The notes beneath the pieces were generated by a model that had not been told where the DNA came from, did not search any database, and was given only the letters and a program-made list of their open reading frames with translations. A program made the translations under genes and the position numbers. DNA of 64,000 bases from Halogeometricum sp. S1BR25-6 (GTDB lineage Archaea > Halobacteriota > Halobacteria > Halobacteriales > Haloferacaceae): NCBI RefSeq assembly GCF_031624495.1, contig NZ_JAMQOP010000001.1, positions 992,001 to 1,056,000 on the forward strand. Reading direction: 5' to 3'. Of this stretch, positions 1 to 64,000 are shown one piece after another (position 1 is the stretch's first letter; the number at the start of each line of letters is the position of its first letter).

Positions 1-228
1 CGGCCGTGCTACCTCTACGGCGAGGGCGTCCACCGGGGTGCGGACGTCCTCGTCCTTCCGGCGTTCACTCGGTTGGCCGCGGGCGTCCCCGTTGAGGGGC
101 TTTCCGGTGAGAAATCGGGGTCCCCGCTCGTGACCGACGTCGACGCGTTCCGCCCCGTCGTCTACGACGAGGACGCGGGCGAGGTGCTGTCGTTCCCGCC
201 GCTAGGGGAGTTCCGACGGATGCTGTGA
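1..228 (+). CDS. C-terminal fragment, phosphoesterase-like protein (5' truncated by window)
   Basis: The first 75 codons of frame 1 are open and end at TGA 226-228; the start lies upstream of the window. The fragment contains R-P-C-Y-L-Y-G-E-G and V-L-V-L-P-A-F-T-R-L-A-A-G. These resemble the C-terminal strands of archaeal SbcD-like/ICC-type metallophosphoesterases, whose metal ligands would lie in the missing part. No catalytic residue is visible, so the family assignment is from memory of that tail and is tentative. That the fragment is coding is well supported by codon use (nearly all third bases G or C). Confidence 0.5.
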   Translation, partial: RPCYLYGEGVHRGADVLVLPAFTRLAAGVPVEGLSGEKSGSPLVTDVDAFRPVVYDEDAGEVLSFPPLGEFRRML

Positions 229-268
229 GGGCGGTGGAGACCCGGCCGGTCGTCGGTTCGGCGTGCGA

Positions 269-1585
269 CTACCGCTCGGCGTCGGCGCGGACCTTCTCCG
301 CGGCCTCGCGACCGCTCCGCATCGCGCCCTGAACCGACGACCACGCGGTGTACTCGCCGGCGAGGTACGTCCGGCCGTCGGGTTCGCGGTGGTCCGGGAG
401 GGCGTCGTGGATTCCCGGCGGTTGGGCGAACTGTGCGAACTCGACCCGCTCGGTGTGCAGCGACTTCAGCGCCGGGAAGTCGCTCTCGTACCACGATTCG
501 AGCGCGTCCCGCGTCGCTTCGAGCAGGTCGGAGGCGTCGCGGTCCATCGCGGCCGACCCGAGGAACGTCGCGCACAGCAACTGGTCGTCGCCGTCGGGGG
601 CGTATTCGGGGGCCACGTCACTCACGGGAACGACGATGTTCGGCGCGTCGTCCGCGGCGTTGAGGAGTATCTTCTTCCGCGTGCCCAGTTTCTCGCGCTT
701 CGGCAGCCGATAGTACTGCGTGACGCTGGTGCGCGCCCCGGTCGGAATCAGTTCCACGCCCGTCAGGCGCCGCGCCTCCTTCGGGTCGGTGGCGACGACG
801 ACCCGGTCGGCCTCCACTTCCTCCCCGCCCGCGGTGACGGTCACCGGACGGGCGTAGCCGTAATCGACCGGTTCCTCGTCGTCGCGCGTCTCGTCGTCGA
901 TGGCCTCGACGCCGGCGTCCGTGACGATTTCGGCGCCGGCCGCGCGCGCCTTCGCGGCCAACTGGTCGGTGACGGCGCCGATGCCGTCGGCCGGGAGACC
1001 GATTTCGCCCTCGCTCATCGCCTTGAACGTATACTCGAAGACGCGCTTTGAGGTCGACAGCGACCGGTCCAACGTGATTCCGCCGTAGAACGGCGCGACG
1101 AAGTTCTCGATGTAGCCCTCCGAGAACCCCCACTCCGCGAGGTACTCCCGAATCGAGTCGTCCTCGGCGGCGAAAATTTCGTCCTCGGATTGGGAGGCGA
1201 CGTGCTGGCGGAGCAGCAGGGTGCGGAGTTTGTCGGTGACGGTCACCTCGTCGTTCAGAAGCGTCGGCAGCGTCGCCCGCGGGTTGCGAACGGGGTCCGA
1301 CAGCGTCGAGCGCTTCCCCGGACGGGCGATGACCGCGCCGGGCGAGAAGTAGCGCATATCGAGCGCATCGAGGTCGAGTTCGCGCCGCACGGCGGGGTAG
1401 CCCGTGAACAGCACCTGAAACCCGCGGTCGAAGGTGAAGCCGTCGCGCTCCCGCGACCGGACCCGGCCGCCGACCTCGGGTCGTCGCTCGAACACGGTCA
1501 CGTCCGCTCCGGCCTCGGCGAGGTGTCGCGCCGCGACGAGGCCCGCGAGGCCCGCGCCGGCGACGACGACGGTTTCTCCGTCCAT
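269..1585 (-). CDS. NAD(P)/FAD-dependent oxidoreductase (amine oxidase / phytoene desaturase-like)
   Basis: A 438-aa flavoprotein. The N-terminal Rossmann motif G-A-G-L-A-G (about residues 10-15) and the acidic end of beta-2 (F-E-R-R, about 32) bind FAD. The following G-G-R-V-R-S is the amine-oxidase/protoporphyrinogen-oxidase GG motif. Near the C-terminus, Y-L-A-G-E-Y-T-A-W-S-S-V-Q-G-A is the usual second FAD-contact segment. ATG at 1583-1585 is preferred over a start 9 codons upstream because the flavin motif then begins at the normal distance. Substrate is not evident; in haloarchaea such proteins are commonly carotenoid or quinone related, but there is no carotenoid gene nearby. It is monocistronic here. 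Confidence 0.85.
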   Translation of the reverse strand: MDGETVVVAGAGLAGLVAARHLAEAGADVTVFERRPEVGGRVRSRERDGFTFDRGFQVLFTGYPAVRRELDLDALDMRYFSPGAVIARPGKRSTLSDPVRNPRATLPTLLNDEVTVTDKLRTLLLRQHVASQSEDEIFAAEDDSIREYLAEWGFSEGYIENFVAPFYGGITLDRSLSTSKRVFEYTFKAMSEGEIGLPADGIGAVTDQLAAKARAAGAEIVTDAGVEAIDDETRDDEEPVDYGYARPVTVTAGGEEVEADRVVVATDPKEARRLTGVELIPTGARTSVTQYYRLPKREKLGTRKKILLNAADDAPNIVVPVSDVAPEYAPDGDDQLLCATFLGSAAMDRDASDLLEATRDALESWYESDFPALKSLHTERVEFAQFAQPPGIHDALPDHREPDGRTYLAGEYTAWSSVQGAMRSGREAAEKVRADAER

Positions 1586-1672
1586 ACGGAGTCGGTGGAA
1601 CGGCGGGCACAAAGAGGCGCGGGGTTCGGGAGGAGTACGGGCGGTCGGTTCTGGGCGGCCGTCCGCGAGCGA

Positions 1673-2032
1673 CTACCGTTCGCTCACTTCCGATACCCGT
1701 CTCACCAACTCGTTCACCGGGAACTCGCCGTCGTAATCGAAGGACGCGAAGACTCCTTCGTATCGGTCCGACGGGAAGAAGAAGACAACGACGTCCTCGA
1801 AGAAGAGCGTCTGCGCGTCGAACCGACGTTTCCCGATGAGCGTCTTGAAGTCGTCTCCCGAGACGTGGTTCGCCATGATTAGCTTGTACGCGTCGTCGAG
1901 GTCCTCGTCCGAATAGATCCTCTCCACGTCGTCGCGAATGTACTCTATCTGCCAGTCGACGCTCCGGAGGTCTGCCACGACACGCGGTGTGAAACCCTCG
2001 AAATTCCACACTGCATCTGCGATCTTTGACAT
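1673..2032 (-). CDS. Conserved haloarchaeal hypothetical protein (119 aa)
   Basis: A small acidic soluble protein of 119 aa starting M-S-K-I-A-D-A-V-W-N-F-E-G. It has no membrane segment and no motif that I recognise; mixed charged and aromatic strands (F-F-E-D-V-V-V-F-F-F) suggest an alpha/beta fold. ATG 2030-2032 is chosen because a TATA-like box on the minus strand (complement of 2059-2067) lies about 28 nt upstream, which fits a leaderless transcript. It is divergent from the threonine-synthase homologue, with a tri-loop hairpin in the shared intergenic region. Confidence 0.7.
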   Translation of the reverse strand: MSKIADAVWNFEGFTPRVVADLRSVDWQIEYIRDDVERIYSDEDLDDAYKLIMANHVSGDDFKTLIGKRRFDAQTLFFEDVVVFFFPSDRYEGVFASFDYDGEFPVNELVRRVSEVSER

Positions 2033-2109
2033 GCGACGGCGTCTTCCAACTACCGGCAAAAATAGCTTTTTCTCTGCTTCGCTCAACGGGACGGCCCTCT
2101 GCGAGAAGC

Positions 2110-2128
2110 GGTGCGCCGAAGGCGCACC
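2110..2128. other. Perfect 8-bp hairpin with GAA loop in divergent intergenic region
   Basis: GGTGCGCC and GGCGCACC flank a 3-nt GAA loop. It lies between two divergent genes, about 64 nt before the start of the threonine-synthase homologue. It has no adjoining T-tract, so it is not an obvious terminator. Similar 3-nt-loop hairpins recur in other intergenic regions of this window (6812-6828, 8939-8988, 11569-11585). Confidence 0.5.
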
Positions 2129-2191
2129 CGACGAAGTACAAAGCTGGAAGGGAATGACCAGAGGTTAGTCCGTCGCCTCCTACCCACCGCC

Positions 2192-3367
2192 ATGGACACG
2201 AGCGAGACGTTTCTCGGATTAGCGTGCGCCGAGACGGGCGAGCGGTACGACGCGGACGCGACAGGCGAGAGCGACGCCGGCGCGCACCTCGTGCCGACGT
2301 ACGACTACGACGCCGTCGACTGGGCGGACGGGGGTCTCTCGGACCGGCCGACGGACACGATGTGGCGCTACGCCGACCTGCTTCCCTTCGATTCGCCGTT
2401 GACGGCGAAGGAGGGCGGGACGCCGCTCGTCTCCTCGGAGGAACTCGCCGACGAACTCGGCGTCGGGTCGCTCGGAATCAAAGACGAGGGCCGCAACCCC
2501 ACGGGGACGATTCTGGATAGGGGTCTCTCGCCGGCCGTCACCGCCGCGCGCGAGGCGGGCGCCGAGTTGGTCGCCCTCGCATCGGCGGGCAACGCCGGGC
2601 AGTCGGCGGCGTCGTACGCGAGCATGGCCGACATCCGGTCGTACTCGTTCGTCCCCTCGCGCGCGCCGTTCTCGAACAAGGCGATGGTGAACGTCCACGG
2701 CGGCGAGATGCGCGTGGTCGGCGGCCGCTACCCCGACGCCGAGGACGGCCTGCACGAGCAGTTGAAATCCGAGTGGTTCACCCTCCAAGAGTTCGACAAC
2801 CCCTACCGCCACGACGGCATCAAGACGCTCGCGTTCGAGGTGGCCGAGTCGCGGGAGTGGGACGTACCGGACGCCGTCGTCGTCCCCGCGAGCACCGGCG
2901 AAGTCGTCGCCGGCGTCTTCGAGGGGTTCCGGGAACTCCGCGAACTCGGCCTGATAGGCGAGGTGCCGGCGCTCTACGCCGCGCAGGCGTCGGGATGCGC
3001 CCCCATCCACGCCGCCCACGAACGCGGCGACGGCGACGTCGAGGCGTGGGAGCACCCGGACACCATCGTCGGCGAACTGGAGATTCCCGACCCGAAGGGC
3101 GGCGCGGCGGCCTTGAATGCGGTCGAGTCCGCCGGCGGCGACGTACTCGCCCTCCACGACGAGGACATCCTCGAATCGGCCGTCGTCGCCGCGCAGACGG
3201 CCGGCGTCGAAGTCGGTACCGCGGGCGGGGCGGCGACGGCGGCGGCGTGGCGACTCGCCGAGGACGGCATCCTCGGGTCGGACGACGACGTGGTCGTGGT
3301 CAACACAGAGTCGGGGACGAAGACGGCCGACGTCCTGCGGAGTCACCTGATGGGACAGGGTATCTGA
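2192..3367 (+). CDS. Threonine synthase homologue lacking the PLP-binding lysine
   Basis: A 391-aa fold-type II PLP-enzyme homologue. Family features visible: the N-terminal C-A-E-T-G-E-R-Y segment, R-Y-A-D-L-L-P (about 59-65), the phosphate-loop-like A-S-A-G-N-A-G-Q-S-A-A (130-140), and P-A-S-T-G-E-V-V-A-G. In threonine synthases the Schiff-base lysine lies in N-P-T-G-(S/T)-F-K-(D/A)-R-G; here the stretch reads N-P-T-G-T-I-L-D-R-G, so position 108 is leucine (codon CTG 2513-2515). It may be catalytically dead, or have another role. ATG 2192 follows a TATA-like GGTTAGT about 26 nt upstream. Frame and codon use are intact, so this is not a decaying pseudogene. Confidence 0.8.
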   Translation: MDTSETFLGLACAETGERYDADATGESDAGAHLVPTYDYDAVDWADGGLSDRPTDTMWRYADLLPFDSPLTAKEGGTPLVSSEELADELGVGSLGIKDEGRNPTGTILDRGLSPAVTAAREAGAELVALASAGNAGQSAASYASMADIRSYSFVPSRAPFSNKAMVNVHGGEMRVVGGRYPDAEDGLHEQLKSEWFTLQEFDNPYRHDGIKTLAFEVAESREWDVPDAVVVPASTGEVVAGVFEGFRELRELGLIGEVPALYAAQASGCAPIHAAHERGDGDVEAWEHPDTIVGELEIPDPKGGAAALNAVESAGGDVLALHDEDILESAVVAAQTAGVEVGTAGGAATAAAWRLAEDGILGSDDDVVVVNTESGTKTADVLRSHLMGQGI

Positions 3368-3425
3368 ACGCGGCGACCCGACCGAGCGCCCGCGTCGGAC
3401 GCATTTTACCCAACAGACTTTTCCT

Positions 3426-3439
3426 TTAGATTCGTCTAA
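3426..3439 (+). promoter_or_regulatory. Palindromic candidate operator for the DtxR-type regulator
   Basis: TTAGA-TTCG-TCTAA is a perfect 5-bp inverted repeat with a 4-nt spacer, ending 8 nt before the start codon at 3448. A TATA-like ATTTTAC sits at about 3403-3408, so the predicted transcription start falls inside or at the edge of the palindrome. Known DtxR/IdeR/MntR boxes are AT-rich palindromes with TTAG-type half sites. I infer autoregulation by metal-loaded repressor. Confidence 0.6.
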
Positions 3440-3447
3440 TTTCCCTC

Positions 3448-4185
3448 ATGCTGAGCGACGTGATGGAGGACTATCTGAAGGCCATCTACCAGATTCAGTC
3501 GACGTCGGGCGCGCCCGTCGCCACCTCCGCCGTCGCGGAGTACCTCGGGAAGACCCCGCCAACGGTGACGAGCATGCTCGGGAAACTCGAAGAGCGGGGC
3601 CTCCTCGACCGGGAGAAGTACAAGGGCGTCGAACTGACCGAAGAGGGCGAGACGGTGGCGCTCGAAGTGCTCCGGCACCACCGCCTGCTCGAAGCCTACC
3701 TCGCCGAGCACCTCGACTACTCGTGGAGCGAGGTCCACGACGAGGCCGACGCCCTCGAACACCACATCTCCGAGGAGTTCGAGCGCCGCGTCGCCGAGAT
3801 TCTCGGGGACCCGACGGTCGACCCCCACGGCGACCCCATCCCGACGGCCGACCTCGCGCCCATCGACCACGAGGAGGCGGACACCCTGCGCGACCACGAC
3901 GTCGGCGACAGGGTGGTCGTCACCCGCGTCAGCGACCGCGACGAGGAGGAACTGGAGTACCTGGAGGAGGCGGGCGTGCTTCCGGGGACGCGACTCGAAG
4001 TCGTCGACGTCGCCCCCTTCGGGATGGTCACCGTCCGGACGGAGGGCGGCGACGAGCAGAGTCTCCCCGAGTCCGTCGCCGCGTCCATCCGGGTGCGCCC
4101 GTTCGAGGCCGACCCGACGGGCGGCGAGACGAACGGGACGGGCGACGACACCGACGGAACTAACGGCGAGGTGCCGACGACGTGA
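3448..4185 (+). CDS. DtxR/MntR-family metal-dependent transcriptional regulator with FeoA domain
   Basis: A 245-aa regulator. The N-terminal winged helix (about 1-62) carries M-E-D-Y-L-K-A-I-Y and the recognition helix T-P-P-T-V-T-S-M-L-G-K-L. A dimerisation/metal domain follows (65-135) with H-H-R-L-L-E-A-Y-L and E-A-D-A-L-E-H-H-I. A C-terminal FeoA/SH3-like domain (about 150-215) has G-D-R-V-V-V-T-R-V and L-P-G-T-R-L-E-V-V. The last 25 residues are a G/T/N/D-rich tail. Its TGA overlaps the GTG of the next gene, a GDT1-family membrane protein, suggesting joint translation. Domain content is that of full-length Fe/Mn repressors; which metal is unknown, but the partner favours Mn. Confidence 0.88.
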   Translation: MLSDVMEDYLKAIYQIQSTSGAPVATSAVAEYLGKTPPTVTSMLGKLEERGLLDREKYKGVELTEEGETVALEVLRHHRLLEAYLAEHLDYSWSEVHDEADALEHHISEEFERRVAEILGDPTVDPHGDPIPTADLAPIDHEEADTLRDHDVGDRVVVTRVSDRDEEELEYLEEAGVLPGTRLEVVDVAPFGMVTVRTEGGDEQSLPESVAASIRVRPFEADPTGGETNGTGDDTDGTNGEVPTT

Positions 4186-4889
4186 GCGGCTACCTCGAAA
4201 TCCTCGTCGTCGCCTTCGTCACCCAGTTAGCGGTGCTGCCCGGCGAGAAGGTGCAGTTCATCATCGCCGCCCTCGCCACGCGCTACCGCCCCCTCGTCGT
4301 CGTCGCCGCCGCGGGGTCGGCGTTCGCCGGGTGGACCGCCCTGGAGATTCTGTTCGGACAGGCGCTCCGGGCGACGCTTCCGCCCCTCGCCCTCGACGCG
4401 ATAACGGCGGTGCTGTTTCTGACGTTCGCGGTGCTCCTCTACCGTTCCGCGCCCGCCGAGGAAGAGGCGCACGAGGACATCGCGGCCCAGACCGACGGCG
4501 GGTTCGTGAACCTCGCAGAGCGCGTGGATTTGCCGGCGCCGGTAGAGCGCGTCTCGGGGTCGTTCGGCGGCTTCATCCCCATCTTCGCGATGATGGCCGC
4601 CGGCGAGTTCGGGGACAAGACGCAGTTGGTCACCATCGGACTGGCCGTCGAGTACGGCGCCACCTCCGCCATCTGGGCCGGCGAGATGCTCGCCATCATC
4701 CCCGTGAGCCTCGCGAACGCCTACTTCTTCCACACGTTCTCCCACCGCTTCGACGTGCGGAAGGCGCACTTCGTCTCCGCAGCCCTGTTCCTGTTCTTTG
4801 GGCTCGACACGGTGCTGTCGATGACGACGGGGTTCTCCGTCTGGGAGGCCGCCGTCGGGGCCGTCACGCACGCCCTCGGCGTCGCCTGA
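4182..4889 (+). CDS. TMEM165/GDT1 (UPF0016) family membrane transporter, probable Mn/Ca export
   Basis: A 235-aa protein with about six hydrophobic segments in two halves, the UPF0016 layout. The second half has the intact signature G-E-F-G-D-K-T-Q. In the first half the matching motif is altered to L-P-G-E-K-V-Q, losing the first acidic residue and the Thr. Family members (yeast Gdt1, cyanobacterial Mnx) move Mn or Ca. GTG 4182 overlaps the TGA of the DtxR-type gene, so the two are probably translationally coupled. I infer metal efflux controlled by the upstream regulator. Confidence 0.82.
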   Translation: MSGYLEILVVAFVTQLAVLPGEKVQFIIAALATRYRPLVVVAAAGSAFAGWTALEILFGQALRATLPPLALDAITAVLFLTFAVLLYRSAPAEEEAHEDIAAQTDGGFVNLAERVDLPAPVERVSGSFGGFIPIFAMMAAGEFGDKTQLVTIGLAVEYGATSAIWAGEMLAIIPVSLANAYFFHTFSHRFDVRKAHFVSAALFLFFGLDTVLSMTTGFSVWEAAVGAVTHALGVA

Positions 4890-4967
4890 GCGGGCGGACC
4901 AGAGCCGGACCGCCGCACTGCGTGCCGTTTCGGTTGACTTATCCGGTCTTCGACCCCGAGCACGGAC

Positions 4968-5699
4968 GTGACGAACGTCGCCGTGACGCTCCTCGCGGGC
5001 GTCGTCTTCGGCCTCGCCTTGGCCGCCCCGCCGGGACCCATGAACGCCATCATCGCCGAGGAGAGCGTCCTCCACGGCTGGCTCTCGGGGTTCAAAGCCG
5101 GACTCGGGGCGATGACCGCCGACGCCATCTTCTTCGTCCTCGCCGCCCTCGGCGTCGTCGCGTTCGTCGAGGAGTTCCCGACGCTCCGCGCGGCGATGGT
5201 CGGCGTCGGCGGCGTCCTGATGCTGTACTTCGCCTACGGGGCCGCACAGGACGTTCGGTCGTCGTTCCGGCCCGCGGACGCCGGCGTCGAGGGTGCCAGC
5301 GGCGGCGACGCCGCGGTCGACGCCGACGCCGACCGCACGGCCGCCACGGGGTTCACCAAGGCGTTCGTCCTCGCGTTGACGAACCCCTACCAGATACTGT
5401 TCTGGCTCACCATCGGCGTCGGTCTGCTCGACCCCGGAACGCTGGACGTGTTGGCGGAGACGCCGTACGTCGGCGCGCGACTGGCCGGCCTCCTCGTCGT
5501 CGAGACCGGTTCCCCCGCCCTCGTCGTCGGCTTCTTCGGCGGCATCCTCGTCTGGGTGACGGGCTTTCCGGCCGCCCTCGTCGGCGCGGAACGGCGGGTG
5601 AACTCGCTGGCCCCCGTCGTCGCCGGCGCGAGCGCCCTCGTCCTCGCGGGGTTCGGCGTTCTCTTCCTCTCGCAGGCGGCCGGCGCGTTCCTGAGTTGA
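4968..5699 (+). CDS. LysE/RhtB-family exporter
   Basis: A 243-aa membrane protein with about six hydrophobic segments. The N-terminal P-P-G-P-M-N-A-I-I segment is the family hallmark, followed by G-F-K-A-G-L-G-A-M-T-A-D and, in the second half, L-T-N-P-Y-Q-I-L-F-W. A hydrophilic acidic loop rich in D and A (about 90-120) separates the halves. GTG 4968-4970 is chosen: a TATA-like CTTATC lies 25-30 nt upstream, which fits a leaderless transcript. The family exports amino acids or small cations. Co-location with metal genes is suggestive, but the gene appears to have its own promoter. Confidence 0.82.
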   Translation: MTNVAVTLLAGVVFGLALAAPPGPMNAIIAEESVLHGWLSGFKAGLGAMTADAIFFVLAALGVVAFVEEFPTLRAAMVGVGGVLMLYFAYGAAQDVRSSFRPADAGVEGASGGDAAVDADADRTAATGFTKAFVLALTNPYQILFWLTIGVGLLDPGTLDVLAETPYVGARLAGLLVVETGSPALVVGFFGGILVWVTGFPAALVGAERRVNSLAPVVAGASALVLAGFGVLFLSQAAGAFLS

Positions 5700-5745
5700 C
5701 GGGTGAAGCGCTAACACTTTCACTCGTCCCGCGGGAGGGTCGACC

Positions 5746-6792
5746 ATGTTCGAGAAGTCGACGTGGATCAAGCTCCCGCGGAACGTCCTCATGGGCCACG
5801 GCGTCGTCGACGACCTCGCGGACGCGGTGGACGAACTCTACCTCACCGGGCGGCCGTTCCTCGTGACGAGTCCGACTCCCGACCGGGTCGCCGGCGAGGC
5901 GGTCCGCGGGCAGTTCGACGACCCCGCCTCCGTCACCATCGAGACGGCGAGTTTCGAGACGGTCGAGCGCGTCGTCGACGCCGCGGAGGCGGCCGACGCG
6001 GGCTACCTCCTCGCCCTCGGCGGTGGGAAGGTCATCGACACCGCGAAGATGGCCTCCGAGCGACTCGGCTGCGGGTTCGTCTCCGTGCCGACCGCCGCCA
6101 GCCACGACGGCATCGTCTCCGGGCGCTCCTCCATCCCCGAGGGGGACACGCGCCACTCCGTCGCCGCCGACCCGCCGTTGGCCGTCGTCGCCGACACGTC
6201 CATCCTCGTGGAAGCGCCGTGGGAACTCACCACCGCGGGCTGTGCGGACATCATCTCGAACTACACAGCAGTGAAAGACTGGCAACTCGCCCACCGCCTG
6301 AAGAACGTCGAGTACTCCGAGTACGGCGGCGCGCTCTCGCAGATGACCGCCGAGATGCTCGTCGGCAGCGCCGAGTCCATCAAACCCGGTCTCGAAGAGT
6401 CCGCGTGGGTGGTCGTGAAGGCGCTGCTCTCCTCGGGCGTGGCGATGTCCATCGCGGGCACCTCTCGACCCGCCTCCGGCGCCGAGCACCTGTTCAGCCA
6501 CCAACTCGACCGCCTCGTCCCCGGCCGCGCCCTGCACGGCCACCAGGTCGGCGTCGGGTCCGTCCTCACCGAGTACCTCCACAGCGGCGAGAACGGCGAG
6601 TGGCGCGACATCCGCGACGCCCTCGACGAGGTGGGCGCGCCGACGACGGCGGACGGTCTCGACATCGACGACGAGACGGTCATCGAGGCGCTGACGACGG
6701 CGCACACCATCCGCAACCGGTACACTATCCTCGGCGATGGCGTGAGTGAGGACGCGGCGCGGGAAGCGGCGACGTTCACGGGTGTTATCTAA
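5746..6792 (+). CDS. egsA: sn-glycerol-1-phosphate dehydrogenase
   Basis: A 348-aa enzyme that reduces dihydroxyacetone phosphate to glycerol-1-phosphate, the archaeal lipid backbone. The NAD(P) motif L-G-G-G-K-V-I-D-T is at about 91-99. T-A-A-S-H-D-G (117-122) contacts substrate. Metal ligands expected from the family are visible: D in C-A-D-I-I (about 168), H in S-G-A-E-H (about 247) and H in L-H-G-H-Q-V-G (about 264). Length is typical. ATG 5746 is the first start and gives the usual N-terminus. It is followed directly by a hairpin/T-tract module acting as a probable terminator. Confidence 0.95.
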   Translation: MFEKSTWIKLPRNVLMGHGVVDDLADAVDELYLTGRPFLVTSPTPDRVAGEAVRGQFDDPASVTIETASFETVERVVDAAEAADAGYLLALGGGKVIDTAKMASERLGCGFVSVPTAASHDGIVSGRSSIPEGDTRHSVAADPPLAVVADTSILVEAPWELTTAGCADIISNYTAVKDWQLAHRLKNVEYSEYGGALSQMTAEMLVGSAESIKPGLEESAWVVVKALLSSGVAMSIAGTSRPASGAEHLFSHQLDRLVPGRALHGHQVGVGSVLTEYLHSGENGEWRDIRDALDEVGAPTTADGLDIDDETVIEALTTAHTIRNRYTILGDGVSEDAAREAATFTGVI

Positions 6793-6899
6793 CGAGCTTT
6801 TTGCACGCTCGGGGTCGCTCCGCGACCCGCTCGCCGCAAAAAGCTCGACCAAAAACCTGCCGCGAGGCTCGCATCCGCTCGCCTCGCGGTACAGGCAGG
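6793..6899. repeat. Dispersed hairpin module R1 (probable bidirectional terminator)
   Basis: Begins right after the egsA stop. The outer arms GAGCTTTTTGC (6794-6804) and GCAAAAAGCTC (6836-6846) pair perfectly. Inside is a nested hairpin GGGTCGC-TCC-GCGACCC (6812-6828). A second stem CCGCGAGGC/GCCTCGCGG lies at 6860-6889. T5 occurs on the plus strand at 6798-6802 and A5 tracts (T5 on minus) at 6837-6841 and 6851-6855. About 60 nt are nearly identical to 11550-11615. Confidence 0.7.
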
Positions 6900-6983
6900 A
6901 TGGTTACCGCACCGCCCCACACTGCCAGCCGAATCCGCGCCCCGAATCCGAAGACCGAATAGCGCCGGTTTCTAATCTCCGCT

Positions 6984-7610
6984 ATGGCAACTGCGAGCGC
7001 CGACAACGCGGTGAAGGAGCATCCGTTGGCCGTCACGGCCGTCCTCTCCGTCGTCGGCTACGCCCTCGTCGTCGGGACGTTCCTCGGGTGGGTGCCCGGC
7101 CAGGTGTTCCCCGACCTCTCGCTGACGCAGGTGAACACGCTGTCGGACGCCATCGCCGCCGTCAACGCCCTCAACGTCCTCGTCATCGCCGCCGGGTGGC
7201 GCTGGATTCGGACGGGCGAAGTGCGCAAACACGCCGCCGCGATGGTCACCTCGTTCACGCTCATCCTCGTCTTCCTCGTGATGTATCTGAGCAAAATCGG
7301 CGGCGGCGGCACGAAGGAGTTCGTCGGCCCGGCGTTCGTCTACTATCCCTATCTCGCCATGCTGGCGATTCACATTATCCTGTCCATCGTCGCGGTGCCC
7401 GTCGTCCTCTACGCCCTCGTCCTCGGCCTGACGCACACGCCCGCGGAACTCCGGACGCAGACGCCGCACCGACGCGTAGGCCGTATCGCCGCCGGGTCGT
7501 GGCTGCTGTCGCTCTCGCTCGGCGTCGTCACCTATCTCCTCCTGAATCAGGTGTACGGCTGGCGGTACGTCGAGTCCGCGACGGCGGCGCTGGTCGCGGC
7601 GCCGCTCTGA
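6984..7610 (+). CDS. DUF420 family membrane protein
   Basis: A 208-aa integral membrane protein with five or so hydrophobic segments. It matches the DUF420 layout: N-T-L-S-D-A-I-A-A-V-N-A-L (loop before TM2), a conserved H-A-A-A-M (about 88-92) and a second histidine in A-I-H-I-I-L-S. In other organisms DUF420 proteins sit near cytochrome oxidase assembly genes; no oxidase gene is visible here, so the role is unassigned. ATG 6984 is the only start that gives a short hydrophilic N-terminus before TM1. Confidence 0.8.
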   Translation: MATASADNAVKEHPLAVTAVLSVVGYALVVGTFLGWVPGQVFPDLSLTQVNTLSDAIAAVNALNVLVIAAGWRWIRTGEVRKHAAAMVTSFTLILVFLVMYLSKIGGGGTKEFVGPAFVYYPYLAMLAIHIILSIVAVPVVLYALVLGLTHTPAELRTQTPHRRVGRIAAGSWLLSLSLGVVTYLLLNQVYGWRYVESATAALVAAPL

Positions 7611-7771
7611 GCCGAATACGACTCTTCGTCGGCGTCGGTCCCTTCTGCGCGCTCCTCGTCCGGTACGCGTCGCCGTAGACGCACGCGTCCCAGACGGGCG
7701 ACGCCGCAACGACCGGCGCGAGTCCGCGTCGCTCGTCGGAGGACGGCGATAGGGGGTCGAATGTCGAGGAT

Positions 7772-7779
7772 TTTTATCG
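7772..7779 (+). promoter_or_regulatory. TATA box of the glycosyltransferase gene
   Basis: TTTTTATC lies about 26 nt before ATG 7801, the spacing expected for a leaderless haloarchaeal transcript. It decides the start: the first in-frame ATG at 7795 would lie upstream of the predicted transcription start. Confidence 0.65.
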
Positions 7780-7800
7780 TCCGGTCGCAAGCCGATGGGT

Positions 7801-8859
7801 ATGCGAGTCGCGTTCGTCTCGATGTACACCGCCCAACTCCGAGCGGACGGCGCGACGAGGCGACTGCGGCGGGTGGCCGAGCACCTCGCCGCGCGCGACC
7901 ACGAGGTGTCGGTGCTCTGTGCGAAGTGGTGGGAGGGGGAGGTGTCCGCCTTCGAACAGCACGGCGTGGAGTACGTCGCCGTCACGGAGGCGCCCTCGTC
8001 GGGGACGTTCGCCTCGAAACTCCCGTTTGCCCTCCGCCGGGTCAACCCCGACGTGATACACGCAGCCAACAGTCCGCCCACGCAGGTGTCCGGCGCGAAG
8101 ACGGGGGCGCGACTCCTCCGGGTTCCCGTCATCGTCGACTGGTGGGCCGAACGCGAGGGCGACTCCACCGGCGGATGTAGGCGTGCGGCCCGCGGGGCTG
8201 ACCGCGTTACGGCTCCGTCGCAGATGGTCAAAACCGACGTGCGAGAGTACGGTGCCGCCGAGGACGCCGTCTCGGTCGTCCCCGAGTCCGTCGACTTCGA
8301 CCTGATTCGGAGCGCGGAGACGGACGACCGGGCCGACCTGCTCTACGCGCGGCCCCTCGACGAGCACGCGAACGTGGAGTCGTTCTTCCTCGCCCTCGCG
8401 GAACTCCGGGACAGAGAGTGGCGCGCGGCCGTCGTCGGCGACGGCCCCGAACGCGACGCCGCCGAGCGGACGGCCGCGGAACTCCGCATCGACGACCGGG
8501 TGACGTTTCTCGGCGACCTGCCCCCCGAGGAGTTCGTCCCCCTGATGAAGGGCGCGCACGTCTTCGCGCAGACGGCCGCCGTCGAACCGTTCGCGAACGA
8601 CCTCTTGTGGGCGCTAGCCTGCGGGTGCGTCGGCGTCGTCGAGTACCAGGCCCGCTCCAGCGCCCACGAACTCGTCGTCGACTGCGACCGCGGCGCGCGC
8701 GTCACGAGTCCGCAGGAGTTGGCCGACGAGATAACGGCCGCCGCGAACTACTCCCGGGAGTCGATAAACGAGGCGTTCGCCGGCTACGACCACGACGACG
8801 TGATTCGCCGCTACGAGGCGGTCTACGAGGATGCGATAGACGGTTACGGCTGGTTCTAG
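7801..8859 (+). CDS. Glycosyltransferase family 4 protein
   Basis: A 352-aa GT-B fold protein. The N-terminal half begins M-R-V-A-F-V-S-M-Y and has the loop D-G-A-T-R-R-L-R-R-V-A-E-H-L typical of GT4 acceptor domains, then V-D-W-W-A-E-R. The C-terminal half has V-V-G-D-G-P-E-R-D-A, the V-T-F-L-G-D-L-P-P-E-E strand, and the donor E-P-F-A-N-D-L-L-W-A-L-A-C-G segment (the E-x7-E region, with the second Glu apparently replaced). Start is set by the TATA box at 7772. No other polysaccharide genes surround it, so the sugar and acceptor are unknown. Confidence 0.83.
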   Translation: MRVAFVSMYTAQLRADGATRRLRRVAEHLAARDHEVSVLCAKWWEGEVSAFEQHGVEYVAVTEAPSSGTFASKLPFALRRVNPDVIHAANSPPTQVSGAKTGARLLRVPVIVDWWAEREGDSTGGCRRAARGADRVTAPSQMVKTDVREYGAAEDAVSVVPESVDFDLIRSAETDDRADLLYARPLDEHANVESFFLALAELRDREWRAAVVGDGPERDAAERTAAELRIDDRVTFLGDLPPEEFVPLMKGAHVFAQTAAVEPFANDLLWALACGCVGVVEYQARSSAHELVVDCDRGARVTSPQELADEITAAANYSRESINEAFAGYDHDDVIRRYEAVYEDAIDGYGWF

Positions 8860-8938
8860 AACCCCACCTCTCTTTTCGGGGGTCCTCGCGGACGGCGGAG
8901 TCGTCCGCTCGAACCTCCGAAAGAAAGCCGGACCATCG

Positions 8939-9032
8939 CCGGAAAGCGGAGCTTTCCGGTTCGCAGCCAGAACGCTCCGCGTTCTGGCGACAAAGAACCG
9001 CCCCGACTCGCTCGCGACGCTCGCTCGTCGCG
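8939..9032. repeat. Cluster of three perfect hairpins
   Basis: CCGGAAAGC-GGA-GCTTTCCGG (8939-8959), GCCAGAACGC-TCC-GCGTTCTGGC (8966-8988) and CGCGACG-CTCGCT-CGTCGCG (9013-9032) follow one another between the convergent glycosyltransferase and zinc-ribbon genes. The first two have 9- and 10-bp arms with 3-nt loops (GGA, TCC), the same style as the nested hairpins in the R1 and R2 modules. No protein-coding signal is seen here. Confidence 0.65.
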
Positions 9033-9067
9033 GTACAACCCCTCGTTCGCTCTCACTCAGGTGTCGA

Positions 9068-9220
9068 CTACCAGCGGTGTCCGCCGATATCGAGAATAGC
9101 CCCGCACCGGGCGCATTCGTACACCTGAAGCGGGTCCGTCCCGGCGTTCCACGCCGGCGAGTCGCCCGCGGACGCACCGCAGCGCAGACACGTTCCTTCC
9201 GATCGTTTCATCGTCGACAT
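9068..9220 (-). CDS. Small zinc-ribbon protein (50 aa)
   Basis: A very short gene with two C-x2-C knuckles: C-L-R-C-G near the N-terminus and C-A-R-C-G about 22 residues later, ending I-L-D-I-G-G-H-R-W. The spacing is that of a four-cysteine zinc ribbon. Two starts are possible, ATG 9218-9220 (M-S-T-M-K-R) or ATG 9209-9211 (M-K-R); I list the longer. Haloarchaea encode many one-domain zinc-finger proteins under 70 aa, mostly of unknown role; this fits that class. Function not assigned. Confidence 0.75.
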   Translation of the reverse strand: MSTMKRSEGTCLRCGASAGDSPAWNAGTDPLQVYECARCGAILDIGGHRW

Positions 9221-9317
9221 ATGATCTCACACTGTTCAACGACGGCCGAGGAGATAGCTCTCATTGCGAGTTTCCGGACGTTCTCGGCGCACCGCCGGCG
9301 CGGAGAACCGGAGGCGA

Positions 9318-9971
9318 CTACTCCTCGTCGAACTCGTAGTCGCCGCCGTACTTGAGGAAGAAGAACGCCAGCCCCATCGTCGCGACCATGGCGAACGTCG
9401 TGGCGATGCCGAGGGTCTTCGCGGAGTCCGGCACGGAGGGGACGCTCGACGGCGCGGGCGTCGAGATGGACTCGACGACTTCGATGGTACCGACCATGCC
9501 GGCGGACTGGTGCGGTTGGCAGTAGTATTCGTACGTACCGAGCGTGCCGAACGTGTGCGAGTAGGTGAACCCGGAGTTCTCGATGGGTTCGTGACCGCTC
9601 CAGTTCGCCCCTTCGGGTTGGCTGTCGGCGACGATGTTGTGGTTGTCGGACTCCCAGACGAACTCCACCGTCGTCCCGGGGAGAATCTGGAGCGCCTCGC
9701 TGGTCCCCGGCGTGAAGACGAAGTCGCCGTTCGGACCGACGGCGACGGTTTCGGTCCCGCCGCCGCCGCCACCGCCGCCACCGCCTCCGCTGGTACCGGT
9801 GCCGCCGCCGCTTCCGGTACCGGTGCCGGAACCGCCGCCTCCGGAACCGGTGCCGGTGCTCGTACCCGTCTCCTGCGCCGCGGCGGTTCCCGCCGCACCC
9901 GCGGCCGCCGTCGTCCCGGCCGCAGTCGCGAGGAAGGCCCGGCGGGACATCTCCGCGTTGCCGTCAGTCAT
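9318..9971 (-). CDS. Halocyanin-like blue copper protein (Tat-exported, C-terminal anchor)
   Basis: A 217-aa type 1 copper protein. The N-terminus has a twin-arginine signal (M-S-R-R-A-F-L-A, residues 8-15) with an alanine-rich h-region. Then comes a glycine/threonine linker (about 35-72) and a plastocyanin domain with ligands H111 (S-D-N-H-N), C151, H154 (C-Q-P-H) and M159 (A-G-M-V). A C-terminal hydrophobic helix (about 184-205) anchors it outside the membrane. It is a close paralogue of the halocyanin at 24877-25545, in the cytochrome b locus, differing mostly in linker and tail. ATG 9969-9971 puts the RR at the usual position. Probable electron carrier. Confidence 0.9.
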   Translation of the reverse strand: MTDGNAEMSRRAFLATAAGTTAAAGAAGTAAAQETGTSTGTGSGGGGSGTGTGSGGGTGTSGGGGGGGGGGGTETVAVGPNGDFVFTPGTSEALQILPGTTVEFVWESDNHNIVADSQPEGANWSGHEPIENSGFTYSHTFGTLGTYEYYCQPHQSAGMVGTIEVVESISTPAPSSVPSVPDSAKTLGIATTFAMVATMGLAFFFLKYGGDYEFDEE

Positions 9972-10088
9972 GTTCGGCGCTTGGGAGTCCGCTGTAGTGA
10001 ATACTTTGGTTTGTCGTTCGCGGCGACCCCCCTTCGACCCCGGAACGCGCTCCGGGGATTTCGCCTCGCTCCGTCCCGTTTCCACGGC

Positions 10089-11150
10089 TCAGAGCGTGTA
10101 GTCGTGCTCGCCGGTCTCCGAGTCGAGGAACGCCGTCAGCAGGTCGATGGTCGCGTCCACGTCGGCGACGTGGGCGCTCTCGGTCACCGTGTGGAGGTAC
10201 CGCGTCGGCACGGAGATGGCGCCGACGGGCTTTGCGCCGTGGGTGTTCTGGAATCCGGCGGTGTCCGTCCCGCCGGCGGGGAGAATCTCGTGCTGGTAGT
10301 CGATGTCCTCGCTCTCGGCCACCTCGCGGAGTCGGCGGTGCACCTTCGGACTCGTGACGACGCTGCCGTCCTTCAGCTTTATCGCGGTGCCGTCGCCCAG
10401 TTTCGTCACGTGGTCGCCCGCCTCGAACCCCGGAACGTCGTTGGCGACGGTCACGTCGAGGGCGACGGCGAGGTCCGGGTCGATGTCGACGCCGAGCGCC
10501 GTCGCCCCGCGGAGGCCGACTTCCTCTTGGACCGTCGCGGCGAAGTGCACCGTCACGTCGGGGTCCTCGATTCGTTCGGCGGCCGCCAGCATCGCGAACA
10601 GGCAGACCCGGTCGTCGAGGGCCTTCCCGGTGACGTGCTCGCCCATCTCGACGGTCGTCTGTTCCATCGTCACCAAGTCTCCGATGTCGACCGTCTCCTC
10701 GGCCGCGTCGCCGTCGAGGCCGACGTCGACGTACACGTCTTTCACCTCGTCGTTCTTCTCTTTCTGCTCCTCCGAGAGCGTGTGCGGCGGCGGCGACCCG
10801 ATGACGCCGGTGACGTCACCGTCTTCGGTGTGTATCCGCACTCGCTGGGCCTTCAGCACGCGCGGGTCCCATCCGCCGAGGGCGTCCAACTGGACGAACC
10901 CCTCGTCGGTGACGTGCCTGACCATGAAGCCGATTTCGTCCATGTGTGCGGCGACGGCGACGGAGTAGTCTGAGTCGCCCTCTACCGTCCCGACGACGTT
11001 GCCCATCGCGTCCGTCCGCACCTCGTCAACGTGCGGTTCCAGTTCCCGTCGAACCACGTCGCGGACGCGGTCCTCGTAGCCGGGGACGCCGCTGGTCTCG
11101 GTCAACTCCTTCAGCAACTCGAAGTCGAACTCGTACTCGTAGTCGGTCAT
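10089..11150 (-). CDS. M42 family metallopeptidase (glutamyl aminopeptidase-like)
   Basis: A 353-aa cytoplasmic peptidase. Metal/catalytic signatures: A-A-H-M-D-E-I-G-F-M-V (first His and Asp), K-A-L-D-D-R-V (bridging Asp), V-Q-E-E-V-G-L-R-G (catalytic Glu and metal Glu), A-L-D-V-T (Asp) and I-P-T-R-Y-L-H-T (final His). G-G-T-D-T-A matches the family. Length is normal for M42. ATG 11148-11150 begins at the usual N-terminus and has a TATA-like CTTTTG about 25 nt upstream on the minus strand; longer in-frame starts lie in non-conserved sequence. Confidence 0.92.
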   Translation of the reverse strand: MTDYEYEFDFELLKELTETSGVPGYEDRVRDVVRRELEPHVDEVRTDAMGNVVGTVEGDSDYSVAVAAHMDEIGFMVRHVTDEGFVQLDALGGWDPRVLKAQRVRIHTEDGDVTGVIGSPPPHTLSEEQKEKNDEVKDVYVDVGLDGDAAEETVDIGDLVTMEQTTVEMGEHVTGKALDDRVCLFAMLAAAERIEDPDVTVHFAATVQEEVGLRGATALGVDIDPDLAVALDVTVANDVPGFEAGDHVTKLGDGTAIKLKDGSVVTSPKVHRRLREVAESEDIDYQHEILPAGGTDTAGFQNTHGAKPVGAISVPTRYLHTVTESAHVADVDATIDLLTAFLDSETGEHDYTL

Positions 11151-11284
11151 GCCCCACCTTCCCGGAGTCGAGACAAAAGCGCTCGCCTCTCGGAACGCGC
11201 CGAGCGTCGCGCGCCGCGCAGAACTGGAAACGGGTTTGCCGTGGTTCCGGAACGTTTTTCCGCCGCATGCGTGCATTGAGGGGC

Positions 11285-11548
11285 ATGGCAGACGTAGAGG
11301 CGGAACTCCGCGAGGAACTCATGGCAGCGTTCAGCGACGCAGACTACCCCGTCAAGAACCAGATGGACCTCGTCCCCGCCCTCCCGGACGGTCCGGGCAC
11401 GCGCTTCGAGGCGGGCGACGGCGAGGTGAGCTTCACCGCCATGGAGATGGCCGCCAAACTCGGCTCCCACCAGAACTTCCCGTACGACGACGCCGAGAGC
11501 CTCGTCGACGACGTGATGGAGGGACTGAAGGCCGAAGGGATGCTCTAG
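11285..11548 (+). CDS. MTH865-family small protein
   Basis: An 87-aa acidic helical protein. The pattern L-R-E-E-L, D-Y-P-V-K-N, L-V-P-A-L-P-D-G-P-G-T, and N-F-P-Y-D-D-A-E-S-L-V-D-D matches the MTH865 family (an EF-hand-like fold of unknown function). ATG 11285 has the TATA-like ACGTTTTTCC about 28 nt upstream. It is divergent from the M42 peptidase gene and followed at once by hairpin module R2. Confidence 0.8.
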   Translation: MADVEAELREELMAAFSDADYPVKNQMDLVPALPDGPGTRFEAGDGEVSFTAMEMAAKLGSHQNFPYDDAESLVDDVMEGLKAEGML

Positions 11549-11656
11549 CCGACCTTTTTGCTGACTCGGGGTCGCTCCGCGACCCGCTCGTTGCAAAAAG
11601 CTCGACCAAAAACGTGCCGCGAGACTCGGCCTTCGGCCTCGCTCGCGGTACGACCC
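11549..11656. repeat. Dispersed hairpin module R2 (probable bidirectional terminator)
   Basis: Starts at the stop of the MTH865-family gene. CTTTTTGC (11554-11561) pairs with GCAAAAAG (11593-11600), enclosing GGGTCGC-TCC-GCGACCC (11569-11585), followed by an A5 tract and a CCGCGAG/CTCGCGG stem. The segment is nearly identical to 6794-6860. Both copies have T5 just after the upstream stop and A5 tracts on the far side. Confidence 0.7.
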
Positions 11657-11774
11657 CTCGACGCGATTTTTCCGGCTGTCGATACGGGCGGATGCTCGAC
11701 CCGCCGAGTGGAGTCTATCTCCCGTCTCTTCCGTCACACGAACCATTACGGTTCCGCCGGGGGAATCTCGGTCC

Positions 11775-13580
11775 ATGCCGACCCACGACATCGAGCGATA
11801 CCTGAACGTTCGGAGCGCCTACGGCGTCTCCTTCGCCCCCGACGGCGAACGACTCTCCTTTCTCATGGACACCACCGGCGTCCCGCAGGTGTGGACCGTC
11901 GACGGTCCCGGCGCGTGGCCCGAACAACGGACGTTCTACGACGAGCGCGTGACGTTCGCCTCGTGGTCGCCGGAGAACCCCGAACTCGTCTTCGGGATGG
12001 ACGAGGGCGGCAACGAACGTCAGCAACTCCTCCGCTACAACCCCGTCAGCGGCGGCGTCACCGACCTCACCGGCACGCCCGACGCCAAGCACCGCTGGGG
12101 CGGGTGGAGCAACGACGGTCAGCGGTTCGCGTTCACCTCGAATCGAAGGGACGAGTCCGTGTTCGACGTCTACGTGCAGGGCCGCGGGGAGACGGGCGAC
12201 GCGGCCGAACTCGTCCGCGAGGGCGACGGGTGGCTGACGGTCGGCGGATGGTCGCCGGACGACTCGAAGCTCATCGTCTCGGAGGCGTACTCGAACTTCG
12301 ACCAGGACGTATCAGTGCTCGACGTCGGAACGGGCGAGATGACCCACCTCACGCCGCACGAGGGGACGGTCCGCTTTCAGAGCGCCTCGTGGGGACCGGA
12401 CGGGGAGAACCTGTATCTCGTCTCCGACCGCGAGAGCGACACGCTCGACCTCTGGCGCGTGAACGTCGACTCCGGCGAGTTCTCCTTGGTCGCCGAGGAC
12501 GACGAGTGGGAGATAGAGGGCGTCGCCGTCGACCAGGAGTCCCGGCGTGTCGTCTACTCGACCAACGTCGACGGCTACACCGAACTCGCCGTCGGCGAAC
12601 TGACGGGACGGGACCGAATCGACGAGCACGCCGTCCCGGACCTGCCGCGCGGCGTCGCCGGCGGCGTCTCCTTCTCCCCCGACGGCGACCGCTTCGCCGT
12701 CACGCTGACCAGAAGCTCCGACACGACGAACGTCTACGTCGTGGACGCGAAGACGGGCGAGTCCGAGCAGTGGACGCACGCGGCCACCGCGGGCATCCCG
12801 CGCGACACGTTCGTCGAACCCGAACTCGTCCGCTTCCCGACGTTCGACGGCCGGGAGATTCCGGCGTTCTTCTCGCTGCCGAGCACGGACCACGGCGACG
12901 GCGAGACGCCGGTCATCGTCGACATCCACGGCGGCCCCGAGTCCCAGCGTCGGCCCTCGTTCAACGCCGTCAAGCAGTACTTCCTCGCCAACGGCTACGC
13001 CGTCTTCGAACCGAACGTGCGCGGGTCGGCGGGCTACGGCAAGGCGTACGGCCACCTCGACGACGTGGAGAATCGGATGGACTCCGTCGCCGATATCGAG
13101 GCCGGCGTCGAGTGGCTCCACGACCACCCGGCGGTCGACCCCGACAGAATCGTCGCCATGGGTGGCTCCTACGGCGGGTTCATGGTGCTCGCGGCGATGA
13201 CGGAGTACCCCGACCTGTGGGCCGCCGGCGTCGACATCGTCGGCATCGCCAACTTCGTCACCTTCCTCGAGAACACCGGCGACTGGCGTCGCGAACTCCG
13301 TGAAGCGGAGTACGGCTCCTTGGCGGACGACCGCGAGTTCCTCGAATCCATCTCGCCCATCAACAACGTCGAGCGCATCCGCGCCCCGCTGTTCGTCCTC
13401 CACGGTGAGAACGACCCGCGCGTGCCCGTCGGGGAGGCGCACCAAGTCGTCGAGAAGGCGGGCGAACACGTCCCCGTCCGCGAACTCATCTTCGCCGACG
13501 AGGGACACGGATTTACCAAACGCGAGAACCGAATCGAGGCGTACGAGGCCATCGTCGGATTTCTGGACGAACACGTCTGA
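11775..13580 (+). CDS. S9 family serine peptidase (prolyl oligopeptidase / acylaminoacyl-peptidase type)
   Basis: A 601-aa protein with an N-terminal beta-propeller (repeated S-W-S-P-E/D-x and F-S-P-D-G-D-R blades, about 15-340) and a C-terminal alpha/beta-hydrolase domain (about 365-600). The catalytic triad is visible: S465 in G-G-S-Y-G-G, D547 in E-N-D-P-R-V, H578 in E-G-H-G-F. There is no signal peptide, so it is cytoplasmic, probably trimming short peptides. ATG 11775 has a TATA-like CCATTACG about 28 nt upstream. Confidence 0.93.
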   Translation: MPTHDIERYLNVRSAYGVSFAPDGERLSFLMDTTGVPQVWTVDGPGAWPEQRTFYDERVTFASWSPENPELVFGMDEGGNERQQLLRYNPVSGGVTDLTGTPDAKHRWGGWSNDGQRFAFTSNRRDESVFDVYVQGRGETGDAAELVREGDGWLTVGGWSPDDSKLIVSEAYSNFDQDVSVLDVGTGEMTHLTPHEGTVRFQSASWGPDGENLYLVSDRESDTLDLWRVNVDSGEFSLVAEDDEWEIEGVAVDQESRRVVYSTNVDGYTELAVGELTGRDRIDEHAVPDLPRGVAGGVSFSPDGDRFAVTLTRSSDTTNVYVVDAKTGESEQWTHAATAGIPRDTFVEPELVRFPTFDGREIPAFFSLPSTDHGDGETPVIVDIHGGPESQRRPSFNAVKQYFLANGYAVFEPNVRGSAGYGKAYGHLDDVENRMDSVADIEAGVEWLHDHPAVDPDRIVAMGGSYGGFMVLAAMTEYPDLWAAGVDIVGIANFVTFLENTGDWRRELREAEYGSLADDREFLESISPINNVERIRAPLFVLHGENDPRVPVGEAHQVVEKAGEHVPVRELIFADEGHGFTKRENRIEAYEAIVGFLDEHV

Positions 13581-13665
13581 CCCGGCGGTATTCGGTCTTT
13601 CGCGCGTTCTTTCGCTGTTACAGGTAGAGAAACGTATTAGTATCGACGTGAACAACCACCACAGG

Positions 13666-14877
13666 ATGTCGCGGCGGGAACGCGGGGGGCGTGTGTTAGT
13701 GGTGTTGCCCGATTCACCGGACGAGAGCGAGTATGCCGCGCTCGTCGAGTCGTTTCGGGCGGCCCTCGGAGCGCAGATTATCGTCAGACAGGGCCGGACG
13801 GCGACCGAGTACGTGTACGAACTGGGACCGACCATCGACTGCGCCGTCTCGCTCTGCGACGACGACGACCTCGTCGAGTCGCTGGTGAACGCCGCCAACG
13901 GCGTTCCCGTCGTCGTGTACGGCGAGACGCGAGTGCCGGGCGCCGACGAGGTCGTCTGCTCGACCAACGGCATCGAGTCGTTCACGCGGCGCGTCGCCGC
14001 GGTCGTCGAGGAGGACCGCCGCGAGAGCGAACTCGTCGACGCGAACCAGAAACTGACCGCGCTGAGCGTGCACGCCAGCGCCATCACCGGTTGCGAGTCG
14101 GTCTCGGAGGTGTGCGAGGAGACGCTCGCCGCCGCCATCGAGGCGCTCGCGTTCACGTTCTGTACGGTCGCGCTGGTCGAAGGCGACCGCATCGTCCCGC
14201 GCGCGTCGACGCTCCCCCCCGAGGACCAAAACAGCTGTCACGTCAGCGAGGGTATCGCCGGGCGGACGTATCGGACGCGCGAAACGCAAATCGTCGGCGA
14301 CATCGCCGCCGACGCGGACGCCCTCTTCTCGGCGTCCCGACGCTCGACGGTGAGCGTTCCGCTGGGGTCGTACGGCATCATTCAGGTCGTCTCGGACTCG
14401 CATCGCGCCTTCGACGAACACGACGCCGAGTTCCTCGAAATCCTCGCGGGCTATACGACCGAGGCGCTCGCCCGACTCGACCGGGAGACGGCGCTCAGGG
14501 CCGAACGCGACCGACTCCACGCCTTCTTCGACAACCTCCCCGTGCCGGCCGTCTACGTCGAAGAGGAGACGCCGGACGGCCGCGTCCGCTGTGAGGTGAA
14601 CCGCGCCTACGAGGAGACGTTCCAGCGGAGGCCGAACCCCTCGAACCCCTCCGTCGAGGCGGCGTTCGCCAACGAAACGGAGCGGCGACTGTTCGCCGAC
14701 CACCTCTGGTCGGGCGACAGCGTCGCGGCGGAGGTCGACCGCGAAACGGTCGCGGGCGACCGAGAGACGCTCGAACTCACCATCGTCCCCGTCCCGAGTT
14801 CGGGTCCCGCCGGGTCGGCGTACGGCGTCTACAACCACGACAGCCCGCGGCTGCCGGCCGGCTACGAACTGTCCTAA
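13666..14877 (+). CDS. GAF/PAS-domain sensor protein without output domain
   Basis: A 403-aa soluble signalling protein. Residues 1-110 look like a degenerate receiver fold (V-L-V-V-L-P-D-S at the start). A linker helix (about 112-130) is followed by a GAF domain (about 135-270, with E-G-I-A-G-R-T-Y-R-T and S-V-P-L-G-S-Y-G) and a PAS-like domain (about 285-395, with F-F-D-N-L-P-V-P-A-V-Y-V and C-E-V-N-R-A-Y-E). No kinase, HTH or cyclase domain is present. ATG 13666 has TATA-like GTATTAG 28-30 nt upstream. Many haloarchaeal sensors share this modular style; the ligand is unknown. Confidence 0.8.
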   Translation: MSRRERGGRVLVVLPDSPDESEYAALVESFRAALGAQIIVRQGRTATEYVYELGPTIDCAVSLCDDDDLVESLVNAANGVPVVVYGETRVPGADEVVCSTNGIESFTRRVAAVVEEDRRESELVDANQKLTALSVHASAITGCESVSEVCEETLAAAIEALAFTFCTVALVEGDRIVPRASTLPPEDQNSCHVSEGIAGRTYRTRETQIVGDIAADADALFSASRRSTVSVPLGSYGIIQVVSDSHRAFDEHDAEFLEILAGYTTEALARLDRETALRAERDRLHAFFDNLPVPAVYVEEETPDGRVRCEVNRAYEETFQRRPNPSNPSVEAAFANETERRLFADHLWSGDSVAAEVDRETVAGDRETLELTIVPVPSSGPAGSAYGVYNHDSPRLPAGYELS

Positions 14878-14919
14878 ACGTCCGTTAGAGTCAAACGGCG
14901 CGCCGCCGAACTGAGAGCC

Positions 14920-15351
14920 ATGAGCGCCGACGCCGAACGCGGTCACCAACAGCGAACCGTCCGTTGTCTCATCGCCAAGGTCGGACTGGACGGCCACGAC
15001 AGGGGGGCGCACGTCATCGCGCGCGCCTTCCGGGACGCCGGGTTCGAGGTGGTCTACTCCGGTCTGCACCGCGCGCCGGAGGAAATCGTGCAGGCGGCCG
15101 TCCAAGAGGACGTCGACGTGTTGGGCATCTCCATCCTCTCGGGGGCGCACAACACCCTCGTTCCCAAGATTATCGACGGCCTAAAGGAGTACGACGCGTT
15201 CGAGGACACCCTCATCCTCGTCGGCGGCATCGTCCCGGACGAGGACCGCCCGAAACTCAAAGAGATGGGCGTCTCCGAGGTGTTCGGCCCCGGCACGCCG
15301 ATGAAAGAGACCATCGAGTTCGTTCGGGAGAACGCCCCCCGCCGCGACTGA
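14920..15351 (+). CDS. Methylmalonyl-CoA mutase, B12-binding subunit
   Basis: A 143-aa single-domain cobalamin-binding protein. D-G-H-D-R-G (24-29) holds the histidine that ligates cobalt; S-I-L-S-G-A-H and L-V-G-G-I-V-P-D are the other base-off B12 motifs. It is the small subunit of the two-gene mutase that converts (R)-methylmalonyl-CoA to succinyl-CoA; the catalytic large subunit is not in the window. Its TGA (15349-15351) overlaps the ATG of meaB by one base, so the mutase domain and its chaperone are co-translated. Confidence 0.92.
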   Translation: MSADAERGHQQRTVRCLIAKVGLDGHDRGAHVIARAFRDAGFEVVYSGLHRAPEEIVQAAVQEDVDVLGISILSGAHNTLVPKIIDGLKEYDAFEDTLILVGGIVPDEDRPKLKEMGVSEVFGPGTPMKETIEFVRENAPRRD

Positions 15352-16511
15352 TGAGTCACGCCGAAGACCGCGGCGAGACGCGCGTCGACGCCCTCGTCTC
15401 GGACCTCCTCGACGGCAAGCACCGCGCCCTCGCGCGGGCCATCACGAAGATAGAGAATCGGAGTCCGGGCTACCGAGAGTTGGTCTCCCGCCTCCACGCC
15501 CACACCGGCGGCGCGGACGTCATCGGAATCACGGGGAGTCCCGGCGCGGGCAAGTCCACCCTGGTCGACAAACTGGCGAAAGCCTACCGGGAGGAGGGCC
15601 TCACCGTCGGCGTCATCGCCGTCGACCCCTCCTCGCCGTACACCGGCGGGGCCGTCCTCGGCGACCGCATCCGAATGGCCTCAAACGTCGGCGACATGGA
15701 CGTGTTCTTCCGGTCGATGAGCGCCCGCGGGCAACTCGGCGGCCTCTCGACGGCCACCTCGGACGCGGTGAAGGCGCTGGACGCGTTCGGCAAGGACAAG
15801 GTCATCGTCGAGACGGTGGGCGCCGGTCAGAACGAGGTGGACGTCGTCCGCACCGCCGACACCGTCACCGTCCTCGTCCAACCCGGCAGCGGCGACGACG
15901 TGCAGATGCTGAAGGCGGGCATCCTCGAAATCGGCGACGTCTTCGTCGTCAACAAGGCCGACATGGACGGCGTCAATCGCACCGTCGCCGAGTTAGAGGA
16001 GATGATCCACCTCCGGGACAACCCCGGCGCGACGCTCGACTCGGGGCACCACGGCGTCGATTCGGGCCTCCCCGAAGGCGTCTCCGGGCACGAGGGGGCG
16101 CAGGAGAGCGCGCACGACGGACACGAACGGGAGAACGGGCACGACGGCGCGGCCGAGGCGAAACCCGAAGAGAACGACGACGCCCCCGACTGGGAACCCG
16201 CCGTCGTGGAGACGGTGGCGACCAGCGGCGACGGCGTCGGGGAACTGGTGGAGACGCTGGCCGCCCACGCCGACTACCTCGCCGAGTCGGGGATGCGCGA
16301 GCGGAAGGCCCGCACCCGGTACGCCGAGGAGATTCGACAACTGCTCCGCAACGACGCGAACGCGCTGTTGAAGGAGGAACTCGACCGGCACGGCGGCGCG
16401 GAGGCGCTGGCCGAGGCCGTCGCCGCCCGCGAGACGGACCCCTACGCCGTCGCCGACGAGGTGTTCGAACCGCTCCGCGAGTGCGTCGAGGCGCGGCGCG
16501 GCGAGGAGTGA
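15351..16511 (+). CDS. meaB: Methylmalonyl-CoA mutase-associated GTPase MeaB
   Basis: A 386-aa G3E-type GTPase that protects and reloads B12-dependent mutase. P-loop G-S-P-G-A-G-K-S-T is at 62-70, switch region D-P-S-S-P-Y-T-G-G-A-V-L-G-D-R, E-T-V-G-A-G-Q, and N-K-A-D as base-specificity motif. A His/Gly/Glu-rich insertion (about 222-280) between N-K-A-D and the helical C-terminus is not part of the core fold and looks lineage specific. It follows the B12 subunit with a one-base stop/start overlap. Confidence 0.93.
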   Translation: MSHAEDRGETRVDALVSDLLDGKHRALARAITKIENRSPGYRELVSRLHAHTGGADVIGITGSPGAGKSTLVDKLAKAYREEGLTVGVIAVDPSSPYTGGAVLGDRIRMASNVGDMDVFFRSMSARGQLGGLSTATSDAVKALDAFGKDKVIVETVGAGQNEVDVVRTADTVTVLVQPGSGDDVQMLKAGILEIGDVFVVNKADMDGVNRTVAELEEMIHLRDNPGATLDSGHHGVDSGLPEGVSGHEGAQESAHDGHERENGHDGAAEAKPEENDDAPDWEPAVVETVATSGDGVGELVETLAAHADYLAESGMRERKARTRYAEEIRQLLRNDANALLKEELDRHGGAEALAEAVAARETDPYAVADEVFEPLRECVEARRGEE

Positions 16512-16556
16512 GCATCTCCCAGTAGGCTATAATATCGTCGCCCTCTTTCTCCCCGT

Positions 16557-17480
16557 ATGAAACTCCGAACGATAGCCGGCGGAGTCGTCGCCGGCGTCGG
16601 CGCCGTCGCCGCCGCGAACGCCGTCCTCTCGCGTCGCGCGCCGCCACTCGAACCGGCCCTGTCGGGCGAACAGCACACCTACCGCTGGCGCGGCATCGAC
16701 GTCCGCTACGCCGAGGCGGGCGACGAGGGGAACCCGACGCTGGTCCTCCTGCACGGCGTCAACGCCGCCGCCTCGAACGGCGAGTTCCGCGAGGTGTTCG
16801 ACGAACTCGCGGAGGACTACCACGTCGTCGCCCCCGACCTGCCCGGATTCGGCACCTCCGACCGGCCGCAACTGCGCTACTCGGCGGCGCTGTACGAGGA
16901 CTTCGTCGGCGAGTTCGTCTCGGAGTACGACGACCCCGCCGTCGTCGCCTCCTCGCTCACCGCCGCCTACCTCGTCGGCGCCGACCCCGACGTCTCGCGC
17001 ATGATACTCGTCTGTCCGACCGAACGCGGCGGCCCGGACCCGATGCAGTGGCTCCGCGAACTGATTCGGACACCGCTCGTCGGCGAGGCCGTCTTCAACC
17101 TCCTCGGCTCGAAGCCGTCCATCCGCTACTTCAACGCCGACCACGGCTACGCGGACCCCTCGCGCGTCTCCGAGGAGTGGATGAACTACGAGTGGCGCAC
17201 CGCCCACCAGAAGAACGCGCGGTTCGCGCCGGCGTCGTTCATCAGCGGCTACCTCAACTCCGAGGTGGACTTCGCGTCCGCGCTGGCGGAGACGGACGTA
17301 CCGGTGACGCTCGTCTGGGGCCGGGAGTCCGACCTCGTTCCCCTGAAGGACGGCCGCGAACTCGCGGAGGCGGCCGACTGCAAACTCGTCGTCTTTGACG
17401 ACGCGAAACTCCTGCCGCACGTCGAGTTCCCCGAGCAGTTCCTCTCGACCGTTCGGGAGGAGATGAACGTCGACGCGTAG
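16557..17480 (+). CDS. Alpha/beta hydrolase with N-terminal membrane segment
   Basis: A 307-aa hydrolase. The first 24 residues form a short hydrophobic segment that probably anchors or exports it. L-V-L-L-H-G-V-N (oxyanion hole) and V-V-A-P-D-L-P-G-F-G-T-S-D are standard. The nucleophile elbow reads A-S-S-L-T-A rather than the usual G-x-S-x-G. The acid is likely D in G-R-E-S-D-L-V-P and the base H in L-L-P-H-V-E-F-P. ATG 16557 lies 26 nt after the strong TATA box GCTATAATATC. Substrate unknown. Confidence 0.82.
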   Translation: MKLRTIAGGVVAGVGAVAAANAVLSRRAPPLEPALSGEQHTYRWRGIDVRYAEAGDEGNPTLVLLHGVNAAASNGEFREVFDELAEDYHVVAPDLPGFGTSDRPQLRYSAALYEDFVGEFVSEYDDPAVVASSLTAAYLVGADPDVSRMILVCPTERGGPDPMQWLRELIRTPLVGEAVFNLLGSKPSIRYFNADHGYADPSRVSEEWMNYEWRTAHQKNARFAPASFISGYLNSEVDFASALAETDVPVTLVWGRESDLVPLKDGRELAEAADCKLVVFDDAKLLPHVEFPEQFLSTVREEMNVDA

Positions 17481-17541
17481 GCGCCTCTCACTTCTTCCGT
17501 CCCGTCTCCCCGTCCGCCGCCTTCCGTCCGCTACCGTTCCC

Positions 17542-17916
17542 CTACCGCGGCCGGAACACGACCGTCGCGTCGCCCGTGTCGGGGTTCTCCGCCGTCTCGA
17601 CGCCCACGGAGAGGCCCGCGTCGACGTCCTCGCCCGACGCGTCGCGCAGGACGCCCGTGAGTCGCACGTCGCCGAACGACGCTATCGCGGTGACGTACGG
17701 CGTCTGCCCGTCGAAGTCCGGGCCGGCGACGTGGACCTCGGTGTACGTCTCGACGGCGCCCGTCTCCGGCAGCGGCGTCTCCGCCAACTCCGTCGCGCCG
17801 CAGTGCGGGCAGGTCCGCCGCGGCGGGAGCGACCCGTGTCCCTCGGGGCATTCGAGGTAGAACGCGTCGTCGGTGCCGAGGGCTTCGACCCACTCGTCGT
17901 AGCCGTGGTCGGTCAT
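17542..17916 (-). CDS. Zn-ribbon/OB-fold DUF35 protein, thiolase partner
   Basis: A 124-aa protein with an N-terminal rubredoxin-like zinc ribbon (C23, then C-P-H-C at 36-39) and a C-terminal OB fold (T-E-V-H-V-A-G-P onward). Such DUF35 proteins bind CoA and form complexes with thiolases and HMG-CoA synthase in archaea, channelling acyl-CoA intermediates. Its ATG overlaps the stop of the thiolase gene by 4 nt, so the pair is co-translated and very likely forms a complex. Confidence 0.88.
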   Translation of the reverse strand: MTDHGYDEWVEALGTDDAFYLECPEGHGSLPPRRTCPHCGATELAETPLPETGAVETYTEVHVAGPDFDGQTPYVTAIASFGDVRLTGVLRDASGEDVDAGLSVGVETAENPDTGDATVVFRPR

Positions 17917-19082
17917 TCGACCACCTCCAGCACGTGGACGACGGCGCTGGCGACGGTGCCGCCCGCGTTGTGCGTGACGCCGAGGCGCGGGTCCGAGAGG
18001 GCGTCGCTGTTGACGTGGTCGCCGCGGAGCAGTTTCGTCATCTCGACCACCTGCGCACCGCCGGTGGCGCCGACGGGGTGGCCCTTCGCCTTCAGGCCGC
18101 CCGAGAGGTTCACCGGCAAATCGCCGTCGCGCGTCGTCCGCCCCTCGCGCGCGGCCGAGATTCCCTCGCCGTGGTCGAACAGGCCGAGCGATTCCAGCGC
18201 CAGTACCTCGGCGATGGTGAAGCAGTCGTGCACCTCCGCGACGTCGACGTCGTCGGGGCCGACGCCGGCGTCGTCGTAGGCCGCCTCGGCCGCGTCTGTC
18301 GCGGCGGGCGTCCGCGAGAACGCCTCGCGGTCCTGCAGGGCGAGGTTGTCGCCGCCCTGTCCGCTCCCGGCGACTCTGATAGGAGCGTCGAGTCCGTGCT
18401 CCTCGGCGTAGTCGTCGCTGACGAGGACGACGGCGCTCGCCCCGTCGGTGATGGGGCAGGCGTCGAACAGGTGGAGGGGCGTCGCCACGGGCGGACTGTC
18501 CATCGACTCCTCGACCGTCACCTCCCGTCGGTACTGCGCGAACTCGTTCGGCACGGCGTTGGCGTGGTTCTTCACCGCGATATGGGCCAAATCCTCGCGC
18601 GACCCGCCGTACTCCTCGAAGTACGCGCGGGCCATCAGGGCGTACGCGCCGGGGAACGTCATGCCGGCGCGCACCTCGAACAGTTCGTCGGCGGCGATGG
18701 CCAACGACTCTGTCACCTCGGTCGTCGGGAGGTTCGTCATGCGCTCCATCCCGCCCGCGAGGAGCACGTCGTGCTCGCCCGCGCGGATGGCCTGCACGGC
18801 GTGTCTGACGGCCACCCCGGCCGAGGCGCACGCCGACTCGTGGCGCGTCGCGGGGCAGTCGAGGCCGGCGGCTTCGGCCATCAGCGGTCCTTGGTGTCCC
18901 TGTCGCTCCGCGAGGGCGCCCATGAAGTTCCCGTAGTGAAGTCCCTCGAACGCCTCGCGGGCGACGCCGCCGGCGTCTTCGCGCGCCGCCAGCGCGGCCT
19001 CGGCGAACAGGTCCCGTCCCGTCCGCTCCGGTTGCCGCCCGAACGGCGTGAGACCGACTCCGGCGATTCGAACGTCGTTCAT
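17913..19082 (-). CDS. Thiolase family protein (acetyl-CoA C-acyltransferase, SCP-x type)
   Basis: A 389-aa thiolase. The nucleophilic C85 lies in H-E-S-A-C-A-S-A-G. Further active-site segments are E-V-H-D-C-F, G-L-K-A-K-G-H-P-V-G-A-T-G and H-N-A-G-G-T. The HDCF form (not the NEAF of bacterial acetoacetyl-CoA thiolases) is the SCP-x/archaeal type. It is first gene of a two-gene unit with the DUF35 protein. Role: condensation or cleavage of acyl-CoA, in mevalonate precursor supply or fatty-acid turnover; the sequence cannot choose. Confidence 0.92.
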   Translation of the reverse strand: MNDVRIAGVGLTPFGRQPERTGRDLFAEAALAAREDAGGVAREAFEGLHYGNFMGALAERQGHQGPLMAEAAGLDCPATRHESACASAGVAVRHAVQAIRAGEHDVLLAGGMERMTNLPTTEVTESLAIAADELFEVRAGMTFPGAYALMARAYFEEYGGSREDLAHIAVKNHANAVPNEFAQYRREVTVEESMDSPPVATPLHLFDACPITDGASAVVLVSDDYAEEHGLDAPIRVAGSGQGGDNLALQDREAFSRTPAATDAAEAAYDDAGVGPDDVDVAEVHDCFTIAEVLALESLGLFDHGEGISAAREGRTTRDGDLPVNLSGGLKAKGHPVGATGGAQVVEMTKLLRGDHVNSDALSDPRLGVTHNAGGTVASAVVHVLEVVE

Positions 19083-19260
19083 GCACGAACGTAGGTGACA
19101 AACGACCTATGAACCTGCCGGACGCGGCGGCCCGTTGCGAGGGGCCTTCGGACCGCGGGAGCGACCCGTGGCCGTCCTCGCGGCGCGCCCGAGAGAACCG
19201 AAACCGGCCGTCGACGCGGGACACCCAAACGGTTAGTTTCTCCTCGGTGGACGTGCGCAC

Positions 19261-20568
19261 ATGACAACCTGGATCGGCGAGACGTTCACCAGCGACTTCG
19301 GTTGGGACCTCCTCGAATCGCTCGCGGACGTCGGCGACCGGATGGCCGGGTCGCCCGGCGAACGCGAGGCGATGGAACTGACGCGCGAGGCCTTCGAGGC
19401 GGCCGGCGCGCGCGACGCGCGAATCGACACGTTCGACATTCAGGGGTGGGAGCGCGGCGACAGCGCCGTCCGCGTCGAGGGGACGACGCAGGACTGCATC
19501 GCCCTGCCGCGCAGTCCCTCCGCGACGGCGGCGGGCGAGTTCGTCGACCTCGGCTACGGCCTCCCGGAGGACTTCGAGGCGGACCTCTCCGGGAAGGTGG
19601 TGATGGTCTCCTCGACCGTCCCCGACCACTACGAGCGGTTCATCCACCGCCGCGAGAAGTACTACCACGCCGTCGAGGCGGGCGCCGCGGCGTTCGTCTT
19701 CGCCAACCACGTCGAGGGCTGTCTCCCCCCGACGGGGAGCGTCGGCACCGAGGAGGCGCCCGTCGGAGAGATACCCGCCGTCGGCGTCAGCAAGGAGGTG
19801 GGCGCCCGCCTCGTCCGGCGTTTCGAGGGCGAGGAACTGACGGTTGAGGTCGACTGCGAGACGCCGGACGCCGAGAGCGGCAACGTCCACGCCGAACTCG
19901 GCCCCGACACCGACGAAGAGGTGCTCGTCACCGGCCACCTCGACGCGCACGACATCGCCGAGGGGGCGTGGGACAACGGGTCCGGCACCGCGATGGCGGC
20001 CGAACTCGCGCGCGTCCTCGTCGACCGGGAGGACGAACTCGACACGCGCGTCCGCTTCGTCGTCTTCGGCGCCGAGGAGGTCGGACTCGTCGGGTCGACC
20101 CACGAATCCGAGCGGTTGGGCGAGGACAGGGCGAACGTCAGGGCCGTCGTCAACCACGACGGCGTCGTCTTCGGCCGGACGCTGAAGTTCGACTACCACG
20201 GCTTCGAGGAACTCGAATCGACCGCCGAGGCGGTCGGCGACCGGTTCGACCACCCGGTGTCGACGAACCCCGAACTCGTTCCGCACAGCGACCACTGGCC
20301 GTTCACCCGGTGGGGCGTGCCGGGTTACATGGTCTCCTGCGAGACGGAGGGTCGCGGCCGCGGGTGGGGCCACACGTTCGCAGACACCCTCGACAAACTG
20401 GAGGTGCGCAACCTCCGCGAGCAGGCGATTCTGTTGGCGGACCTCGTCGTCGACCTGGCCGACGAAGGGACCGAGATACCGCACAAGGAGGCCTCGGAGA
20501 TGGCGGACCGACTCGAAGACGAGGACCTCGCGGCGGGAATGCGGATTACGGGCGACTGGCCGTACTGA
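19261..20568 (+). CDS. M28 family metallopeptidase with PA domain
   Basis: A 435-aa zinc aminopeptidase-like protein. Residues about 80-215 are a PA (protease-associated) insert. The di-zinc core is visible: H and D in T-G-H-L-D-A-H-D, W-D-N-G-S-G (bridging Asp), G-A-E-E-V-G-L (catalytic and metal Glu), V-N-H-D (Asp), and G-H-T-F-A-D-T (His). No signal peptide, so it is probably cytoplasmic. ATG 19261 starts the usual helix; the intergenic region upstream holds TTAG-type TATA-like sequence 25-30 nt away. Confidence 0.9.
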   Translation: MTTWIGETFTSDFGWDLLESLADVGDRMAGSPGEREAMELTREAFEAAGARDARIDTFDIQGWERGDSAVRVEGTTQDCIALPRSPSATAAGEFVDLGYGLPEDFEADLSGKVVMVSSTVPDHYERFIHRREKYYHAVEAGAAAFVFANHVEGCLPPTGSVGTEEAPVGEIPAVGVSKEVGARLVRRFEGEELTVEVDCETPDAESGNVHAELGPDTDEEVLVTGHLDAHDIAEGAWDNGSGTAMAAELARVLVDREDELDTRVRFVVFGAEEVGLVGSTHESERLGEDRANVRAVVNHDGVVFGRTLKFDYHGFEELESTAEAVGDRFDHPVSTNPELVPHSDHWPFTRWGVPGYMVSCETEGRGRGWGHTFADTLDKLEVRNLREQAILLADLVVDLADEGTEIPHKEASEMADRLEDEDLAAGMRITGDWPY

Positions 20569-20612
20569 CCGCGACCTCTTCGGAGACAGCGAGAGGGCCG
20601 AACCGTCGGGTC

Positions 20613-20617
20613 TTTTA
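20613..20617 (+). promoter_or_regulatory. TATA box positioned for the mini-ORF at 20642
   Basis: TTTTA within TCTTTTACC lies about 27 nt before ATG 20642, not before the GTG of the NAD-kinase-like gene (59 nt). It predicts a leaderless transcript starting at or next to the mini-ORF start codon. Confidence 0.55.
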
Positions 20618-20641
20618 CCGCGCCGACTGTACCCGAACACG

Positions 20642-20677
20642 ATGTCTCGAAGAGGCGCGCCGGAGGCCGGAGCGTGA
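20642..20677 (+). CDS. Predicted leaderless 11-codon upstream mini-ORF
   Basis: ATG 20642 opens an ORF encoding M-S-R-R-G-A-P-E-A-G-A and stops at TGA 20675-20677, overlapping the GTG start (20674) of the next gene as GTGA. A Shine-Dalgarno GGAGG (20662-20666) inside it is well spaced for the GTG. With the TATA box at 20613 this predicts that ribosomes start on the mini-ORF and re-initiate on the main gene. Whether the peptide has its own function is unknown. Confidence 0.45.
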   Translation: MSRRGAPEAGA

Positions 20678-21471
20678 CCCGCGACGCGCCCGTCGTGGTC
20701 GTCCGCGGCGGCGACGGAGACGCCGACGCCGACGCGGTGGCGGACGCCGTGGCGGCCGCCGGCGGCGTCGTCCGTCGCGACGCGCGGGGCGAGGCGGGAC
20801 GGGACGCGTACGACCGGTCCGGAGGCGCCGACCCGAGCGATCCGGCCGAGCGAGCGAACGCGGACGCGGATGCGGACGCCCTCTTCGCCGTCGGCGAGGA
20901 CGCCCTCCTCTCGCTGGCCGCCGTGGACGTGTCGACGCCGATTCTCCCGGTCGACTGCGCCGTCGGCCACCGGTCGGTCCCCGCGGACCGCGTCGGCGAG
21001 GCGGTTCGACGGCTCCGCTCGGCGGAGACGCGCGTGGTCTCGCACCCCGCCCTCTCCGTCGCCGTCGACGGCGAGGCGGCGGGCACCGCGCTCGCCGACG
21101 TGACGCTCATGACCGACGCCCCGGCGCGCATCTCCGAGTACGCCATCTCGACGCCCCGAGAGCGCGTCGACTCTTTCCGCGCGGACGGCGTGGTCGTCGC
21201 CACACCCCTCGGCAGCACCGGCTACGCGCGCGCGGCCGGCGGTCCGACGCTCGCGCCCGACACGGGTGTCGTCGCCGTCCCCATCGCTCCGTACACGACG
21301 CTTCCGGATTCGTGGGTGTTCCGCCTCCCGGTCGCTCTCTCGGTCGAACGCGACGAGGCGTCCGTCTCGCTCATCGTCGACGCCGAGGAGCGTCGACCGG
21401 TTCCGCCGCACGCCCCCGTCGAACTCGCCGTGAACGGACACCTGCCGTTCCTCCGTCTCGACGACTCGTAG
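20674..21471 (+). CDS. NAD kinase-like protein with degenerate nucleotide motif
   Basis: A 265-aa protein with the C-terminal half of NAD kinases: T-D-A-P-A-R-I-S-E-Y-A, then A-D-G-V-V-V-A-T-P-L-G-S-T-G-Y (the conserved GSTxY segment) and a beta-rich end. The N-terminal G-G-D-G-T motif that binds and positions the phosphate donor is replaced by V-G-E-D-A-L-L. It may be an inactive paralogue, a regulator, or use a changed mechanism. GTG 20674 is preceded by GGAGG; there is no in-frame ATG near. Upstream coupling to a mini-ORF is described separately. Confidence 0.75.
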   Translation: MTRDAPVVVVRGGDGDADADAVADAVAAAGGVVRRDARGEAGRDAYDRSGGADPSDPAERANADADADALFAVGEDALLSLAAVDVSTPILPVDCAVGHRSVPADRVGEAVRRLRSAETRVVSHPALSVAVDGEAAGTALADVTLMTDAPARISEYAISTPRERVDSFRADGVVVATPLGSTGYARAAGGPTLAPDTGVVAVPIAPYTTLPDSWVFRLPVALSVERDEASVSLIVDAEERRPVPPHAPVELAVNGHLPFLRLDDS

Positions 21472-21572
21472 CGCGCCGCCGGCGTCCGCCCGCCGCGGCG
21501 AACCCGCCGGTCACGAGACCCTGTCGTTGCGTCGTACGAGAAGAAGCCCGCCGGGAGCGGAGCCGTCGCGCC

Positions 21573-22022
21573 TCAGATGACGGCGTTCCAGACGGGGGCG
21601 ATGACGAAGAAGAGACTCTGGTACGCCGCGTACAGAAGCACGAGGACGGACGCCCCGAGCGCCGCTTTCGGGCGTTCGAGTTCGAGCGCCTTCGAGCGCG
21701 CCTCGACGCGGCGCGACTCGAACTCGAAGAAGTCGGTGAGGAACAGACCGAGCACGAGCACCGACAGCACCGTTCCCGGGTGCGGGTCGATGAGGAGGAA
21801 CAGGAACGACGCGAACACGAGGAGCAGCGTCGTCACGGTGTGCGGGAGGAACCGCGAGAGCGTCTCGTCGCCGTCGTCCTCGTCGGCCTGCTTGACGTGC
21901 GAGCGGTGCGCGAGTATCCGCGTCACCATGTTGGCGAGGACCAGCACCACGATGGCGTACTTGAGCGCCGGTTCGATGGCGTCGATGCCATCGAGTGGGA
22001 CGAGGAACTGTAGCGGTTGCAT
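21573..22022 (-). CDS. Haloarchaeal membrane protein of the cytochrome b locus (149 aa)
   Basis: A 149-aa protein with four predicted transmembrane segments, one of them preceded by F-L-P-H-T-V-T-T. It has two charged loops (H-V-K-Q-A-D-E-D-D-G-D-E and R-R-V-E-A-R-S-K-A-L-E-L-E). No enzyme motif is seen. It is the last gene on the minus strand after the cytochrome b genes, separated by about 110 nt from the next, so it may be part of that unit or have its own promoter. I recognise it only as a conserved haloarchaeal family. Confidence 0.7.
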   Translation of the reverse strand: MQPLQFLVPLDGIDAIEPALKYAIVVLVLANMVTRILAHRSHVKQADEDDGDETLSRFLPHTVTTLLLVFASFLFLLIDPHPGTVLSVLVLGLFLTDFFEFESRRVEARSKALELERPKAALGASVLVLLYAAYQSLFFVIAPVWNAVI

Positions 22023-22134
22023 ACCCCACTCTCCGTGTACGACTCATTAGAGTTTTTCCAATCCGGCGCGCCCGCGGGCCGTCGCTCGCGGCGTCCGCGG
22101 ACTGTCCGACCGAGAGGCTGAGGAGAAAAGGGGG

Positions 22135-22407
22135 TTACTGCGAGCGCCGGTCGCGGACGGCCGAACGCGCCTGCCGCCCGGCGGGGATGAGCACCCAGAA
22201 CGTCAGCGCGCCGAGGAGCGCGAAGTAGAGTAACGCGTCCATCAGCGCGATGCCCATCGCGTCGAACAGCGTCCCCCCGCCGGAGGCGGGTTCGATGAGC
22301 TGTTTGCTGCTCTCGAAACTGCTCGTTCGGTACCACCCGGCCAGCACCATCCATCCGAGGCCCGCGGCGGTGAAGATACCGAGTCCCTTGATGAACTCGT
22401 CAGCCAT
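22135..22407 (-). CDS. Small membrane protein of the cytochrome b locus (90 aa)
   Basis: A 90-aa protein with two hydrophobic segments (about 8-25 and 55-76) around a polar loop containing Q-L-I-E-P-A-S-G-G-G, ending in an Arg-rich cytoplasmic tail. Its ATG lies inside the end of the preceding gene (8-nt overlap), so it is co-translated with it. Position suggests an accessory subunit of the cytochrome bc-like complex; nothing in the sequence binds a cofactor. Confidence 0.75.
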   Translation of the reverse strand: MADEFIKGLGIFTAAGLGWMVLAGWYRTSSFESSKQLIEPASGGGTLFDAMGIALMDALLYFALLGALTFWVLIPAGRQARSAVRDRRSQ

Positions 22408-22822
22408 TGTTATCTGAGGGTTCGTCGGAGTCCTCTTGAGACTTTCCCATTCCTTGGGCCCGGAAGCGCGTCCCGAGGGTGTACACTCCGGCGCCGAAGC
22501 CGATACCGGCGAGTCCGACGACGGCCAGCACCGTGCTCATCACGCCGTCGGCCACCGAGACGCCGACGACGCCCAGCGCTCCCGTCACGATGGCGCCGAG
22601 AAAGCTCACGTTCAGCGTCGCCGCGTCGAGGAACATGAAGCCGACGACGACGCTTCCGACGGCGATGAGCGTCGAGAACACGGTCACCGTCTTGTACAGA
22701 CGCATCGGGACGACCACGTCCCGTCGGCCGCGGCGGTTCCCGCTTCCGCTCCCGTCCCCGCGTTCGTCCCCGTCGCTCGGGGTCGGCGCGGCGTCGACGC
22801 TCGTCCCGTCTCCGTCGGTCAT
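22400..22822 (-). CDS. Membrane protein of the cytochrome b locus (140 aa)
   Basis: A 140-aa protein with an acidic, Gly/Ser-rich N-terminal region (about 40 residues) followed by three hydrophobic segments and a charged tail. ATG 22820-22822 is taken because it gives the acidic cytoplasmic N-terminus; the same frame stays open further upstream but there overlaps the cytochrome b C-terminal gene in another frame. The stop overlaps the next gene by 8 nt. Probably an accessory subunit; no cofactor motif. Confidence 0.72.
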   Translation of the reverse strand: MTDGDGTSVDAAPTPSDGDERGDGSGSGNRRGRRDVVVPMRLYKTVTVFSTLIAVGSVVVGFMFLDAATLNVSFLGAIVTGALGVVGVSVADGVMSTVLAVVGLAGIGFGAGVYTLGTRFRAQGMGKSQEDSDEPSDNNG

Positions 22823-22902
22823 CGACGAACGTTCGGGCGGAGAGAAAAAGGGCCTTTCGCGATTCGGCGAAACCGCGGGGCAGTCGGACGGGCTACTTCG
22901 GA

Positions 22903-23670
22903 CTACTTCGGCGGTCGGAGCCGGTAGTAGCGCTTGTTGAGGTCGTACATGTACCCCTCGCGCATCGTCTTCAGCACCGCGTACGTCACGAGGCCGGCGA
23001 CGATGGGCGCGAGGAACGTCAGGTCGAACAGCAGGTCGACGTTCCCCGGGAAGAGGTTCTTGACCGCCAGGATGCTGATGGTGAACGCGAAGACGACGCC
23101 GGCGATGCCGACGGCGGCCCAGAACGGCTGCTCGACCGGTCTGCGCGCGCTCCCCTTGTTGAGGAACGGTACCATCGCGATGAAGCCGACGACGACGCCG
23201 TTGGCGAGCACGCCGTACGTCCGGTCGGCCGTCAGTTTCGTCCCGCCGAGGATGGATAGCTCGGGGTTGAGCGGACCGAGCTTCAACAGGCCGAACGACC
23301 AGTAGAGATACCAGTCGGGCAGGATGATGGCGGGGGTGGAACTCGGGTTCGCCGGCGGGCCGATGTGCATCGGCAGCGTTGCCGAGAGGAACAGCACCAT
23401 CCCGGTGAAGAAGCTGGCTATCGCGAGGTTTCGGATGACCTCGTGGGGCCACGTCGGGAACGCGAGGACGTCGCGTTCGACGTAGTCCGACGCTTGGCGC
23501 ATGTCTTGGTCTTCGCGCCGGGAGCGCTCGAAGTACTCGTACGTGAGTCGCGAGAGACCCACCTTCCGCTCCTTGCGCTCGCGCCACGTCGGCGTCTCGT
23601 CGTCCGGCGCGACGATGCCACTTCCGTCCGATCGCACGTCGTCGTCTGTGTTGGGTTCGTTTTCGGTCAT
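22903..23670 (-). CDS. petD: Cytochrome b, C-terminal domain subunit (subunit IV/PetD-like)
   Basis: A 255-aa protein with an 80-residue acidic/basic cytoplasmic N-terminus and about four transmembrane helices. The Qo-site motif is P-D-W-Y (118-121) in I-I-L-P-D-W-Y-L-Y-W-S-F. P-D-W-Y, rather than P-E-W-Y, is typical of menaquinol-oxidising low-potential complexes, which fits haloarchaeal menaquinones. It lies 10 nt after the N-terminal cytochrome b gene. Together they make a split, b6f-style cytochrome b. Confidence 0.9.
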   Translation of the reverse strand: MTENEPNTDDDVRSDGSGIVAPDDETPTWRERKERKVGLSRLTYEYFERSRREDQDMRQASDYVERDVLAFPTWPHEVIRNLAIASFFTGMVLFLSATLPMHIGPPANPSSTPAIILPDWYLYWSFGLLKLGPLNPELSILGGTKLTADRTYGVLANGVVVGFIAMVPFLNKGSARRPVEQPFWAAVGIAGVVFAFTISILAVKNLFPGNVDLLFDLTFLAPIVAGLVTYAVLKTMREGYMYDLNKRYYRLRPPK

Positions 23671-23680
23671 TGGTCTGATA

Positions 23681-24487
23681 TCAGTGCGGCTCCGCGATGC
23701 CCTGGACCCACACGATGCCGATGTGGATGGCGATGAGCGTGGTCACGACGAACGGCAACAGGAAGACGTGTATGATGTACATCCGTTGCAGCGTCGACTG
23801 GCTCAGCGAGAACCCGCCGAACAGCAGTTGCGCGACCCACTCGCCGATGAGCGGGATGGACAGCGACATCTCGACGCCGATCTGTCCCGCCCAGTAGGCC
23901 AGTTGGTCCCACGGGAGCAGGTAGCCGGTGTACCCGAACACCATCGTCAGACTGATGAGGATGATGCCGAGCAGCCAGTTGAGTTCGCGGGGTTCCTTGT
24001 AGGCGCCGGTGAAGTACACGCGGAGCATGTGGAGGAACACGGCGGCGACCATCACCTGCGCGGACCACCGGTGGATGGAACGCAGCATGAAGCCGAACTG
24101 CAGGTCGCGCATGATGAACGCGATGCTCTCGTAGGCGACGCTCCCGGCGGCCTCCGTCCCCGCCGCGGCCGACGGCGAGTAGTAGAAGCCGAGCAGTGCG
24201 CCGCTGATGGCGGCGATGACGTACGCGAGTGTCGAGAACAACCCGAGCGTGTACAGCGGGTACCAGTACCAGAACTTATTGTCGAGGTTGTACTGTTCGG
24301 TGTGACTCTTCGGCATCTGGAGGTTGACCCGGTAGTAGAGGGTCTCCATCAGCTCCAGGTAGTCGACGATGCGGAACCGCTTGTCGAGCCAGATGAGCGT
24401 CGTGAGGAACGTGGACTCCACCGGAGTGAGGTCCTTCTCCTTCATCCAGCCCTTGTGGTCATAGTCGTCTTTGCGTTCTAAACTCAT
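23681..24487 (-). CDS. petB: Cytochrome b, N-terminal diheme subunit (cytochrome b6/PetB-like)
   Basis: A 268-aa protein carrying both b hemes of a quinol:acceptor oxidoreductase. Four ligands are visible: H139 and H153 (spacing x13) and H240 and H255 (spacing x14). The x14 in the second pair is the cytochrome b6 pattern. W-L-L-G-I and G-Y-L-L-P-W-D-Q are conserved loops. ATG 24485-24487 is chosen over a longer reading because it lies just after the upstream stop. It is flanked by the PetD-like subunit and a small membrane protein. Confidence 0.92.
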   Translation of the reverse strand: MSLERKDDYDHKGWMKEKDLTPVESTFLTTLIWLDKRFRIVDYLELMETLYYRVNLQMPKSHTEQYNLDNKFWYWYPLYTLGLFSTLAYVIAAISGALLGFYYSPSAAAGTEAAGSVAYESIAFIMRDLQFGFMLRSIHRWSAQVMVAAVFLHMLRVYFTGAYKEPRELNWLLGIILISLTMVFGYTGYLLPWDQLAYWAGQIGVEMSLSIPLIGEWVAQLLFGGFSLSQSTLQRMYIIHVFLLPFVVTTLIAIHIGIVWVQGIAEPH

Positions 24488-24489
24488 TG

Positions 24490-24876
24490 TTACCTCTTGT
24501 AGTACGGGTAGACGGCCCGTTTGACCTGGTCCCACGCACCGGTCCCGAACTCGGTGCCTTCCACCTGGTCTTCACGGATGTAGACGTCTTCCCACTTTCG
24601 ACGGCGTTTCTTGACTATCATCACGTCCGGGAGGAACTCCTTGCGGTACAGCGCGAGGATGAACGCGAGGTCGATGAAGATGACGGCGAGGACGCCCCCG
24701 AGGAACATGTTCCCCGTGTCGGACAGCCCCCATCCGGAGACGAGTCCGTAGGTGAACATGAACACGAAGACGACCTCGATGATGGCCAGGAGGACGATGG
24801 CGATGGCCGCCGCGGTGCTCTCGCGGGCCGGTTCGTAGCGGTGGATGTCGCCGTAGGTGCTGCCACTGGAGGACAT
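24490..24876 (-). CDS. Two-helix membrane protein of the cytochrome b locus (128 aa)
   Basis: A 128-aa protein with two transmembrane helices (about 22-44 and 53-77) and a basic, aromatic C-terminal domain (K-K-R-R-R-K-W-E-D-V-Y and Y-P-Y-Y-K-R). It sits between halocyanin and cytochrome b genes with no intergenic space: its ATG is adjacent to the halocyanin stop and its own stop is 2 nt from the petB start. This packing implies a structural subunit of the complex. No cofactor motif. Confidence 0.78.
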   Translation of the reverse strand: MSSSGSTYGDIHRYEPARESTAAAIAIVLLAIIEVVFVFMFTYGLVSGWGLSDTGNMFLGGVLAVIFIDLAFILALYRKEFLPDVMIVKKRRRKWEDVYIREDQVEGTEFGTGAWDQVKRAVYPYYKR

Positions 24877-25545
24877 CTATCCGTTCCTCCCCGTGCCGGT
24901 GTGCGCCGACTCGCCGTACTTCAGGATGTAGAACGTGAAGATGACCGTCACGATGATCCCGAGGATGGTGGCGGCGCCGACCCAGTGGGCCTGAATCGGG
25001 ACGCCGAGTTCCTCGAGTTCCTTCTCGCCGCCGCCCTCGCCGCTGCTCGGGTTCTCGACGACTTCGATGGTACCGACCATCCCCGCGGTCTCGTGGGGGG
25101 CGCAGTGGTACTCGTACGTACCGAGCGTGCCGAACGTGTGCGTGTACGTGAACCCCTCGTTCTCGATGGGTTCGTGACCGGACCAGTTCGCACCCTCGGG
25201 CGTGCTGTCGGGGACGACGTTGTGGTTGTCCGACATCCACACGAACTCCACCGTCGTGCCGGGGGCGATTTGGAGCGCCTCCTCGGTGCCGGGGGTGAAG
25301 ACGAGGGAGCCGCCGGGGCCGACTTCGACCGTCTTCGACGCGCCGCCACCGCCGCCACCACCGCCGCCGGTGCCGGTACCTGCGCCGGTGCCGGTGCCTC
25401 CGGTACCGGTTCCTGTTCCTGCCCCTGTCCCGGTTCCGCTCGACGTCGAAGTGCCCTCTTGGGCGGCCCCGACTCCGGCGGCGGCAGAGGCCGTCGCGGT
25501 CGCGGCAGGGACGCTTGCCGCTCTCAGAAAGTCCCGCCTTTTCAT
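24877..25545 (-). CDS. Halocyanin-like blue copper protein of the cytochrome b operon
   Basis: A 222-aa protein, first gene of the cytochrome b operon. Tat signal K-R-R-D-F-L-R-A-A at the N-terminus, a Gly/Thr-rich linker (30-70), type 1 copper ligands H108, C148, H151 and M156, and a C-terminal transmembrane helix (about 190-212). It probably takes the place of a cytochrome c or Rieske-linked acceptor at the outer face. ATG 25543-25545 has TATA-like GTTTAAG about 28 nt upstream on the minus strand, the likely promoter of the operon. It is closely similar to the protein at 9318-9971. Confidence 0.92.
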   Translation of the reverse strand: MKRRDFLRAASVPAATATASAAAGVGAAQEGTSTSSGTGTGAGTGTGTGGTGTGAGTGTGGGGGGGGGASKTVEVGPGGSLVFTPGTEEALQIAPGTTVEFVWMSDNHNVVPDSTPEGANWSGHEPIENEGFTYTHTFGTLGTYEYHCAPHETAGMVGTIEVVENPSSGEGGGEKELEELGVPIQAHWVGAATILGIIVTVIFTFYILKYGESAHTGTGRNG

Positions 25546-25641
25546 ACAGGAAATTCTCAGGATGGAACGCGCTTAAACCCACCGACTCCCCCCGCCACCG
25601 GGCCGCTGTCGGCGTCTCAGGCCCCGCGGGGTTCGGGCGAT

Positions 25642-26481
25642 TTAGGTCCCGCCGGGGCGCCCGTCGCTCCCGGATTCGTCGGCCGTCTCGTCGGATTCGA
25701 GCGCCGCACCACTCGCGTCGTCGACGGGCACGAAGTCGGGTCGGCCGCGGTCGCGGACGGCCCGAAGTCGGTTGCGGTACTCCTCGGTCCGGAAGCGGTC
25801 CGAGAGGCGGGCGTTCGCCACGACGAAGAACAGGAAGAACCCCACGAGGAGGAAGAACCCGGCGACGACCGGGGGGACGATGTTTATCTGCCGCCCCGAA
25901 CTGAACGGGATGAGGTCGGTGAACAGCCACAGTCCGAACAGGACGAGGCCGCCGAGTATCTGCCCGCCGGCGATTATCTGGAGGATGGTGTTGCCGAGTT
26001 CGCTCGACTGCTCGACGACGGCGTCGGGGTCCGGCAGCCCGTAGTTCTCCGGCGGTTCCTGCACCTCGAAGTCGTCCATCGAACAGAGGACGAGCGAGGG
26101 TTGCACGTCGCGGTAGACGGTCCCCTCGCCCTCCAGCGACCCGTCGGGACCGACCAGCGCGTAGCCCTCGTCGGAGTAGACCAACACGTGGGGTTCGCCG
26201 TCGACGGCGACGCGTTCGACGACGCCGAATATCTCCCGTCGGGCGACCCGACTCTTCAGTTCCTTCTCCAGTCGCACGAGCAGTTCCTCGCCGACGACCC
26301 ACGAATCCGGGTCGAACGCCGCCTCCCACTCCTCGGCGGTCATCTCCGCCATGTCCTCCGGACCGAAGTCGTCGAAGTCGTACTTCTCCTCGACCTCTTG
26401 GCGCAGGGCCGCCAGGTCGGCGTCCTCCGAGTCCGAGGGCGGCCGCTCCGCGTCGACTCGTTCGTCCGACGATTCGCTCAT
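25642..26481 (-). CDS. Haloarchaeal protein with two C-terminal helices, upstream of cytochrome b operon
   Basis: A 279-aa protein. The N-terminal half (about 1-165) is soluble and acidic, with predicted strands and E-M-T-A-E-E-W-E-A-A-F-D-P. The C-terminal half has two hydrophobic segments (about 175-195 and 208-230) and an acidic tail. It has no C-T-H-x-G-C Rieske box, heme or copper motif. ATG 26479-26481 is the start that leaves the divergent promoter free. Its place next to the halocyanin gene suggests an assembly or accessory role, which is inference. Confidence 0.72.
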   Translation of the reverse strand: MSESSDERVDAERPPSDSEDADLAALRQEVEEKYDFDDFGPEDMAEMTAEEWEAAFDPDSWVVGEELLVRLEKELKSRVARREIFGVVERVAVDGEPHVLVYSDEGYALVGPDGSLEGEGTVYRDVQPSLVLCSMDDFEVQEPPENYGLPDPDAVVEQSSELGNTILQIIAGGQILGGLVLFGLWLFTDLIPFSSGRQINIVPPVVAGFFLLVGFFLFFVVANARLSDRFRTEEYRNRLRAVRDRGRPDFVPVDDASGAALESDETADESGSDGRPGGT

Positions 26482-26612
26482 CGCCGGAGATTGGGGACGA
26501 ACCACCGTTAGGGTGACGGTCGCCCCGCGGCGTTCGTTCCCTCTCGGGTACGACCGCCGCACGCCGTCCCGCAGTCGGGCAACTTAGGCCGCTCGACTCC
26601 TAACCCTCGGCG

Positions 26613-27092
26613 ATGGTATCCGAGTCGGCCATCGCGACGGGCGCCGCGCTGATGGTCACGGCCAGCTTTCCGTTCTACCTCTACGGGGCGTGGATCATCA
26701 TCGAGGCCGAGACGGTGACGTGGGACGTGCTCGTCCGCCACCTCAGCTTCATCGTCCCCGGACTCCTCCTCAACACGATACCCGTCGTCGTCTGGATGAT
26801 TCCGCGCCTCTTCGTGCAACTCGGCGGCCTTTCGGCGCTCCACGCGGTGCTCGGACTCCAGGCGTACGCGATGCTCACGTTCGCGCTGACCGGCATCGTC
26901 CGTATCTTCCAAGCGAAGCGCAACGCCGACCTCTATCACAATCCCGACCAGGAGATAGACTTGGACGACCTGCACGAGAACATGGGCGCTTGGCGCGGCC
27001 GTCTCCGCATCGGCGTCGTCGGCTACGTGCTGTTCTGGATTCTGGCGTGGTTCCTCGGCGTCTACCAGTATCTCGCCTCGTACGTGTTCTGA
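26613..27092 (+). CDS. Four-helix membrane protein divergent from the cytochrome b locus (159 aa)
   Basis: A 159-aa protein with four hydrophobic segments. Histidines lie in loops or helices (V-R-H-L-S-F, A-L-H-A-V-L-G, D-L-H-E-N-M), an arrangement resembling small heme- or quinone-associated membrane proteins, but this is not a defined motif. ATG 26613 has a TATA-like AACTTAGG about 28 nt upstream. It is conserved next to haloarchaeal bc genes as far as I recall; function unknown. Confidence 0.7.
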   Translation: MVSESAIATGAALMVTASFPFYLYGAWIIIEAETVTWDVLVRHLSFIVPGLLLNTIPVVVWMIPRLFVQLGGLSALHAVLGLQAYAMLTFALTGIVRIFQAKRNADLYHNPDQEIDLDDLHENMGAWRGRLRIGVVGYVLFWILAWFLGVYQYLASYVF

Positions 27093-27127
27093 GGCCCCGG
27101 TCGGCCGCTCCGCTCATCGTTCGCCGC

Positions 27128-27811
27128 TCACCACGCCTCGCCGCTGGCCAGGTCGACCTCCCCGTCGACTTTCGACGACGGGCAGACGTCTTCGAGGACG
27201 CACGCCTCGCAGTCGGGGTTGCGGGCGGTGCAGACGGCGCGGCCGTGGCTGATGAACAGGTGCGTGAGCTGTTGCCAGTCCTCCTCGGGGACGACGGGCA
27301 TGAGGTCCTCCTCTATCTTCTCGGGGCGCTCCTCCTCTGTGATTCCGAGTCGCCGCGAGAGCCGCTGGACGTGCGTGTCGACGACGATACCCTCCACCAC
27401 GTCGTGACCGTGCTGGAGGACGACGTTCGCCGTCTTCCGGCCGACGCCCGCGAGGTCCGTCAGGTCGCTCATCGTGTCCGGCACCTCCCCGTCGTGTTTC
27501 TCCACGATGTCGGCGGCGGCCGACCGGATGTACTTCGCCTTGTTGTTGTAGTAGGTGATAGAGCCGATGTCGTCGGCGAGTTCCTCCTGGTCGGCCGCCG
27601 CGAACGCCTCGGCGGAGGGGTACTTCTCGAAGAGGTCGGCTGTCACCGAGTTCACCCGCTCGTCGGTGCACTGCGCCGACAACACCACGGCGACGAGCAG
27701 TTCCAAGCGGGTCGAGAAGTTCAGCGAGATGGTCGTGTCGGGGTACTCCTCGTAGAGGCGGTCGAGTATCTCCCGCACCTGCGCGTCGCGCGTATCGAGC
27801 GGCGTTCCCAT
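27128..27811 (-). CDS. nth: Endonuclease III (DNA glycosylase/AP lyase)
   Basis: A 227-aa base-excision repair enzyme for oxidised pyrimidines. The helix-hairpin-helix L-A-G-V-G-R-K-T-A-N-V has the catalytic K126; the catalytic D145 is in V-V-D-T-H-V-Q-R. A [4Fe-4S] cluster loop C194-x6-C201-x2-C204-x5-C210 is complete. Length and N-terminus are typical. It lies convergent to the membrane protein gene at 26613. Confidence 0.95.
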   Translation of the reverse strand: MGTPLDTRDAQVREILDRLYEEYPDTTISLNFSTRLELLVAVVLSAQCTDERVNSVTADLFEKYPSAEAFAAADQEELADDIGSITYYNNKAKYIRSAAADIVEKHDGEVPDTMSDLTDLAGVGRKTANVVLQHGHDVVEGIVVDTHVQRLSRRLGITEEERPEKIEEDLMPVVPEEDWQQLTHLFISHGRAVCTARNPDCEACVLEDVCPSSKVDGEVDLASGEAW

Positions 27812-27860
27812 ACGCCGGCGATGGCGGCCCCCGGTGTTGAGTGGTTCGGGTTCGCGCCGC

Positions 27861-28244
27861 TCACAGGAGCGCTCGTCGCACCGCGTCGAGAAACCGCTCC
27901 CGCGTGACGGGTTTGACCAAGTAGGCGGTGACGTCGTCCTCGCAGACGTGCGCGTCGGGTTGGTAGGCGCTGACGACGACGACGGGGCGGTCGCCGTCGA
28001 GACGGTTCAGCACCTCGGGTCCCGAGAGCGCCGGCAGCCGCCGGTCCAGGACGAGGGCGTCCACGTCGTCGTCGACGGCGGCCAGCGCCGCCTCGCCGTC
28101 GAGCGCCGTGCGGACGGCGACGTCCTCGCACCCGGCGAGCCACAACTCGTAGGTCCCCAGCAGGTCCTCGTCGTCCTCGACGACGAGAACCGTGCGCTCC
28201 TCCGATTTCGACCTCGACCTCGGCCCCCTCGCTCTGGCACCCAT
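27861..28244 (-). CDS. Response regulator, receiver domain only
   Basis: A 127-aa CheY-like protein. V-V-E-D-D-E-D is the acidic pocket, D in L-V-L-D-R-R-L-P the phospho-acceptor, S in V-V-V-V-S-A-Y and K in Y-L-V-K-P-V the switch residues. No output domain follows. The first 15 residues are basic and may be disordered. It is divergent from the large histidine kinase at 28332 across 87 nt, so it is a likely phosphotransfer partner. Confidence 0.88.
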   Translation of the reverse strand: MGARARGPRSRSKSEERTVLVVEDDEDLLGTYELWLAGCEDVAVRTALDGEAALAAVDDDVDALVLDRRLPALSGPEVLNRLDGDRPVVVVSAYQPDAHVCEDDVTAYLVKPVTRERFLDAVRRALL

Positions 28245-28331
28245 GTGGTGAACAAACGGCCGGTACGTTCAATAGCGTAGCGGTGTAGCCGGACCGGGAT
28301 TCCTTATAGCTTCGAGGTCCTACGATGCGCT

Positions 28332-31283
28332 ATGCACACGGGGCCTCCCGGAGGGGACGACGCCTCGGCCGAGCGAGTCATCTCCGAACCGGCGGAGATT
28401 CTCGAACGCGTCTCCGACGCGTTCTACGCTCTCGACGCCGAGTGGCGCTTCAGGTACGTCAACGAGCGAGCCACGGAACTGCTCGGTCGTTCCGAGGAGG
28501 ACCTGCTCGGGCGCTCGGTCTGGGAGACCTTCCCGGAGGCGGCCGAGACGGCGCTCTGGACGGAGTACCACGAGGCGATGCAGACGCAGGACTCGACCAA
28601 CTTCGAGATATACTACGAGTCGCTCGGGGGATGGTTCGAGGTGAACGCCCACCCTTCCGAGACGGGGCTGTCCGTCTACTTCCGGGACGTCACCGCCGAG
28701 AAGGAGCGCGAGCGGCGGTTGGCCGAGACGCGACGGCGCTACCGGACGCTCGTCGACAACTTTCCCAACGGATCGGTCACCCTCTTCGACCACGACCTGC
28801 GGCTTCTCGTCACCGGGGGGGACATCGACAAACTGGACGGCGTTCGGCCCGATCGACTGGTGGCGTTCGAGAGCGACGAACTGGCTGGAGAGCGGCTCTC
28901 CGAGGTGGTCTATCCGGAGGCGTTCGAGGAGATAGAGCCGCACTACCGCGCCACCCTCGAGGGGGAGACGCGGACGTTCCTGCTCCCCGTCGACGACCGG
29001 ATACACCGCGTGCGGACGGTCCCGGTTCGGGGGGACGACGGCGACGTGCTCGCCGGTCTCGCCATCTCCCAGGACGTCACCGAGCGCTTCGAGAAGCAAC
29101 GGGAACTGGAGACCCGCTCGCATCAACAGGAGGTCGTCGCCGAACTCGGGCGGTTGGCGCTGGAACATCCGCCCTTGGACGACCTGTTCGACCGGGCGAC
29201 CGAGGCCGTCGCCGAGACGCTCGACAACGATTACTGTAAGGTGTTGGACCTCTCCGACGACGGTCGGGAACTGTTGCTCCGCTCCGGCATCGGCTGGAAG
29301 CCGGGACACGTCGGCGAGGCGTCCGTCGCCAACGACGAGAACACGCAGGCCGGTTACACCCTGCTCTCTGCGGACCCCGTCGTCGTCACCGACCTCGGGG
29401 CCGAGGCCCGCTTTTCCGGTCCGGACCTCCTCGTCGACCACGACGTCGTGAGCGGAATCAGCACGATAATCGGCCCCATCGACGACCCGTGGGGCATCCT
29501 CGGCACCCACGACACCGAGGAGCGGTCGTTCACGGAGTACGACGTGGACTTCGTCCAGAGCGTCGCCAACATCCTCGCGACGGCCATCGACCACCACGAG
29601 TTCGAGCGCGAGCGGCAGGCGCAGCGCGAGCAGTTGGCGGCGCTGAACGACCTGAACTCGCTCGTCCAGCAGATATCCGAGTCGGCGGTCAGACAGTCGA
29701 GTCGCGAGGAGATAGAGGGGCTCCTCTGCGAGACGGTGGCCGCCTCGGACTCCTACGTGTTCGCGTGGATCGGCGAGGCGGACGAGGAGACCGGAGAGGT
29801 CGTCTGTCGGTACGAGTCGGGCGTCGAGAACTACCTCTCGAACATCGAACTGTCGCTCGACGGTCCCGGCCGGGACGGGCCGACGGTGCAGGCGCTTCTC
29901 ACGGGGGAGACGCAGGTCGTTCAGGACGTCGACGAGAGCGCGAATTACGCCTCGTGGCGCGGCCACGCGCGAGCGTACGGCTACCGGTCCTCGGCGGCCA
30001 TCCCCATCGCGTTCGGCGAGGACCGGTACGGCGTTCTGAACGTCTACTCCGAGCGCCCCGGCGCGTTCGGAACGGAGGAGCGGACGGCGCTCTCGCGTCT
30101 CGGCACCATCGTCGGCCACGCGCTCCGGTCGGTCGAGCGGGACCGACAGCTCCGCGAGAGCGAGCGGCGGTACCGGACGCTCGCGGAGAACATCCCGAAC
30201 GGCGCCGTCGCCCTCGTCGACACCGACCTCACCTACCTGCTCGCGGCGGGGTCGAACTTCGACGACGCGGATCTCGACCCCGCAGACGTCGAAGGCACGC
30301 ACATCGACGACGTGACGTTCCTCCCGCGGCCGGTGCTCGAATCGGTGAACGACGCACTCAGAGCGGCGTTGGCGGGCGAGACGAGGACCGTCCGAGCCGA
30401 ACTCGAGGACCGAGTCGTGGAGTTCCGCACGGTCCCCGTCCACGACGAGGGCGGCGAGGAGATTCGAGCCGCGATGATACTCTCACAGGACATCACCGAA
30501 CGCGTCCGCCGCGAGGAGGATTTAGAACACGAACGAGAGCGCCTCGAACTGATGAACCGTCTCATCCGTCACAACCTCCTCAACAGTCTCAACGTGGTCG
30601 ACGCGCGTTTGGAGTTCGTCGAGGAGAAAGTCGACGACAGCGTCGCGGAACACCTCGCGACGGCGCGCAAGCGGACCGACTCGATGATCGAACTCGTCCA
30701 GACGATTCGCTCGCTGATGAACGCCATCGTCGAGGCGGACGACGTCGCCTTGGAACCCGTCTCGCTCGACGAGTCCATCCGCGCCGAACTGGCGGCCACG
30801 CGGGAACTGTACCCGGACGCCGAACTCGTCTACGAGGGCCCGACCGGCGTGACCGTCGTGGCGAACGAACTGCTCGGGGAGGTGGTCGAGAACCTCCTCG
30901 TCAACGCCGTCCAGCACAACGACAAACCGATTCCGCGGGTGACCGTCGACGTCGACGTTGAGGAGGAGACGGTTGCGCTCGTGGTCGCGGACAACGGCCC
31001 CGGCGTCGACCCCGACCTCGAATCGCGCATCTTCGACAAGGGGACGAAGGGGTTCGAGAGTCCGGGCACCGGGTTCGGCCTCCACCTCGTCCGGGAAATC
31101 GTCGAGGCGTACGGCGGCGACGTCTCCGTGGAGAACCGACCCGAGGAGGGTGCGGTGTTCCGGGTGGTGCTCCCGCGGGCGTGGGAGGACCCAGAGGACA
31201 CCGACGGAGAAGCCGATACCGACGCGGACGCCGACTCCGGTTCGGAATCCGAATCCGACTCAGAGTCCGAGGCGGGTAGTTAA
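28332..31283 (+). CDS. Multi-domain PAS/GAF sensor histidine kinase
   Basis: A 983-aa soluble kinase without transmembrane segments. Order: PAS (about 20-125), PAS (140-265), GAF (275-430), GAF (450-610), PAS (625-735), a dimerisation helix with H747 in L-I-R-H-N-L-L-N-S-L-N, and a catalytic ATPase domain with N-box E-N-L-L-V-N-A-V-Q-H-N, G1 D-N-G-P-G-V and G2 G-T-G-F-G-L-H. The last 40 residues are an acidic Asp/Ser/Glu tail. ATG 28332 follows TTATAG about 27 nt upstream. It probably senses a cytoplasmic redox or small-molecule cue and phosphorylates the divergent receiver. Confidence 0.92.
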   Translation: MHTGPPGGDDASAERVISEPAEILERVSDAFYALDAEWRFRYVNERATELLGRSEEDLLGRSVWETFPEAAETALWTEYHEAMQTQDSTNFEIYYESLGGWFEVNAHPSETGLSVYFRDVTAEKERERRLAETRRRYRTLVDNFPNGSVTLFDHDLRLLVTGGDIDKLDGVRPDRLVAFESDELAGERLSEVVYPEAFEEIEPHYRATLEGETRTFLLPVDDRIHRVRTVPVRGDDGDVLAGLAISQDVTERFEKQRELETRSHQQEVVAELGRLALEHPPLDDLFDRATEAVAETLDNDYCKVLDLSDDGRELLLRSGIGWKPGHVGEASVANDENTQAGYTLLSADPVVVTDLGAEARFSGPDLLVDHDVVSGISTIIGPIDDPWGILGTHDTEERSFTEYDVDFVQSVANILATAIDHHEFERERQAQREQLAALNDLNSLVQQISESAVRQSSREEIEGLLCETVAASDSYVFAWIGEADEETGEVVCRYESGVENYLSNIELSLDGPGRDGPTVQALLTGETQVVQDVDESANYASWRGHARAYGYRSSAAIPIAFGEDRYGVLNVYSERPGAFGTEERTALSRLGTIVGHALRSVERDRQLRESERRYRTLAENIPNGAVALVDTDLTYLLAAGSNFDDADLDPADVEGTHIDDVTFLPRPVLESVNDALRAALAGETRTVRAELEDRVVEFRTVPVHDEGGEEIRAAMILSQDITERVRREEDLEHERERLELMNRLIRHNLLNSLNVVDARLEFVEEKVDDSVAEHLATARKRTDSMIELVQTIRSLMNAIVEADDVALEPVSLDESIRAELAATRELYPDAELVYEGPTGVTVVANELLGEVVENLLVNAVQHNDKPIPRVTVDVDVEEETVALVVADNGPGVDPDLESRIFDKGTKGFESPGTGFGLHLVREIVEAYGGDVSVENRPEEGAVFRVVLPRAWEDPEDTDGEADTDADADSGSESESDSESEAGS

Positions 31284-31309
31284 GTCCCCGCCCGCGGAAC
31301 CGACCCGGT

Positions 31310-31435
31310 ATGGGAGACACTGACGCGCCCCCGTGGCGGGCCGCCCTCGGGACGGTCGCCGGTTACGGCGGGATACTCTTGCTCATGTTCGTCGTCCTGT
31401 TTCTCGTGCCGTACATCGTCGTCAGCGTGCTCTGA
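31310..31435 (+). CDS. 41-residue single-span membrane protein
   Basis: A very short gene: a polar start M-G-D-T-D-A-P-P-W-R then one long hydrophobic helix (about residues 11-41) with G-G-I-L-L-L-M-F-V-V-L-F-L-V. The stop is TGA 31433-31435. Codon use is high in third-position G/C and the composition is that of a membrane peptide, so I regard it as real. It starts 26 nt after the kinase stop and may be co-transcribed. Function unknown; it could be a small regulator of a membrane complex. Confidence 0.65.
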   Translation: MGDTDAPPWRAALGTVAGYGGILLLMFVVLFLVPYIVVSVL

Positions 31436-31504
31436 ACGCCCGGCAGGGATGAAACGAAAATAGAACGCTCGTTCGAAGGGACCCGCAATCGGAATCGGAA
31501 TCGA

Positions 31505-32722
31505 CTACGCGAACGCGCGGGAGGCGTCGGCGTCGTCCTCGGCCTCGGCCTGAATCTTCTCCCACGCGGAGACGAAGTCGTTCATGTATATCTCCGTGCG
31601 GTCGTCGCGGATGGCGAACATCCCGGCCTCGGTGCAGATGGCTTTCACGTCGGCGCCGGAGGCGTCGTCTGCCATCTCGGCGAGTTGCGCGAAGTCGACG
31701 TCGTCGTCGACGTTCATGTTGCGCGTGTGGATTTGGAAGATGATCTCGCGACCCTCCGCGTTCGGCTTGGGCACCTCGATGAGGCGGTCGAAGCGACCCG
31801 GCCGGAGGATGGCGGGGTCGAGCATGTCGAAGCGGTTCGTCGCCGCGATGATGCGGATGTCGCCGCGTTCGTCGAAGCCGTCCATCTCCGAGAGGAGTTG
31901 CATCATCGTGCGCTGGACCTCGGCGTCGCCGGACGTCTTCGAGTCCGTGCGTTTCGAGGCGATGGCGTCTATCTCGTCGATGAAGAGCACGGCGGGTTCG
32001 TTCTCGCGGGCGACCTCGAAGAGGTCGCGGACGAGTTTCGCCCCCTCGCCGATGAACTTGTGGACGAGTTCGGAGCCGGCCATCTTGATGAACGTCGCGT
32101 CGGTTTGGTTGGCGACGGCCTTCGCCAGCATCGTCTTCCCGGTGCCCGGCGGGCCGTAGAGGAGAACGCCCGACGGGGGCTGGATGCCGACCTTCTCGAA
32201 CATCTCGGGGGATTTGAGCGGCATCTCGACGGTTTCGCGGACCTCGTTCATCTGCTCTTCGAGGCCGCCGATGTCGGCGTACGTCACGTCGGGGCTGTGT
32301 TCGACCTGCATGACCCGAGCGCGCACGTCGGTCTCGTTGTCGAGTCGCTTGACGATAGAGAGGGAGTTGTTGACGGCGACGCGGGAGTCGGGTTCCAACT
32401 CCTCGCGCAGTTCGTCGGTGACTTCGGTGAGGGCCTCTTGGTTGTTGCCGTGCTGTTTGATGATGACGCCCTCGTCCGTAATCTCTTGGACGGTGGCGAC
32501 GAACAGCGGCGACTGTTTGAGCTTCTTGTTCTCGTGCGTGAGTCGTTCCAACTTCTGCTGGTACTTGTTGTTCTCGGCGTTCGCGTCCAGCAGCTTGTCC
32601 CGCATCTCTTCGTTCTGGGACTCGAGGACGTCGAGGCGCTCTTGGAGCGCCTGAATTTTCTCCTGCTGCGACGCCGCGTCCTCCTCGTAGGGAAGGTCGA
32701 CGTCGTCCACAGTGTCGGTCAT
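31505..32722 (-). CDS. pan: Proteasome-activating nucleotidase (PAN), AAA+ ATPase
   Basis: A 405-aa ATPase that unfolds substrates for the 20S proteasome. N-terminal coiled coil (about 15-70), OB domain (about 75-130), then the AAA module: Walker A G-P-P-G-T-G-K-T (190-197), Walker B V-L-F-I-D-E (245-250), sensor T-N-R, arginine finger region R-P-G-R-F-D-R. The last residues are R-A-F-A: the C-terminal hydrophobic-Tyr-x gate-opening motif appears as A-F-A, with Phe for Tyr. ATG 32720-32722 has TATA-like CTTATGA about 26 nt upstream. Confidence 0.95.
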   Translation of the reverse strand: MTDTVDDVDLPYEEDAASQQEKIQALQERLDVLESQNEEMRDKLLDANAENNKYQQKLERLTHENKKLKQSPLFVATVQEITDEGVIIKQHGNNQEALTEVTDELREELEPDSRVAVNNSLSIVKRLDNETDVRARVMQVEHSPDVTYADIGGLEEQMNEVRETVEMPLKSPEMFEKVGIQPPSGVLLYGPPGTGKTMLAKAVANQTDATFIKMAGSELVHKFIGEGAKLVRDLFEVARENEPAVLFIDEIDAIASKRTDSKTSGDAEVQRTMMQLLSEMDGFDERGDIRIIAATNRFDMLDPAILRPGRFDRLIEVPKPNAEGREIIFQIHTRNMNVDDDVDFAQLAEMADDASGADVKAICTEAGMFAIRDDRTEIYMNDFVSAWEKIQAEAEDDADASRAFA

Positions 32723-32820
32723 CGTCTGCTGTAGGGTAGCGTTTCATAAGAGGCTTCGGGTAGCCGGCCTTTCTGACCATCTCGCGGCCGATATCGTTTC
32801 CTGTCGTCGTCCGTCGGTCC

Positions 32821-32847
32821 GGCCGCGCCCGGCCGCGCCCGGCCGCG
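32821..32847 (+). repeat. Triplicate 10-bp GC tandem repeat
   Basis: GGCCGCGCCC occurs twice in tandem, followed by GGCCGCG, between the divergent PAN and HTH genes. The array is self-complementary in part and is about 100 nt upstream of the PAN start. No function assigned; it may affect DNA structure or be a binding array. Confidence 0.55.
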
Positions 32848-32927
32848 GTCCGAGACGTCTGATTCGCTCAGGTAATAATTCGATACAGCAAATATTATCA
32901 CCCTACATTCCCCAGCTATGAGTACGA

Positions 32928-33191
32928 ATGAGCACCACCGAGGTAGTCGGAACGGACGAGGGGTCGAGCGACCGCTGGGAACCGATTCGCGAGATGCCGC
33001 CGAGCGCGAAACTCGTGGCGAAAGTGCTGGACTACGACGACACGCTGACGCAGAGCCAACTCGCCGAGGAGACGCTGCTGCCGCCGCGGACGGTCCGCTA
33101 CGCTCTCTCGCGCCTGGAGGACGCGGGCGTCGTCGACTCGCGGTTCTCCTTCTCCGACGCCCGCAAGCGGCTCTACACGCTGAACATTTAA
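32928..33191 (+). CDS. Winged helix-turn-helix DNA-binding protein (87 aa)
   Basis: A single-domain MarR/Lrp-like winged helix. Helix 2 and 3 are S-Q-L-A-E-E-T-L-L-P-P-R-T-V-R-Y-A-L-S-R-L-E, followed by the wing V-V-D-S-R-F-S-F-S-D-A-R-K-R-L-Y. There is no ligand domain. TATA-like AATATTAT (about 32892-32899) lies about 33 nt before ATG 32928; another ATG at 32918 opens a different, non-conserved frame. The gene precedes the mre11-rad50 unit by 25 nt, so it may be co-transcribed with it or regulate it. Confidence 0.8.
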   Translation: MSTTEVVGTDEGSSDRWEPIREMPPSAKLVAKVLDYDDTLTQSQLAEETLLPPRTVRYALSRLEDAGVVDSRFSFSDARKRLYTLNI

Positions 33192-33216
33192 ATCCGAACG
33201 CGGGACCAGTCCCGCC

Positions 33217-33714
33217 GTGACTCCCGCCCCGTCGCCCGGTTCGACCGCCGGGCATCCGTCCGGTCTCCGCGGCGCCCCGCGTCCGCCGAACGACCCCGCT
33301 CCGAGGTCGGACCGACCGGAGACGTCGGCGCCTTCTCCCGACGCCGTCCGCACCGCGCTCAGAGCGCTGGCGACCGGCGCTCCGTCGTCGCCGCGGCCGG
33401 CGTTCCGAGAGACGGTCGCCGAGGCCGAGGCGGCGACGGCGTCGGCCCTCGACGCCGCGGCGTTCCTCCGCGCGGGTCGTCTCCCCGAACTTGCCCGGGC
33501 CGTCGCCGACGCCGAGGCGGCCGCCCGGCGCGACGAGTTCGAAGGGGAGGCGCAGACGGCCGCGGCGGCGGGTAGACGGGCGCTTTCGACCCTCCGGCGA
33601 CTCGATTCGGCCGTCGGACGAGCGTTCGGGTCCGACGGCGAGGACACCGGCGACCACTTCCGCTCCGGTCACGACATCGTTTTACCCCGGACCGACCAAT
33701 CCGCGGACAGATGA
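33217..33714 (+). CDS. Hypothetical protein translationally coupled to mre11 (165 aa)
   Basis: A 165-aa Ala/Arg/Pro-rich protein. The first 45 residues are proline-rich and probably disordered; the rest is helical (A-V-R-T-A-L-R-A-L-A, then a long E-A-E-A-A-T-A-S-A-L-D-A-A helix and R-R-A-L-S-T-L-R-R-L-D). No known motif. GTG 33217 is the start; the TGA overlaps the mre11 ATG by 4 nt (ATGA 33711-33714). The coupling suggests a partner of the DNA-end-processing complex, which is inference. Confidence 0.65.
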   Translation: MTPAPSPGSTAGHPSGLRGAPRPPNDPAPRSDRPETSAPSPDAVRTALRALATGAPSSPRPAFRETVAEAEAATASALDAAAFLRAGRLPELARAVADAEAAARRDEFEGEAQTAAAAGRRALSTLRRLDSAVGRAFGSDGEDTGDHFRSGHDIVLPRTDQSADR

Positions 33715-35174
33715 CACGGGTGATACACACCGGGGACACCCACGTGGGGTACCAGCAGTACCACTCGCCCGAACGACGTCAGGATTTCCTCGACGCCTTC
33801 GAGCGGGTGGTGGAGGACGCCGTCGAAGAGGGAGTGGACGCCGTCGTCCACGCGGGCGACCTGTTCCACGACCGGCGGCCGGAACTCCGCGACCTGCTGG
33901 GTACCATCGACGTCCTCAGAGAACTCGACGACGCGGACATCCCCTTTCTCGCCGTCGTCGGTAACCACGAGTCGACCCGCGGCGGGCAGTGGTTGGACCT
34001 CTTCGAGAGCCTCGGCCTCGCCGAACGCCTCGGCGCCGCCCCCCGACTCGTCGGCGACACGGCGTTCTACGGCCTCGACCACGTCCCGAAGTCGCGCCGC
34101 GACGAGTTGACCTACGACTTCGAACCGCGCGACGCCGCCCACGCTGCCCTCGTCGGGCACGGCCTGTTCACGCCCTTTGCGCACGCCGACTGGGACACCG
34201 AGACGGTGCTCGGGGAGTCGAACGTCGAGTTCGACGCCTTCCTCGTCGGCGACAACCACGCGCCGGGCACCGAACGGGTGCTGGAGACGTGGGTGACGTA
34301 CTGCGGGTCGACCGAACGCGCCAGCGCCGCCGAGGAGGCGGCCCGCGGTTACAACCTCGTCGAATTCGGCGAGGAGGTGGACATCCGTCGGCGCTCGCTC
34401 GACACGCGGCCGTTCGCGTTCGTCTCCGTTGACCTCGCGGAGGGCGAGGGCGCCGACCGCGTCCGCGAGCAGATTCGCCAGCACGACGTGAGCGACGCCG
34501 TCGCCATCGTGGAGATAACCGGCGAGGGCGAACCGGTGACGCCCGCCTCCGTCGAGGAGTTTTTGAGCGAGCGAGGGGCGCTCGTCGCCCGCGTGACCGA
34601 CCGCCGACAGACCGAGACCGAGTCGGAACTGAGCGTCTCGTTCGCGGACCCAGACGACGCGGTGCGCGAACGCGTGACCGACCTCGGCCTGTCGACGGCC
34701 GCCCGCGACGTGGAGGAGACGGTCCGGGCGAGCAAGACGGCCGACTCGAAGGTGCGCGAGGAGGTGAAGACCCGCGTCGACTCGCTGGTCGAGGACGGGG
34801 ACCTCGCGGCGTTCTCGCCGGCCGAGAGCGGCGACGGAGGCGGGTCCGACGCCGACGCCGACACCGGGAGCGGAGCGGACGACGGTGCGGACGCAGACGC
34901 CGACGAGACCGACGCCGAGACCGCAGCGGACGAGGAGCGACCCCCCGAGAACGCGCCGGGGGCGGGCGCCGTTGAGGCGGGGTCGGGCGAGACGGACGGC
35001 GGGGAAGTCGCCGTCGAAGAAGCGGACGCGAACTCCGACGACGCGGAATCAGCCGAACCGGACGACCCGAGCGACGCGGAACCCGATGGCGAAAACGACG
35101 CCGCGTCCGACGCCGGCGCGGAGGAGGCGGCGGATGACTCGTCTGGCGGCCAGTTCACCATGGAGGACTTCTAA
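33711..35174 (+). CDS. mre11: DNA double-strand break repair nuclease Mre11
   Basis: A 487-aa nuclease. Phosphoesterase motifs: H-T-G-D-T-H-V-G (motif I), V-V-H-A-G-D-L-F-H-D (II), V-V-G-N-H-E-S (III), L-V-G-H-G (IV) and L-V-G-D-N-H (V). The capping domain follows (about 225-350) and then an acidic Asp/Ala/Glu tail of over 120 residues, a halophilic feature. The start overlaps the preceding gene by 4 nt and rad50 begins at the next base after its TAA. The pair forms the MR complex that tethers and resects DNA ends. Confidence 0.95.
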   Translation: MTRVIHTGDTHVGYQQYHSPERRQDFLDAFERVVEDAVEEGVDAVVHAGDLFHDRRPELRDLLGTIDVLRELDDADIPFLAVVGNHESTRGGQWLDLFESLGLAERLGAAPRLVGDTAFYGLDHVPKSRRDELTYDFEPRDAAHAALVGHGLFTPFAHADWDTETVLGESNVEFDAFLVGDNHAPGTERVLETWVTYCGSTERASAAEEAARGYNLVEFGEEVDIRRRSLDTRPFAFVSVDLAEGEGADRVREQIRQHDVSDAVAIVEITGEGEPVTPASVEEFLSERGALVARVTDRRQTETESELSVSFADPDDAVRERVTDLGLSTAARDVEETVRASKTADSKVREEVKTRVDSLVEDGDLAAFSPAESGDGGGSDADADTGSGADDGADADADETDAETAADEERPPENAPGAGAVEAGSGETDGGEVAVEEADANSDDAESAEPDDPSDAEPDGENDAASDAGAEEAADDSSGGQFTMEDF

Positions 35175-37859
35175 ATGCGCTTCGACCGGATTCGACTGCA
35201 GAACTTCAAGCCCTACGCGGACACCGACCTCGACCTGACCGACGGCGTGACCGTCATCCACGGGCTGAACGGCAGCGGGAAGTCCTCGCTGCTCGAAGCG
35301 TGCTTCTTCGCGCTGTACGGCGCGCACGCGTTGGACGAGACGTTGGAGGACGTGATGACGACCGGCACCGAGGAGGCCGAAGTCGAGTTGTGGTTCACCC
35401 ACGACGGCGCGTCCTACCACATCGACCGGCGCCTCCGGAAGTCCGGCGACCGGGTCCAGACCGCGAAATGCGTCCTCGAAGGCCCGGAGACGACCGTCGA
35501 CGGCTCCCGCGACGTGCGCGGGTTCGTCACCGACCTCCTGCGGATGGACGCCGAGGCGTTCGTCAACTGCGCGTACGTCCGGCAAGGGGAAGTAAACAAA
35601 CTCATCAACGCGACGCCCGCCCAGCGACAGGACACGATAGACGAACTGCTCCAACTCGGCAAACTGGAGGAGTACCGCGTCCGCGCGGGCAACGCCCGCC
35701 TCGGCGTCGAGGACGTGCTGACCGAACGGCGCGGCGGTCTCTCGAAGGTCGACTCACAGATAGAAGCCAAGGAGGACGCGGACCTCCACGCGCGGTTGAA
35801 CGCCCTGGAGACCGAACTCGGCGAGGTCGACGCGAAGATACAGCGCTACGAGGAACAGCGCGAGAAGGCGGCGTCGACGCGCGAAGACGCCGAGGACGTC
35901 CTCGAAACCTACCGCGAGAAGCGCGCGGAACTGGACGACTTGGAGGAGGACATCGCCGACCTGCGCGAAACCGTCGAGGCCGACGAACGGACGCGCGAGT
36001 CGCTCCGGAGCGAGGTCGGCGAGGCGCGCGACCGGGTCGAGGAACTCCGCGCTCGCGTCGACGACCTGCGCTCTGCGGCGGACCTCGACGAGGCGACGGC
36101 GGACGCCCTCGCCGCTCGGCGCGAGAAACTCGACGCTCGGGAGGCGGAGACGCGCGAGGAACTGACCGACGCGCGCCAGCGCCGAACGATGCTGTCGAAC
36201 CAGGCCGAGAAGCTCCGCGAACGCGCCGAGGAGTTCGAGTCGCGGGCGGCCGAGAAGCGCTCTCGGGCGAGCGAACTGGACGAGGCCGCCGCGGAGGCCG
36301 AAGACGAACTCGAATCGCGCAGGGACCGCCTCGACGAACTGGAGGACGAACTCGACGCCCTCGAAGGGGAGTTCGCGGACGCACCCGCCGAACTCGGCGA
36401 GGCGTCGGCGCACCGCGAGGAGATTCGAGAGACGCTGACCGACGTACGCGAGCGACTCACCGAGGCGAACGCCGAACTGGAGAACGTCCGCGACAGACTC
36501 GAGGAGGCGCGGGACCTCCGCGAGGCGGGCAAGTGCCCCGAGTGCGGCCAACCCGTCGAGGACTCCCCGCACGTCGACGCCATCGGCGAGTACGAGGCGC
36601 GCATCGAGGAGTTGGAGGCGACGCTCTCGGACCTCCGCGAGCGGCGCGAGGCGCTCGAATCGAAGGCCGACCGCGCCGAAGAACTCGTCGAGGCGGAGAA
36701 CAGGGTCGGCGAACTCCGGAGCAGCCGAGACCTGTTCGAGGAGCGCATCGAGGACGCCGAAGCGGCCGTCGAGGAGCGCCGGACTGAGGCCGAGTCGCTG
36801 CGCGAGGCGGCCGACGAACTCGACGCGGAGGCCGAGGAGAAGCGCTCGGCGGCGTCGGCGCAGGCGGAGGCGGCCGAGGACGCAGCGGAGACAGTCGAGT
36901 CGCTCGAATCCGACCTGGAGACGGTCGCGGAGGCCGAGGAGCGACTCGACGCGCTGTCGGACCTCCGGTCGACGCTCGAAGAGACGGAGTCGGAAATCGA
37001 GCGGTTCGAGGAGCGGCGCGAGAACCTCGCCGACCTGAACGACGAGCGCCGGGAGCGCCTGGCCGAGAAACGGGAGCGTCGCTCCTCGCTCGCCGAGGAG
37101 GTCGACGAGTCGACGGTCGAGGAGGCCAGAGAGCGCAAGGAGAACGCGGCGGAGTACGTCGAACAGGTCGATGAGGAGCTGTCGGCTCTGAAAGAAGAGC
37201 GCGACGAACTTCAGAGCGACATCGGCGGCGTGAAGGGCGAACTCGCGCAGTTGGAGGAGCTCCGACAGGACCGCGAGGAACTGGCCGCGCGCGTCGACGC
37301 GCTCGAATCGCTCCACACGGAAATCGAGGAGTTGGAGGCCATGTACGGCGACCTGCGCGCGGACCTTCGGCAGCGCAACGTCGAGAGCCTCGAACGGATG
37401 CTGAACGAGACGTTCGACCTCGTCTACGGCAACGACGCCTACTCGCGCATCCGCCTCGACGGCGAGTACGAACTGACGGTGTTCCAGAAGGACGGCACCG
37501 CCCTGGACCCCGAACAGCTCTCGGGCGGCGAGCGGGCGCTGTTCAACCTCTCCTTGCGCTGCGCCATCTATCGCCTCCTCGCGGAGGGCATCGAGGGCGC
37601 CGCGCCGATGCCGCCGCTCATCCTCGACGAACCGACCGTCTTCCTCGACTCCGGGCACGTCTCGCGCCTCGTGGACCTCGTCGACGAGATGCGCGAGTTG
37701 GGCGTGCGACAGATCATCATCGTCAGCCACGACGAGGAACTGGTCGACGCGGCGGACGAACTCGTGACGGTGGAGAAGGACCCGACGAGCAACCGCTCGT
37801 CGGTGCGACAGGAGGACCCGGCGGCCCTCGCCGCCGCGGAGTCGCTGGCCGACGACTGA
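35175..37859 (+). CDS. rad50: DNA double-strand break repair ATPase Rad50
   Basis: An 894-aa SMC-like ATPase. Walker [10 protein letters not shown] is near residue 31-39, and a Q-loop segment lies in [10 protein letters not shown]. Long coiled coils (about 180-450 and 465-730) are rich in E, R, A, D. The zinc hook is C-P-E-C in [10 protein letters not shown] at about 454-457. ABC signature L-S-G-G-E-R-A-L and Walker B L-I-L-D-E-P-T are near the C-terminus. ATG 35175 immediately follows the mre11 stop, so the two are co-translated. Confidence 0.96.
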
Positions 37860-37915
37860 GGAAAGTGGATGGTGGACGGCGAGCGGCGAGTTCCGACGCG
37901 CCGGTCGCCGACTCG

Positions 37916-38350
37916 CTATTCGGCCGAGCGTCCGCCGCGGAGTTCCTCGACGGCTCGCTTCGTCGTCTCCGTCGCGGCGTAGCCGCGTTCGCCGTAGACG
38001 GTCGTCTCCTCGAGGAGGCCGGCCGCGCGGAACTCCCCGAGGAGGCCGTGGAGGTCGGACTCGCAGAGGTCGTAGGCGTCGAGCAACTCGACCACCGAGG
38101 CAGCCTCACGGTCGGCCAGTTCGACGAGCAGGCCCAGCGAACGCTCGTCGTGGACGGCCGTCATCAGTCGCCGTACGGGTTCGGAGACGGCGGCCGCCGC
38201 GGTTTCGAGCGGGGAGTCCCCCTCGAACGTCACATCCTCGTTCTCGACGTACCGCTCTTCGCCCGTCGCCGGGTCGCGGACGCGACTGGAGTCGCCGGAG
38301 CGTTTGACGAGCAGGTAGCGCTTGCCGTCGCCGTTGCGGACCGTCTGCAT
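37916..38350 (-). CDS. Haloarchaeal winged-helix-like protein beside rad50 (144 aa)
   Basis: A 144-aa soluble protein. The N-terminus M-Q-T-V-R-N-G-D-G-K-R-Y-L-L-V-K-R-S-G-D-S leads into a beta segment with R-D-P-A-T-G-E-E-R-Y-V-E; the C-terminal 75 residues form a winged-helix-like unit (S-V-V-E-L-L-D-A-Y-D-L-C-E-S-D-L-H-G-L-L-G-E-F and a wing with Y-G-E-R-G-Y). ATG 38348-38350 is preferred to an upstream in-frame ATG in low-complexity sequence. Convergent with rad50. I infer DNA binding, not proven. Confidence 0.72.
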   Translation of the reverse strand: MQTVRNGDGKRYLLVKRSGDSSRVRDPATGEERYVENEDVTFEGDSPLETAAAAVSEPVRRLMTAVHDERSLGLLVELADREAASVVELLDAYDLCESDLHGLLGEFRAAGLLEETTVYGERGYAATETTKRAVEELRGGRSAE

Positions 38351-38501
38351 GGACGGCCGGAGGGCGGTGAAAGGAATAGGGGTTGCGCTCGGGTCGTCTC
38401 TCTTCCCCCTCGTCCCGTCCGCGGCGTCGGGTGTCACGCTCCCGTCGCTCCCGTCCGCTCGGAACTCGTGGTAGAAGGAGGGCGCCCGGCGTCCGTTCAG
38501 C

Positions 38502-38690
38502 TTACACGAACTCCTTCAGCGTGACCGTTCGAGTCGTCTCGACCCACGCGAGCGGGTTCTGCGGGTCGTAGAAGACGACCCCACCCTCGATGTCGTAGGA
38601 CTCGACGTCGTCGAGTCCGTTCGCTTCGCCCGCCGTCGACTGCGCGGCAGGCGACCGATCCGTCCGCTTCGAGTTCGCGTGGTCGGTCAT
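38502..38690 (-). CDS. Small haloarchaeal protein (62 aa)
   Basis: A 62-aa acidic protein ending in a compact conserved-looking core: D-I-E-G-G-V-V-F-Y-D-P-Q-N-P-L-A-W-V-E-T. That core is the hallmark of a family of about 60-residue haloarchaeal proteins present in several copies per genome (I recall DUF7331, unverified). ATG 38688-38690 is used. A 15-bp palindrome at 38715-38729 overlaps its promoter region. Role unknown. Confidence 0.7.
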   Translation of the reverse strand: MTDHANSKRTDRSPAAQSTAGEANGLDDVESYDIEGGVVFYDPQNPLAWVETTRTVTLKEFV

Positions 38691-38714
38691 GGTAGTACAG
38701 CATGGTATGAGGTG

Positions 38715-38729
38715 ACACACTAAATGTGT
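38715..38729 (-). promoter_or_regulatory. Palindrome over the promoter of the 62-aa gene
   Basis: ACACA-CTAAA-TGTGT is a perfect 5-bp inverted repeat with 5-nt spacer. On the minus strand the centre reads TTTAG, a TATA-like element, 25-38 nt before ATG 38690. A repressor bound here would block TBP, so it is a candidate operator. Confidence 0.5.
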
Positions 38730-38846
38730 TGTGTATGCGCACCTTCTTTTTCTGACAGGTATTTTGCCGCTAACGATAGTCGCCGAGACCGGGGGTCCAA
38801 CGGGGAAAAGCCGAGGTTTTTAGCCGGGAGTGCCGAACGAGTCGGC

Positions 38847-41573
38847 ATGAAGCAGGCAGGGCTCACGGACGGCGATTGGGGCGGTGGCGGCGACGACGCC
38901 GACGGCGCGCGGCCGGAGGCCGAGGCCGCACACGTCGCGGGCGACGGGAGCCAGCACGTCTCGGACGTCGTCGACTCCGAGGAGATACGCTTTCCCGACG
39001 CCGACGGCACCGTCGAACTCGCCGTCACGCAGGTGGACTACACCGTCGAGGGGAACGGCGACCAGGAGTACCCGGTCGTCCACGTCTTCGGTCGCACGCG
39101 CGAGAACGAGACCGAGCACGTCCGCGTGCTCGGATTCGAGCCCTACTTCTACGCGCCGACCGACACGCTGGACGACGACCTCCTCGACAAGTCGGTCATC
39201 ACGCGGACGGAGGACGGCTACGAGAGCATCCGCGGCGAGGAACTGACGAAAATCTGCACGCGCACGCCGCGGGACGTGGGCCGGATCCGCGACGAGTTCG
39301 ACCACTACGAGGCGGACATCCTCTTTCCGAACCGCCTCCTCATCGACAAGGACATCCAGAGCGGCATCTGCGTCCCCGCGCGCCGCCTCGACGAGGACGG
39401 CACCGTCCAGGTGCCGCACGACGAAGTCGTCCCCATCGACGTCGACGCCGACCTGCGCGTGAATACCTTCGACATCGAGGTGGACGACCGCTCGGGGTTC
39501 CCCGAGGAGGGCGAAGAGCCCATCATCTGTCTCACCTCGCACGACTCCTACCGCGACGAGTACATCGCGTGGCTCTACAACGCCCCGGAGGCCGGCGACG
39601 GCGTCGCGGCGCCGACCGACCTCGGCGACTACGAACCGCTGGACGACGACACCGACGTGGAGATTCGCGCGTTCGACCGCGAGGGGGAGATGCTGGACGC
39701 GTTCGTCCGGTACATCGAGGAGACGGACCCGGACGTGCTCACCGGCTGGAACTTCGACGACTTCGACATGCCGTACTTCCTCGACCGACTGGAGGTCGTC
39801 GACCCCACCTCCGACTACGACCTCGACCCGGACCGCCTCTCCCGCGTCGGCGAGGTGTGGCGGAGCGGATGGGGCGGCCCCGACGTGAAGGGCCGCGTCG
39901 TCTTCGACCTGCTGTACGCCTACAAGCGCACGCAGTTCTCCGAGTTGGAGTCCTACCGACTGGACGCCGTCGGCGAACTCGAACTGGACGTGGGGAAGGA
40001 GCGCTACTCCGGGAGCATCGGCGACCTGTGGGAGCAGGACCCGAGACGGCTCTTGGAGTACAACGTCCGCGACGTGGAACTCTGCGTCGAGATAGACAGA
40101 AAGCAGGACGTCGTCGCCTTCTGGGACGAGGTGCGGACGTTCGTCGGCTGTAAGTTGGAGGACGCGACGACGCCCGGCGACACCGTCGACATCTACGTGC
40201 TGCACAAGGTCCACGGCGAGTTCGCCCTGCCGTCGAAGGGGCGACAGGACGCGGAAGAGTACGAGGGCGGCGCCGTCTTCGACCCCATCACGGGCGTCAA
40301 GGAGAACGTCACGGTGCTCGACCTGAAGTCGCTGTATCCGATGTGCATGGTGACGACCAACGCGTCGCCGGAGACGAAGGTCGACCCCGAGACGTACGAG
40401 GGCGACACGTTCCGCGCGCCCAACGGGACGCACTTCCGGAAGGAACCGGACGGCATCATCCGGGAGATGGTCGACGAACTCCTCGAAGAGCGAGAGGAGA
40501 AGAAACGCCTTCGCAACGAGAACGACCCCGGTAGCGCCGCCTACGAGCAGTTCGACCGCCAGCAGGGGGCGGTGAAGGTCATCATGAACTCGCTGTACGG
40601 CGTGCTGGGCTGGGACCGCTTCCGCCTGTACGACAAGGAGATGGGCGCCGCCGTCACGGCGACCGGTCGGGAGGTCATCGAGTTCACCCAGCGGACCGCC
40701 AACGAACTCGGACACTCCGTTGCATATGGTGACACTGATTCAGTCATGCTCGAACTCGGCCCGAACGTGTCGAAAGAGGAGGCCATCGAGCGCTCGTTCG
40801 ACGTCGAGGAGCGAATCAACGACGCCTACGACGACTTCGCCCGCGACGAACTCGGCGTCGACCTAGAGGGAGGAGAGGAACACCGCTTCCAGATCGAGTT
40901 CGAGAAACTGTATCGGCGGTTCTTCCAGGCGGGCAAGAAGAAGCGCTACGCCGGGCACATCGTCTGGAAGGAGGGCAAGGACGTCGACGACATCGACATC
41001 ACCGGCTTCGAGTACAAGCGCTCGGACATCGCGCAGGTGACCAAGGAGGTCCAGCGCGAGGTCATCGAGATGATCGTCTACGGGGAGTCCACCGACACCA
41101 TCAAGGAGTACGTCCACGAGGTCATCGCCGACTTCCAGGAGGGGAACCTCCCGCTGGACGAGGTGGGGATTCCGGGCGGCATCGGCAAGCGACTCGACGC
41201 CTACGACACGCGAACCGCGCAGGTCCGCGGGTCGCTGTACGCCAACGCCTTCTTGGGGACGAACTTCGGGCGCGGGTCGAAGCCGAAGCGACTCTACTTG
41301 CGGAAAGTCCACCCTTCGTGGTTCCGTCGGATGGAAGAGGAGGAGGGGTTCGACCCCCAGCGAGACGACCTGTACGGGCAGTTCAAACGCGACCCGGACG
41401 TCATCTGCTTCGAGTACGAGGACCAACTCCCCGAGGCGTTCGAGGTGGACTGGGAGACGATGCTGGAGAAAACGCTGGAGGGTCCCATCGCCCGCATCAT
41501 CGAAGCGCTCGGCATGTCGTGGGACGAGGTGAAGTCCGGTCAGCAGCAGACCGGGCTCGGTAGCTTCATGTGA
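38847..41573 (+). CDS. polB: DNA polymerase B (family B replicative polymerase)
   Basis: A 908-aa polymerase. The 3'-5' exonuclease begins with Exo I F-D-I-E-V (D209, E211), then N-F-D-D-F-D (Exo II) and Y-N-V-R-D (Exo III). Polymerase motifs: A D492-L-K-S-L-Y-P, B with K-V-I-M-N-S-L-Y-G, C Y-G-D-T-D-S at 627-632. None of the three usual intein sites is occupied. Codons across motif C are abnormal (see findings). ATG 38847 is 27-28 nt after a TTTTTAG TATA box, so the N-terminal acidic 45 residues are kept and an earlier in-frame ATG is rejected. Confidence 0.95.
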   Translation: MKQAGLTDGDWGGGGDDADGARPEAEAAHVAGDGSQHVSDVVDSEEIRFPDADGTVELAVTQVDYTVEGNGDQEYPVVHVFGRTRENETEHVRVLGFEPYFYAPTDTLDDDLLDKSVITRTEDGYESIRGEELTKICTRTPRDVGRIRDEFDHYEADILFPNRLLIDKDIQSGICVPARRLDEDGTVQVPHDEVVPIDVDADLRVNTFDIEVDDRSGFPEEGEEPIICLTSHDSYRDEYIAWLYNAPEAGDGVAAPTDLGDYEPLDDDTDVEIRAFDREGEMLDAFVRYIEETDPDVLTGWNFDDFDMPYFLDRLEVVDPTSDYDLDPDRLSRVGEVWRSGWGGPDVKGRVVFDLLYAYKRTQFSELESYRLDAVGELELDVGKERYSGSIGDLWEQDPRRLLEYNVRDVELCVEIDRKQDVVAFWDEVRTFVGCKLEDATTPGDTVDIYVLHKVHGEFALPSKGRQDAEEYEGGAVFDPITGVKENVTVLDLKSLYPMCMVTTNASPETKVDPETYEGDTFRAPNGTHFRKEPDGIIREMVDELLEEREEKKRLRNENDPGSAAYEQFDRQQGAVKVIMNSLYGVLGWDRFRLYDKEMGAAVTATGREVIEFTQRTANELGHSVAYGDTDSVMLELGPNVSKEEAIERSFDVEERINDAYDDFARDELGVDLEGGEEHRFQIEFEKLYRRFFQAGKKKRYAGHIVWKEGKDVDDIDITGFEYKRSDIAQVTKEVQREVIEMIVYGESTDTIKEYVHEVIADFQEGNLPLDEVGIPGGIGKRLDAYDTRTAQVRGSLYANAFLGTNFGRGSKPKRLYLRKVHPSWFRRMEEEEGFDPQRDDLYGQFKRDPDVICFEYEDQLPEAFEVDWETMLEKTLEGPIARIIEALGMSWDEVKSGQQQTGLGSFM

Positions 41574-41675
41574 GCGGCCCGCACGCCCCGGAGACGGGCG
41601 GAGACGGCCGGAACGTCGCTCGCCGGGGCTTACCGGATTCGAGGGACAGTCCAAACACGCCCTTTCTGAAAAACA

Positions 41676-41730
41676 AATAAATTTTCTCTCGCGTTAAGCG
41701 AGCGGTGGCGAATGCGTAACCATTATGCGT
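41676..41730 (+). promoter_or_regulatory. AT-rich promoter/regulatory region of sufCBD
   Basis: AACAAATAAATTTT (about 41672-41685) is the strongest TATA-like stretch. It is followed by CTCGC-GTTAA-GCGAG (41688-41702) and a direct repeat ATGCGT at 41712 and 41725, the second overlapping another TATA-like CCATTATG. sufC starts at 41771, so this operon is one of the few here with a predicted leader. Fe-S or oxidative-stress control is plausible but not shown. Confidence 0.45.
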
Positions 41731-41770
41731 CGCAGTACCCTCGGTTCTCCTACGAGGCGACGAGACAACA

Positions 41771-42682
41771 ATGGCTACACTCGAAATCAAGAACCTCCAC
41801 GCGAAAGTCGCGGAGGAGGACGGTGAAACGATTCTTCGTGGCGTCAACCTGGAAGTCAAATCGGGCGAGATCCACGCGCTGATGGGTCCGAACGGCTCCG
41901 GGAAGTCGACCACCTCGAAGGTCATCGCGGGGCACCCCGCCTACGAGGTGACCGACGGCGAGATCCTCCTCCACCTGGAGGACGACGAGTTCGGCGACGA
42001 ACTCGAGATTCCCGAGGACAAGCGCACGTGGAACCTCCTCGACCTGGAGCCGAACGAGCGCGCGGCGCTCGGCATCTTCCTCGGCTTCCAGTACCCCGCC
42101 GAGATCGAGGGCGTCACGATGACGAACTTCCTCCGCACGGCGCTGAACGCCAAACTCGAAGAGCGCGAGGAACTGTTCGAGGGTGACGAAGACGAGGAAG
42201 CCGACGACGAGGAGTCCGGCTACGAGACGTCGCCGATGGAAGGCCCCGCCGACGAGGGCGAGGTCGGGGTCGCCGAGTTCCAGCAGCTTCTGAAGGAGAA
42301 GATGGAGCTTCTGGACATGGACGAGAAGTTCGCCCAGCGCTACCTCAATGCCGGCTTCTCCGGCGGCGAGAAAAAGCAGAACGAGGTGCTGCAGGCAGCC
42401 ATCCTCGAACCGTCCATCGCGGTCCTCGACGAGATCGACTCGGGGCTGGACATCGACCGCCTGCAGGACGTCTCGAACGGTATCAACGCCCTCCGCGACG
42501 AGCAGGGAACGGGCATCCTTCAGATCACCCACTACCAGCGCATCCTGGAGTACGTCGAACCCGACCACGTCCACATCATGCTCGACGGCGAGATCGCCAA
42601 GAGCGGCGACGCCTCGCTCGCAGAGCAGTTGGAGGACGAGGGGTACGACTGGGTCCGCGAGGACGTATACGGGACAGCCTAA
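41771..42682 (+). CDS. sufC: Fe-S cluster assembly ATPase SufC
   Basis: A 303-aa ABC ATPase. Walker [10 protein letters not shown] (about 39-47), Q-loop F-L-G-F-Q-Y-P, signature F-S-G-G-E-K-K-Q-N, Walker [12 protein letters not shown] and H in I-T-H-Y-Q-R-I. An acidic insertion of about 40 residues ([12 protein letters not shown] onward, about 136-165) is longer than in bacterial SufC (about 250 aa). First gene of sufCBD; powers the SufBD scaffold. Confidence 0.95.
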
Positions 42683-42718
42683 TAGGCGTCGAGCCCGCAA
42701 CTACAACTAGACATCACT

Positions 42719-44149
42719 ATGAGTTCAGATCAAAACCACCTCAAAGAAACCGACACGGAAGCCCGCTTCGAGTTCAAGAAAGAGCAGAACTCGTCGTTCC
42801 AGACCGAGAAGGGCCTGACCGAGGAGACCGTCCGCGTCATCTCCGAGGACAAAGACGAGCCCGAGTGGATGCTGCAGCGACGCCTCCGCGCGCTGGAGCA
42901 GTTCCAGAAGATGCCGATGCCGACCGACTGGCCCGGCCAGCCCGACCTCTCGGAGGTCGACGTCAACGAAATCGTCCCGTACATCCGCCCCGACGTGGAG
43001 ACGCGCGGGAGCGTCGACGACTGGACGGACCTGCCGGACGACATCAAGGACACCTTCGACAAACTGGGCATCCCCGAGGCCGAGAAGAACGCGCTCTCGG
43101 GCGTCGGCGCCCAGTACGAGTCCGAAGTCGTCTACCAGAACATGCAGGAGCGCTGGCAGGACAAGGGCGTCGTCTTCATGAACATGGACCAGGCGGTCCA
43201 GGAACACGAAGACCTCGTCAAGGAGTACTTCATGACGAAGTGCGTCCCCCCGAGCGACAACAAGTTCGCGGCGCTCCACGGCGCCATCTGGTCGGGCGGG
43301 TCGTTCGTCTACGTCCCCGAGGACACGACGGTCGACATGCCCGTGCAGGCGTACTTCCGCATGAACTCCGAGGGGATGGGCCAGTTCGAGCACACGCTCA
43401 TCATCGCCGAGGAGAACTCGGAAGTCCACTACATCGAAGGCTGCTCGGCGCCGAAGTACTCGGCGTTCAACCTCCACTCCGGCGGCGTCGAAGTGTTCGT
43501 CGGCGAGGACGCCCACGTGCAGTACTCGACCGTGCAGAACTGGTCGAAGAACACCTACAACCTCAACACCAAGCGCGCCATCGTCGAGAAGAACGGCCGA
43601 ATGGAGTGGATTTCGGGGTCGATGGGCTCGAAGGCGACGATGCTGTACCCCGCGACCATCCTGAAGGGTCGCGGCGCCTCCGACAACCACATCACCATCG
43701 CCTTCGCCGGCGAGGGGCAGAACATCGACACCGGCGCGAAGGTCTACCACAATGCGCCGGACACGAAGTCGACCATCGAGTCCAAGTCCATCTCGAAGGA
43801 CGGCGGCCGCACGAACTACCGCGGTCTCGTCCACATCTCCGAGGGCGCGCGCAACTCCTCGACGGCCGTGGAGTGCGACGCGCTGATGTTCGACAACGAG
43901 TCCACCTCGGACACGATGCCGTACATGGAGATCAACGAGTCCAGCGTCGACGTCGCCCACGAGGCGACCGTCGGTAAGATCGGCGACGAGGACATCTTCT
44001 ATCTCCAGTCGCGCGGCCTCGACGACGACGACGCCAAGCAGATGATCGTCTCGGGCTTCATCGAGCCCATCACGGAGGAACTGCCCATCGAGTACGCGGT
44101 CGAACTCAACCGCCTCGTCGAACTGGAGATGGAGGGTAGCCTCGGGTAA
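42719..44149 (+). CDS. sufB: Fe-S cluster assembly scaffold SufB
   Basis: A 476-aa scaffold for de novo Fe-S clusters. The N-terminal helical part has P-E-W-M-L-Q-R-R-L-R-A-L-E, then a right-handed beta-helix. Conserved cysteines are seen in M-T-K-C-V-P-P-S, I-E-G-C-S-A-P and A-V-E-C-D-A-L-M-F-D-N-E-S. The C-terminus has the usual E-L-P-I-E-Y-A-V-E-L-N-R-L. It starts 36 nt after sufC and ends one base before the sufD ATG. Confidence 0.96.
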   Translation: MSSDQNHLKETDTEARFEFKKEQNSSFQTEKGLTEETVRVISEDKDEPEWMLQRRLRALEQFQKMPMPTDWPGQPDLSEVDVNEIVPYIRPDVETRGSVDDWTDLPDDIKDTFDKLGIPEAEKNALSGVGAQYESEVVYQNMQERWQDKGVVFMNMDQAVQEHEDLVKEYFMTKCVPPSDNKFAALHGAIWSGGSFVYVPEDTTVDMPVQAYFRMNSEGMGQFEHTLIIAEENSEVHYIEGCSAPKYSAFNLHSGGVEVFVGEDAHVQYSTVQNWSKNTYNLNTKRAIVEKNGRMEWISGSMGSKATMLYPATILKGRGASDNHITIAFAGEGQNIDTGAKVYHNAPDTKSTIESKSISKDGGRTNYRGLVHISEGARNSSTAVECDALMFDNESTSDTMPYMEINESSVDVAHEATVGKIGDEDIFYLQSRGLDDDDAKQMIVSGFIEPITEELPIEYAVELNRLVELEMEGSLG

Positions 44150-44150
44150 C

Positions 44151-45359
44151 ATGAGCGCGCAGCTACCAGCCAGCCTCTCCGAGGAAACGGTCAGAGAGAT
44201 ATCGGACGGACGCGACGAGCCCGAGTGGCTCCTCGAGACCCGTCTGAGCGCGCTCGAAGCGCTCGAGACGGTCGACCTGCCGGACGTCATCCAGACGCCC
44301 GGCCGCCGGTGGACGGACCTCGAAGCGCTCGACTACGAGGAACTCGTCGACCCGCTGAACCAGTCCGACAAGACCGAACGCGTCACCGACGAGGGCGTCC
44401 ACGTCCTCCCGTTCACCGAGGCGTTCGGCGAGTTCGGCGACGTCTTAGAGGAGAACTTCGGACAGACGCTCGACCCCGAATCGAACTACCTCACCGCGCT
44501 GTCGACGGCGCTGTTCACCACGGGTACGTTCATCTACGTACCCGAGGGCGTCGACGCCGAGGACGTGAAGGTCCGCGCGGAGATGAACTCGAAGTCGCTG
44601 TTCAGCCATACGCTGGTCGTCACCGAGGACTCCTCTTCGGTGACGATTCTCGAACGCATCGAGAGCGGTGACAGTACCGAGGGCGACCGGTACTTCTCGA
44701 ACCTCGTCGAAATCACGACGGGCGAGAACTCCTACGTCCAGTACGGCTCGCTGCAGAACCTCGACGACGACACGTACCACTACACGCTCAAGCGCGGCGA
44801 CACCGGCGTGTACGGTACCATCAACTGGATCGAGGGCAACATGGGTTCGCGGCTCACGCGCTCTGACGTCGAGACCGAACTCAACGGCGACTCCTCGGAG
44901 ACGCAGATCGTCGGCGCGTTCTTCGGTCACGAGGACCAGCACCTCGACCTCAACGCCCGCGTCTGGCACCAGGCGGAGAACACGACCGCCGACCTCGTCA
45001 CCCGCGGCGTCCTCGACGACGAGGCGCGCTCGGTGTACGAGGGCGTCCAGGACGTCGGCCGCGACGCCTGGAACACCTCCTCGTACCAGCGCGAGAACAC
45101 GCTGATGCTCTCCGATGAGTCCGAGGCCGACGCCTCGCCGAAGCTCATCATCCACAACCACGACACCGAGGCCTCCCACTCCGCGACGGTGGGACAGGTC
45201 GACCGCGAGGACCTCTTCTACATGACCTCGCGGTCGGTGCCGGAACGGACCGCTCGCAACATGCTCGTGGAGGGCTTCTTCGTGCCCGTCCTCGACGAGA
45301 TAGCGGTCGACGAGTTCCGAGAGGACCTCGAAGAACTCATCTCCGCGCGCCTGCGGTAA
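44151..45359 (+). CDS. sufD: Fe-S cluster assembly protein SufD
   Basis: A 402-aa paralogue of SufB with the same beta-helix and C-terminal helices. P-E-W-L-L-E-T-R-L at the start mirrors SufB, and H-N-H-D-T-E-A-S-H-S-A-T contains the histidine cluster typical of SufD. It lacks the SufB cysteines. Last gene of sufCBD, one base after sufB. No cysteine desulfurase or SufU is in the window. Confidence 0.95.
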   Translation: MSAQLPASLSEETVREISDGRDEPEWLLETRLSALEALETVDLPDVIQTPGRRWTDLEALDYEELVDPLNQSDKTERVTDEGVHVLPFTEAFGEFGDVLEENFGQTLDPESNYLTALSTALFTTGTFIYVPEGVDAEDVKVRAEMNSKSLFSHTLVVTEDSSSVTILERIESGDSTEGDRYFSNLVEITTGENSYVQYGSLQNLDDDTYHYTLKRGDTGVYGTINWIEGNMGSRLTRSDVETELNGDSSETQIVGAFFGHEDQHLDLNARVWHQAENTTADLVTRGVLDDEARSVYEGVQDVGRDAWNTSSYQRENTLMLSDESEADASPKLIIHNHDTEASHSATVGQVDREDLFYMTSRSVPERTARNMLVEGFFVPVLDEIAVDEFREDLEELISARLR

Positions 45360-45437
45360 GGCGTTCTCTCCGCTTCTTTCTGCGGTCTCTCGCCGTTTTC
45401 GTCCGTTCGGAGCGACGGCGACGACCGAAGCGACCGC

Positions 45438-47096
45438 TCAGGGCCGACCCAGCGGCACTCGCTCGCCCTTCCGGTCGCCGCGGACCCACGCGTAGTCGCA
45501 GGCGTCCAGCGAGAACGTGCACTGGCCGTCCTCCACGTGGTACTCGCCGGGGCCGACGACGCGAGTGCTGGCGTCCGCGGGCGGTTGGAACTCGACGGTG
45601 ACCTCGCGGGACTCGTCGGCGGTGTTGTGCGCGGTGAGGAGGACGGTGCTGCCCTTCGTGAGGCGGTGGACCCACACCTCCTTCGGCGGCACGTCGAGCA
45701 CCGTGAGGTCGCCGGTTCCGATCTCGGAGCAGAGACGCCGGGCGTCCACGATGCGCTCGATGCGCCGGAGCAGGGAACCGGGGTCGACGATCTGGTCGGC
45801 GACGTTCACCGCGTCGTAGCCGAACTTCCCCTCGTCGGTCGCGGGGTTGACGAGTTCTTCGGGGTCGGCCGTCGAGAAGCCGCCGTTGGCGTTGTCGGAC
45901 CACTGCATCGGCGTCCTGACGGCCTCGCGTTCCGGCAAGGAGAGGTTCGCGCCCATCCCTATCTCGTCGCCCGCGAGCAGCACGGGCGTGCCGGGCATCG
46001 AGAACATGAGGCTGTTGGCGAGGGCGATGCGGTCGTGGTCGCCGTCGTACAGGTCCGCGAGTCGGAGGCGGTGGCCGCGGCCGAATATCCACGAACTACC
46101 CTCTTCGTCGCCGAAGAACTGCCGACCGTGGTCCATCGCCTCCCACGGCAGTTTCAGGAGGTTCCACTCGTCGTGGTTGCGCAGGAAGTTCGCCCAGTGG
46201 CCCACGTGGGAGATGTCGGGGAGGACCTCCAGGGCGCGGTGAAGCGGCCAGGTGTCCTTCACGCCGACGCCGTAGACCAGGTGGGCGTTGAGAACGAAGT
46301 TGAACATCATATCGAAGGAGTCGCCGCCGCCGAAGTAGTACGCCAGTTCGTCCGGTTGGTCGTCGGCTTCGGCGAGGAGGACGGCCTCCTCGTTCTTCTC
46401 GTGCACCCGCGAGCGCATGCGTTTGAACAGGTCCATCGGGTCGTCCAGTTCGACGCCGTTGTGTCCCTTCGGCATCGTCATCGGGTGCGCGGCGTCGATG
46501 CGGAACCCGTCGACGCCCAGGTCGAGCCAGAACTCTAAGACCTCGAATATCTCCTCTTGGACGGCCGGATTCCCCACGTTGAGGTCGGGTTGGAAGCCGT
46601 AAAACTGATGGAAGTAGTGTTTCTCCGCCACCTCGTCGTACGTCCAGACGCCGTCCTCGTAGTCGGGGAAGATGTTCCCGCGCTTCTGGGCCTGTTCGAG
46701 GTCGCTGGTCCAGAGGTAGTAGTCGTGGTACTTCGAGTAGGGGTCGCGCCGGGCGCGCTTGAACCACGGGTGCTGGTCGGAGGTGTGGTTGAACACCATG
46801 TCGATGAGCACCCGGATGCCGCGTTCGTGCGCGCGTTCGAGGAGGTCCGCGAAGTCGCCGAGCGACCCGAGTTTCGAGTCGACGGCGTAGTAGTCGGAGA
46901 CGTCGTAGCCGTTGTCCTGGATGGGACTCGGGTAGAACGGGCGGAGCCACAGACAGTCCACCCCCAACTGCTCGATGTAGCCGAGGCGGTCGATGAGGCC
47001 CCGCAGGTCCCCCCAGCCGTCGCCGTCGGAGTCGTTGAACGTTTTCACGTCGATGGAGTAGATTATCGCGTCGCGATACCAGTCAGGATTCGCCAT
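45438..47096 (-). CDS. Glycoside hydrolase family 13 enzyme, trehalose synthase (TreS)-like
   Basis: A 552-aa alpha-amylase-fold enzyme. N-terminal W-Y-R-D-A-I-I-Y-S-I-D-V-K-T-F-N-D-S-D-G-D-G matches TreS (maltose alpha-D-glucosyltransferase). Catalytic residues: nucleophile D201 in G-F-R-I-D-A-A-H-P, acid/base E243 in L-L-A-E-A-D, stabiliser D309 in F-L-R-N-H-D-E. It likely interconverts maltose and trehalose (a compatible solute) or hydrolyses a related glucoside. ATG 47094-47096 gives the canonical start. The C-terminal beta domain (about 455-552) is complete. Confidence 0.85.
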   Translation of the reverse strand: MANPDWYRDAIIYSIDVKTFNDSDGDGWGDLRGLIDRLGYIEQLGVDCLWLRPFYPSPIQDNGYDVSDYYAVDSKLGSLGDFADLLERAHERGIRVLIDMVFNHTSDQHPWFKRARRDPYSKYHDYYLWTSDLEQAQKRGNIFPDYEDGVWTYDEVAEKHYFHQFYGFQPDLNVGNPAVQEEIFEVLEFWLDLGVDGFRIDAAHPMTMPKGHNGVELDDPMDLFKRMRSRVHEKNEEAVLLAEADDQPDELAYYFGGGDSFDMMFNFVLNAHLVYGVGVKDTWPLHRALEVLPDISHVGHWANFLRNHDEWNLLKLPWEAMDHGRQFFGDEEGSSWIFGRGHRLRLADLYDGDHDRIALANSLMFSMPGTPVLLAGDEIGMGANLSLPEREAVRTPMQWSDNANGGFSTADPEELVNPATDEGKFGYDAVNVADQIVDPGSLLRRIERIVDARRLCSEIGTGDLTVLDVPPKEVWVHRLTKGSTVLLTAHNTADESREVTVEFQPPADASTRVVGPGEYHVEDGQCTFSLDACDYAWVRGDRKGERVPLGRP

Positions 47097-47233
47097 ACTG
47101 TCCCGTTCCGACGGCGGGTACGTCACTTTTGCCGTGGGTTCGGTCGTCGTCCGAGCAACGCGGTCGGGGGTCGCGGCGCCGTGCCGGGAGTCCGAAGACC
47201 ACCCGTCCGAGCCGCGAGGACCGGAGGGAACCG

Positions 47234-47240
47234 CTTAAGT
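47234..47240 (+). promoter_or_regulatory. TATA box positioned for the mini-ORF at 47263
   Basis: CTTAAGT, centred about 26 nt before ATG 47263. The ferritin-like gene start (47301) is 64 nt away, so the predicted leaderless transcript begins at the mini-ORF. Confidence 0.55.
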
Positions 47241-47262
47241 TGGTCACAACCCACGAACGCGT

Positions 47263-47304
47263 ATGAACGTCAGAGTATCGCACGCGCCCGAGGTGACGGT
47301 ATGA
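47263..47304 (+). CDS. Predicted leaderless 13-codon mini-ORF before ferritin-like gene
   Basis: Encodes M-N-V-R-V-S-H-A-P-E-V-T-V; TGA 47302-47304 overlaps ATG 47301 of the next gene. GAGGTGA (47290-47296), a strong Shine-Dalgarno, lies within it 4 nt before that ATG. First element of a four-ORF chain joined by ATGA overlaps. Confidence 0.5.
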   Translation: MNVRVSHAPEVTV

Positions 47305-47798
47305 GCGTCGGTCGCCGCGTCACCTCAGACCACCAACTCGCCCGTCTCCTCCAGATCGGCATCGTCTTAGAGGAAGTGGTCGAGGCGCGGGCGCACCACC
47401 ACTACCAATCGCTCGCGGACGACGAGCGCGAACTCGACGAGGAGATAGAGGAACTGCTCGAACACGCCGCCGAGGAGTCCGCGGAGCACCGCGACCGCTT
47501 GGAGGGAATCATCGCGGACCTCGACGCCGAGAGCATCCCCTTCGAGGACATCGAGACGCTCGTGGAGGCGCAGTACGGCAGCACCAAACCGGAAGACTTC
47601 GACGGCGTCCTCTACGACCAACTGTGCAACGAGGAGACGGCCTACAAGTTCTACGACGACCTCATCGACGCCATCGAGGCCAGCGAGGCGGAGTTCAGCG
47701 TCGACAGGGAGCATCTCGTCCGCCTGCTCACCGAGATTCGAGAGGAGGAGGCCGAAGGCGTCGAATCAGTGACCCGAATCATGGAGACGCGCGAATGA
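47301..47798 (+). CDS. Ferritin-like/rubrerythrin-type four-helix protein
   Basis: A 165-aa mainly helical acidic protein. Helix 1 has I-V-L-E-E-V-V-E-A-R-A-H-H-H-Y, helix 2 L-L-E-H-A-A-E-E-S-A-E-H-R-D-R-L, helix 3 N-E-E-T-A-Y-K-F-Y-D-D-L-I-D-A-I and helix 4 I-R-E-E-E-A-E-G-V-E-S-V. The repeated E and E-x-x-H positions are those of diiron ferritin-like proteins. Start and stop both overlap mini-ORFs, and the SirR-type regulator follows, so iron (or Mn) handling is a reasonable inference. The exact activity is not known. Confidence 0.78.
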   Translation: MSVGRRVTSDHQLARLLQIGIVLEEVVEARAHHHYQSLADDERELDEEIEELLEHAAEESAEHRDRLEGIIADLDAESIPFEDIETLVEAQYGSTKPEDFDGVLYDQLCNEETAYKFYDDLIDAIEASEAEFSVDREHLVRLLTEIREEEAEGVESVTRIMETRE

Positions 47799-47830
47799 GC
47801 CGAACGCAGCGACGCGGAGGACATCGATGA
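47795..47830 (+). CDS. 11-codon mini-ORF bridging ferritin-like gene and SirR-type gene
   Basis: Encodes M-S-R-T-Q-R-R-G-G-H-R. Its ATG overlaps the TGA of the ferritin-like gene (ATGA 47795-47798) and its TGA overlaps the ATG of the next gene (ATGA 47827-47830). The Shine-Dalgarno GGAGG (47816-47820) for the SirR-type gene is inside it, 6 nt before that ATG. Function probably translational coupling. Confidence 0.5.
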   Translation: MSRTQRRGGHR

Positions 47831-48267
47831 ACACCGCAGACCAGTACGTAAAGGCAATTTACCTCCTACAGGAGATGGAAGACGGCCCGGCAGCGACCGG
47901 CGCTCTCGCGGACATGCTCGACGTGAGTCCGGCGAGCGCGAACGAGATGATCGGCAAACTCGAAGAGCGCGGGCTCGCCGAACACGAGAAGTACAAGGGC
48001 GTCCGCCTCACCGACGAAGGTATCGTGCGCGCGCGCGACGCGCTCAAGACCTACTGCATCATCGAGCGGTTCCTCGCGAACGTCCTCGACGTCGAAGAGT
48101 TCCGCGGGGAGGCGCGCGAACTCGAACCCGTCATCGACGACATCGTCGCCGAGCGACTCGACACCATCATCGACCGCAACGACGAGTGCCCCGACTGCTT
48201 CGACCCCGAGACCGACGCCTGCTGTTACCTCGAAGTGGCCGAAGTCGAAGAACGCCCGGCCGACTAA
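47827..48267 (+). CDS. sirR: DtxR/SirR-family transcriptional regulator (short form)
   Basis: A 146-aa metal-dependent regulator. Winged helix (about 1-60) with T-A-D-Q-Y-V-K-A-I-Y-L-L-Q and V-S-P-A-S-A-N-E-M-I-G-K-L, then the dimerisation domain with Y-C-I-I-E-R-F-L. Unlike the regulator at 3448 it lacks the FeoA/SH3 domain. Instead it ends with a cysteine cluster E-C-P-D-C-F-D-P and A-C-C-Y-L-E, which could bind metal or sense redox state. It is the last gene of the chain starting at 47263. Confidence 0.87.
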   Translation: MNTADQYVKAIYLLQEMEDGPAATGALADMLDVSPASANEMIGKLEERGLAEHEKYKGVRLTDEGIVRARDALKTYCIIERFLANVLDVEEFRGEARELEPVIDDIVAERLDTIIDRNDECPDCFDPETDACCYLEVAEVEERPAD

Positions 48268-48355
48268 ACTCTATCGGACGGATTACCCGGATACGCGCGG
48301 CCTAATCCGGGAACGATGACGAAGCGTTAAGACGGTTCCCGCGAGAGACGCCGGT

Positions 48356-48553
48356 ATGGTAGGAACGATCGGACGCCTCCTCCGACTCGCGGGCGTGGGA
48401 CCCGGCGGTCGGACGGAGGTGACGGGGAGTCCCGAGTTCCCGTACGTCTGTCGCGGATGCGGGACCGCCTACGACGTCCAGTACCACGTCTGCCCCGAGT
48501 GCGGCGGCTTCTCCGTCGAGCGCTCCCCGAGTGTCAGCGTCGACGCGGGCTGA
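48356..48553 (+). CDS. Small zinc-ribbon protein (65 aa)
   Basis: A 65-aa protein with C-R-G-C-G and, 13 residues later, C-P-E-C-G, giving a four-cysteine zinc ribbon. The first 25 residues are Gly/Arg-rich. ATG 48356 is the only start upstream of the ribbon in frame. It lies alone between sirR and the tRNA gene. Function unknown. Confidence 0.75.
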   Translation: MVGTIGRLLRLAGVGPGGRTEVTGSPEFPYVCRGCGTAYDVQYHVCPECGGFSVERSPSVSVDAG

Positions 48554-48586
48554 CACCGGCGGACGACGGCGGGTCGAACCCGATGG

Positions 48587-48597
48587 CTTTTCAAAGC
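48587..48597 (+). promoter_or_regulatory. TATA-like element upstream of tRNA-Gln
   Basis: GCTTTTCAAAGC, centred at 48592, is a near-palindromic AT-rich element. It is 28 nt before a copy of the tRNA 5' end (48620) but 90 nt before the intact tRNA, so the tRNA transcript probably has a leader of about 60 nt. Confidence 0.5.
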
Positions 48598-48619
48598 TCG
48601 CACGACGAGTAGCGACTGT

Positions 48620-48631
48620 AGTCCCGTGGTG
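48620..48631 (+). repeat. 12-nt duplicate of the tRNA-Gln 5' end
   Basis: AGTCCCGTGGTG is identical to the first 12 nt of the tRNA at 48682. The rest of the 62-nt interval does not resemble the tRNA. It may be a remnant of a decayed tandem tRNA copy. Confidence 0.6.
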
Positions 48632-48681
48632 GTGAGCGGTTCCCTCGGAATCGCGAGCGATACGGGGCGAGCGAAGCGAAG

Positions 48682-48753
48682 AGTCCCGTGGTGTAGTGGC
48701 CAATCATAATGGCCTTTGGAGCCATTGACGGCGGTTCGAATCCGCCCGGGACT
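48682..48753 (+). tRNA. tRNA-Gln (anticodon TTG)
   Basis: A 72-nt cloverleaf. Acceptor stem AGTCCCG/CGGGACT pairs fully. The anticodon stem ATGGC/GCCAT encloses the loop CTTTGGA, so the anticodon is TTG (glutamine, CAA/CAG). The T arm GGCGG-TTCGAAT-CCGCC is canonical. CCA is not encoded. No intron. A T5 run begins 3 nt after the 3' end (48756-48760) and probably terminates transcription. Confidence 0.93.
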
Positions 48754-48755
48754 AC

Positions 48756-48760
48756 TTTTT
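48756..48760 (+). terminator. T-tract after tRNA-Gln
   Basis: TTTTT directly downstream of the tRNA, the usual archaeal termination signal. Confidence 0.55.
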
Positions 48761-48867
48761 GCGAGCGTCGGCGAGCAGTGGCAGTCGCGACGCGAATCGG
48801 AGAGCGGCGTGGAGCGTCGCGACCCCAGTTCGGTATCCGCCCGAGAGGACGCTATCCGAACGGGTCG

Positions 48868-48889
48868 TTCGACTACAAAAAAAGTCGAA
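48868..48889 (-). terminator. Hairpin/T-tract after the APC permease gene
   Basis: TTCGACT and AGTCGAA flank an A-rich loop on the plus strand. Read on the minus strand this gives a T-tract (A7 at 48877-48883) 24 nt past the permease stop. Confidence 0.6.
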
Positions 48890-48906
48890 GAAAGGGGTGC
48901 GGCCGC

Positions 48907-50283
48907 TCAGTCGCTTCTCGAGACGTCCCGTTCCGTCCGTTCTTCGAGGATGTCCGTCCGGAAGTAGGCGAGTTCGACCAGCGTGACGACGAGGCTGATT
49001 GCCACGACGGTGTAGAACACCGTGCGCTGGGTGTTAAACAGGTTGATCATCATCAGCGGCAGGAAGACGACGGTCCCAACGAGTCCGATGGCGGGCGGAA
49101 TCGCGGAGACGTCCTCGTGGTCGCGTTGGGTGAGCGCGAGGTAGCTCATCCCGCCGAAGACGACGATGAACGTCAGCGACGCGAACGACGTGATGCCTTC
49201 GAGGCTCCCGACGACGGTGAACGCGGCGGTCAGCACGCCGAGCAGGAGGATGATGCGCTTCGGGAGCGCCCCCTCCTCGAACTCGTCGGGCGTCTCGGTG
49301 TCGAGGCGGGTGGGCAGCAGGTCGTTCTCGATGAGTCGGTCGGAGAACTGCGCGCTGGTGAACAGCGTCGCGTTGATGGCGCTGGCCGTGGAGAACAGCG
49401 CCGACAGCGAGATGATGAGGTGGCCCCAACTCCCGCCGAACTGGGAGGCGGCCGTCGCCAGCGCGACTTCGGGGTGCTGAGAGACCAGAGAGACGCCGAC
49501 GATGCTGGTGGTGACGATGGCGACGCCGATGTAGATGAGCACCGCCGTCGGAATCGAGATGTAGATGGCGGTGGGGTTGGTGTCGCTGTGGTCCTTGATG
49601 GTCGCCTGCGAGTACATCAGGAGTTGCCAGCCCTGGAACGCGACGAACGACATCGCGGCGGCCATGATGGGTTCGAAGGTAATCCCTTCGATCGACCCGA
49701 GACCGGTCTGGATGCCGCCGTTGCCGGACCCGAACCAGAGTCCGAAGCCGACGAAGCCGACGAGGACGGCTATCTTGACGACGACCAGAACGATTTCGAC
49801 CCAACCGGACTCCTCGACGCCGACGAGGTTGAGCGCGACGAAGATTCCGATGATAGCCAGCGATAGCAGGGGTCGCATCGGCAGTCCGAACAGTTGGTCG
49901 ATACTGATGATGTCGACGAAGTAGCTCCCGAAGGCGTAGGCGTACATCGCCATCGACCCGACGTACCCGAACAGGAGCGTCCACCCCGCCATCCCGGCGA
50001 GCGTGGAACTGTCGGCGAACCACTCGAGGTACGTCGGCGACGCCCCTTCGGGGTCGCTCAGTTGGTTCAGTTTGATGTACGAGTAGCCGGCGCACAGTGC
50101 GACGAGACCGGCCAACACGAACGAGAGCCACGCGAGTTGCCCGGAGATGTTCACGACGACGCCGAGGACGGCGTAGATGCCGCCACCGATCATCCCGCCG
50201 AGGGCCATCGACACGGCCCCCGTGAGACCGAGGTCCCCCCCTTGGTTCCCGGCGGGATCGCCCGTTTGGTTCTCTGTAGACAT
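48907..50283 (-). CDS. APC-superfamily amino acid permease
   Basis: A 458-aa transporter with about twelve transmembrane helices. Helix 1 has G-G-M-I-G-G-G-I-Y-A-V-L-G, the unwound substrate/Na-site segment of APC proteins. T-A-S-A-I-N-A-T (about 310) is the helix 8 family motif. N- and C-termini are acidic and cytoplasmic. No C-terminal USP domain is attached, unlike several haloarchaeal cationic amino-acid transporters. Substrate not deducible. Confidence 0.9.
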   Translation of the reverse strand: MSTENQTGDPAGNQGGDLGLTGAVSMALGGMIGGGIYAVLGVVVNISGQLAWLSFVLAGLVALCAGYSYIKLNQLSDPEGASPTYLEWFADSSTLAGMAGWTLLFGYVGSMAMYAYAFGSYFVDIISIDQLFGLPMRPLLSLAIIGIFVALNLVGVEESGWVEIVLVVVKIAVLVGFVGFGLWFGSGNGGIQTGLGSIEGITFEPIMAAAMSFVAFQGWQLLMYSQATIKDHSDTNPTAIYISIPTAVLIYIGVAIVTTSIVGVSLVSQHPEVALATAASQFGGSWGHLIISLSALFSTASAINATLFTSAQFSDRLIENDLLPTRLDTETPDEFEEGALPKRIILLLGVLTAAFTVVGSLEGITSFASLTFIVVFGGMSYLALTQRDHEDVSAIPPAIGLVGTVVFLPLMMINLFNTQRTVFYTVVAISLVVTLVELAYFRTDILEERTERDVSRSD

Positions 50284-50450
50284 GTATCCTCGATTGCGTT
50301 TGCAGACTTTTCAGCCTTTTAGCCGAGAGCGGAATTAACGCCGAAGTTTGTGAATCAAACACGAGGAATCGGTCCACCGGCACCGAACGCCGTCTCCCCG
50401 TCCTTCGTTCGAGCGAACAGTTTGTTAAGCCTGAACGACGAGGAGTACGC

Positions 50451-51416
50451 ATGAAACATACGACGGAGACGGGGGTCGACGAACCCGTCGCCGGCGCGAT
50501 GCCGCAGACGGACCGGGAGCGGTGGATTATCCTCAACCCGGTGAGCGGGACGGCCGACCACGCCGAGCAAGTGCGGGAACTCGCGGCCGAACGCGGCTAC
50601 CGGGTCGAGGAGACCGACCGCGAGGGGCACGCCGCCGAACTCGCGCGGCGCGCGGCGGCGGGCGACGTCACCCTCCTCGCCGTCGCCGGCGGGGACGGCA
50701 CCCTCCACGAAGTCGTGAACGGCCTCCACGACGAGGACGCCCTCGACCGGATAACCGTCGTTCCTCTCCCCGTCGGAACCGAGAACATCGTGGCGAACAA
50801 CCTCGACATCCGGAGCGTCGAACAGGGGTTCGACGTGGTCGAGACGGGGGCGCGGCGGCGAATCGACCTCGGCGTCGCCGACGGCGAACTGTTCGCGATG
50901 TCCTGCATCGCCGGCCTCCTCGCGGACGCGAGCATCGCCACCTCGGACGAACTGAAAGAGCGGTTCGGTTCGATGGCGTTCGTCGTCGCCGGCCTCCAGG
51001 AGATGGCGACGTTCGACGGTCTGCAGGTCGACCTGACCGCCGTCTCGCAGGGCGAGGAGACGCGGTGGTCCGGCGAGGCAGTCTGCGTCCTCGTCGGGAA
51101 CATCCGTCGGTTCGCCAAGGAGGGCGGGCAGGCGAACGTCGAGGACGGCCACCTCGAAGTCGTCATCATCGAGCAGATGCCGACGACGGAGATGGTCGCC
51201 GAAGCGCTCACGCAACGCGTGCTCGGCGAGGAGACGGAGAACGTGTTTCACGTGCGGGCGAGTCAACTCCAAATCAGCACGGCGGACGAGGAGACCATCG
51301 ACTTCAGCCTCGACGGCGAACCCCACTCCGACAGCGAACTCATCCTGTACACCCACCCGCGGTCGCTCCGGGTCTGCGTCGGCCCCGACTACGACCCCTC
51401 GCCGTTCTACTCCTGA
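50451..51416 (+). CDS. Diacylglycerol kinase-family lipid kinase
   Basis: A 321-aa DagK/YegS-like kinase. I-L-N-P-V-S-G-T starts the fold, and G-G-D-G-T-L-H-E-V-V-N-G is the nucleotide motif. L-P-V-G-T-E-N-I-V-A-N-N-L replaces the common LPxGTxNDxA segment. The C-terminal beta domain has D-G-H-L-E-V-V and F-S-L-D-G-E-P. It likely phosphorylates a diether lipid or diacylglycerol-like headgroup precursor. ATG 50451 has TTGTTAAG 25 nt upstream and also GAGGAG 6 nt upstream. Confidence 0.88.
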   Translation: MKHTTETGVDEPVAGAMPQTDRERWIILNPVSGTADHAEQVRELAAERGYRVEETDREGHAAELARRAAAGDVTLLAVAGGDGTLHEVVNGLHDEDALDRITVVPLPVGTENIVANNLDIRSVEQGFDVVETGARRRIDLGVADGELFAMSCIAGLLADASIATSDELKERFGSMAFVVAGLQEMATFDGLQVDLTAVSQGEETRWSGEAVCVLVGNIRRFAKEGGQANVEDGHLEVVIIEQMPTTEMVAEALTQRVLGEETENVFHVRASQLQISTADEETIDFSLDGEPHSDSELILYTHPRSLRVCVGPDYDPSPFYS

Positions 51417-51442
51417 CGCCCCGTCACTGTGACCGCCGACGT

Positions 51443-52171
51443 TCAGCGCAGGACGAACTCGACTCGCTCCTCGCTCGCCCCCTGCGTCCGACGCCCCGTC
51501 ACGTCCACTCGTCCGACCTCTCCGGTGTTTGCGATGTGTGTCCCGGCGCAGGCGGTCCGGTCGAACGGTTCCTCGCCGTCCACACCCAGTATCTCCACGA
51601 TGCGAACCTCCGTGATAGCGTCCGGGAGCAGGTGGATGCGCGTGCGCGCGGGGTCCAGTGACGCCTCGGCCGTCTCGCGGTCGAGTGAGTACCACCGCAC
51701 CGGTCGCGCGTCGGCGACCAGTTCGTTCACGCGCGCCTCGATGCGGTCGAGGTCCGACCGCTCGAAGCGCTCGTAGGCGCAGTCGAGGTGCGCGTGGTCG
51801 TCGTACAGTTGGTTGCCCGTCGTCTCCGCGTCGTAGATTTCGAGGAGGACCGCCGAGAGGAGGTGCTGTGCCGTGTGGTACCGCATGTGCGCGTGTCGTC
51901 GCTCCCAGTCTATTTCGCCGACGATGGCGGTACCCGGGTCCGGCGGGTCGCCGTCGAGCGCGTGAAGGATTTCGTCCGTCTTCGTCACGTCCGCGACGCG
52001 CCACTCGCGGCCCGTGTCATCCCGGAGTCGGCCGATGTCGTGCGGTTGGCCGCCGCCGGTGGGGTAAAAGCAGGTCCGGTCGAGGACGGCCCTGTCGCCG
52101 GCGACGGACTCGACCGTCGCCTCGAAGGTCCGGCGCGTCGTCTCTTCCAAGTAGAGCGGTTCGCTTGTCAT
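51443..52171 (-). CDS. alaX: Alanyl-tRNA editing protein AlaX
   Basis: A 242-aa free-standing editing domain that hydrolyses misacylated Ser- or Gly-tRNA-Ala. Signature P-T-G-G-G-Q-P is at 37-43. Zinc ligands: H99 and H103 in H-T-A-Q-H, C208 and H212 in C-A-G-T-H. Length fits the larger AlaX type with an N-terminal beta-barrel domain. ATG 52169-52171. Convergent with the lipid kinase gene. Confidence 0.92.
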   Translation of the reverse strand: MTSEPLYLEETTRRTFEATVESVAGDRAVLDRTCFYPTGGGQPHDIGRLRDDTGREWRVADVTKTDEILHALDGDPPDPGTAIVGEIDWERRHAHMRYHTAQHLLSAVLLEIYDAETTGNQLYDDHAHLDCAYERFERSDLDRIEARVNELVADARPVRWYSLDRETAEASLDPARTRIHLLPDAITEVRIVEILGVDGEEPFDRTACAGTHIANTGEVGRVDVTGRRTQGASEERVEFVLR

Positions 52172-52309
52172 CTGATACCGCGACGTACGGACGCGAACGA
52201 TAAGAGTCGCTTCGGTTCCAAGTCGGTCGATTTCCTGCGCCTCGCCCCGGGGGACGCTGATTCTCGCCCGTCGTAACGCCTAAGAGCCGAACAACCATTG
52301 ATTCGAGTA

Positions 52310-52378
52310 ATGAATACGAACGCGAACGTTCGAACGCCCCGCTCGTCGCTCCAACGGGGGTGGCGCCGTGGGCGTTGA
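52310..52378 (+). CDS. Possible 22-codon upstream ORF before HD-domain gene
   Basis: ATG 52310 begins M-N-T-N-A-N-V-R-T-P-R and ends at TGA 52376-52378, overlapping the GTG start at 52368 by 11 nt in another frame. A weak TATA-like CCTAAG lies about 27 nt before 52310. GGGGGTGG before the GTG could serve as Shine-Dalgarno. Same layout as the mini-ORFs at 20642 and 47263 but with a longer overlap. Confidence 0.35.
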   Translation: MNTNANVRTPRSSLQRGWRRGR

Positions 52379-53060
52379 GATAAAGGAGTCGCCCGTCTCC
52401 GACGCCGAGTTCGAGACGATGAAGCGGTTCGTCAGCGACTACCTCTCCGCCAGCGTCGAGAACGAGGAAGACGGCGGCCGGATGCGGTGGTACCCGTGGC
52501 ACAGCGCCGAATACCGGTTCAATCACATCCTCAACGTCGTCGAGTTGGCCTCGAAAATAGCCGAACGGGAGGGCGCCGACGAGGACGTCGTCCGCGTCGC
52601 CGCGCTGTTCCACGACATCGCGAAACTCGAGGCCGACCAGGAAGAACACGCCGAGGAGGGCGCGCGCGTCGCCCGCGAGTACCTCGCGACGCACGGCGAG
52701 TTCCCCCAATCGTTCGTCGAACAGGTGTGCCAGGTCGTCGAGGACCACTCCTATCAGGGCTCGCTCGCGGACGTGACCTTAGAGACGCGGTGTCTCATCG
52801 AGGCGGACATCCTCGACAAGGTCGGCGCCAACGGCACCGTGCTGATGCTCCTCCGGATGGGCTATGAGGCCCGGACGCACATGGACGCCTCCGAGATGGT
52901 CGAACGCGTCCTCGAACGGGGCCGCGCGGCGACCGACCGGGTCGAGAGCGACGCCGCCGAGAGCATCGCCTACCAGCGTCTCAAACGCGTGAAGTGGTTC
53001 CGCGAGTGGCTCGAAGAGGAGGTTCCCGGCATGGAGCACGACGAGTTCGGCGAGGCCTGA
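52368..53060 (+). CDS. HD-domain phosphohydrolase
   Basis: A 230-aa metal-dependent phosphohydrolase. R-F-N-H-I-L-N-V-V supplies the first His, A-A-L-F-H-D-I-A-K-L the HD pair (82-83), E-D-H-S-Y-Q-G and E-A-D-I-L-D-K-V-G the remaining metal residues. The C-terminus is helical and acidic. GTG 52368 is used; no in-frame ATG lies before the conserved start. Substrate is likely a nucleotide or phosphodiester, not determined. Confidence 0.85.
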   Translation: MGVEIKESPVSDAEFETMKRFVSDYLSASVENEEDGGRMRWYPWHSAEYRFNHILNVVELASKIAEREGADEDVVRVAALFHDIAKLEADQEEHAEEGARVAREYLATHGEFPQSFVEQVCQVVEDHSYQGSLADVTLETRCLIEADILDKVGANGTVLMLLRMGYEARTHMDASEMVERVLERGRAATDRVESDAAESIAYQRLKRVKWFREWLEEEVPGMEHDEFGEA

Positions 53061-53131
53061 GCGCCGCCGTCTCGGGTCGCCCGGCCGCCGACCACCCCGG
53101 TCGCAACGCCGTTGCAGCGACCGCTCTACGC

Positions 53132-54130
53132 TTATAGCGTGTCCAGAATCTCCAGCACCGACGCCTCGGCGTCGCGGCCGGGGTCCCACTCCGCGCCGTC
53201 GCGGTCGGACTCGCGGTAGTCGTCCACCGCCGCGGCCATCGCCTCGTCCGGCGGCGTCGACTCCCAGCCGAGGTCCGAGAGCTTGTTCGTGTCCATGACG
53301 TGCGGGTACTCCCGGTAGAAGACGAAGTCGTCGAGGGAGAGTCCGGCGGCCGCGAGTTCACGCTCGCCGGCGTGGACGACGTCGACGGATTCCTCGGCCG
53401 CCTCGGCTATCAGGTCGACCGTTTCTTCCAGGGTGGCGAGTCGCCGGTCGCCGACGTTGTACGCCTCGCCGGGCGTGCCGCGTTCGGCGACGACCCGGAG
53501 GGCGCTGGCGACGTCCTCGACGTACACGCGGTGCCAGAGGTTCGTCCCGTCGCCGGGGACGACGATTCGGTCGTACTGCTCCACTCGGTCAATCCAGTAG
53601 TCCAACCGCTCGGTGTAGTCGTGCGGGCCGTAGACGATGCACGGGCGGACGGCCATCGCGTTCACCCCCTCGGTCGCCGCCTCGAAGACGATTCGGTCGC
53701 CCTCGGCCTTGCGCGGACCGTACGTCTCGTCTGCGTCGTCCTCAGCCTGTTCGGGCGTGCACTCGCACAGCGGCGTCTCGCCCTCCCGCTTCGGAATCTC
53801 CTCGCGTCCGTACGCCGCGCCGCTGGAGACGTAGACGTAGGCGTCCACGTCCGAGAATATCTCCACCGCGGCCTCCACGTCGGCGGGGTAGTACGCCACG
53901 CAGTCGATGACGACGTCCGGCTTGACCGAGAGCTTCGCGGTCTTCAGGTCCGTGTCGTCGGTCCGGTCGCCTTCCACGCGCGTCACCCGGTCGTCCTCCT
54001 CGAAAGGGTTCTCGTGGTTCCCGCGGTTGAAGATGGCGACGTCGTACCCGTGTTCCAGCAGGTCCTCGACGACGTGGCGGCCGATGAAGCGCGTCCCGCC
54101 GACGACGAGTGCCGTGTCGGTGTCGGTCAT
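53132..54130 (-). CDS. NAD-dependent epimerase/dehydratase (extended SDR)
   Basis: A 332-aa Rossmann protein. V-V-G-G-T-R-F-I-G-R-H binds NAD; D-R-T-D-D (about 58-62) matches the adenine-site loop. The catalytic Y-x3-K is Y-G-P-R-K (about 138-142), preceded by S-S-G-A-A-Y-G. It is close to the mRNA-binding/CSP41-like branch (atypical SDR) in N-terminal pattern (V-G-G-T-R-F-I-G). ATG 54128-54130. Sugar nucleotide substrate not deducible. Confidence 0.86.
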   Translation of the reverse strand: MTDTDTALVVGGTRFIGRHVVEDLLEHGYDVAIFNRGNHENPFEEDDRVTRVEGDRTDDTDLKTAKLSVKPDVVIDCVAYYPADVEAAVEIFSDVDAYVYVSSGAAYGREEIPKREGETPLCECTPEQAEDDADETYGPRKAEGDRIVFEAATEGVNAMAVRPCIVYGPHDYTERLDYWIDRVEQYDRIVVPGDGTNLWHRVYVEDVASALRVVAERGTPGEAYNVGDRRLATLEETVDLIAEAAEESVDVVHAGERELAAAGLSLDDFVFYREYPHVMDTNKLSDLGWESTPPDEAMAAAVDDYRESDRDGAEWDPGRDAEASVLEILDTL

Positions 54131-54201
54131 GCTCCCGACTCGGCGGCCCGCCGTCAAAAGTGTGTGAGAAGCCGGTGTGCGCTACCGGATATCGAGTCGG
54201 C

Positions 54202-58740
<4,539 letters not shown>

Positions 58741-58792
58741 GTGTCTCACTTTCGGTCCTCCGTTTAAACGAGTTTTCCTGAAAGCATAAGGG

Positions 58793-58807
58793 TATGTTAA
58801 TCACATA
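58793..58807 (-). promoter_or_regulatory. Inverted repeat upstream of the gltB promoter
   Basis: TATGT-TAATC-ACATA is a perfect 5-bp palindrome with 5-nt spacer, about 25 nt upstream of the gltB TATA box (about 58763-58769) in an AT-rich island. Its position suits an activator or repressor of nitrogen metabolism; the binding protein is unknown. Confidence 0.45.
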
Positions 58808-58928
58808 TTAGGAGATATTATTGTAAACGGTCTTTGTATAAGGTACGGGCGATGGCGCGTATTCGCTGCGCTGGGGCGGATGGAGGAAACTCGAAAAAGG
58901 CGGGGTCGGACGGTCTCTCGGTTCGGAT

Positions 58929-59177
58929 TTAGACGCGTCGTCGGAGTCGGATGCGGTCGTCGTCGTAGGAGTCGACGTGTTCGTCGCGGAGTTCGTTGGA
59001 GTCGTCGTCGTCCCAACCGAGCATGTCCTTCAGTTTGTCCGTGAGACCGTCGCTGTCGTTGTCGCGGTCGACCGTGGCGCGGCCGTCGTTCACGTCGTGC
59101 ACGGTGCCGACACGCGTTCCGTCCGCCGTTACGACGTCTTTGTTCCGGTCGTCGTCCGTGAAGTTAGTTCGTGCCAT
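58929..59177 (-). CDS. PRC-barrel-like small acidic protein (82 aa)
   Basis: An 82-aa very acidic protein. The N-terminal 40 residues (D-K-D-V-V-T-A-D-G-T-R-V-G-T-V-H-D-V) have the strand pattern of a PRC-barrel or DUF2171 domain. The rest is Asp-rich, with D-M-L-G-W-D-D-D-D and a basic end R-I-R-L-R-R-R-V. ATG 59175-59177; AT-rich TCTAATTTTTAG region just upstream on the opposite strand is the likely promoter. Role unknown, perhaps stress or RNA-related. Confidence 0.75.
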   Translation of the reverse strand: MARTNFTDDDRNKDVVTADGTRVGTVHDVNDGRATVDRDNDSDGLTDKLKDMLGWDDDDSNELRDEHVDSYDDDRIRLRRRV

Positions 59178-59358
59178 TGCGTTCTAATTTTTAGCGGAGT
59201 TCGTAAGGAATTATTGGCCGGGGAACCACCTAATTCGTCCCCGTGGGTAATTCGAGGAAGGCCGAATCCGACCTCCGGCATACATTCGAGATTAGTGACA
59301 CACCATCGGCGCCACGACCGAGGGGACGGCGAAGTGAAATCCGCCTGTTCGCGCGCGT

Positions 59359-60825
59359 TCAGTACGACTTCGCGAAGTACGCCGTCTCCTCGGCGCCCTC
59401 GCCGCAGACAGCGCACTCCTCGCCGGCGTGGATCTCCGCCGCTTCGTCGCGGAGGGGGACCATCACGATTTCGGCCGCCAACTGGTCTTTGATCTCCGTC
59501 TCGCAGTCCTCGTCGCCGCACCACGGCGCCTTCACGTAGCCGCCGTGCTGACCGATGGTGCCGAGGATGTCCGCGCGCGAGTCCGCCTCGCGGACGTTCT
59601 CTTCTAGGTTCTCCTCCGCGGCGGCGTACAGTTTCGCGTACACCTCGTCGAACTCCTCCCGCACCGTCTCGGCGATGTCCTCGCGGGGGACCTCCTTGGA
59701 CTCGCCGTCGGGGCGGTGGACGACCGTCACGACTTCGTCGTCCACCTCGTTCGGACCGATCTCGAAGCGGACGGGAACTCCCTTCAGTTCCCACTCGTTG
59801 AACTTGAAGCCGGGGTTGCGCTCGTCGCGGTCGTCGAGTTCGACGCGGACGCCGGCGTCCTCCAACTCGTCGGCGACCGACTCGGCGTAGTCGAGCACGT
59901 TCTCCTGCGTGTCGGCCTGCCAGATGGGAACCACGACGACCTGTTCGGGGGCGACGGTCGGCGGCAGGACGAGGCCCTGGTCGTCAGAGTGGGTCATGAT
60001 GAGTGCGCCGAGTGCGCGCCAGGAGAGGCCCCACGAGGTGGTGTGTGCGACCTGACTGTCCTCGCCCTCGTCGGTGTACGTGATGTCGAACGCCTCGGCG
60101 AACGACGTGCCGAGGTGGTGGGAGGTGCCAGCCTGCACGGACTTGCCGTCGGGCATCAGGGCCTCGACGGTCGTCGTCTTCTTCGCCCCGGGGAACTTGT
60201 CGTGCTCGGGCTTGGCGCCCCGGAGGACCGGGATGGCGAGGAGGTCCTCGTACATCGCGGCGTACTGGTCGAGGCGCATCAACGTCTCGTCCCACGCGCT
60301 CTCGTCGGTCGCGTGCGCGGTGTGACCCTCCTGCCAGAGGAACTCCTTCGTCCGGAAGAACGGCTTCGTCTCCGTGGCCTCCCAGCGGACGACGGAGGTC
60401 CACTGGTTCACGCGCAGGGGCAGGTCGCGGTGGCTCCGGACCCACTGGGCCATGTAGGGGGCGATGATGGACTCGGAGGTGGGCCGGACGGCCAGTCGCT
60501 CCTCCAACTCCTCGCGGCCGGCGTGGGTGACCCACGCCACCTCGGGGTCGAACCCCTCGACGACGTCCTTCTCCCGTTCGAGGTACTGCTCGGGGATGAG
60601 CATTGGGAAGTACGCGTTCTGTACCCCCGTCGCCTTGAACTCGGTGTCGAGGTAATCCTGCACGCGCTCCCAGAGGGCGTAGGCGCGCGGACGCGTGACG
60701 ATGAAGCCGCTCATCCCCTCGGGTCCGTAGTTGGCCAACTCGGCCTTCTGGACGACCTCCGCGTACCACTCGCCCGTGTTGTACTGCTTGGACTCGGTGA
60801 TACCGAGTTCCTGCTCGTCGCTCAT
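59359..60825 (-). CDS. proS: Prolyl-tRNA synthetase (archaeal/eukaryotic type)
   Basis: A 488-aa class II synthetase. Motif 1 region G-F-I-V-T-R-P-R-A-Y-A-L-W-E, motif 2 V-N-Q-W-T-S-V-V-R-W-E-A-T-E and F-L-W-Q-E-G-H-T-A-H, motif 3 S-W-G-L-S-W-R-A-L-G-A. The anticodon domain follows, and the archaeal C-terminal zinc domain with C-G-D-E-D-C and C-A-V-C-G, ending in aromatic K-S-Y. ATG 60823-60825. Length is typical of the shorter archaeal form without the bacterial editing insert. Confidence 0.96.
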   Translation of the reverse strand: MSDEQELGITESKQYNTGEWYAEVVQKAELANYGPEGMSGFIVTRPRAYALWERVQDYLDTEFKATGVQNAYFPMLIPEQYLEREKDVVEGFDPEVAWVTHAGREELEERLAVRPTSESIIAPYMAQWVRSHRDLPLRVNQWTSVVRWEATETKPFFRTKEFLWQEGHTAHATDESAWDETLMRLDQYAAMYEDLLAIPVLRGAKPEHDKFPGAKKTTTVEALMPDGKSVQAGTSHHLGTSFAEAFDITYTDEGEDSQVAHTTSWGLSWRALGALIMTHSDDQGLVLPPTVAPEQVVVVPIWQADTQENVLDYAESVADELEDAGVRVELDDRDERNPGFKFNEWELKGVPVRFEIGPNEVDDEVVTVVHRPDGESKEVPREDIAETVREEFDEVYAKLYAAAEENLEENVREADSRADILGTIGQHGGYVKAPWCGDEDCETEIKDQLAAEIVMVPLRDEAAEIHAGEECAVCGEGAEETAYFAKSY

Positions 60826-61029
60826 TACCGCTATTTCACCCGACTGCGGTCTTAAATGTCCTGAAGCGTCGGAGTCGTCCCGTGTTCGACGGGTGGACGC
60901 CCGTCGTCGCCCGCCCGACGCCGAACGTTCGGCGCTCCCGAGTGGTCGCCGCCGCTGAGAGTCCCGGCCGACGAGAGGAAGAGGTAGCTACAAACCGTCG
61001 GCCGACGTAGGACAGTATGGGTGAAGACC

Positions 61030-61695
61030 ATGCTAACACACGGCACGAACGGGCCGGCGCGGAGCGGAGGGATGGACTCCGGAACGAACGGGTCGGCGGA
61101 CACCGACCGGGAAGAGATTCGCGTCGAGTTGTGGTGCGAGGCGACGCGGACCGGGGGCGACAGCGAGTTCGACCGAATCGCAGAGCGCCTCCGACGACTC
61201 GCCGACCGCGGCGACGTCGACGCGGCGGCCGTCGAAACGTGGGACCGGTACGTGGACGTCTCGGGCGGGTTCGTTCGGGACGACACCGCGAGAGAGACCA
61301 GAGACCGCCTCGCCCGACTCCGCGAGTGGACGTGGCGGCGCCGCGAGGAGTCCGCGGCCGCGGCCGGGGCCGGGTCCGCCGGTCGCGGGCGACTCGGACC
61401 CGCCGTCGAACTGCACCGCGTTCCGCGCGCCGTGCTCGTCGAGTTCGAGAACGGCGTGGTGCGGAACGTGACGTTCGCCGACGAGCACACCGGCTGTCTC
61501 ACCGACCGGCTGGAGAGCCTGGCGGAGCGCGAGCGGTCGGAGTCGGTCTCCGAGTCGCCGTCTGCCTCGACGTCCGCCGACCGCGCCTCCGACCGGACGC
61601 GGGACCGGGAACGGGGACGAGAACGGGACCGTCGGAATCGGACCCGGTCCCGGTCGCACGAACGTGAACGTGAACGCGAACGGGTCCGGTCCTAA
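61030..61695 (+). CDS. Haloarchaeal hypothetical protein with Arg/Glu-rich tail
   Basis: A 221-aa protein. The core (about 20-155) starts E-E-I-R-V-E-L-W-C-E-A and includes W-D-R-Y-V-D-V and H-R-V-P-R-A-V-L-V-E-F-E. I know of similar conserved haloarchaeal proteins but no function. The last 50 residues are low-complexity R-D-R-E-R repeats, unusual for such an acidic proteome. Start uncertain: GTG 61021, ATG 61030 or ATG 61072. It is convergent with the next gene, and the stop codons overlap by 3 nt. Confidence 0.65.
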   Translation: MLTHGTNGPARSGGMDSGTNGSADTDREEIRVELWCEATRTGGDSEFDRIAERLRRLADRGDVDAAAVETWDRYVDVSGGFVRDDTARETRDRLARLREWTWRRREESAAAAGAGSAGRGRLGPAVELHRVPRAVLVEFENGVVRNVTFADEHTGCLTDRLESLAERERSESVSESPSASTSADRASDRTRDRERGRERDRRNRTRSRSHERERERERVRS

Positions 61696-62174
61696 TCGAA
61701 CGAGACGGCGAACGGACTCGACCGGTCGCGCCACTCCCACCCCGGCAGGCGCGTCTGGAACCCGGCGGCGAGGGCGGCGTCCAAGTCGTCCGCGCCGGCG
61801 GCGCCGCCGGTGTGCGTCCGCGTGTCCGCGAAGTGAAACGTCGCCTGCGCGAGCAGCGACAGCGGCTGTCCGCCTGCGACGGCCGCGGCCAGTTCCCGCC
61901 CGAGCACCTCGTCGACGACGAAGCCGGGGTAGTCGCCTTCGACGTCCAATCCCCGCAGGAGTCCGACGTAGCCCGCGACGTTGACGGCCACTTCCCCGTC
62001 GGCGAACACGGTTTCGACCTCCTCTCGATACCGCTCTTCGGACACCGTCGCCACCTCCGTCTCGAACAGGTCGCCCAACGCTGTGCGCGTCTCGTTCAAC
62101 AGCGGAACGACGACGGACGAGCGGTCTCGGACCCAGCGGGCCTCCTCGGCGACGGACTCGGGAGTGAGCTTCAT
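61692..62174 (-). CDS. Haloarchaeal hypothetical protein (160 aa)
   Basis: A 160-aa soluble acidic protein. It has helical segments (S-V-A-E-E-A-R-W-V-R-D-R, Y-R-E-E-V-E-T-V-F) and a hydrophobic G-Q-P-L-S-L-L-A-Q-A-T-F-H-F-A stretch that may be buried. No motif recognised. ATG 62172-62174; a G-rich GGAGGGGGT lies just upstream on the minus strand. Confidence 0.65.
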   Translation of the reverse strand: MKLTPESVAEEARWVRDRSSVVVPLLNETRTALGDLFETEVATVSEERYREEVETVFADGEVAVNVAGYVGLLRGLDVEGDYPGFVVDEVLGRELAAAVAGGQPLSLLAQATFHFADTRTHTGGAAGADDLDAALAAGFQTRLPGWEWRDRSSPFAVSFD

Positions 62175-62214
62175 ACCCCCTCCAGGGAGCCGAAACGCTT
62201 CGACTTTGCGAAGA

Positions 62215-62223
62215 GTTTTATAC
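62215..62223 (+). promoter_or_regulatory. TATA box upstream of the aCPSF1 gene leader
   Basis: GTTTTATAC, preceded by a small CTTCG/CGAAG hairpin (62198-62213). It predicts a start at about 62243, about 200 nt before ATG 62445: an unusually long leader for this genome. Confidence 0.5.
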
Positions 62224-62316
62224 GGAGGAGGGAATACGTCCGAGTAAGCGGGTTTTCCCTGCCTCTTCCCGCAGACAGGATAGCAGAAGATAGCGATCCG
62301 AACGCAGACGTTGCCT

Positions 62317-62448
62317 ATGCTCTCTCACGATTACATCCCTTGCGACCGCGCGGCCGTAGTTGCCGCCTCGTCGTTCGAGACACCCCGAGGCAGTGACCCG
62401 ACCCTGATGCCGTCCGTCACGACACGGACGAGTGGTACTCACTTATGA
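62317..62448 (+). CDS. Possible 43-codon upstream ORF before aCPSF1 gene
   Basis: ATG 62317 opens a frame whose TGA (62446-62448) overlaps ATG 62445 as ATGA. It begins M-L-S-H-D-Y-I-P-C-D-R and ends S-G-T-H-L. Third positions are less G/C-rich (about one third end in A or T) than in real genes, so it may be a regulatory leader ORF rather than a protein gene. A weak AGATAG element lies about 27 nt upstream. Confidence 0.35.
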   Translation: MLSHDYIPCDRAAVVAASSFETPRGSDPTLMPSVTTRTSGTHL

Positions 62449-64000
62449 GTTCAGTAGATAAGCAGCTCGAGGAACTGAAAGCAGAGATAACGAACGAACT
62501 TCCTTCGGACATCTCCGTCTCCGACGTCAAGTACGAAGGCCCGGAACTCGTCGTCTACACGCGCGACCCGAAGGAGTTCGCACAGAACGGCGACCTCATC
62601 CGAAAGCTCGCCAGCAAACTCCGGAAGCGCATCACCGTGCGCCCGGCCCCCGAGGTGCTCTCGCCCCCGCGCGACGCGGAGGAGCAGGTCCTCGAAGTCA
62701 TCCCGGAGGACGCGGGCGTCACCGACCTCGATTTCCACGAGGACACCGGCGAAGTCGTCATCGAGGCGTCGAAGCCGGGCATGGTCATCGGCCGCCACGG
62801 TTCGACGCTCCGGAAGATAACTCAGCAGGTGGGTTGGACGCCCGAAGTCGTCCGCACCCCGCCCATCGAGTCCTCCACCGTCTCGAACGTCCGTAACTTC
62901 CTGAAGCAGGAACGCGACGAGCGACGGCAGATTCTCGAACGGGTCGGCCGACAGATCCACCGCCAGCAGCTCTCGGACGACGAGTGGGTCCGCATCTCCA
63001 CGCTCGGGTGCTGCCGGGAGGTCGGACGCGCCTCCTTTATCCTCTCGACGCCGGAGACGCGCATCCTCATCGACTGCGGCGACAAGCCGGGGTCGGACGA
63101 CGTGCCGTACCTCCAAGTACCCGAGGCGCTCGGGTCCGGCGCGAACTCGCTGGACGCCGTCGTCCTCACGCACGCCCACCTCGACCACTCGGCGCTCGTC
63201 CCCCTGTTGTTCAAGTACGGCTACGACGGACCCATCTATACGACCGAACCGACGCGCGACCTGATGGGGCTGCTCACGCTCGATTACCTCGACGTGGCCG
63301 CCAAGGAGGGCCGCACGCCGCCGTACGAGTCCGAGATGGTTCGCGAGGCGCTCAAACACTGCATCCCGCTCGAATACGGCGACGTGACCGACATCGCGCC
63401 GGACGTGAAGCTCACCTTCCACAACGCGGGGCACATCCTCGGCTCGGCGGTGTCGCACTTCCACATCGGCGACGGCCTCTACAACGTCGCCTTCTCCGGC
63501 GACATCCACTACGAGGACACGCGCCTGTTCAACGGCGCGGTCAACGACTTCCCGCGCGTGGAGACGCTCGTCCTCGAATCCACCTACGGCGGCCGGAACG
63601 ATTACCAGACCGACCAAGCGGACTCCGAGCAGAAACTCATCGACGTCATCAACAAGACGCACGACCAGGGCGGGAAGGTGCTCATCCCGGCGTTCGCCGT
63701 CGGTCGCTCCCAAGAGATCATGCTCGTCTTGGAGGAGGCGATGCGCTCGGGGAAGATTCCGAGCATGCCCGTCCACCTCGACGGGATGATCTGGGAGGCG
63801 ACGGCCATCCACACCACCTACCCCGAGTACCTCCGCGACGACCTCCGAGACAGAATCTTCCACGAGGACGAGAACCCGTTCCTCGCCGAGGAGTTCAACC
63901 ACATTGACGGCGGCGAGGAGGAGCGACAGGAGGTGACCGACGGCGGTCCGGCCATCGTGCTCTCGACCTCCGGGATGGTCACCGGCGGCCCCATCATGTC
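62445..64000 (+). CDS. KH-domain beta-CASP ribonuclease aCPSF1 (transcription termination factor), 3' truncated by window
   Basis: 518 complete codons are present; the reading frame is open to the end of the window. Two N-terminal KH domains (about 1-150, with the G-x-x-G loop in V-I-G-R-H-G-S-T). Then a metallo-beta-lactamase domain with H243, H245, D247, H248 in L-T-H-A-H-L-D-H and further ligands in N-A-G-H-I-L-G-S and F-S-G-D-I-H. The beta-CASP part is entered: E-S-T-Y-G-G, P-A-F-A-V-G-R-S-Q-E, S-T-S-G-M. Archaeal aCPSF1 cuts U-rich 3' ends and ends transcription. Preceded by an unusually long leader. Confidence 0.95.
   Translation, partial: MSSVDKQLEELKAEITNELPSDISVSDVKYEGPELVVYTRDPKEFAQNGDLIRKLASKLRKRITVRPAPEVLSPPRDAEEQVLEVIPEDAGVTDLDFHEDTGEVVIEASKPGMVIGRHGSTLRKITQQVGWTPEVVRTPPIESSTVSNVRNFLKQERDERRQILERVGRQIHRQQLSDDEWVRISTLGCCREVGRASFILSTPETRILIDCGDKPGSDDVPYLQVPEALGSGANSLDAVVLTHAHLDHSALVPLLFKYGYDGPIYTTEPTRDLMGLLTLDYLDVAAKEGRTPPYESEMVREALKHCIPLEYGDVTDIAPDVKLTFHNAGHILGSAVSHFHIGDGLYNVAFSGDIHYEDTRLFNGAVNDFPRVETLVLESTYGGRNDYQTDQADSEQKLIDVINKTHDQGGKVLIPAFAVGRSQEIMLVLEEAMRSGKIPSMPVHLDGMIWEATAIHTTYPEYLRDDLRDRIFHEDENPFLAEEFNHIDGGEEERQEVTDGGPAIVLSTSGMVTGGPIM

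Follow-up and report, generated by a model that had tools for sequence, protein, structure and literature searches.

Motif C Pocket in an Intein-Free polB Gene

Why should a gene in which nearly all codons end in G or C carry a run of codons ending in A or T precisely at a catalytic motif? This question is raised by the polB gene of Halogeometricum sp. S1BR25-6, which encodes a family B DNA polymerase of 908 codons without an intein and is located at positions 38847 to 41573 (forward strand, as are all polB features below) of the window, i.e., the whole analyzed stretch of 64,000 nucleotides. A/T-ending codons account for 8.1% of the gene, but for seven of the eight codons of motif C (VAYGDTDS, 40719 to 40742), which read GTT GCA TAT GGT GAC ACT GAT TCA and form the top 8-codon window of the whole polB for this property. 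Based on amino-acid-specific codon rates, the local chance of at least seven A/T-ending codons out of eight is 6.8e-10, and among 20,000 simulated genes, only 7 contained an 8-codon window reaching this level; both values are conservative, since the pocket was part of the data behind the codon rates. The anomaly reported in an earlier note on this DNA was thus borne out. The limits given there hold for the core, while the real zone is somewhat wider, since further A-ending codons lie beside the pocket (GAA at 40704, GGA at 40710, and GAA at 40752); over approximately ten codons on each side of the pol-c insertion point (40704 to 40763), 10 of 20 codons end in A or T.

The position of this insertion point, YGD^TDS, was read from intein-bearing relatives and falls between 40733 and 40734, where the site is vacant in the studied allele. 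Insertion at YGD^TDS was found in all eight intein-bearing loci among the matches listed, and a congener allele (G004) carries a 439-aa insertion at this codon boundary, so that the pocket does correspond to the pol-c homing site, as had been proposed. Three further insertion points of the gene are likewise vacant and feature normal codons, namely pol-a in motif A (deduced from the alignment as K^S or S^L, 40328 to 40332; 1 of 20 A/T-ending codons), pol-b (MN^SLYG, 40589 to 40590; 0 of 20), and a site in the exonuclease domain (TGWN^F, 39752 to 39753; 0 of 20), in agreement with the earlier statement on motifs A and B. The exonuclease-domain site is presumably polB-d. Insertions of approximately 360–450 aa after TGWN were observed in the polB loci L116, L140, L147, L148, L158, L180, L223, and L224, and a polB-d intein is listed in PMC4071816.

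Alleles and Measures

The polB gene was located in 166 of 170 genomes of the family, and alleles were taken, among the matches listed, from 100 regions of 99 genomes, 30 short loci, and 80 out of 243 named relatives, the nearest two named loci to that of the window being those of H. pallidum and H. limi. In total, 208 polB loci were reduced to 170 representatives, 154 of which had a third-position A/T fraction below 0.2 outside the intein sites; three rows were left out, two without a usable motif C (L108 and L242) and one below the score cut (L141). The site-excess comparison comprised 157 GC-rich alleles, and 153 alleles (third-position A/T fraction <0.25, 32 of them occupied) entered PGLS with a tree derived from the rest of polB. 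For MCM, listed in 167 of 170 genomes, 90 alleles were considered; DP2 was represented by 40 alleles from 40 of 60 genomes, and RpoB served as a control in 30 of 166 genomes. Synonymous divergence in polB was scanned in 15-codon windows for 586 close pairs (synonymous distance <0.2 elsewhere), and in MCM for 256 pairs; close pairs were few for DP2 (10 at a distance <0.2 and 48 at <0.27). Random windows for comparison originated from the same genes, excluding gene start and end. The effect of vacancy at the polB sites was judged by PGLS and nearest-pair tests, and the per-codon PGLS at pol-c covers the zone except for the Met codon.

Commonly Invaded Sites in Three Replication Genes

The pocket at motif C is no private scar of the studied allele, but a feature that commonly invaded sites in polB, MCM, and DP2 have in common, meaning that the link between intein sites and odd codons drawn in the earlier note is real and recurs in other genes. 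Among vacant alleles, the A/T excess amounted to 0.276 at pol-c, 0.286 at MCM-a, 0.212 at DP2-a, and 0.141 at pol-b, followed by MCM sites 363 and 402 with 0.160 and 0.094, respectively. Random windows reached maxima between 0.053 and 0.093, and none of them matched pol-c, pol-b, MCM-a, or DP2-a. For the rarely occupied sites pol-a (12 of 157 alleles) and polB-d (8 of 157), no appreciable excess was detected (0.017 and 0.023, with z values of 0.9 and 1.2). The excess is limited to approximately ten codons on each side of the insertion points, extending longer only to the right of MCM-a, where the next site lies 27 codons on. In the 122 vacant GC-rich polB alleles, A/T-ending codons are most concentrated, gene-wide, in windows on motif C, and in the 32 occupied ones in windows at the pol-b neighborhood and just past motif C. 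Beyond the family, 55 paired genomes among the matches listed showed 0.20 A/T-ending codons in the vacant motif C vs. 0.05 in a control motif within polB (p = 6e-7).

The scan of synonymous divergence placed the top peaks of polB at codons 628, 582, and 297, matching pol-c (628/629), pol-b (580/581), and the insertion point of the exonuclease domain (about 301/302), the latter being a divergence peak whose vacant alleles are devoid of A/T excess; divergence at pol-a was weak (ratio 1.29). In MCM, peaks at codons 344 and 328 flank site 336, corresponding here to MCM-a, which has been described as following the Walker A lysine (PMC10643990), and further peaks were found at 362 (site 363) and 403 (sites 401/403); at position 416, with four insertions, no peak appeared (0.85). 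The leading A/T peaks of MCM coincide with these divergence peaks, with extras at the gene start and at 413. For DP2, the top A/T peak among the 40 alleles was located at 897–898, adjoining site 905; divergence peaked at 903 for the 48 pairs at <0.27 and off-site at 851 for the 10 pairs at <0.2. The window's genome itself carries a 468-aa insertion at MCM-a (MCM locus L291). A second pocket in this genome, with 9 of 20 A/T-ending codons, lies at the vacant MCM site 363 (reference codons 353–372).

The frames following polB in the window are taken from their sequence to be sufC and sufB. Controls were provided by SufB, SufC, SufD, and RpoB. In SufB, SufC, and SufD, the largest A/T windows are found at the gene start, with values elsewhere of 0.11, 0.18 (codon 18), and 0.11, respectively; in RpoB, they are located at the two ends, followed by 0.19 at codon 31 and at most 0.08 inside. 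A strong A/T-ending excess (0.21–0.54) at the first codons of all four genes was observed across the family and is probably the usual start-region effect. Since SufC also featured a divergence peak of 2.08 in an acidic linker, near the 2.11 of pol-b, the divergence ratio alone is unspecific, and the A/T excess combined with exact position represents the stronger sign. Amino-acid differences were lower at motif C (0.041) than overall (0.080), but reached 0.26–0.38 in the outer flanks. General relaxed constraint does not account for the hotspots, because the protein is conserved at motif C and the A/T peaks of the control genes occur only near their ends.

Conserved motifs might also require particular codons for reasons independent of inteins, for instance the speed of translation or the structure of the RNA, a need that an inserted intein would remove. 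Intein sites do sit in conserved motifs, the A/T status of motif C is common to distant lineages, and an effect confined to vacant alleles, as described below, is compatible with this explanation. However, motif A of the same polymerase is without excess, the conserved KRYAGHIVW stretch of polB has 0.05 A/T-ending codons vs. 0.20, SufC and RpoB lack an internal excess, and the pocket codons themselves are diverse and turn over fast instead of being conserved. Such a codon function is therefore considered very improbable.

Vacant and Occupied Alleles

The presence of an intein at pol-c was associated with fewer A/T-ending codons at motif C (PGLS, −0.167 ± 0.039, p = 3.8e-5, n = 153), and over 20 codons the A/T fraction was lower by 0.166 ± 0.031 (p = 3.1e-7). 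For 26 disjoint nearest pairs of occupied and vacant alleles, the vacant member was higher in A/T in 19 cases and lower in three over 20 codons (p = 3.5e-4), and higher in 17 and lower in four over eight codons. Individually, codons −9, −8, −7, −4, −3, −1, 0, +3, +5, +7, and +8 were lower in A/T when the site was occupied (p < 0.05), and no difference was detected by per-codon PGLS at −10, −5, +1, +2, and +6. Cross-tests by PGLS yielded no effect, neither of the pol-c state on the pol-b region, nor of the pol-b state on motif C, nor in a control region. In raw comparisons, occupied alleles were also less A/T-rich at MCM-a (p = 0.038) and DP2-a (p = 0.01); at MCM site 363 and polB-d, with seven and eight occupied alleles, respectively, and at pol-b, raw values were higher when occupied. 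Once phylogeny was taken into account, no difference was left at pol-b (effect 0.000, p = 0.99).

Vacant alleles carry between zero and eight A/T-ending codons at motif C, with letters differing widely; the uniform codons in all polB genes that the earlier note had named as a refutation are thus not observed. Occupied alleles of GC-rich hosts mostly have zero to three, and their codon set is narrow (GCG/GCC in 95% at −4, TAC in 91% at −3, and ACC in 88% at position 0). Between the occupied congener G004 and the vacant allele of H. limi, belonging to the same genus, silent differences within codons −23 to +15 are found only at −4, −3, −2, and 0. Vacant alleles depart from the occupied codons at pol-c, where they may include escape alleles, and do not at pol-b.

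A pattern of this kind could arise by mutagenic repair without selection, in which vacant sites cut by the endonuclease are repaired in an error-prone manner, nonsynonymous changes are purged, and silent changes biased to A/T accumulate, while occupied sites stay uncut and ordinary. The zone is narrow around the insertion point, synonymous turnover is fast among close relatives, divergence at pol-c is lower for occupied pairs (1.65 times background vs. 3.04 times), and repair of this type has been suggested for mobile introns (PMC5378118). It leaves the equal or higher A/T content of occupied pol-b alleles unexplained, though. A pattern of T on the left and A on the right would be expected from damage to resected single strands, but strand-asymmetric deamination gave a mixed outcome, with MCM-a and pol-b in favor and pol-c and DP2-a showing the opposite. 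Repair as the only cause is thus regarded as unlikely, yet far from negligible.

Traces of a Donor and Horizontal Exchange

The earlier note had favored an intein homing from a low-GC donor with co-conversion of the flanks and later clean loss. Some exchange between lineages is indeed evident at pol-b, where distant vacant alleles share haplotypes of the site (polB codons 575–585) far beyond shuffles, indicating that import occurs there; the A/T excess of occupied pol-b alleles also fits a donor. At motif C, the nearest allele is the vacant one of Halorubrum kocurii, identical to that of the window at 23 of 24 bases. On the other hand, codons at pol-c are mostly ordinary in high-GC hosts that carry its intein, A/T going with vacancy, and vacant pol-c alleles of distant lineages have A/T class in common but mostly not the letters, with one of two segments borderline for letter sharing beyond A/T class (p = 0.043). 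Flanks of occupied pol-c alleles track the host gene (partial rank correlation 0.31) and hardly the intein (0.09). Correlations between flank and intein distance with the host removed were small throughout the occupied alleles (0.09 at pol-c, 0.18 at pol-b, and 0.09 at MCM-a), and co-conversion among them was rejected. Because occupied pol-c alleles have fewer A/T codons and the letters of vacant ones are mostly unshared, a co-conversion scar is disfavored, and we consider it quite improbable.

No donor haplotype was present among the fetched polB alleles or viral contigs, and none of the fetched intein-bearing low-GC alleles offered intein-flanking exteins matching the window. The suspected match with Haloquadratum failed to appear, H. 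walsbyi (L076; GTT ATT TAT GGC GAC ACC GAT TCA) being outside the 14 closest alleles. Two viral contigs from IMG/VR (L433 and L434) carry an intein-free polB that is 65–66% identical; of the eight codons of motif C, five and three, respectively, end in A or T.

Proposed Silent Rewriting of Vacant Homing Sites

Taken as a whole, the evidence favors a silent drift of the vacant target away from the homing endonuclease, be it driven by selection, by mutagenic repair of breaks, or by the two together. Our leading reading, to which we assign close to an even chance, is that the pocket represents a vacant homing site rewritten silently away from its homing endonuclease. The endonuclease would repeatedly meet and cut vacant sites, and synonymous variants weakening its recognition would be retained, because the protein motif cannot change; break repair may supply such variants. 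As occupied GC-rich alleles are mostly G/C-ending, a departure from the target mostly means A/T-ending codons, which each lineage might choose independently. Escape from recognition, the second idea of the earlier note, thereby fits better than a donor scar, though proof is lacking. It is ranked first because the motif is fixed, the occupied codon set is narrow, and the changes within the genus between G004 and H. limi touch the insertion point.

Several observations stand against escape. The A/T excess at pol-b is equal in occupied and vacant alleles, and the mechanism is kept tentative because of this missing occupancy effect. Furthermore, 29 of 123 vacant pol-c alleles are without any A/T-ending codon among the eight of motif C. 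Homing endonucleases of this type recognize roughly 24–31 bp, a footprint exceeded by the zone of approximately 60 bp. They are stated to tolerate single synonymous changes (Naor et al. 2011, PMC3024317), so that several would be needed for escape. It is somewhat more doubtful still that haloarchaeal replication genes evolve silent immunity under recurring attack from intein homing endonucleases, with invariant catalytic motifs synonymously recoded lineage by lineage and gene-drive targets becoming unrecognizable while the protein is unchanged.

Relation to Known Systems

Raised variation near mobile introns is known. According to Repar and Warnecke (2017, PMC5378118), mobile introns in yeast mitochondria increase the density of SNPs at exon borders. 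The similarity lies in variation concentrated a few tens of bases or less from where homing elements insert, as well as in the causes discussed there, co-conversion and mutagenic repair. Unlike in that report, the present case concerns inteins, archaeal chromosomes, divergence between species, a strong A/T-ending bias in GC-rich genes, and a link to vacancy at pol-c. Mitochondrial introns of Metschnikowia likewise show higher SNP density around insertion sites (PMC8601654); these are introns rather than inteins, and codon bias is absent from the summary of that study. Vacant haloarchaeal alleles also feature in the description of MCM alleles resisting the MCM-d intein (PMC10643990), where resistance is attributed to a flanking proline, whereas the changes found here are silent and resistance is only putative. 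The PolB homing endonuclease of Hfx. volcanii is active and belongs to a haloarchaeal polB intein (named polB-c in PMC10643990), and recoding of its target lowers homing (PMC3024317); the changes reported there were non-synonymous and reduced homing from ~90% to 27% of colonies, whereas the pockets described here are synonymous. No intein counterpart of intron-border variation was found in titles and abstracts of the open-access literature, and the intein version is apparently new.

Inteins are natural gene drives seated in motifs of high conservation. Silent recoding of vacant sites, if real, would constitute a natural record of drive resistance at positions with an unchangeable protein, and a past invasion could be read from codon usage alone. 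If break repair is mutagenic instead, homing elements would burden essential genes with mutations locally. Haloarchaea, with the in vivo homing assay available in Hfx. volcanii, make this question directly testable. Moreover, silent sites adjoining intein sites would mislead phylogenies.

Besides polB, the window's genome contains another frame that distantly resembles a family B polymerase (L002, contig C6:11065-11976) and is 26% identical to residues 470–796 of polB.

Follow-up and report, generated by a model that had tools for sequence, protein, structure and literature searches.

In Haloferax volcanii, strict translational coupling has been reported for all nine gene pairs studied, and mutation of the Shine-Dalgarno (SD) motif lowers reinitiation in most of the pairs tested (PMC6728339). 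For three gene pairs of the same organism, reinitiation is much reduced at a distance of 13-14 nt and nearly absent at 22-23 nt, and in Escherichia coli the last 15 nt of the upstream gene suffice (PMC10666635). The locus described here resembles the H. volcanii pairs (PMC6728339, PMC10666635) in having ATGA overlaps on the same strand, an SD motif ahead of the downstream gene, and an origin in the same class; unlike in those pairs, the partners include mini-ORFs that would serve solely to span gaps or, at a leaderless 5' end, to accept ribosomes, and the coupling is a prediction.

Short leaderless upstream ORFs (uORFs) coupled through RTGA overlaps are known in mycobacteria (PMC4633059), and in the case of uPPE2-PPE2, the dependence of downstream expression on uORF translation was demonstrated experimentally (PMC11260477). 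The similarity to the present case lies in a short uORF that ends in RTGA on the next gene and in the proposed delivery of ribosomes (PMC4633059, PMC11260477). The arrangement considered here, however, is archaeal, is variable in length but frame-locked across an entire class, and includes a second relay between two full genes; moreover, uPPE2 has an SD motif and is located inside a riboswitch leader. MIRUs also couple with the gene at the insertion site, with -4 spacing (review PMC12548453), but these are dispersed repeats whereas the mini-ORFs of this locus occur locally, and those of different genera are unrelated in sequence; a second copy of the mini-ORF 2 stretch (query positions 596-631) was not found in the same genome. 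The mg2 minigene of the axe-txe operon (PMC8708949) similarly acts in cis on the next gene (txe) in a frame- and distance-sensitive manner but consists of only two codons and is proposed to act via mRNA stability rather than reinitiation. Finally, short ORFs upstream of haloarchaeal genes are represented by the 5'-UTR uORFs of H. volcanii (PMC4983044); these, however, consist of 15-31 codons within UTRs of 150-250 nt, and the available part of that report describes no stop/start overlap relay.

The four-ORF chain and its two proteins

The window analyzed here is a 64,000-nt stretch of the 4.5-Mb genome of Halogeometricum sp. S1BR25-6. It contains, on the forward strand, the four chained ORFs delineated in an earlier note, with ATGA shared by each stop codon and the next start, so that all three junctions are same-strand -4 stop/start overlaps. 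A TATA-like box (CTTAAGT, 47234-47240) is centred 26 nt before the ATG at position 47263, which opens mini-ORF 1 (47263-47304; 13 codons, MNVRVSHAPEVTV). This ORF, which would be of the leaderless type, ends in ATGA on the start of the ferritin-like gene and encompasses the hexamer GTATCG (47275-47280), which is conserved as nucleotides, and the SD-like motif GAGGTGA (47290-47296) preceding that gene. The ferritin-like gene (47301-47798; 165 aa) is followed by mini-ORF 2 (47795-47830; 11 codons, MSRTQRRGGHR), which has ATGA at both ends and carries the SD-like motif GGAGG (47816-47820) for the next gene, that of a DtxR-family metal-dependent regulator (47827-48267; 146 aa). The box and both SD motifs are located where the earlier note placed them; the leaderless transcript that it proposed to begin on mini-ORF 1 is plausible, with a predicted 5' end at or next to 47263. 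Just 3' of the regulator gene, there is a 65-codon ORF (48356-48553) with a weak match to a zinc ribbon (zf-ChsH2, below the curated cut-off).

A Pfam search with the ferritin-like protein identifies the Rubrerythrin family (E 7.6e-5, just above the curated cut-off). The predicted model is a helical bundle (pLDDT 80), and the best Foldseek matches are Dps and bacterioferritin, with a probability of 1.00 and TM values up to 0.74 but E-values of 0.031 at best; as modelled, the protein appears to be a four-helix bundle of the ferritin type. A search of PDB sequences with the alignment of this protein yields no match, and NCBIfam has no name for it. The gene is represented in 146 of the 148 genomes of the family and in 385 of the 391 genomes of the class. 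More distant second copies (58-60% identity) are found at G144:C1:27318-27809 and G042:C1:52983-53474.

The regulator contains both the DNA-binding domain and the dimerization domain of DtxR (Fe_dep_repress, E 3.3e-17, and Fe_dep_repr_C, E 5.4e-10). It is probably the ortholog of HVO_0863, that is, TroR (PMC11349517), because the published forward primer located upstream of HVO_0863 matches the Haloferax loci exactly (no mismatches in L083, L089 and L157; the reverse primer was not found there). In the Haloferax loci, the primer site is just upstream of the start of mini-ORF 1. As regards the designation "SirR-type" used in the earlier note, the regulator probably corresponds to TroR rather than to HVO_0819, the H. 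volcanii protein named SirR.

Stop/start overlaps and reading frame across Halobacteria

The comparison includes 163 distinct orthologous loci (denoted L) from the class Halobacteria, each with both genes and with identical copies removed; the closest named relative among the loci collected is Halogeometricum pallidum (96% protein identity). The very distant loci L190-L193 were excluded from the counts; their junctions, inspected by eye, include three direct ATGA overlaps and one with a +1 gap. Changes in spacer length were inferred on a tree of both proteins.

At the junction between the ferritin-like gene and the regulator gene, NTGA links lead to the regulator start in 151 of the 163 loci. 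In 38 of these, the two genes overlap directly (-4, ATGA), in 108 the gap is bridged by a single in-frame mini-ORF that is 3-48 codons long and has NTGA at either end, and in five there are two chained mini-ORFs (spacers of 72, 111, 114, 177 and 183 nt). Eight loci show -1 or +2 spacing, and four are near-misses, namely, TAATGA in L035 and L081, TGATG in L086, and a mini-ORF ending 2 nt before the regulator gene in L019. The spacers with one mini-ORF come in 29 different lengths, from 4 to 139 nt, all of which equal 1 modulo 3. The tree implies 64 length changes, 43 of these between gapped states; the frame is kept in 38 of the 43, and the other five coincide precisely with the acquisition of a second chained mini-ORF. 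When one locus is taken from each cluster below 80% DNA identity, 27 of the 29 gapped junctions are bridged.

Short stop-free frames are common in G+C-rich DNA, which raises the possibility that the overlaps arise by chance and are meaningless. Indeed, in 66-69 of 80 loci, the spacers lack stops in both remaining frames as well, and because these frames are so often open, stop-free length is weak evidence and was set aside. However, all 29 lengths have the value of 1 modulo 3, and the independent clusters are nearly all bridged; the frame lock already refutes chance, the probability of which is negligible. The controls point in the same direction. They comprise 388 further same-strand junctions whose genes are separated by 4-150 nt, taken from the window and from neighbourhoods no larger than 20 kb; of these, 12 (3%) are bridged, compared to 54 of 55 at the ferritin-like/regulator junction, and the control gaps are spread across the three phases (156/130/102), with the caveat that the control genes come from a simple gene caller with imperfect starts, which may blur a phase bias and hide some bridges elsewhere. 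Several of the 12 bridged controls have CTG as the presumed start, and two are located at the ferritin-like gene itself.

Of the 154 loci in which the ferritin-like gene ends in TGA, 152 have A or G just before this stop codon (A in 129), compared to a frequency of A of 9.5% at the other third positions, so that a start codon (ATG or GTG) is retained at the ferritin-like stop in the same 152 loci. This observation bears on the alternative whereby ribosomes undergo a -1 frameshift at every NTGA and thereby produce a fusion protein, with the frame kept open for readthrough rather than for reinitiation. A minor frameshifted fusion has been detected at the AUGA overlap of uPPE2-PPE2 in Mycobacterium (PMC11260477), but a frameshift does not need the start codon, nor does it account for the SD motifs ahead of the next start, which makes this alternative extremely improbable. 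In loci with spacers of at least 19 nt, GGAGG is found no more than 18 nt from the regulator start in 59 of 79 cases, and among the shortest mini-ORFs 2 (3-6 codons), 20 of 27 lack an SD motif before the regulator gene. In Haloferax, mini-ORF 2 is just three codons long.

At the 5' end, an ATG located 20-34 nt past a TATA-like box opens mini-ORF 1 in 123 of the 163 loci; these mini-ORFs consist of 9-31 codons and end in NTGA on the ferritin-like start, i.e., in overlaps of the RTGA type. A choice of the boxed ATG that ignores the frame still yields the coupled frame in 124 of 128 cases. On the tree, all 31 changes in the length of mini-ORF 1 are multiples of three (30 of 32 with the frame-blind choice of ATG). 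A boxed, coupled mini-uORF precedes only 3 of 1,168 other gene calls, made with the same simple gene caller, and two of these three represent the ferritin-like/regulator locus itself. In another 23 loci, mini-ORF 1 is missing and the box directly serves the ferritin-like gene, and the two groups differ at the ferritin-like start: an SD-like motif precedes it in 113 of the 123 loci that have mini-ORF 1 vs 1 of the 23 that do not, and the start codon is GTG in 88 of 123 vs 0 of 23, neither comparison being corrected for phylogeny. The raw counts, here and above, overstate independence because the loci are related, and the Fisher values likewise carry no phylogenetic correction. The contrast is as expected if the ferritin-like gene is reached by reinitiation in the mini-ORF 1 group and by a leaderless start in the 23 loci.

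There are several exceptions and local variants at this junction. The stop of mini-ORF 1 comes 4 nt too soon in L121. In L074, L082 and L140, the boxed uORF has 24 codons and does not end in NTGA; it is read in another frame, and its last 29 nt lie within the ferritin-like gene. The loci with the box directly at the ferritin-like gene, where mini-ORF 1 is absent and SD motifs are very rare, include L124-L134, L151-L155, L104 and L110. A scan with bacterial promoter and terminator models, which are ill-suited to archaea, revealed nothing, and there was no match in Rfam. Genomes of the Halalkalicoccus type have a suf gene immediately before the ferritin-like gene, and here, too, the gap is spanned by a mini-ORF. 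In the same type of genomes (L098, L109, L144-L150), the junction with the regulator gene contains local repeat-like units with NTGAAC ends; a dispersed MIRU-like element was considered for this unit and rejected given that searches yielded only short or local matches.

Codon positions and the GTATCG element

The substitution rates at codon positions 1, 2 and 3 are.082,.052 and.249 in the ferritin-like gene, compared to.168,.199 and.128 in mini-ORF 1 and.223,.170 and.214 in mini-ORF 2. The excess of substitutions in the third position is absent in both mini-ORFs, so that constraint at the peptide level is not detected, and the peptide sequences show no relation between genera. The conserved peptide or regulatory codons that characterize leader-peptide attenuators are not found in these mini-ORFs either. 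The one feature that speaks for functional small peptides, e.g., leader peptides that sense the supply of metal or amino acids, is a recurrent Val-Ser pair that is present in 54 of the 85 distinct mini-ORF 1 peptides. In 44 of the 54 cases, however, this pair is spelled GTATCG, and because GTA is a rare valine codon, the pair appears to be a nucleotide element rather than a peptide motif. Together with the codon-position test and the range of 3 to 48 codons, this renders a peptide function very improbable.

The hexamer occurs in 24 of the 87 distinct upstream regions, against 3.8 expected, mostly 9-12 nt past the ATG of mini-ORF 1 in related loci, and the pattern TTAAGT-N30-50-GTATCG has a single occurrence in the genome of the host. 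GTATCG is thus a nucleotide motif and a candidate operator or RNA element.

A probable relay of ribosomes between genes

Given that the lengths and peptides of the mini-ORFs vary whereas the overlaps and the frame almost never do, the mini-ORFs probably hand the ribosome from gene to gene. Both are thus most likely translated relays for termination-reinitiation that lack a peptide function, a reading derived from the comparison of sequences. The few departing loci at both junctions, and the SD motif that is mostly missing before the regulator gene when mini-ORF 2 is shortest, speak against it. Under this model, a leaderless mRNA would begin at or next to the ATG at 47263, and ribosomes that translate mini-ORF 1 would terminate at the TGA within ATGA and reinitiate on the ferritin-like gene; after that gene, they would terminate again, reinitiate on mini-ORF 2, and then once more on the regulator gene. 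There would be no untranslated stretch from the first ATG to the end of the regulator gene, and therefore the TroR-type regulator would be made mainly by ribosomes that have just completed the ferritin-like protein. Because reinitiation in H. volcanii fades with distance, the 28-nt gap in the window, if not bridged, should break the coupling to the regulator gene; translation of mini-ORF 2 would restore the overlap across it. Selection would then keep the stop/start overlaps and the frame while leaving length and peptide free, and the simplest account of the data is that spacers appear now and then but persist only when read as an in-frame mini-ORF.

The predictions of the earlier note fare unevenly in this light. 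The absence of the overlaps from relatives, which would have counted against it, is not what is seen: the architecture recurs across the class, with frame-locked spacers. Its proposal that the mini-ORFs serve as couplers gains support from the kept overlaps and frame, with the qualification that mini-ORF 1 is missing in the 23 directly boxed loci. Alignment of the junctions in relatives bears out that the overlaps rather than the peptides are conserved, but the lengths of the mini-ORFs, also expected to be conserved, are so only modulo 3. No archaeal relay mini-ORFs or class-wide frame lock were found in the literature searched, which includes few subscription papers. As far as this literature goes, the description of such couplers as a new layer can be upheld for archaea only, because AUGA-coupled uORFs and end-overlapping mini-ORFs have been described in mycobacteria (PMC4633059, PMC11260477, PMC12548453).

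The mini-ORFs might also be regulatory valves, such that ribosomes are lost at each reinitiation step and the ratio of the ferritin-like protein to the regulator is set thereby, perhaps in response to metal or to the state of the ribosome. All the comparative data are compatible with this possibility, reinitiation efficiency differs among the gene pairs of H. volcanii (PMC6728339), and a conserved GTATCG element is present inside mini-ORF 1. However, the mini-ORFs between the two genes vary frequently in number and length and are absent from 38 loci, as though little depended on how many steps there are; regulatory valves appear rather unlikely. In the fullest form of this idea, for which a tentative case at most can be made, the peptide-free relays of haloarchaea, one located at the leaderless 5' end and at most two separating the genes, would constitute a controlled valve that sets the amount of the main iron regulator TroR per ferritin-like protein, with GTATCG as the control point.

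With the mini-ORFs viewed as relays, the locus seems to document, in nature, selection for translational coupling as such, the peptide being free to change: more than 50 inferred changes of spacer length at one junction conform to a constraint that nothing but a ribosome engaged in translation would impose. The choice of haloarchaeal ribosomes between reinitiation and scanning across gaps thus becomes readable from genomes, and mini-ORF 1 would provide a concrete archaeal case of uORFs that deliver ribosomes. The locus also suggests that joint synthesis is required for the TroR-type iron regulator and the ferritin-like protein.
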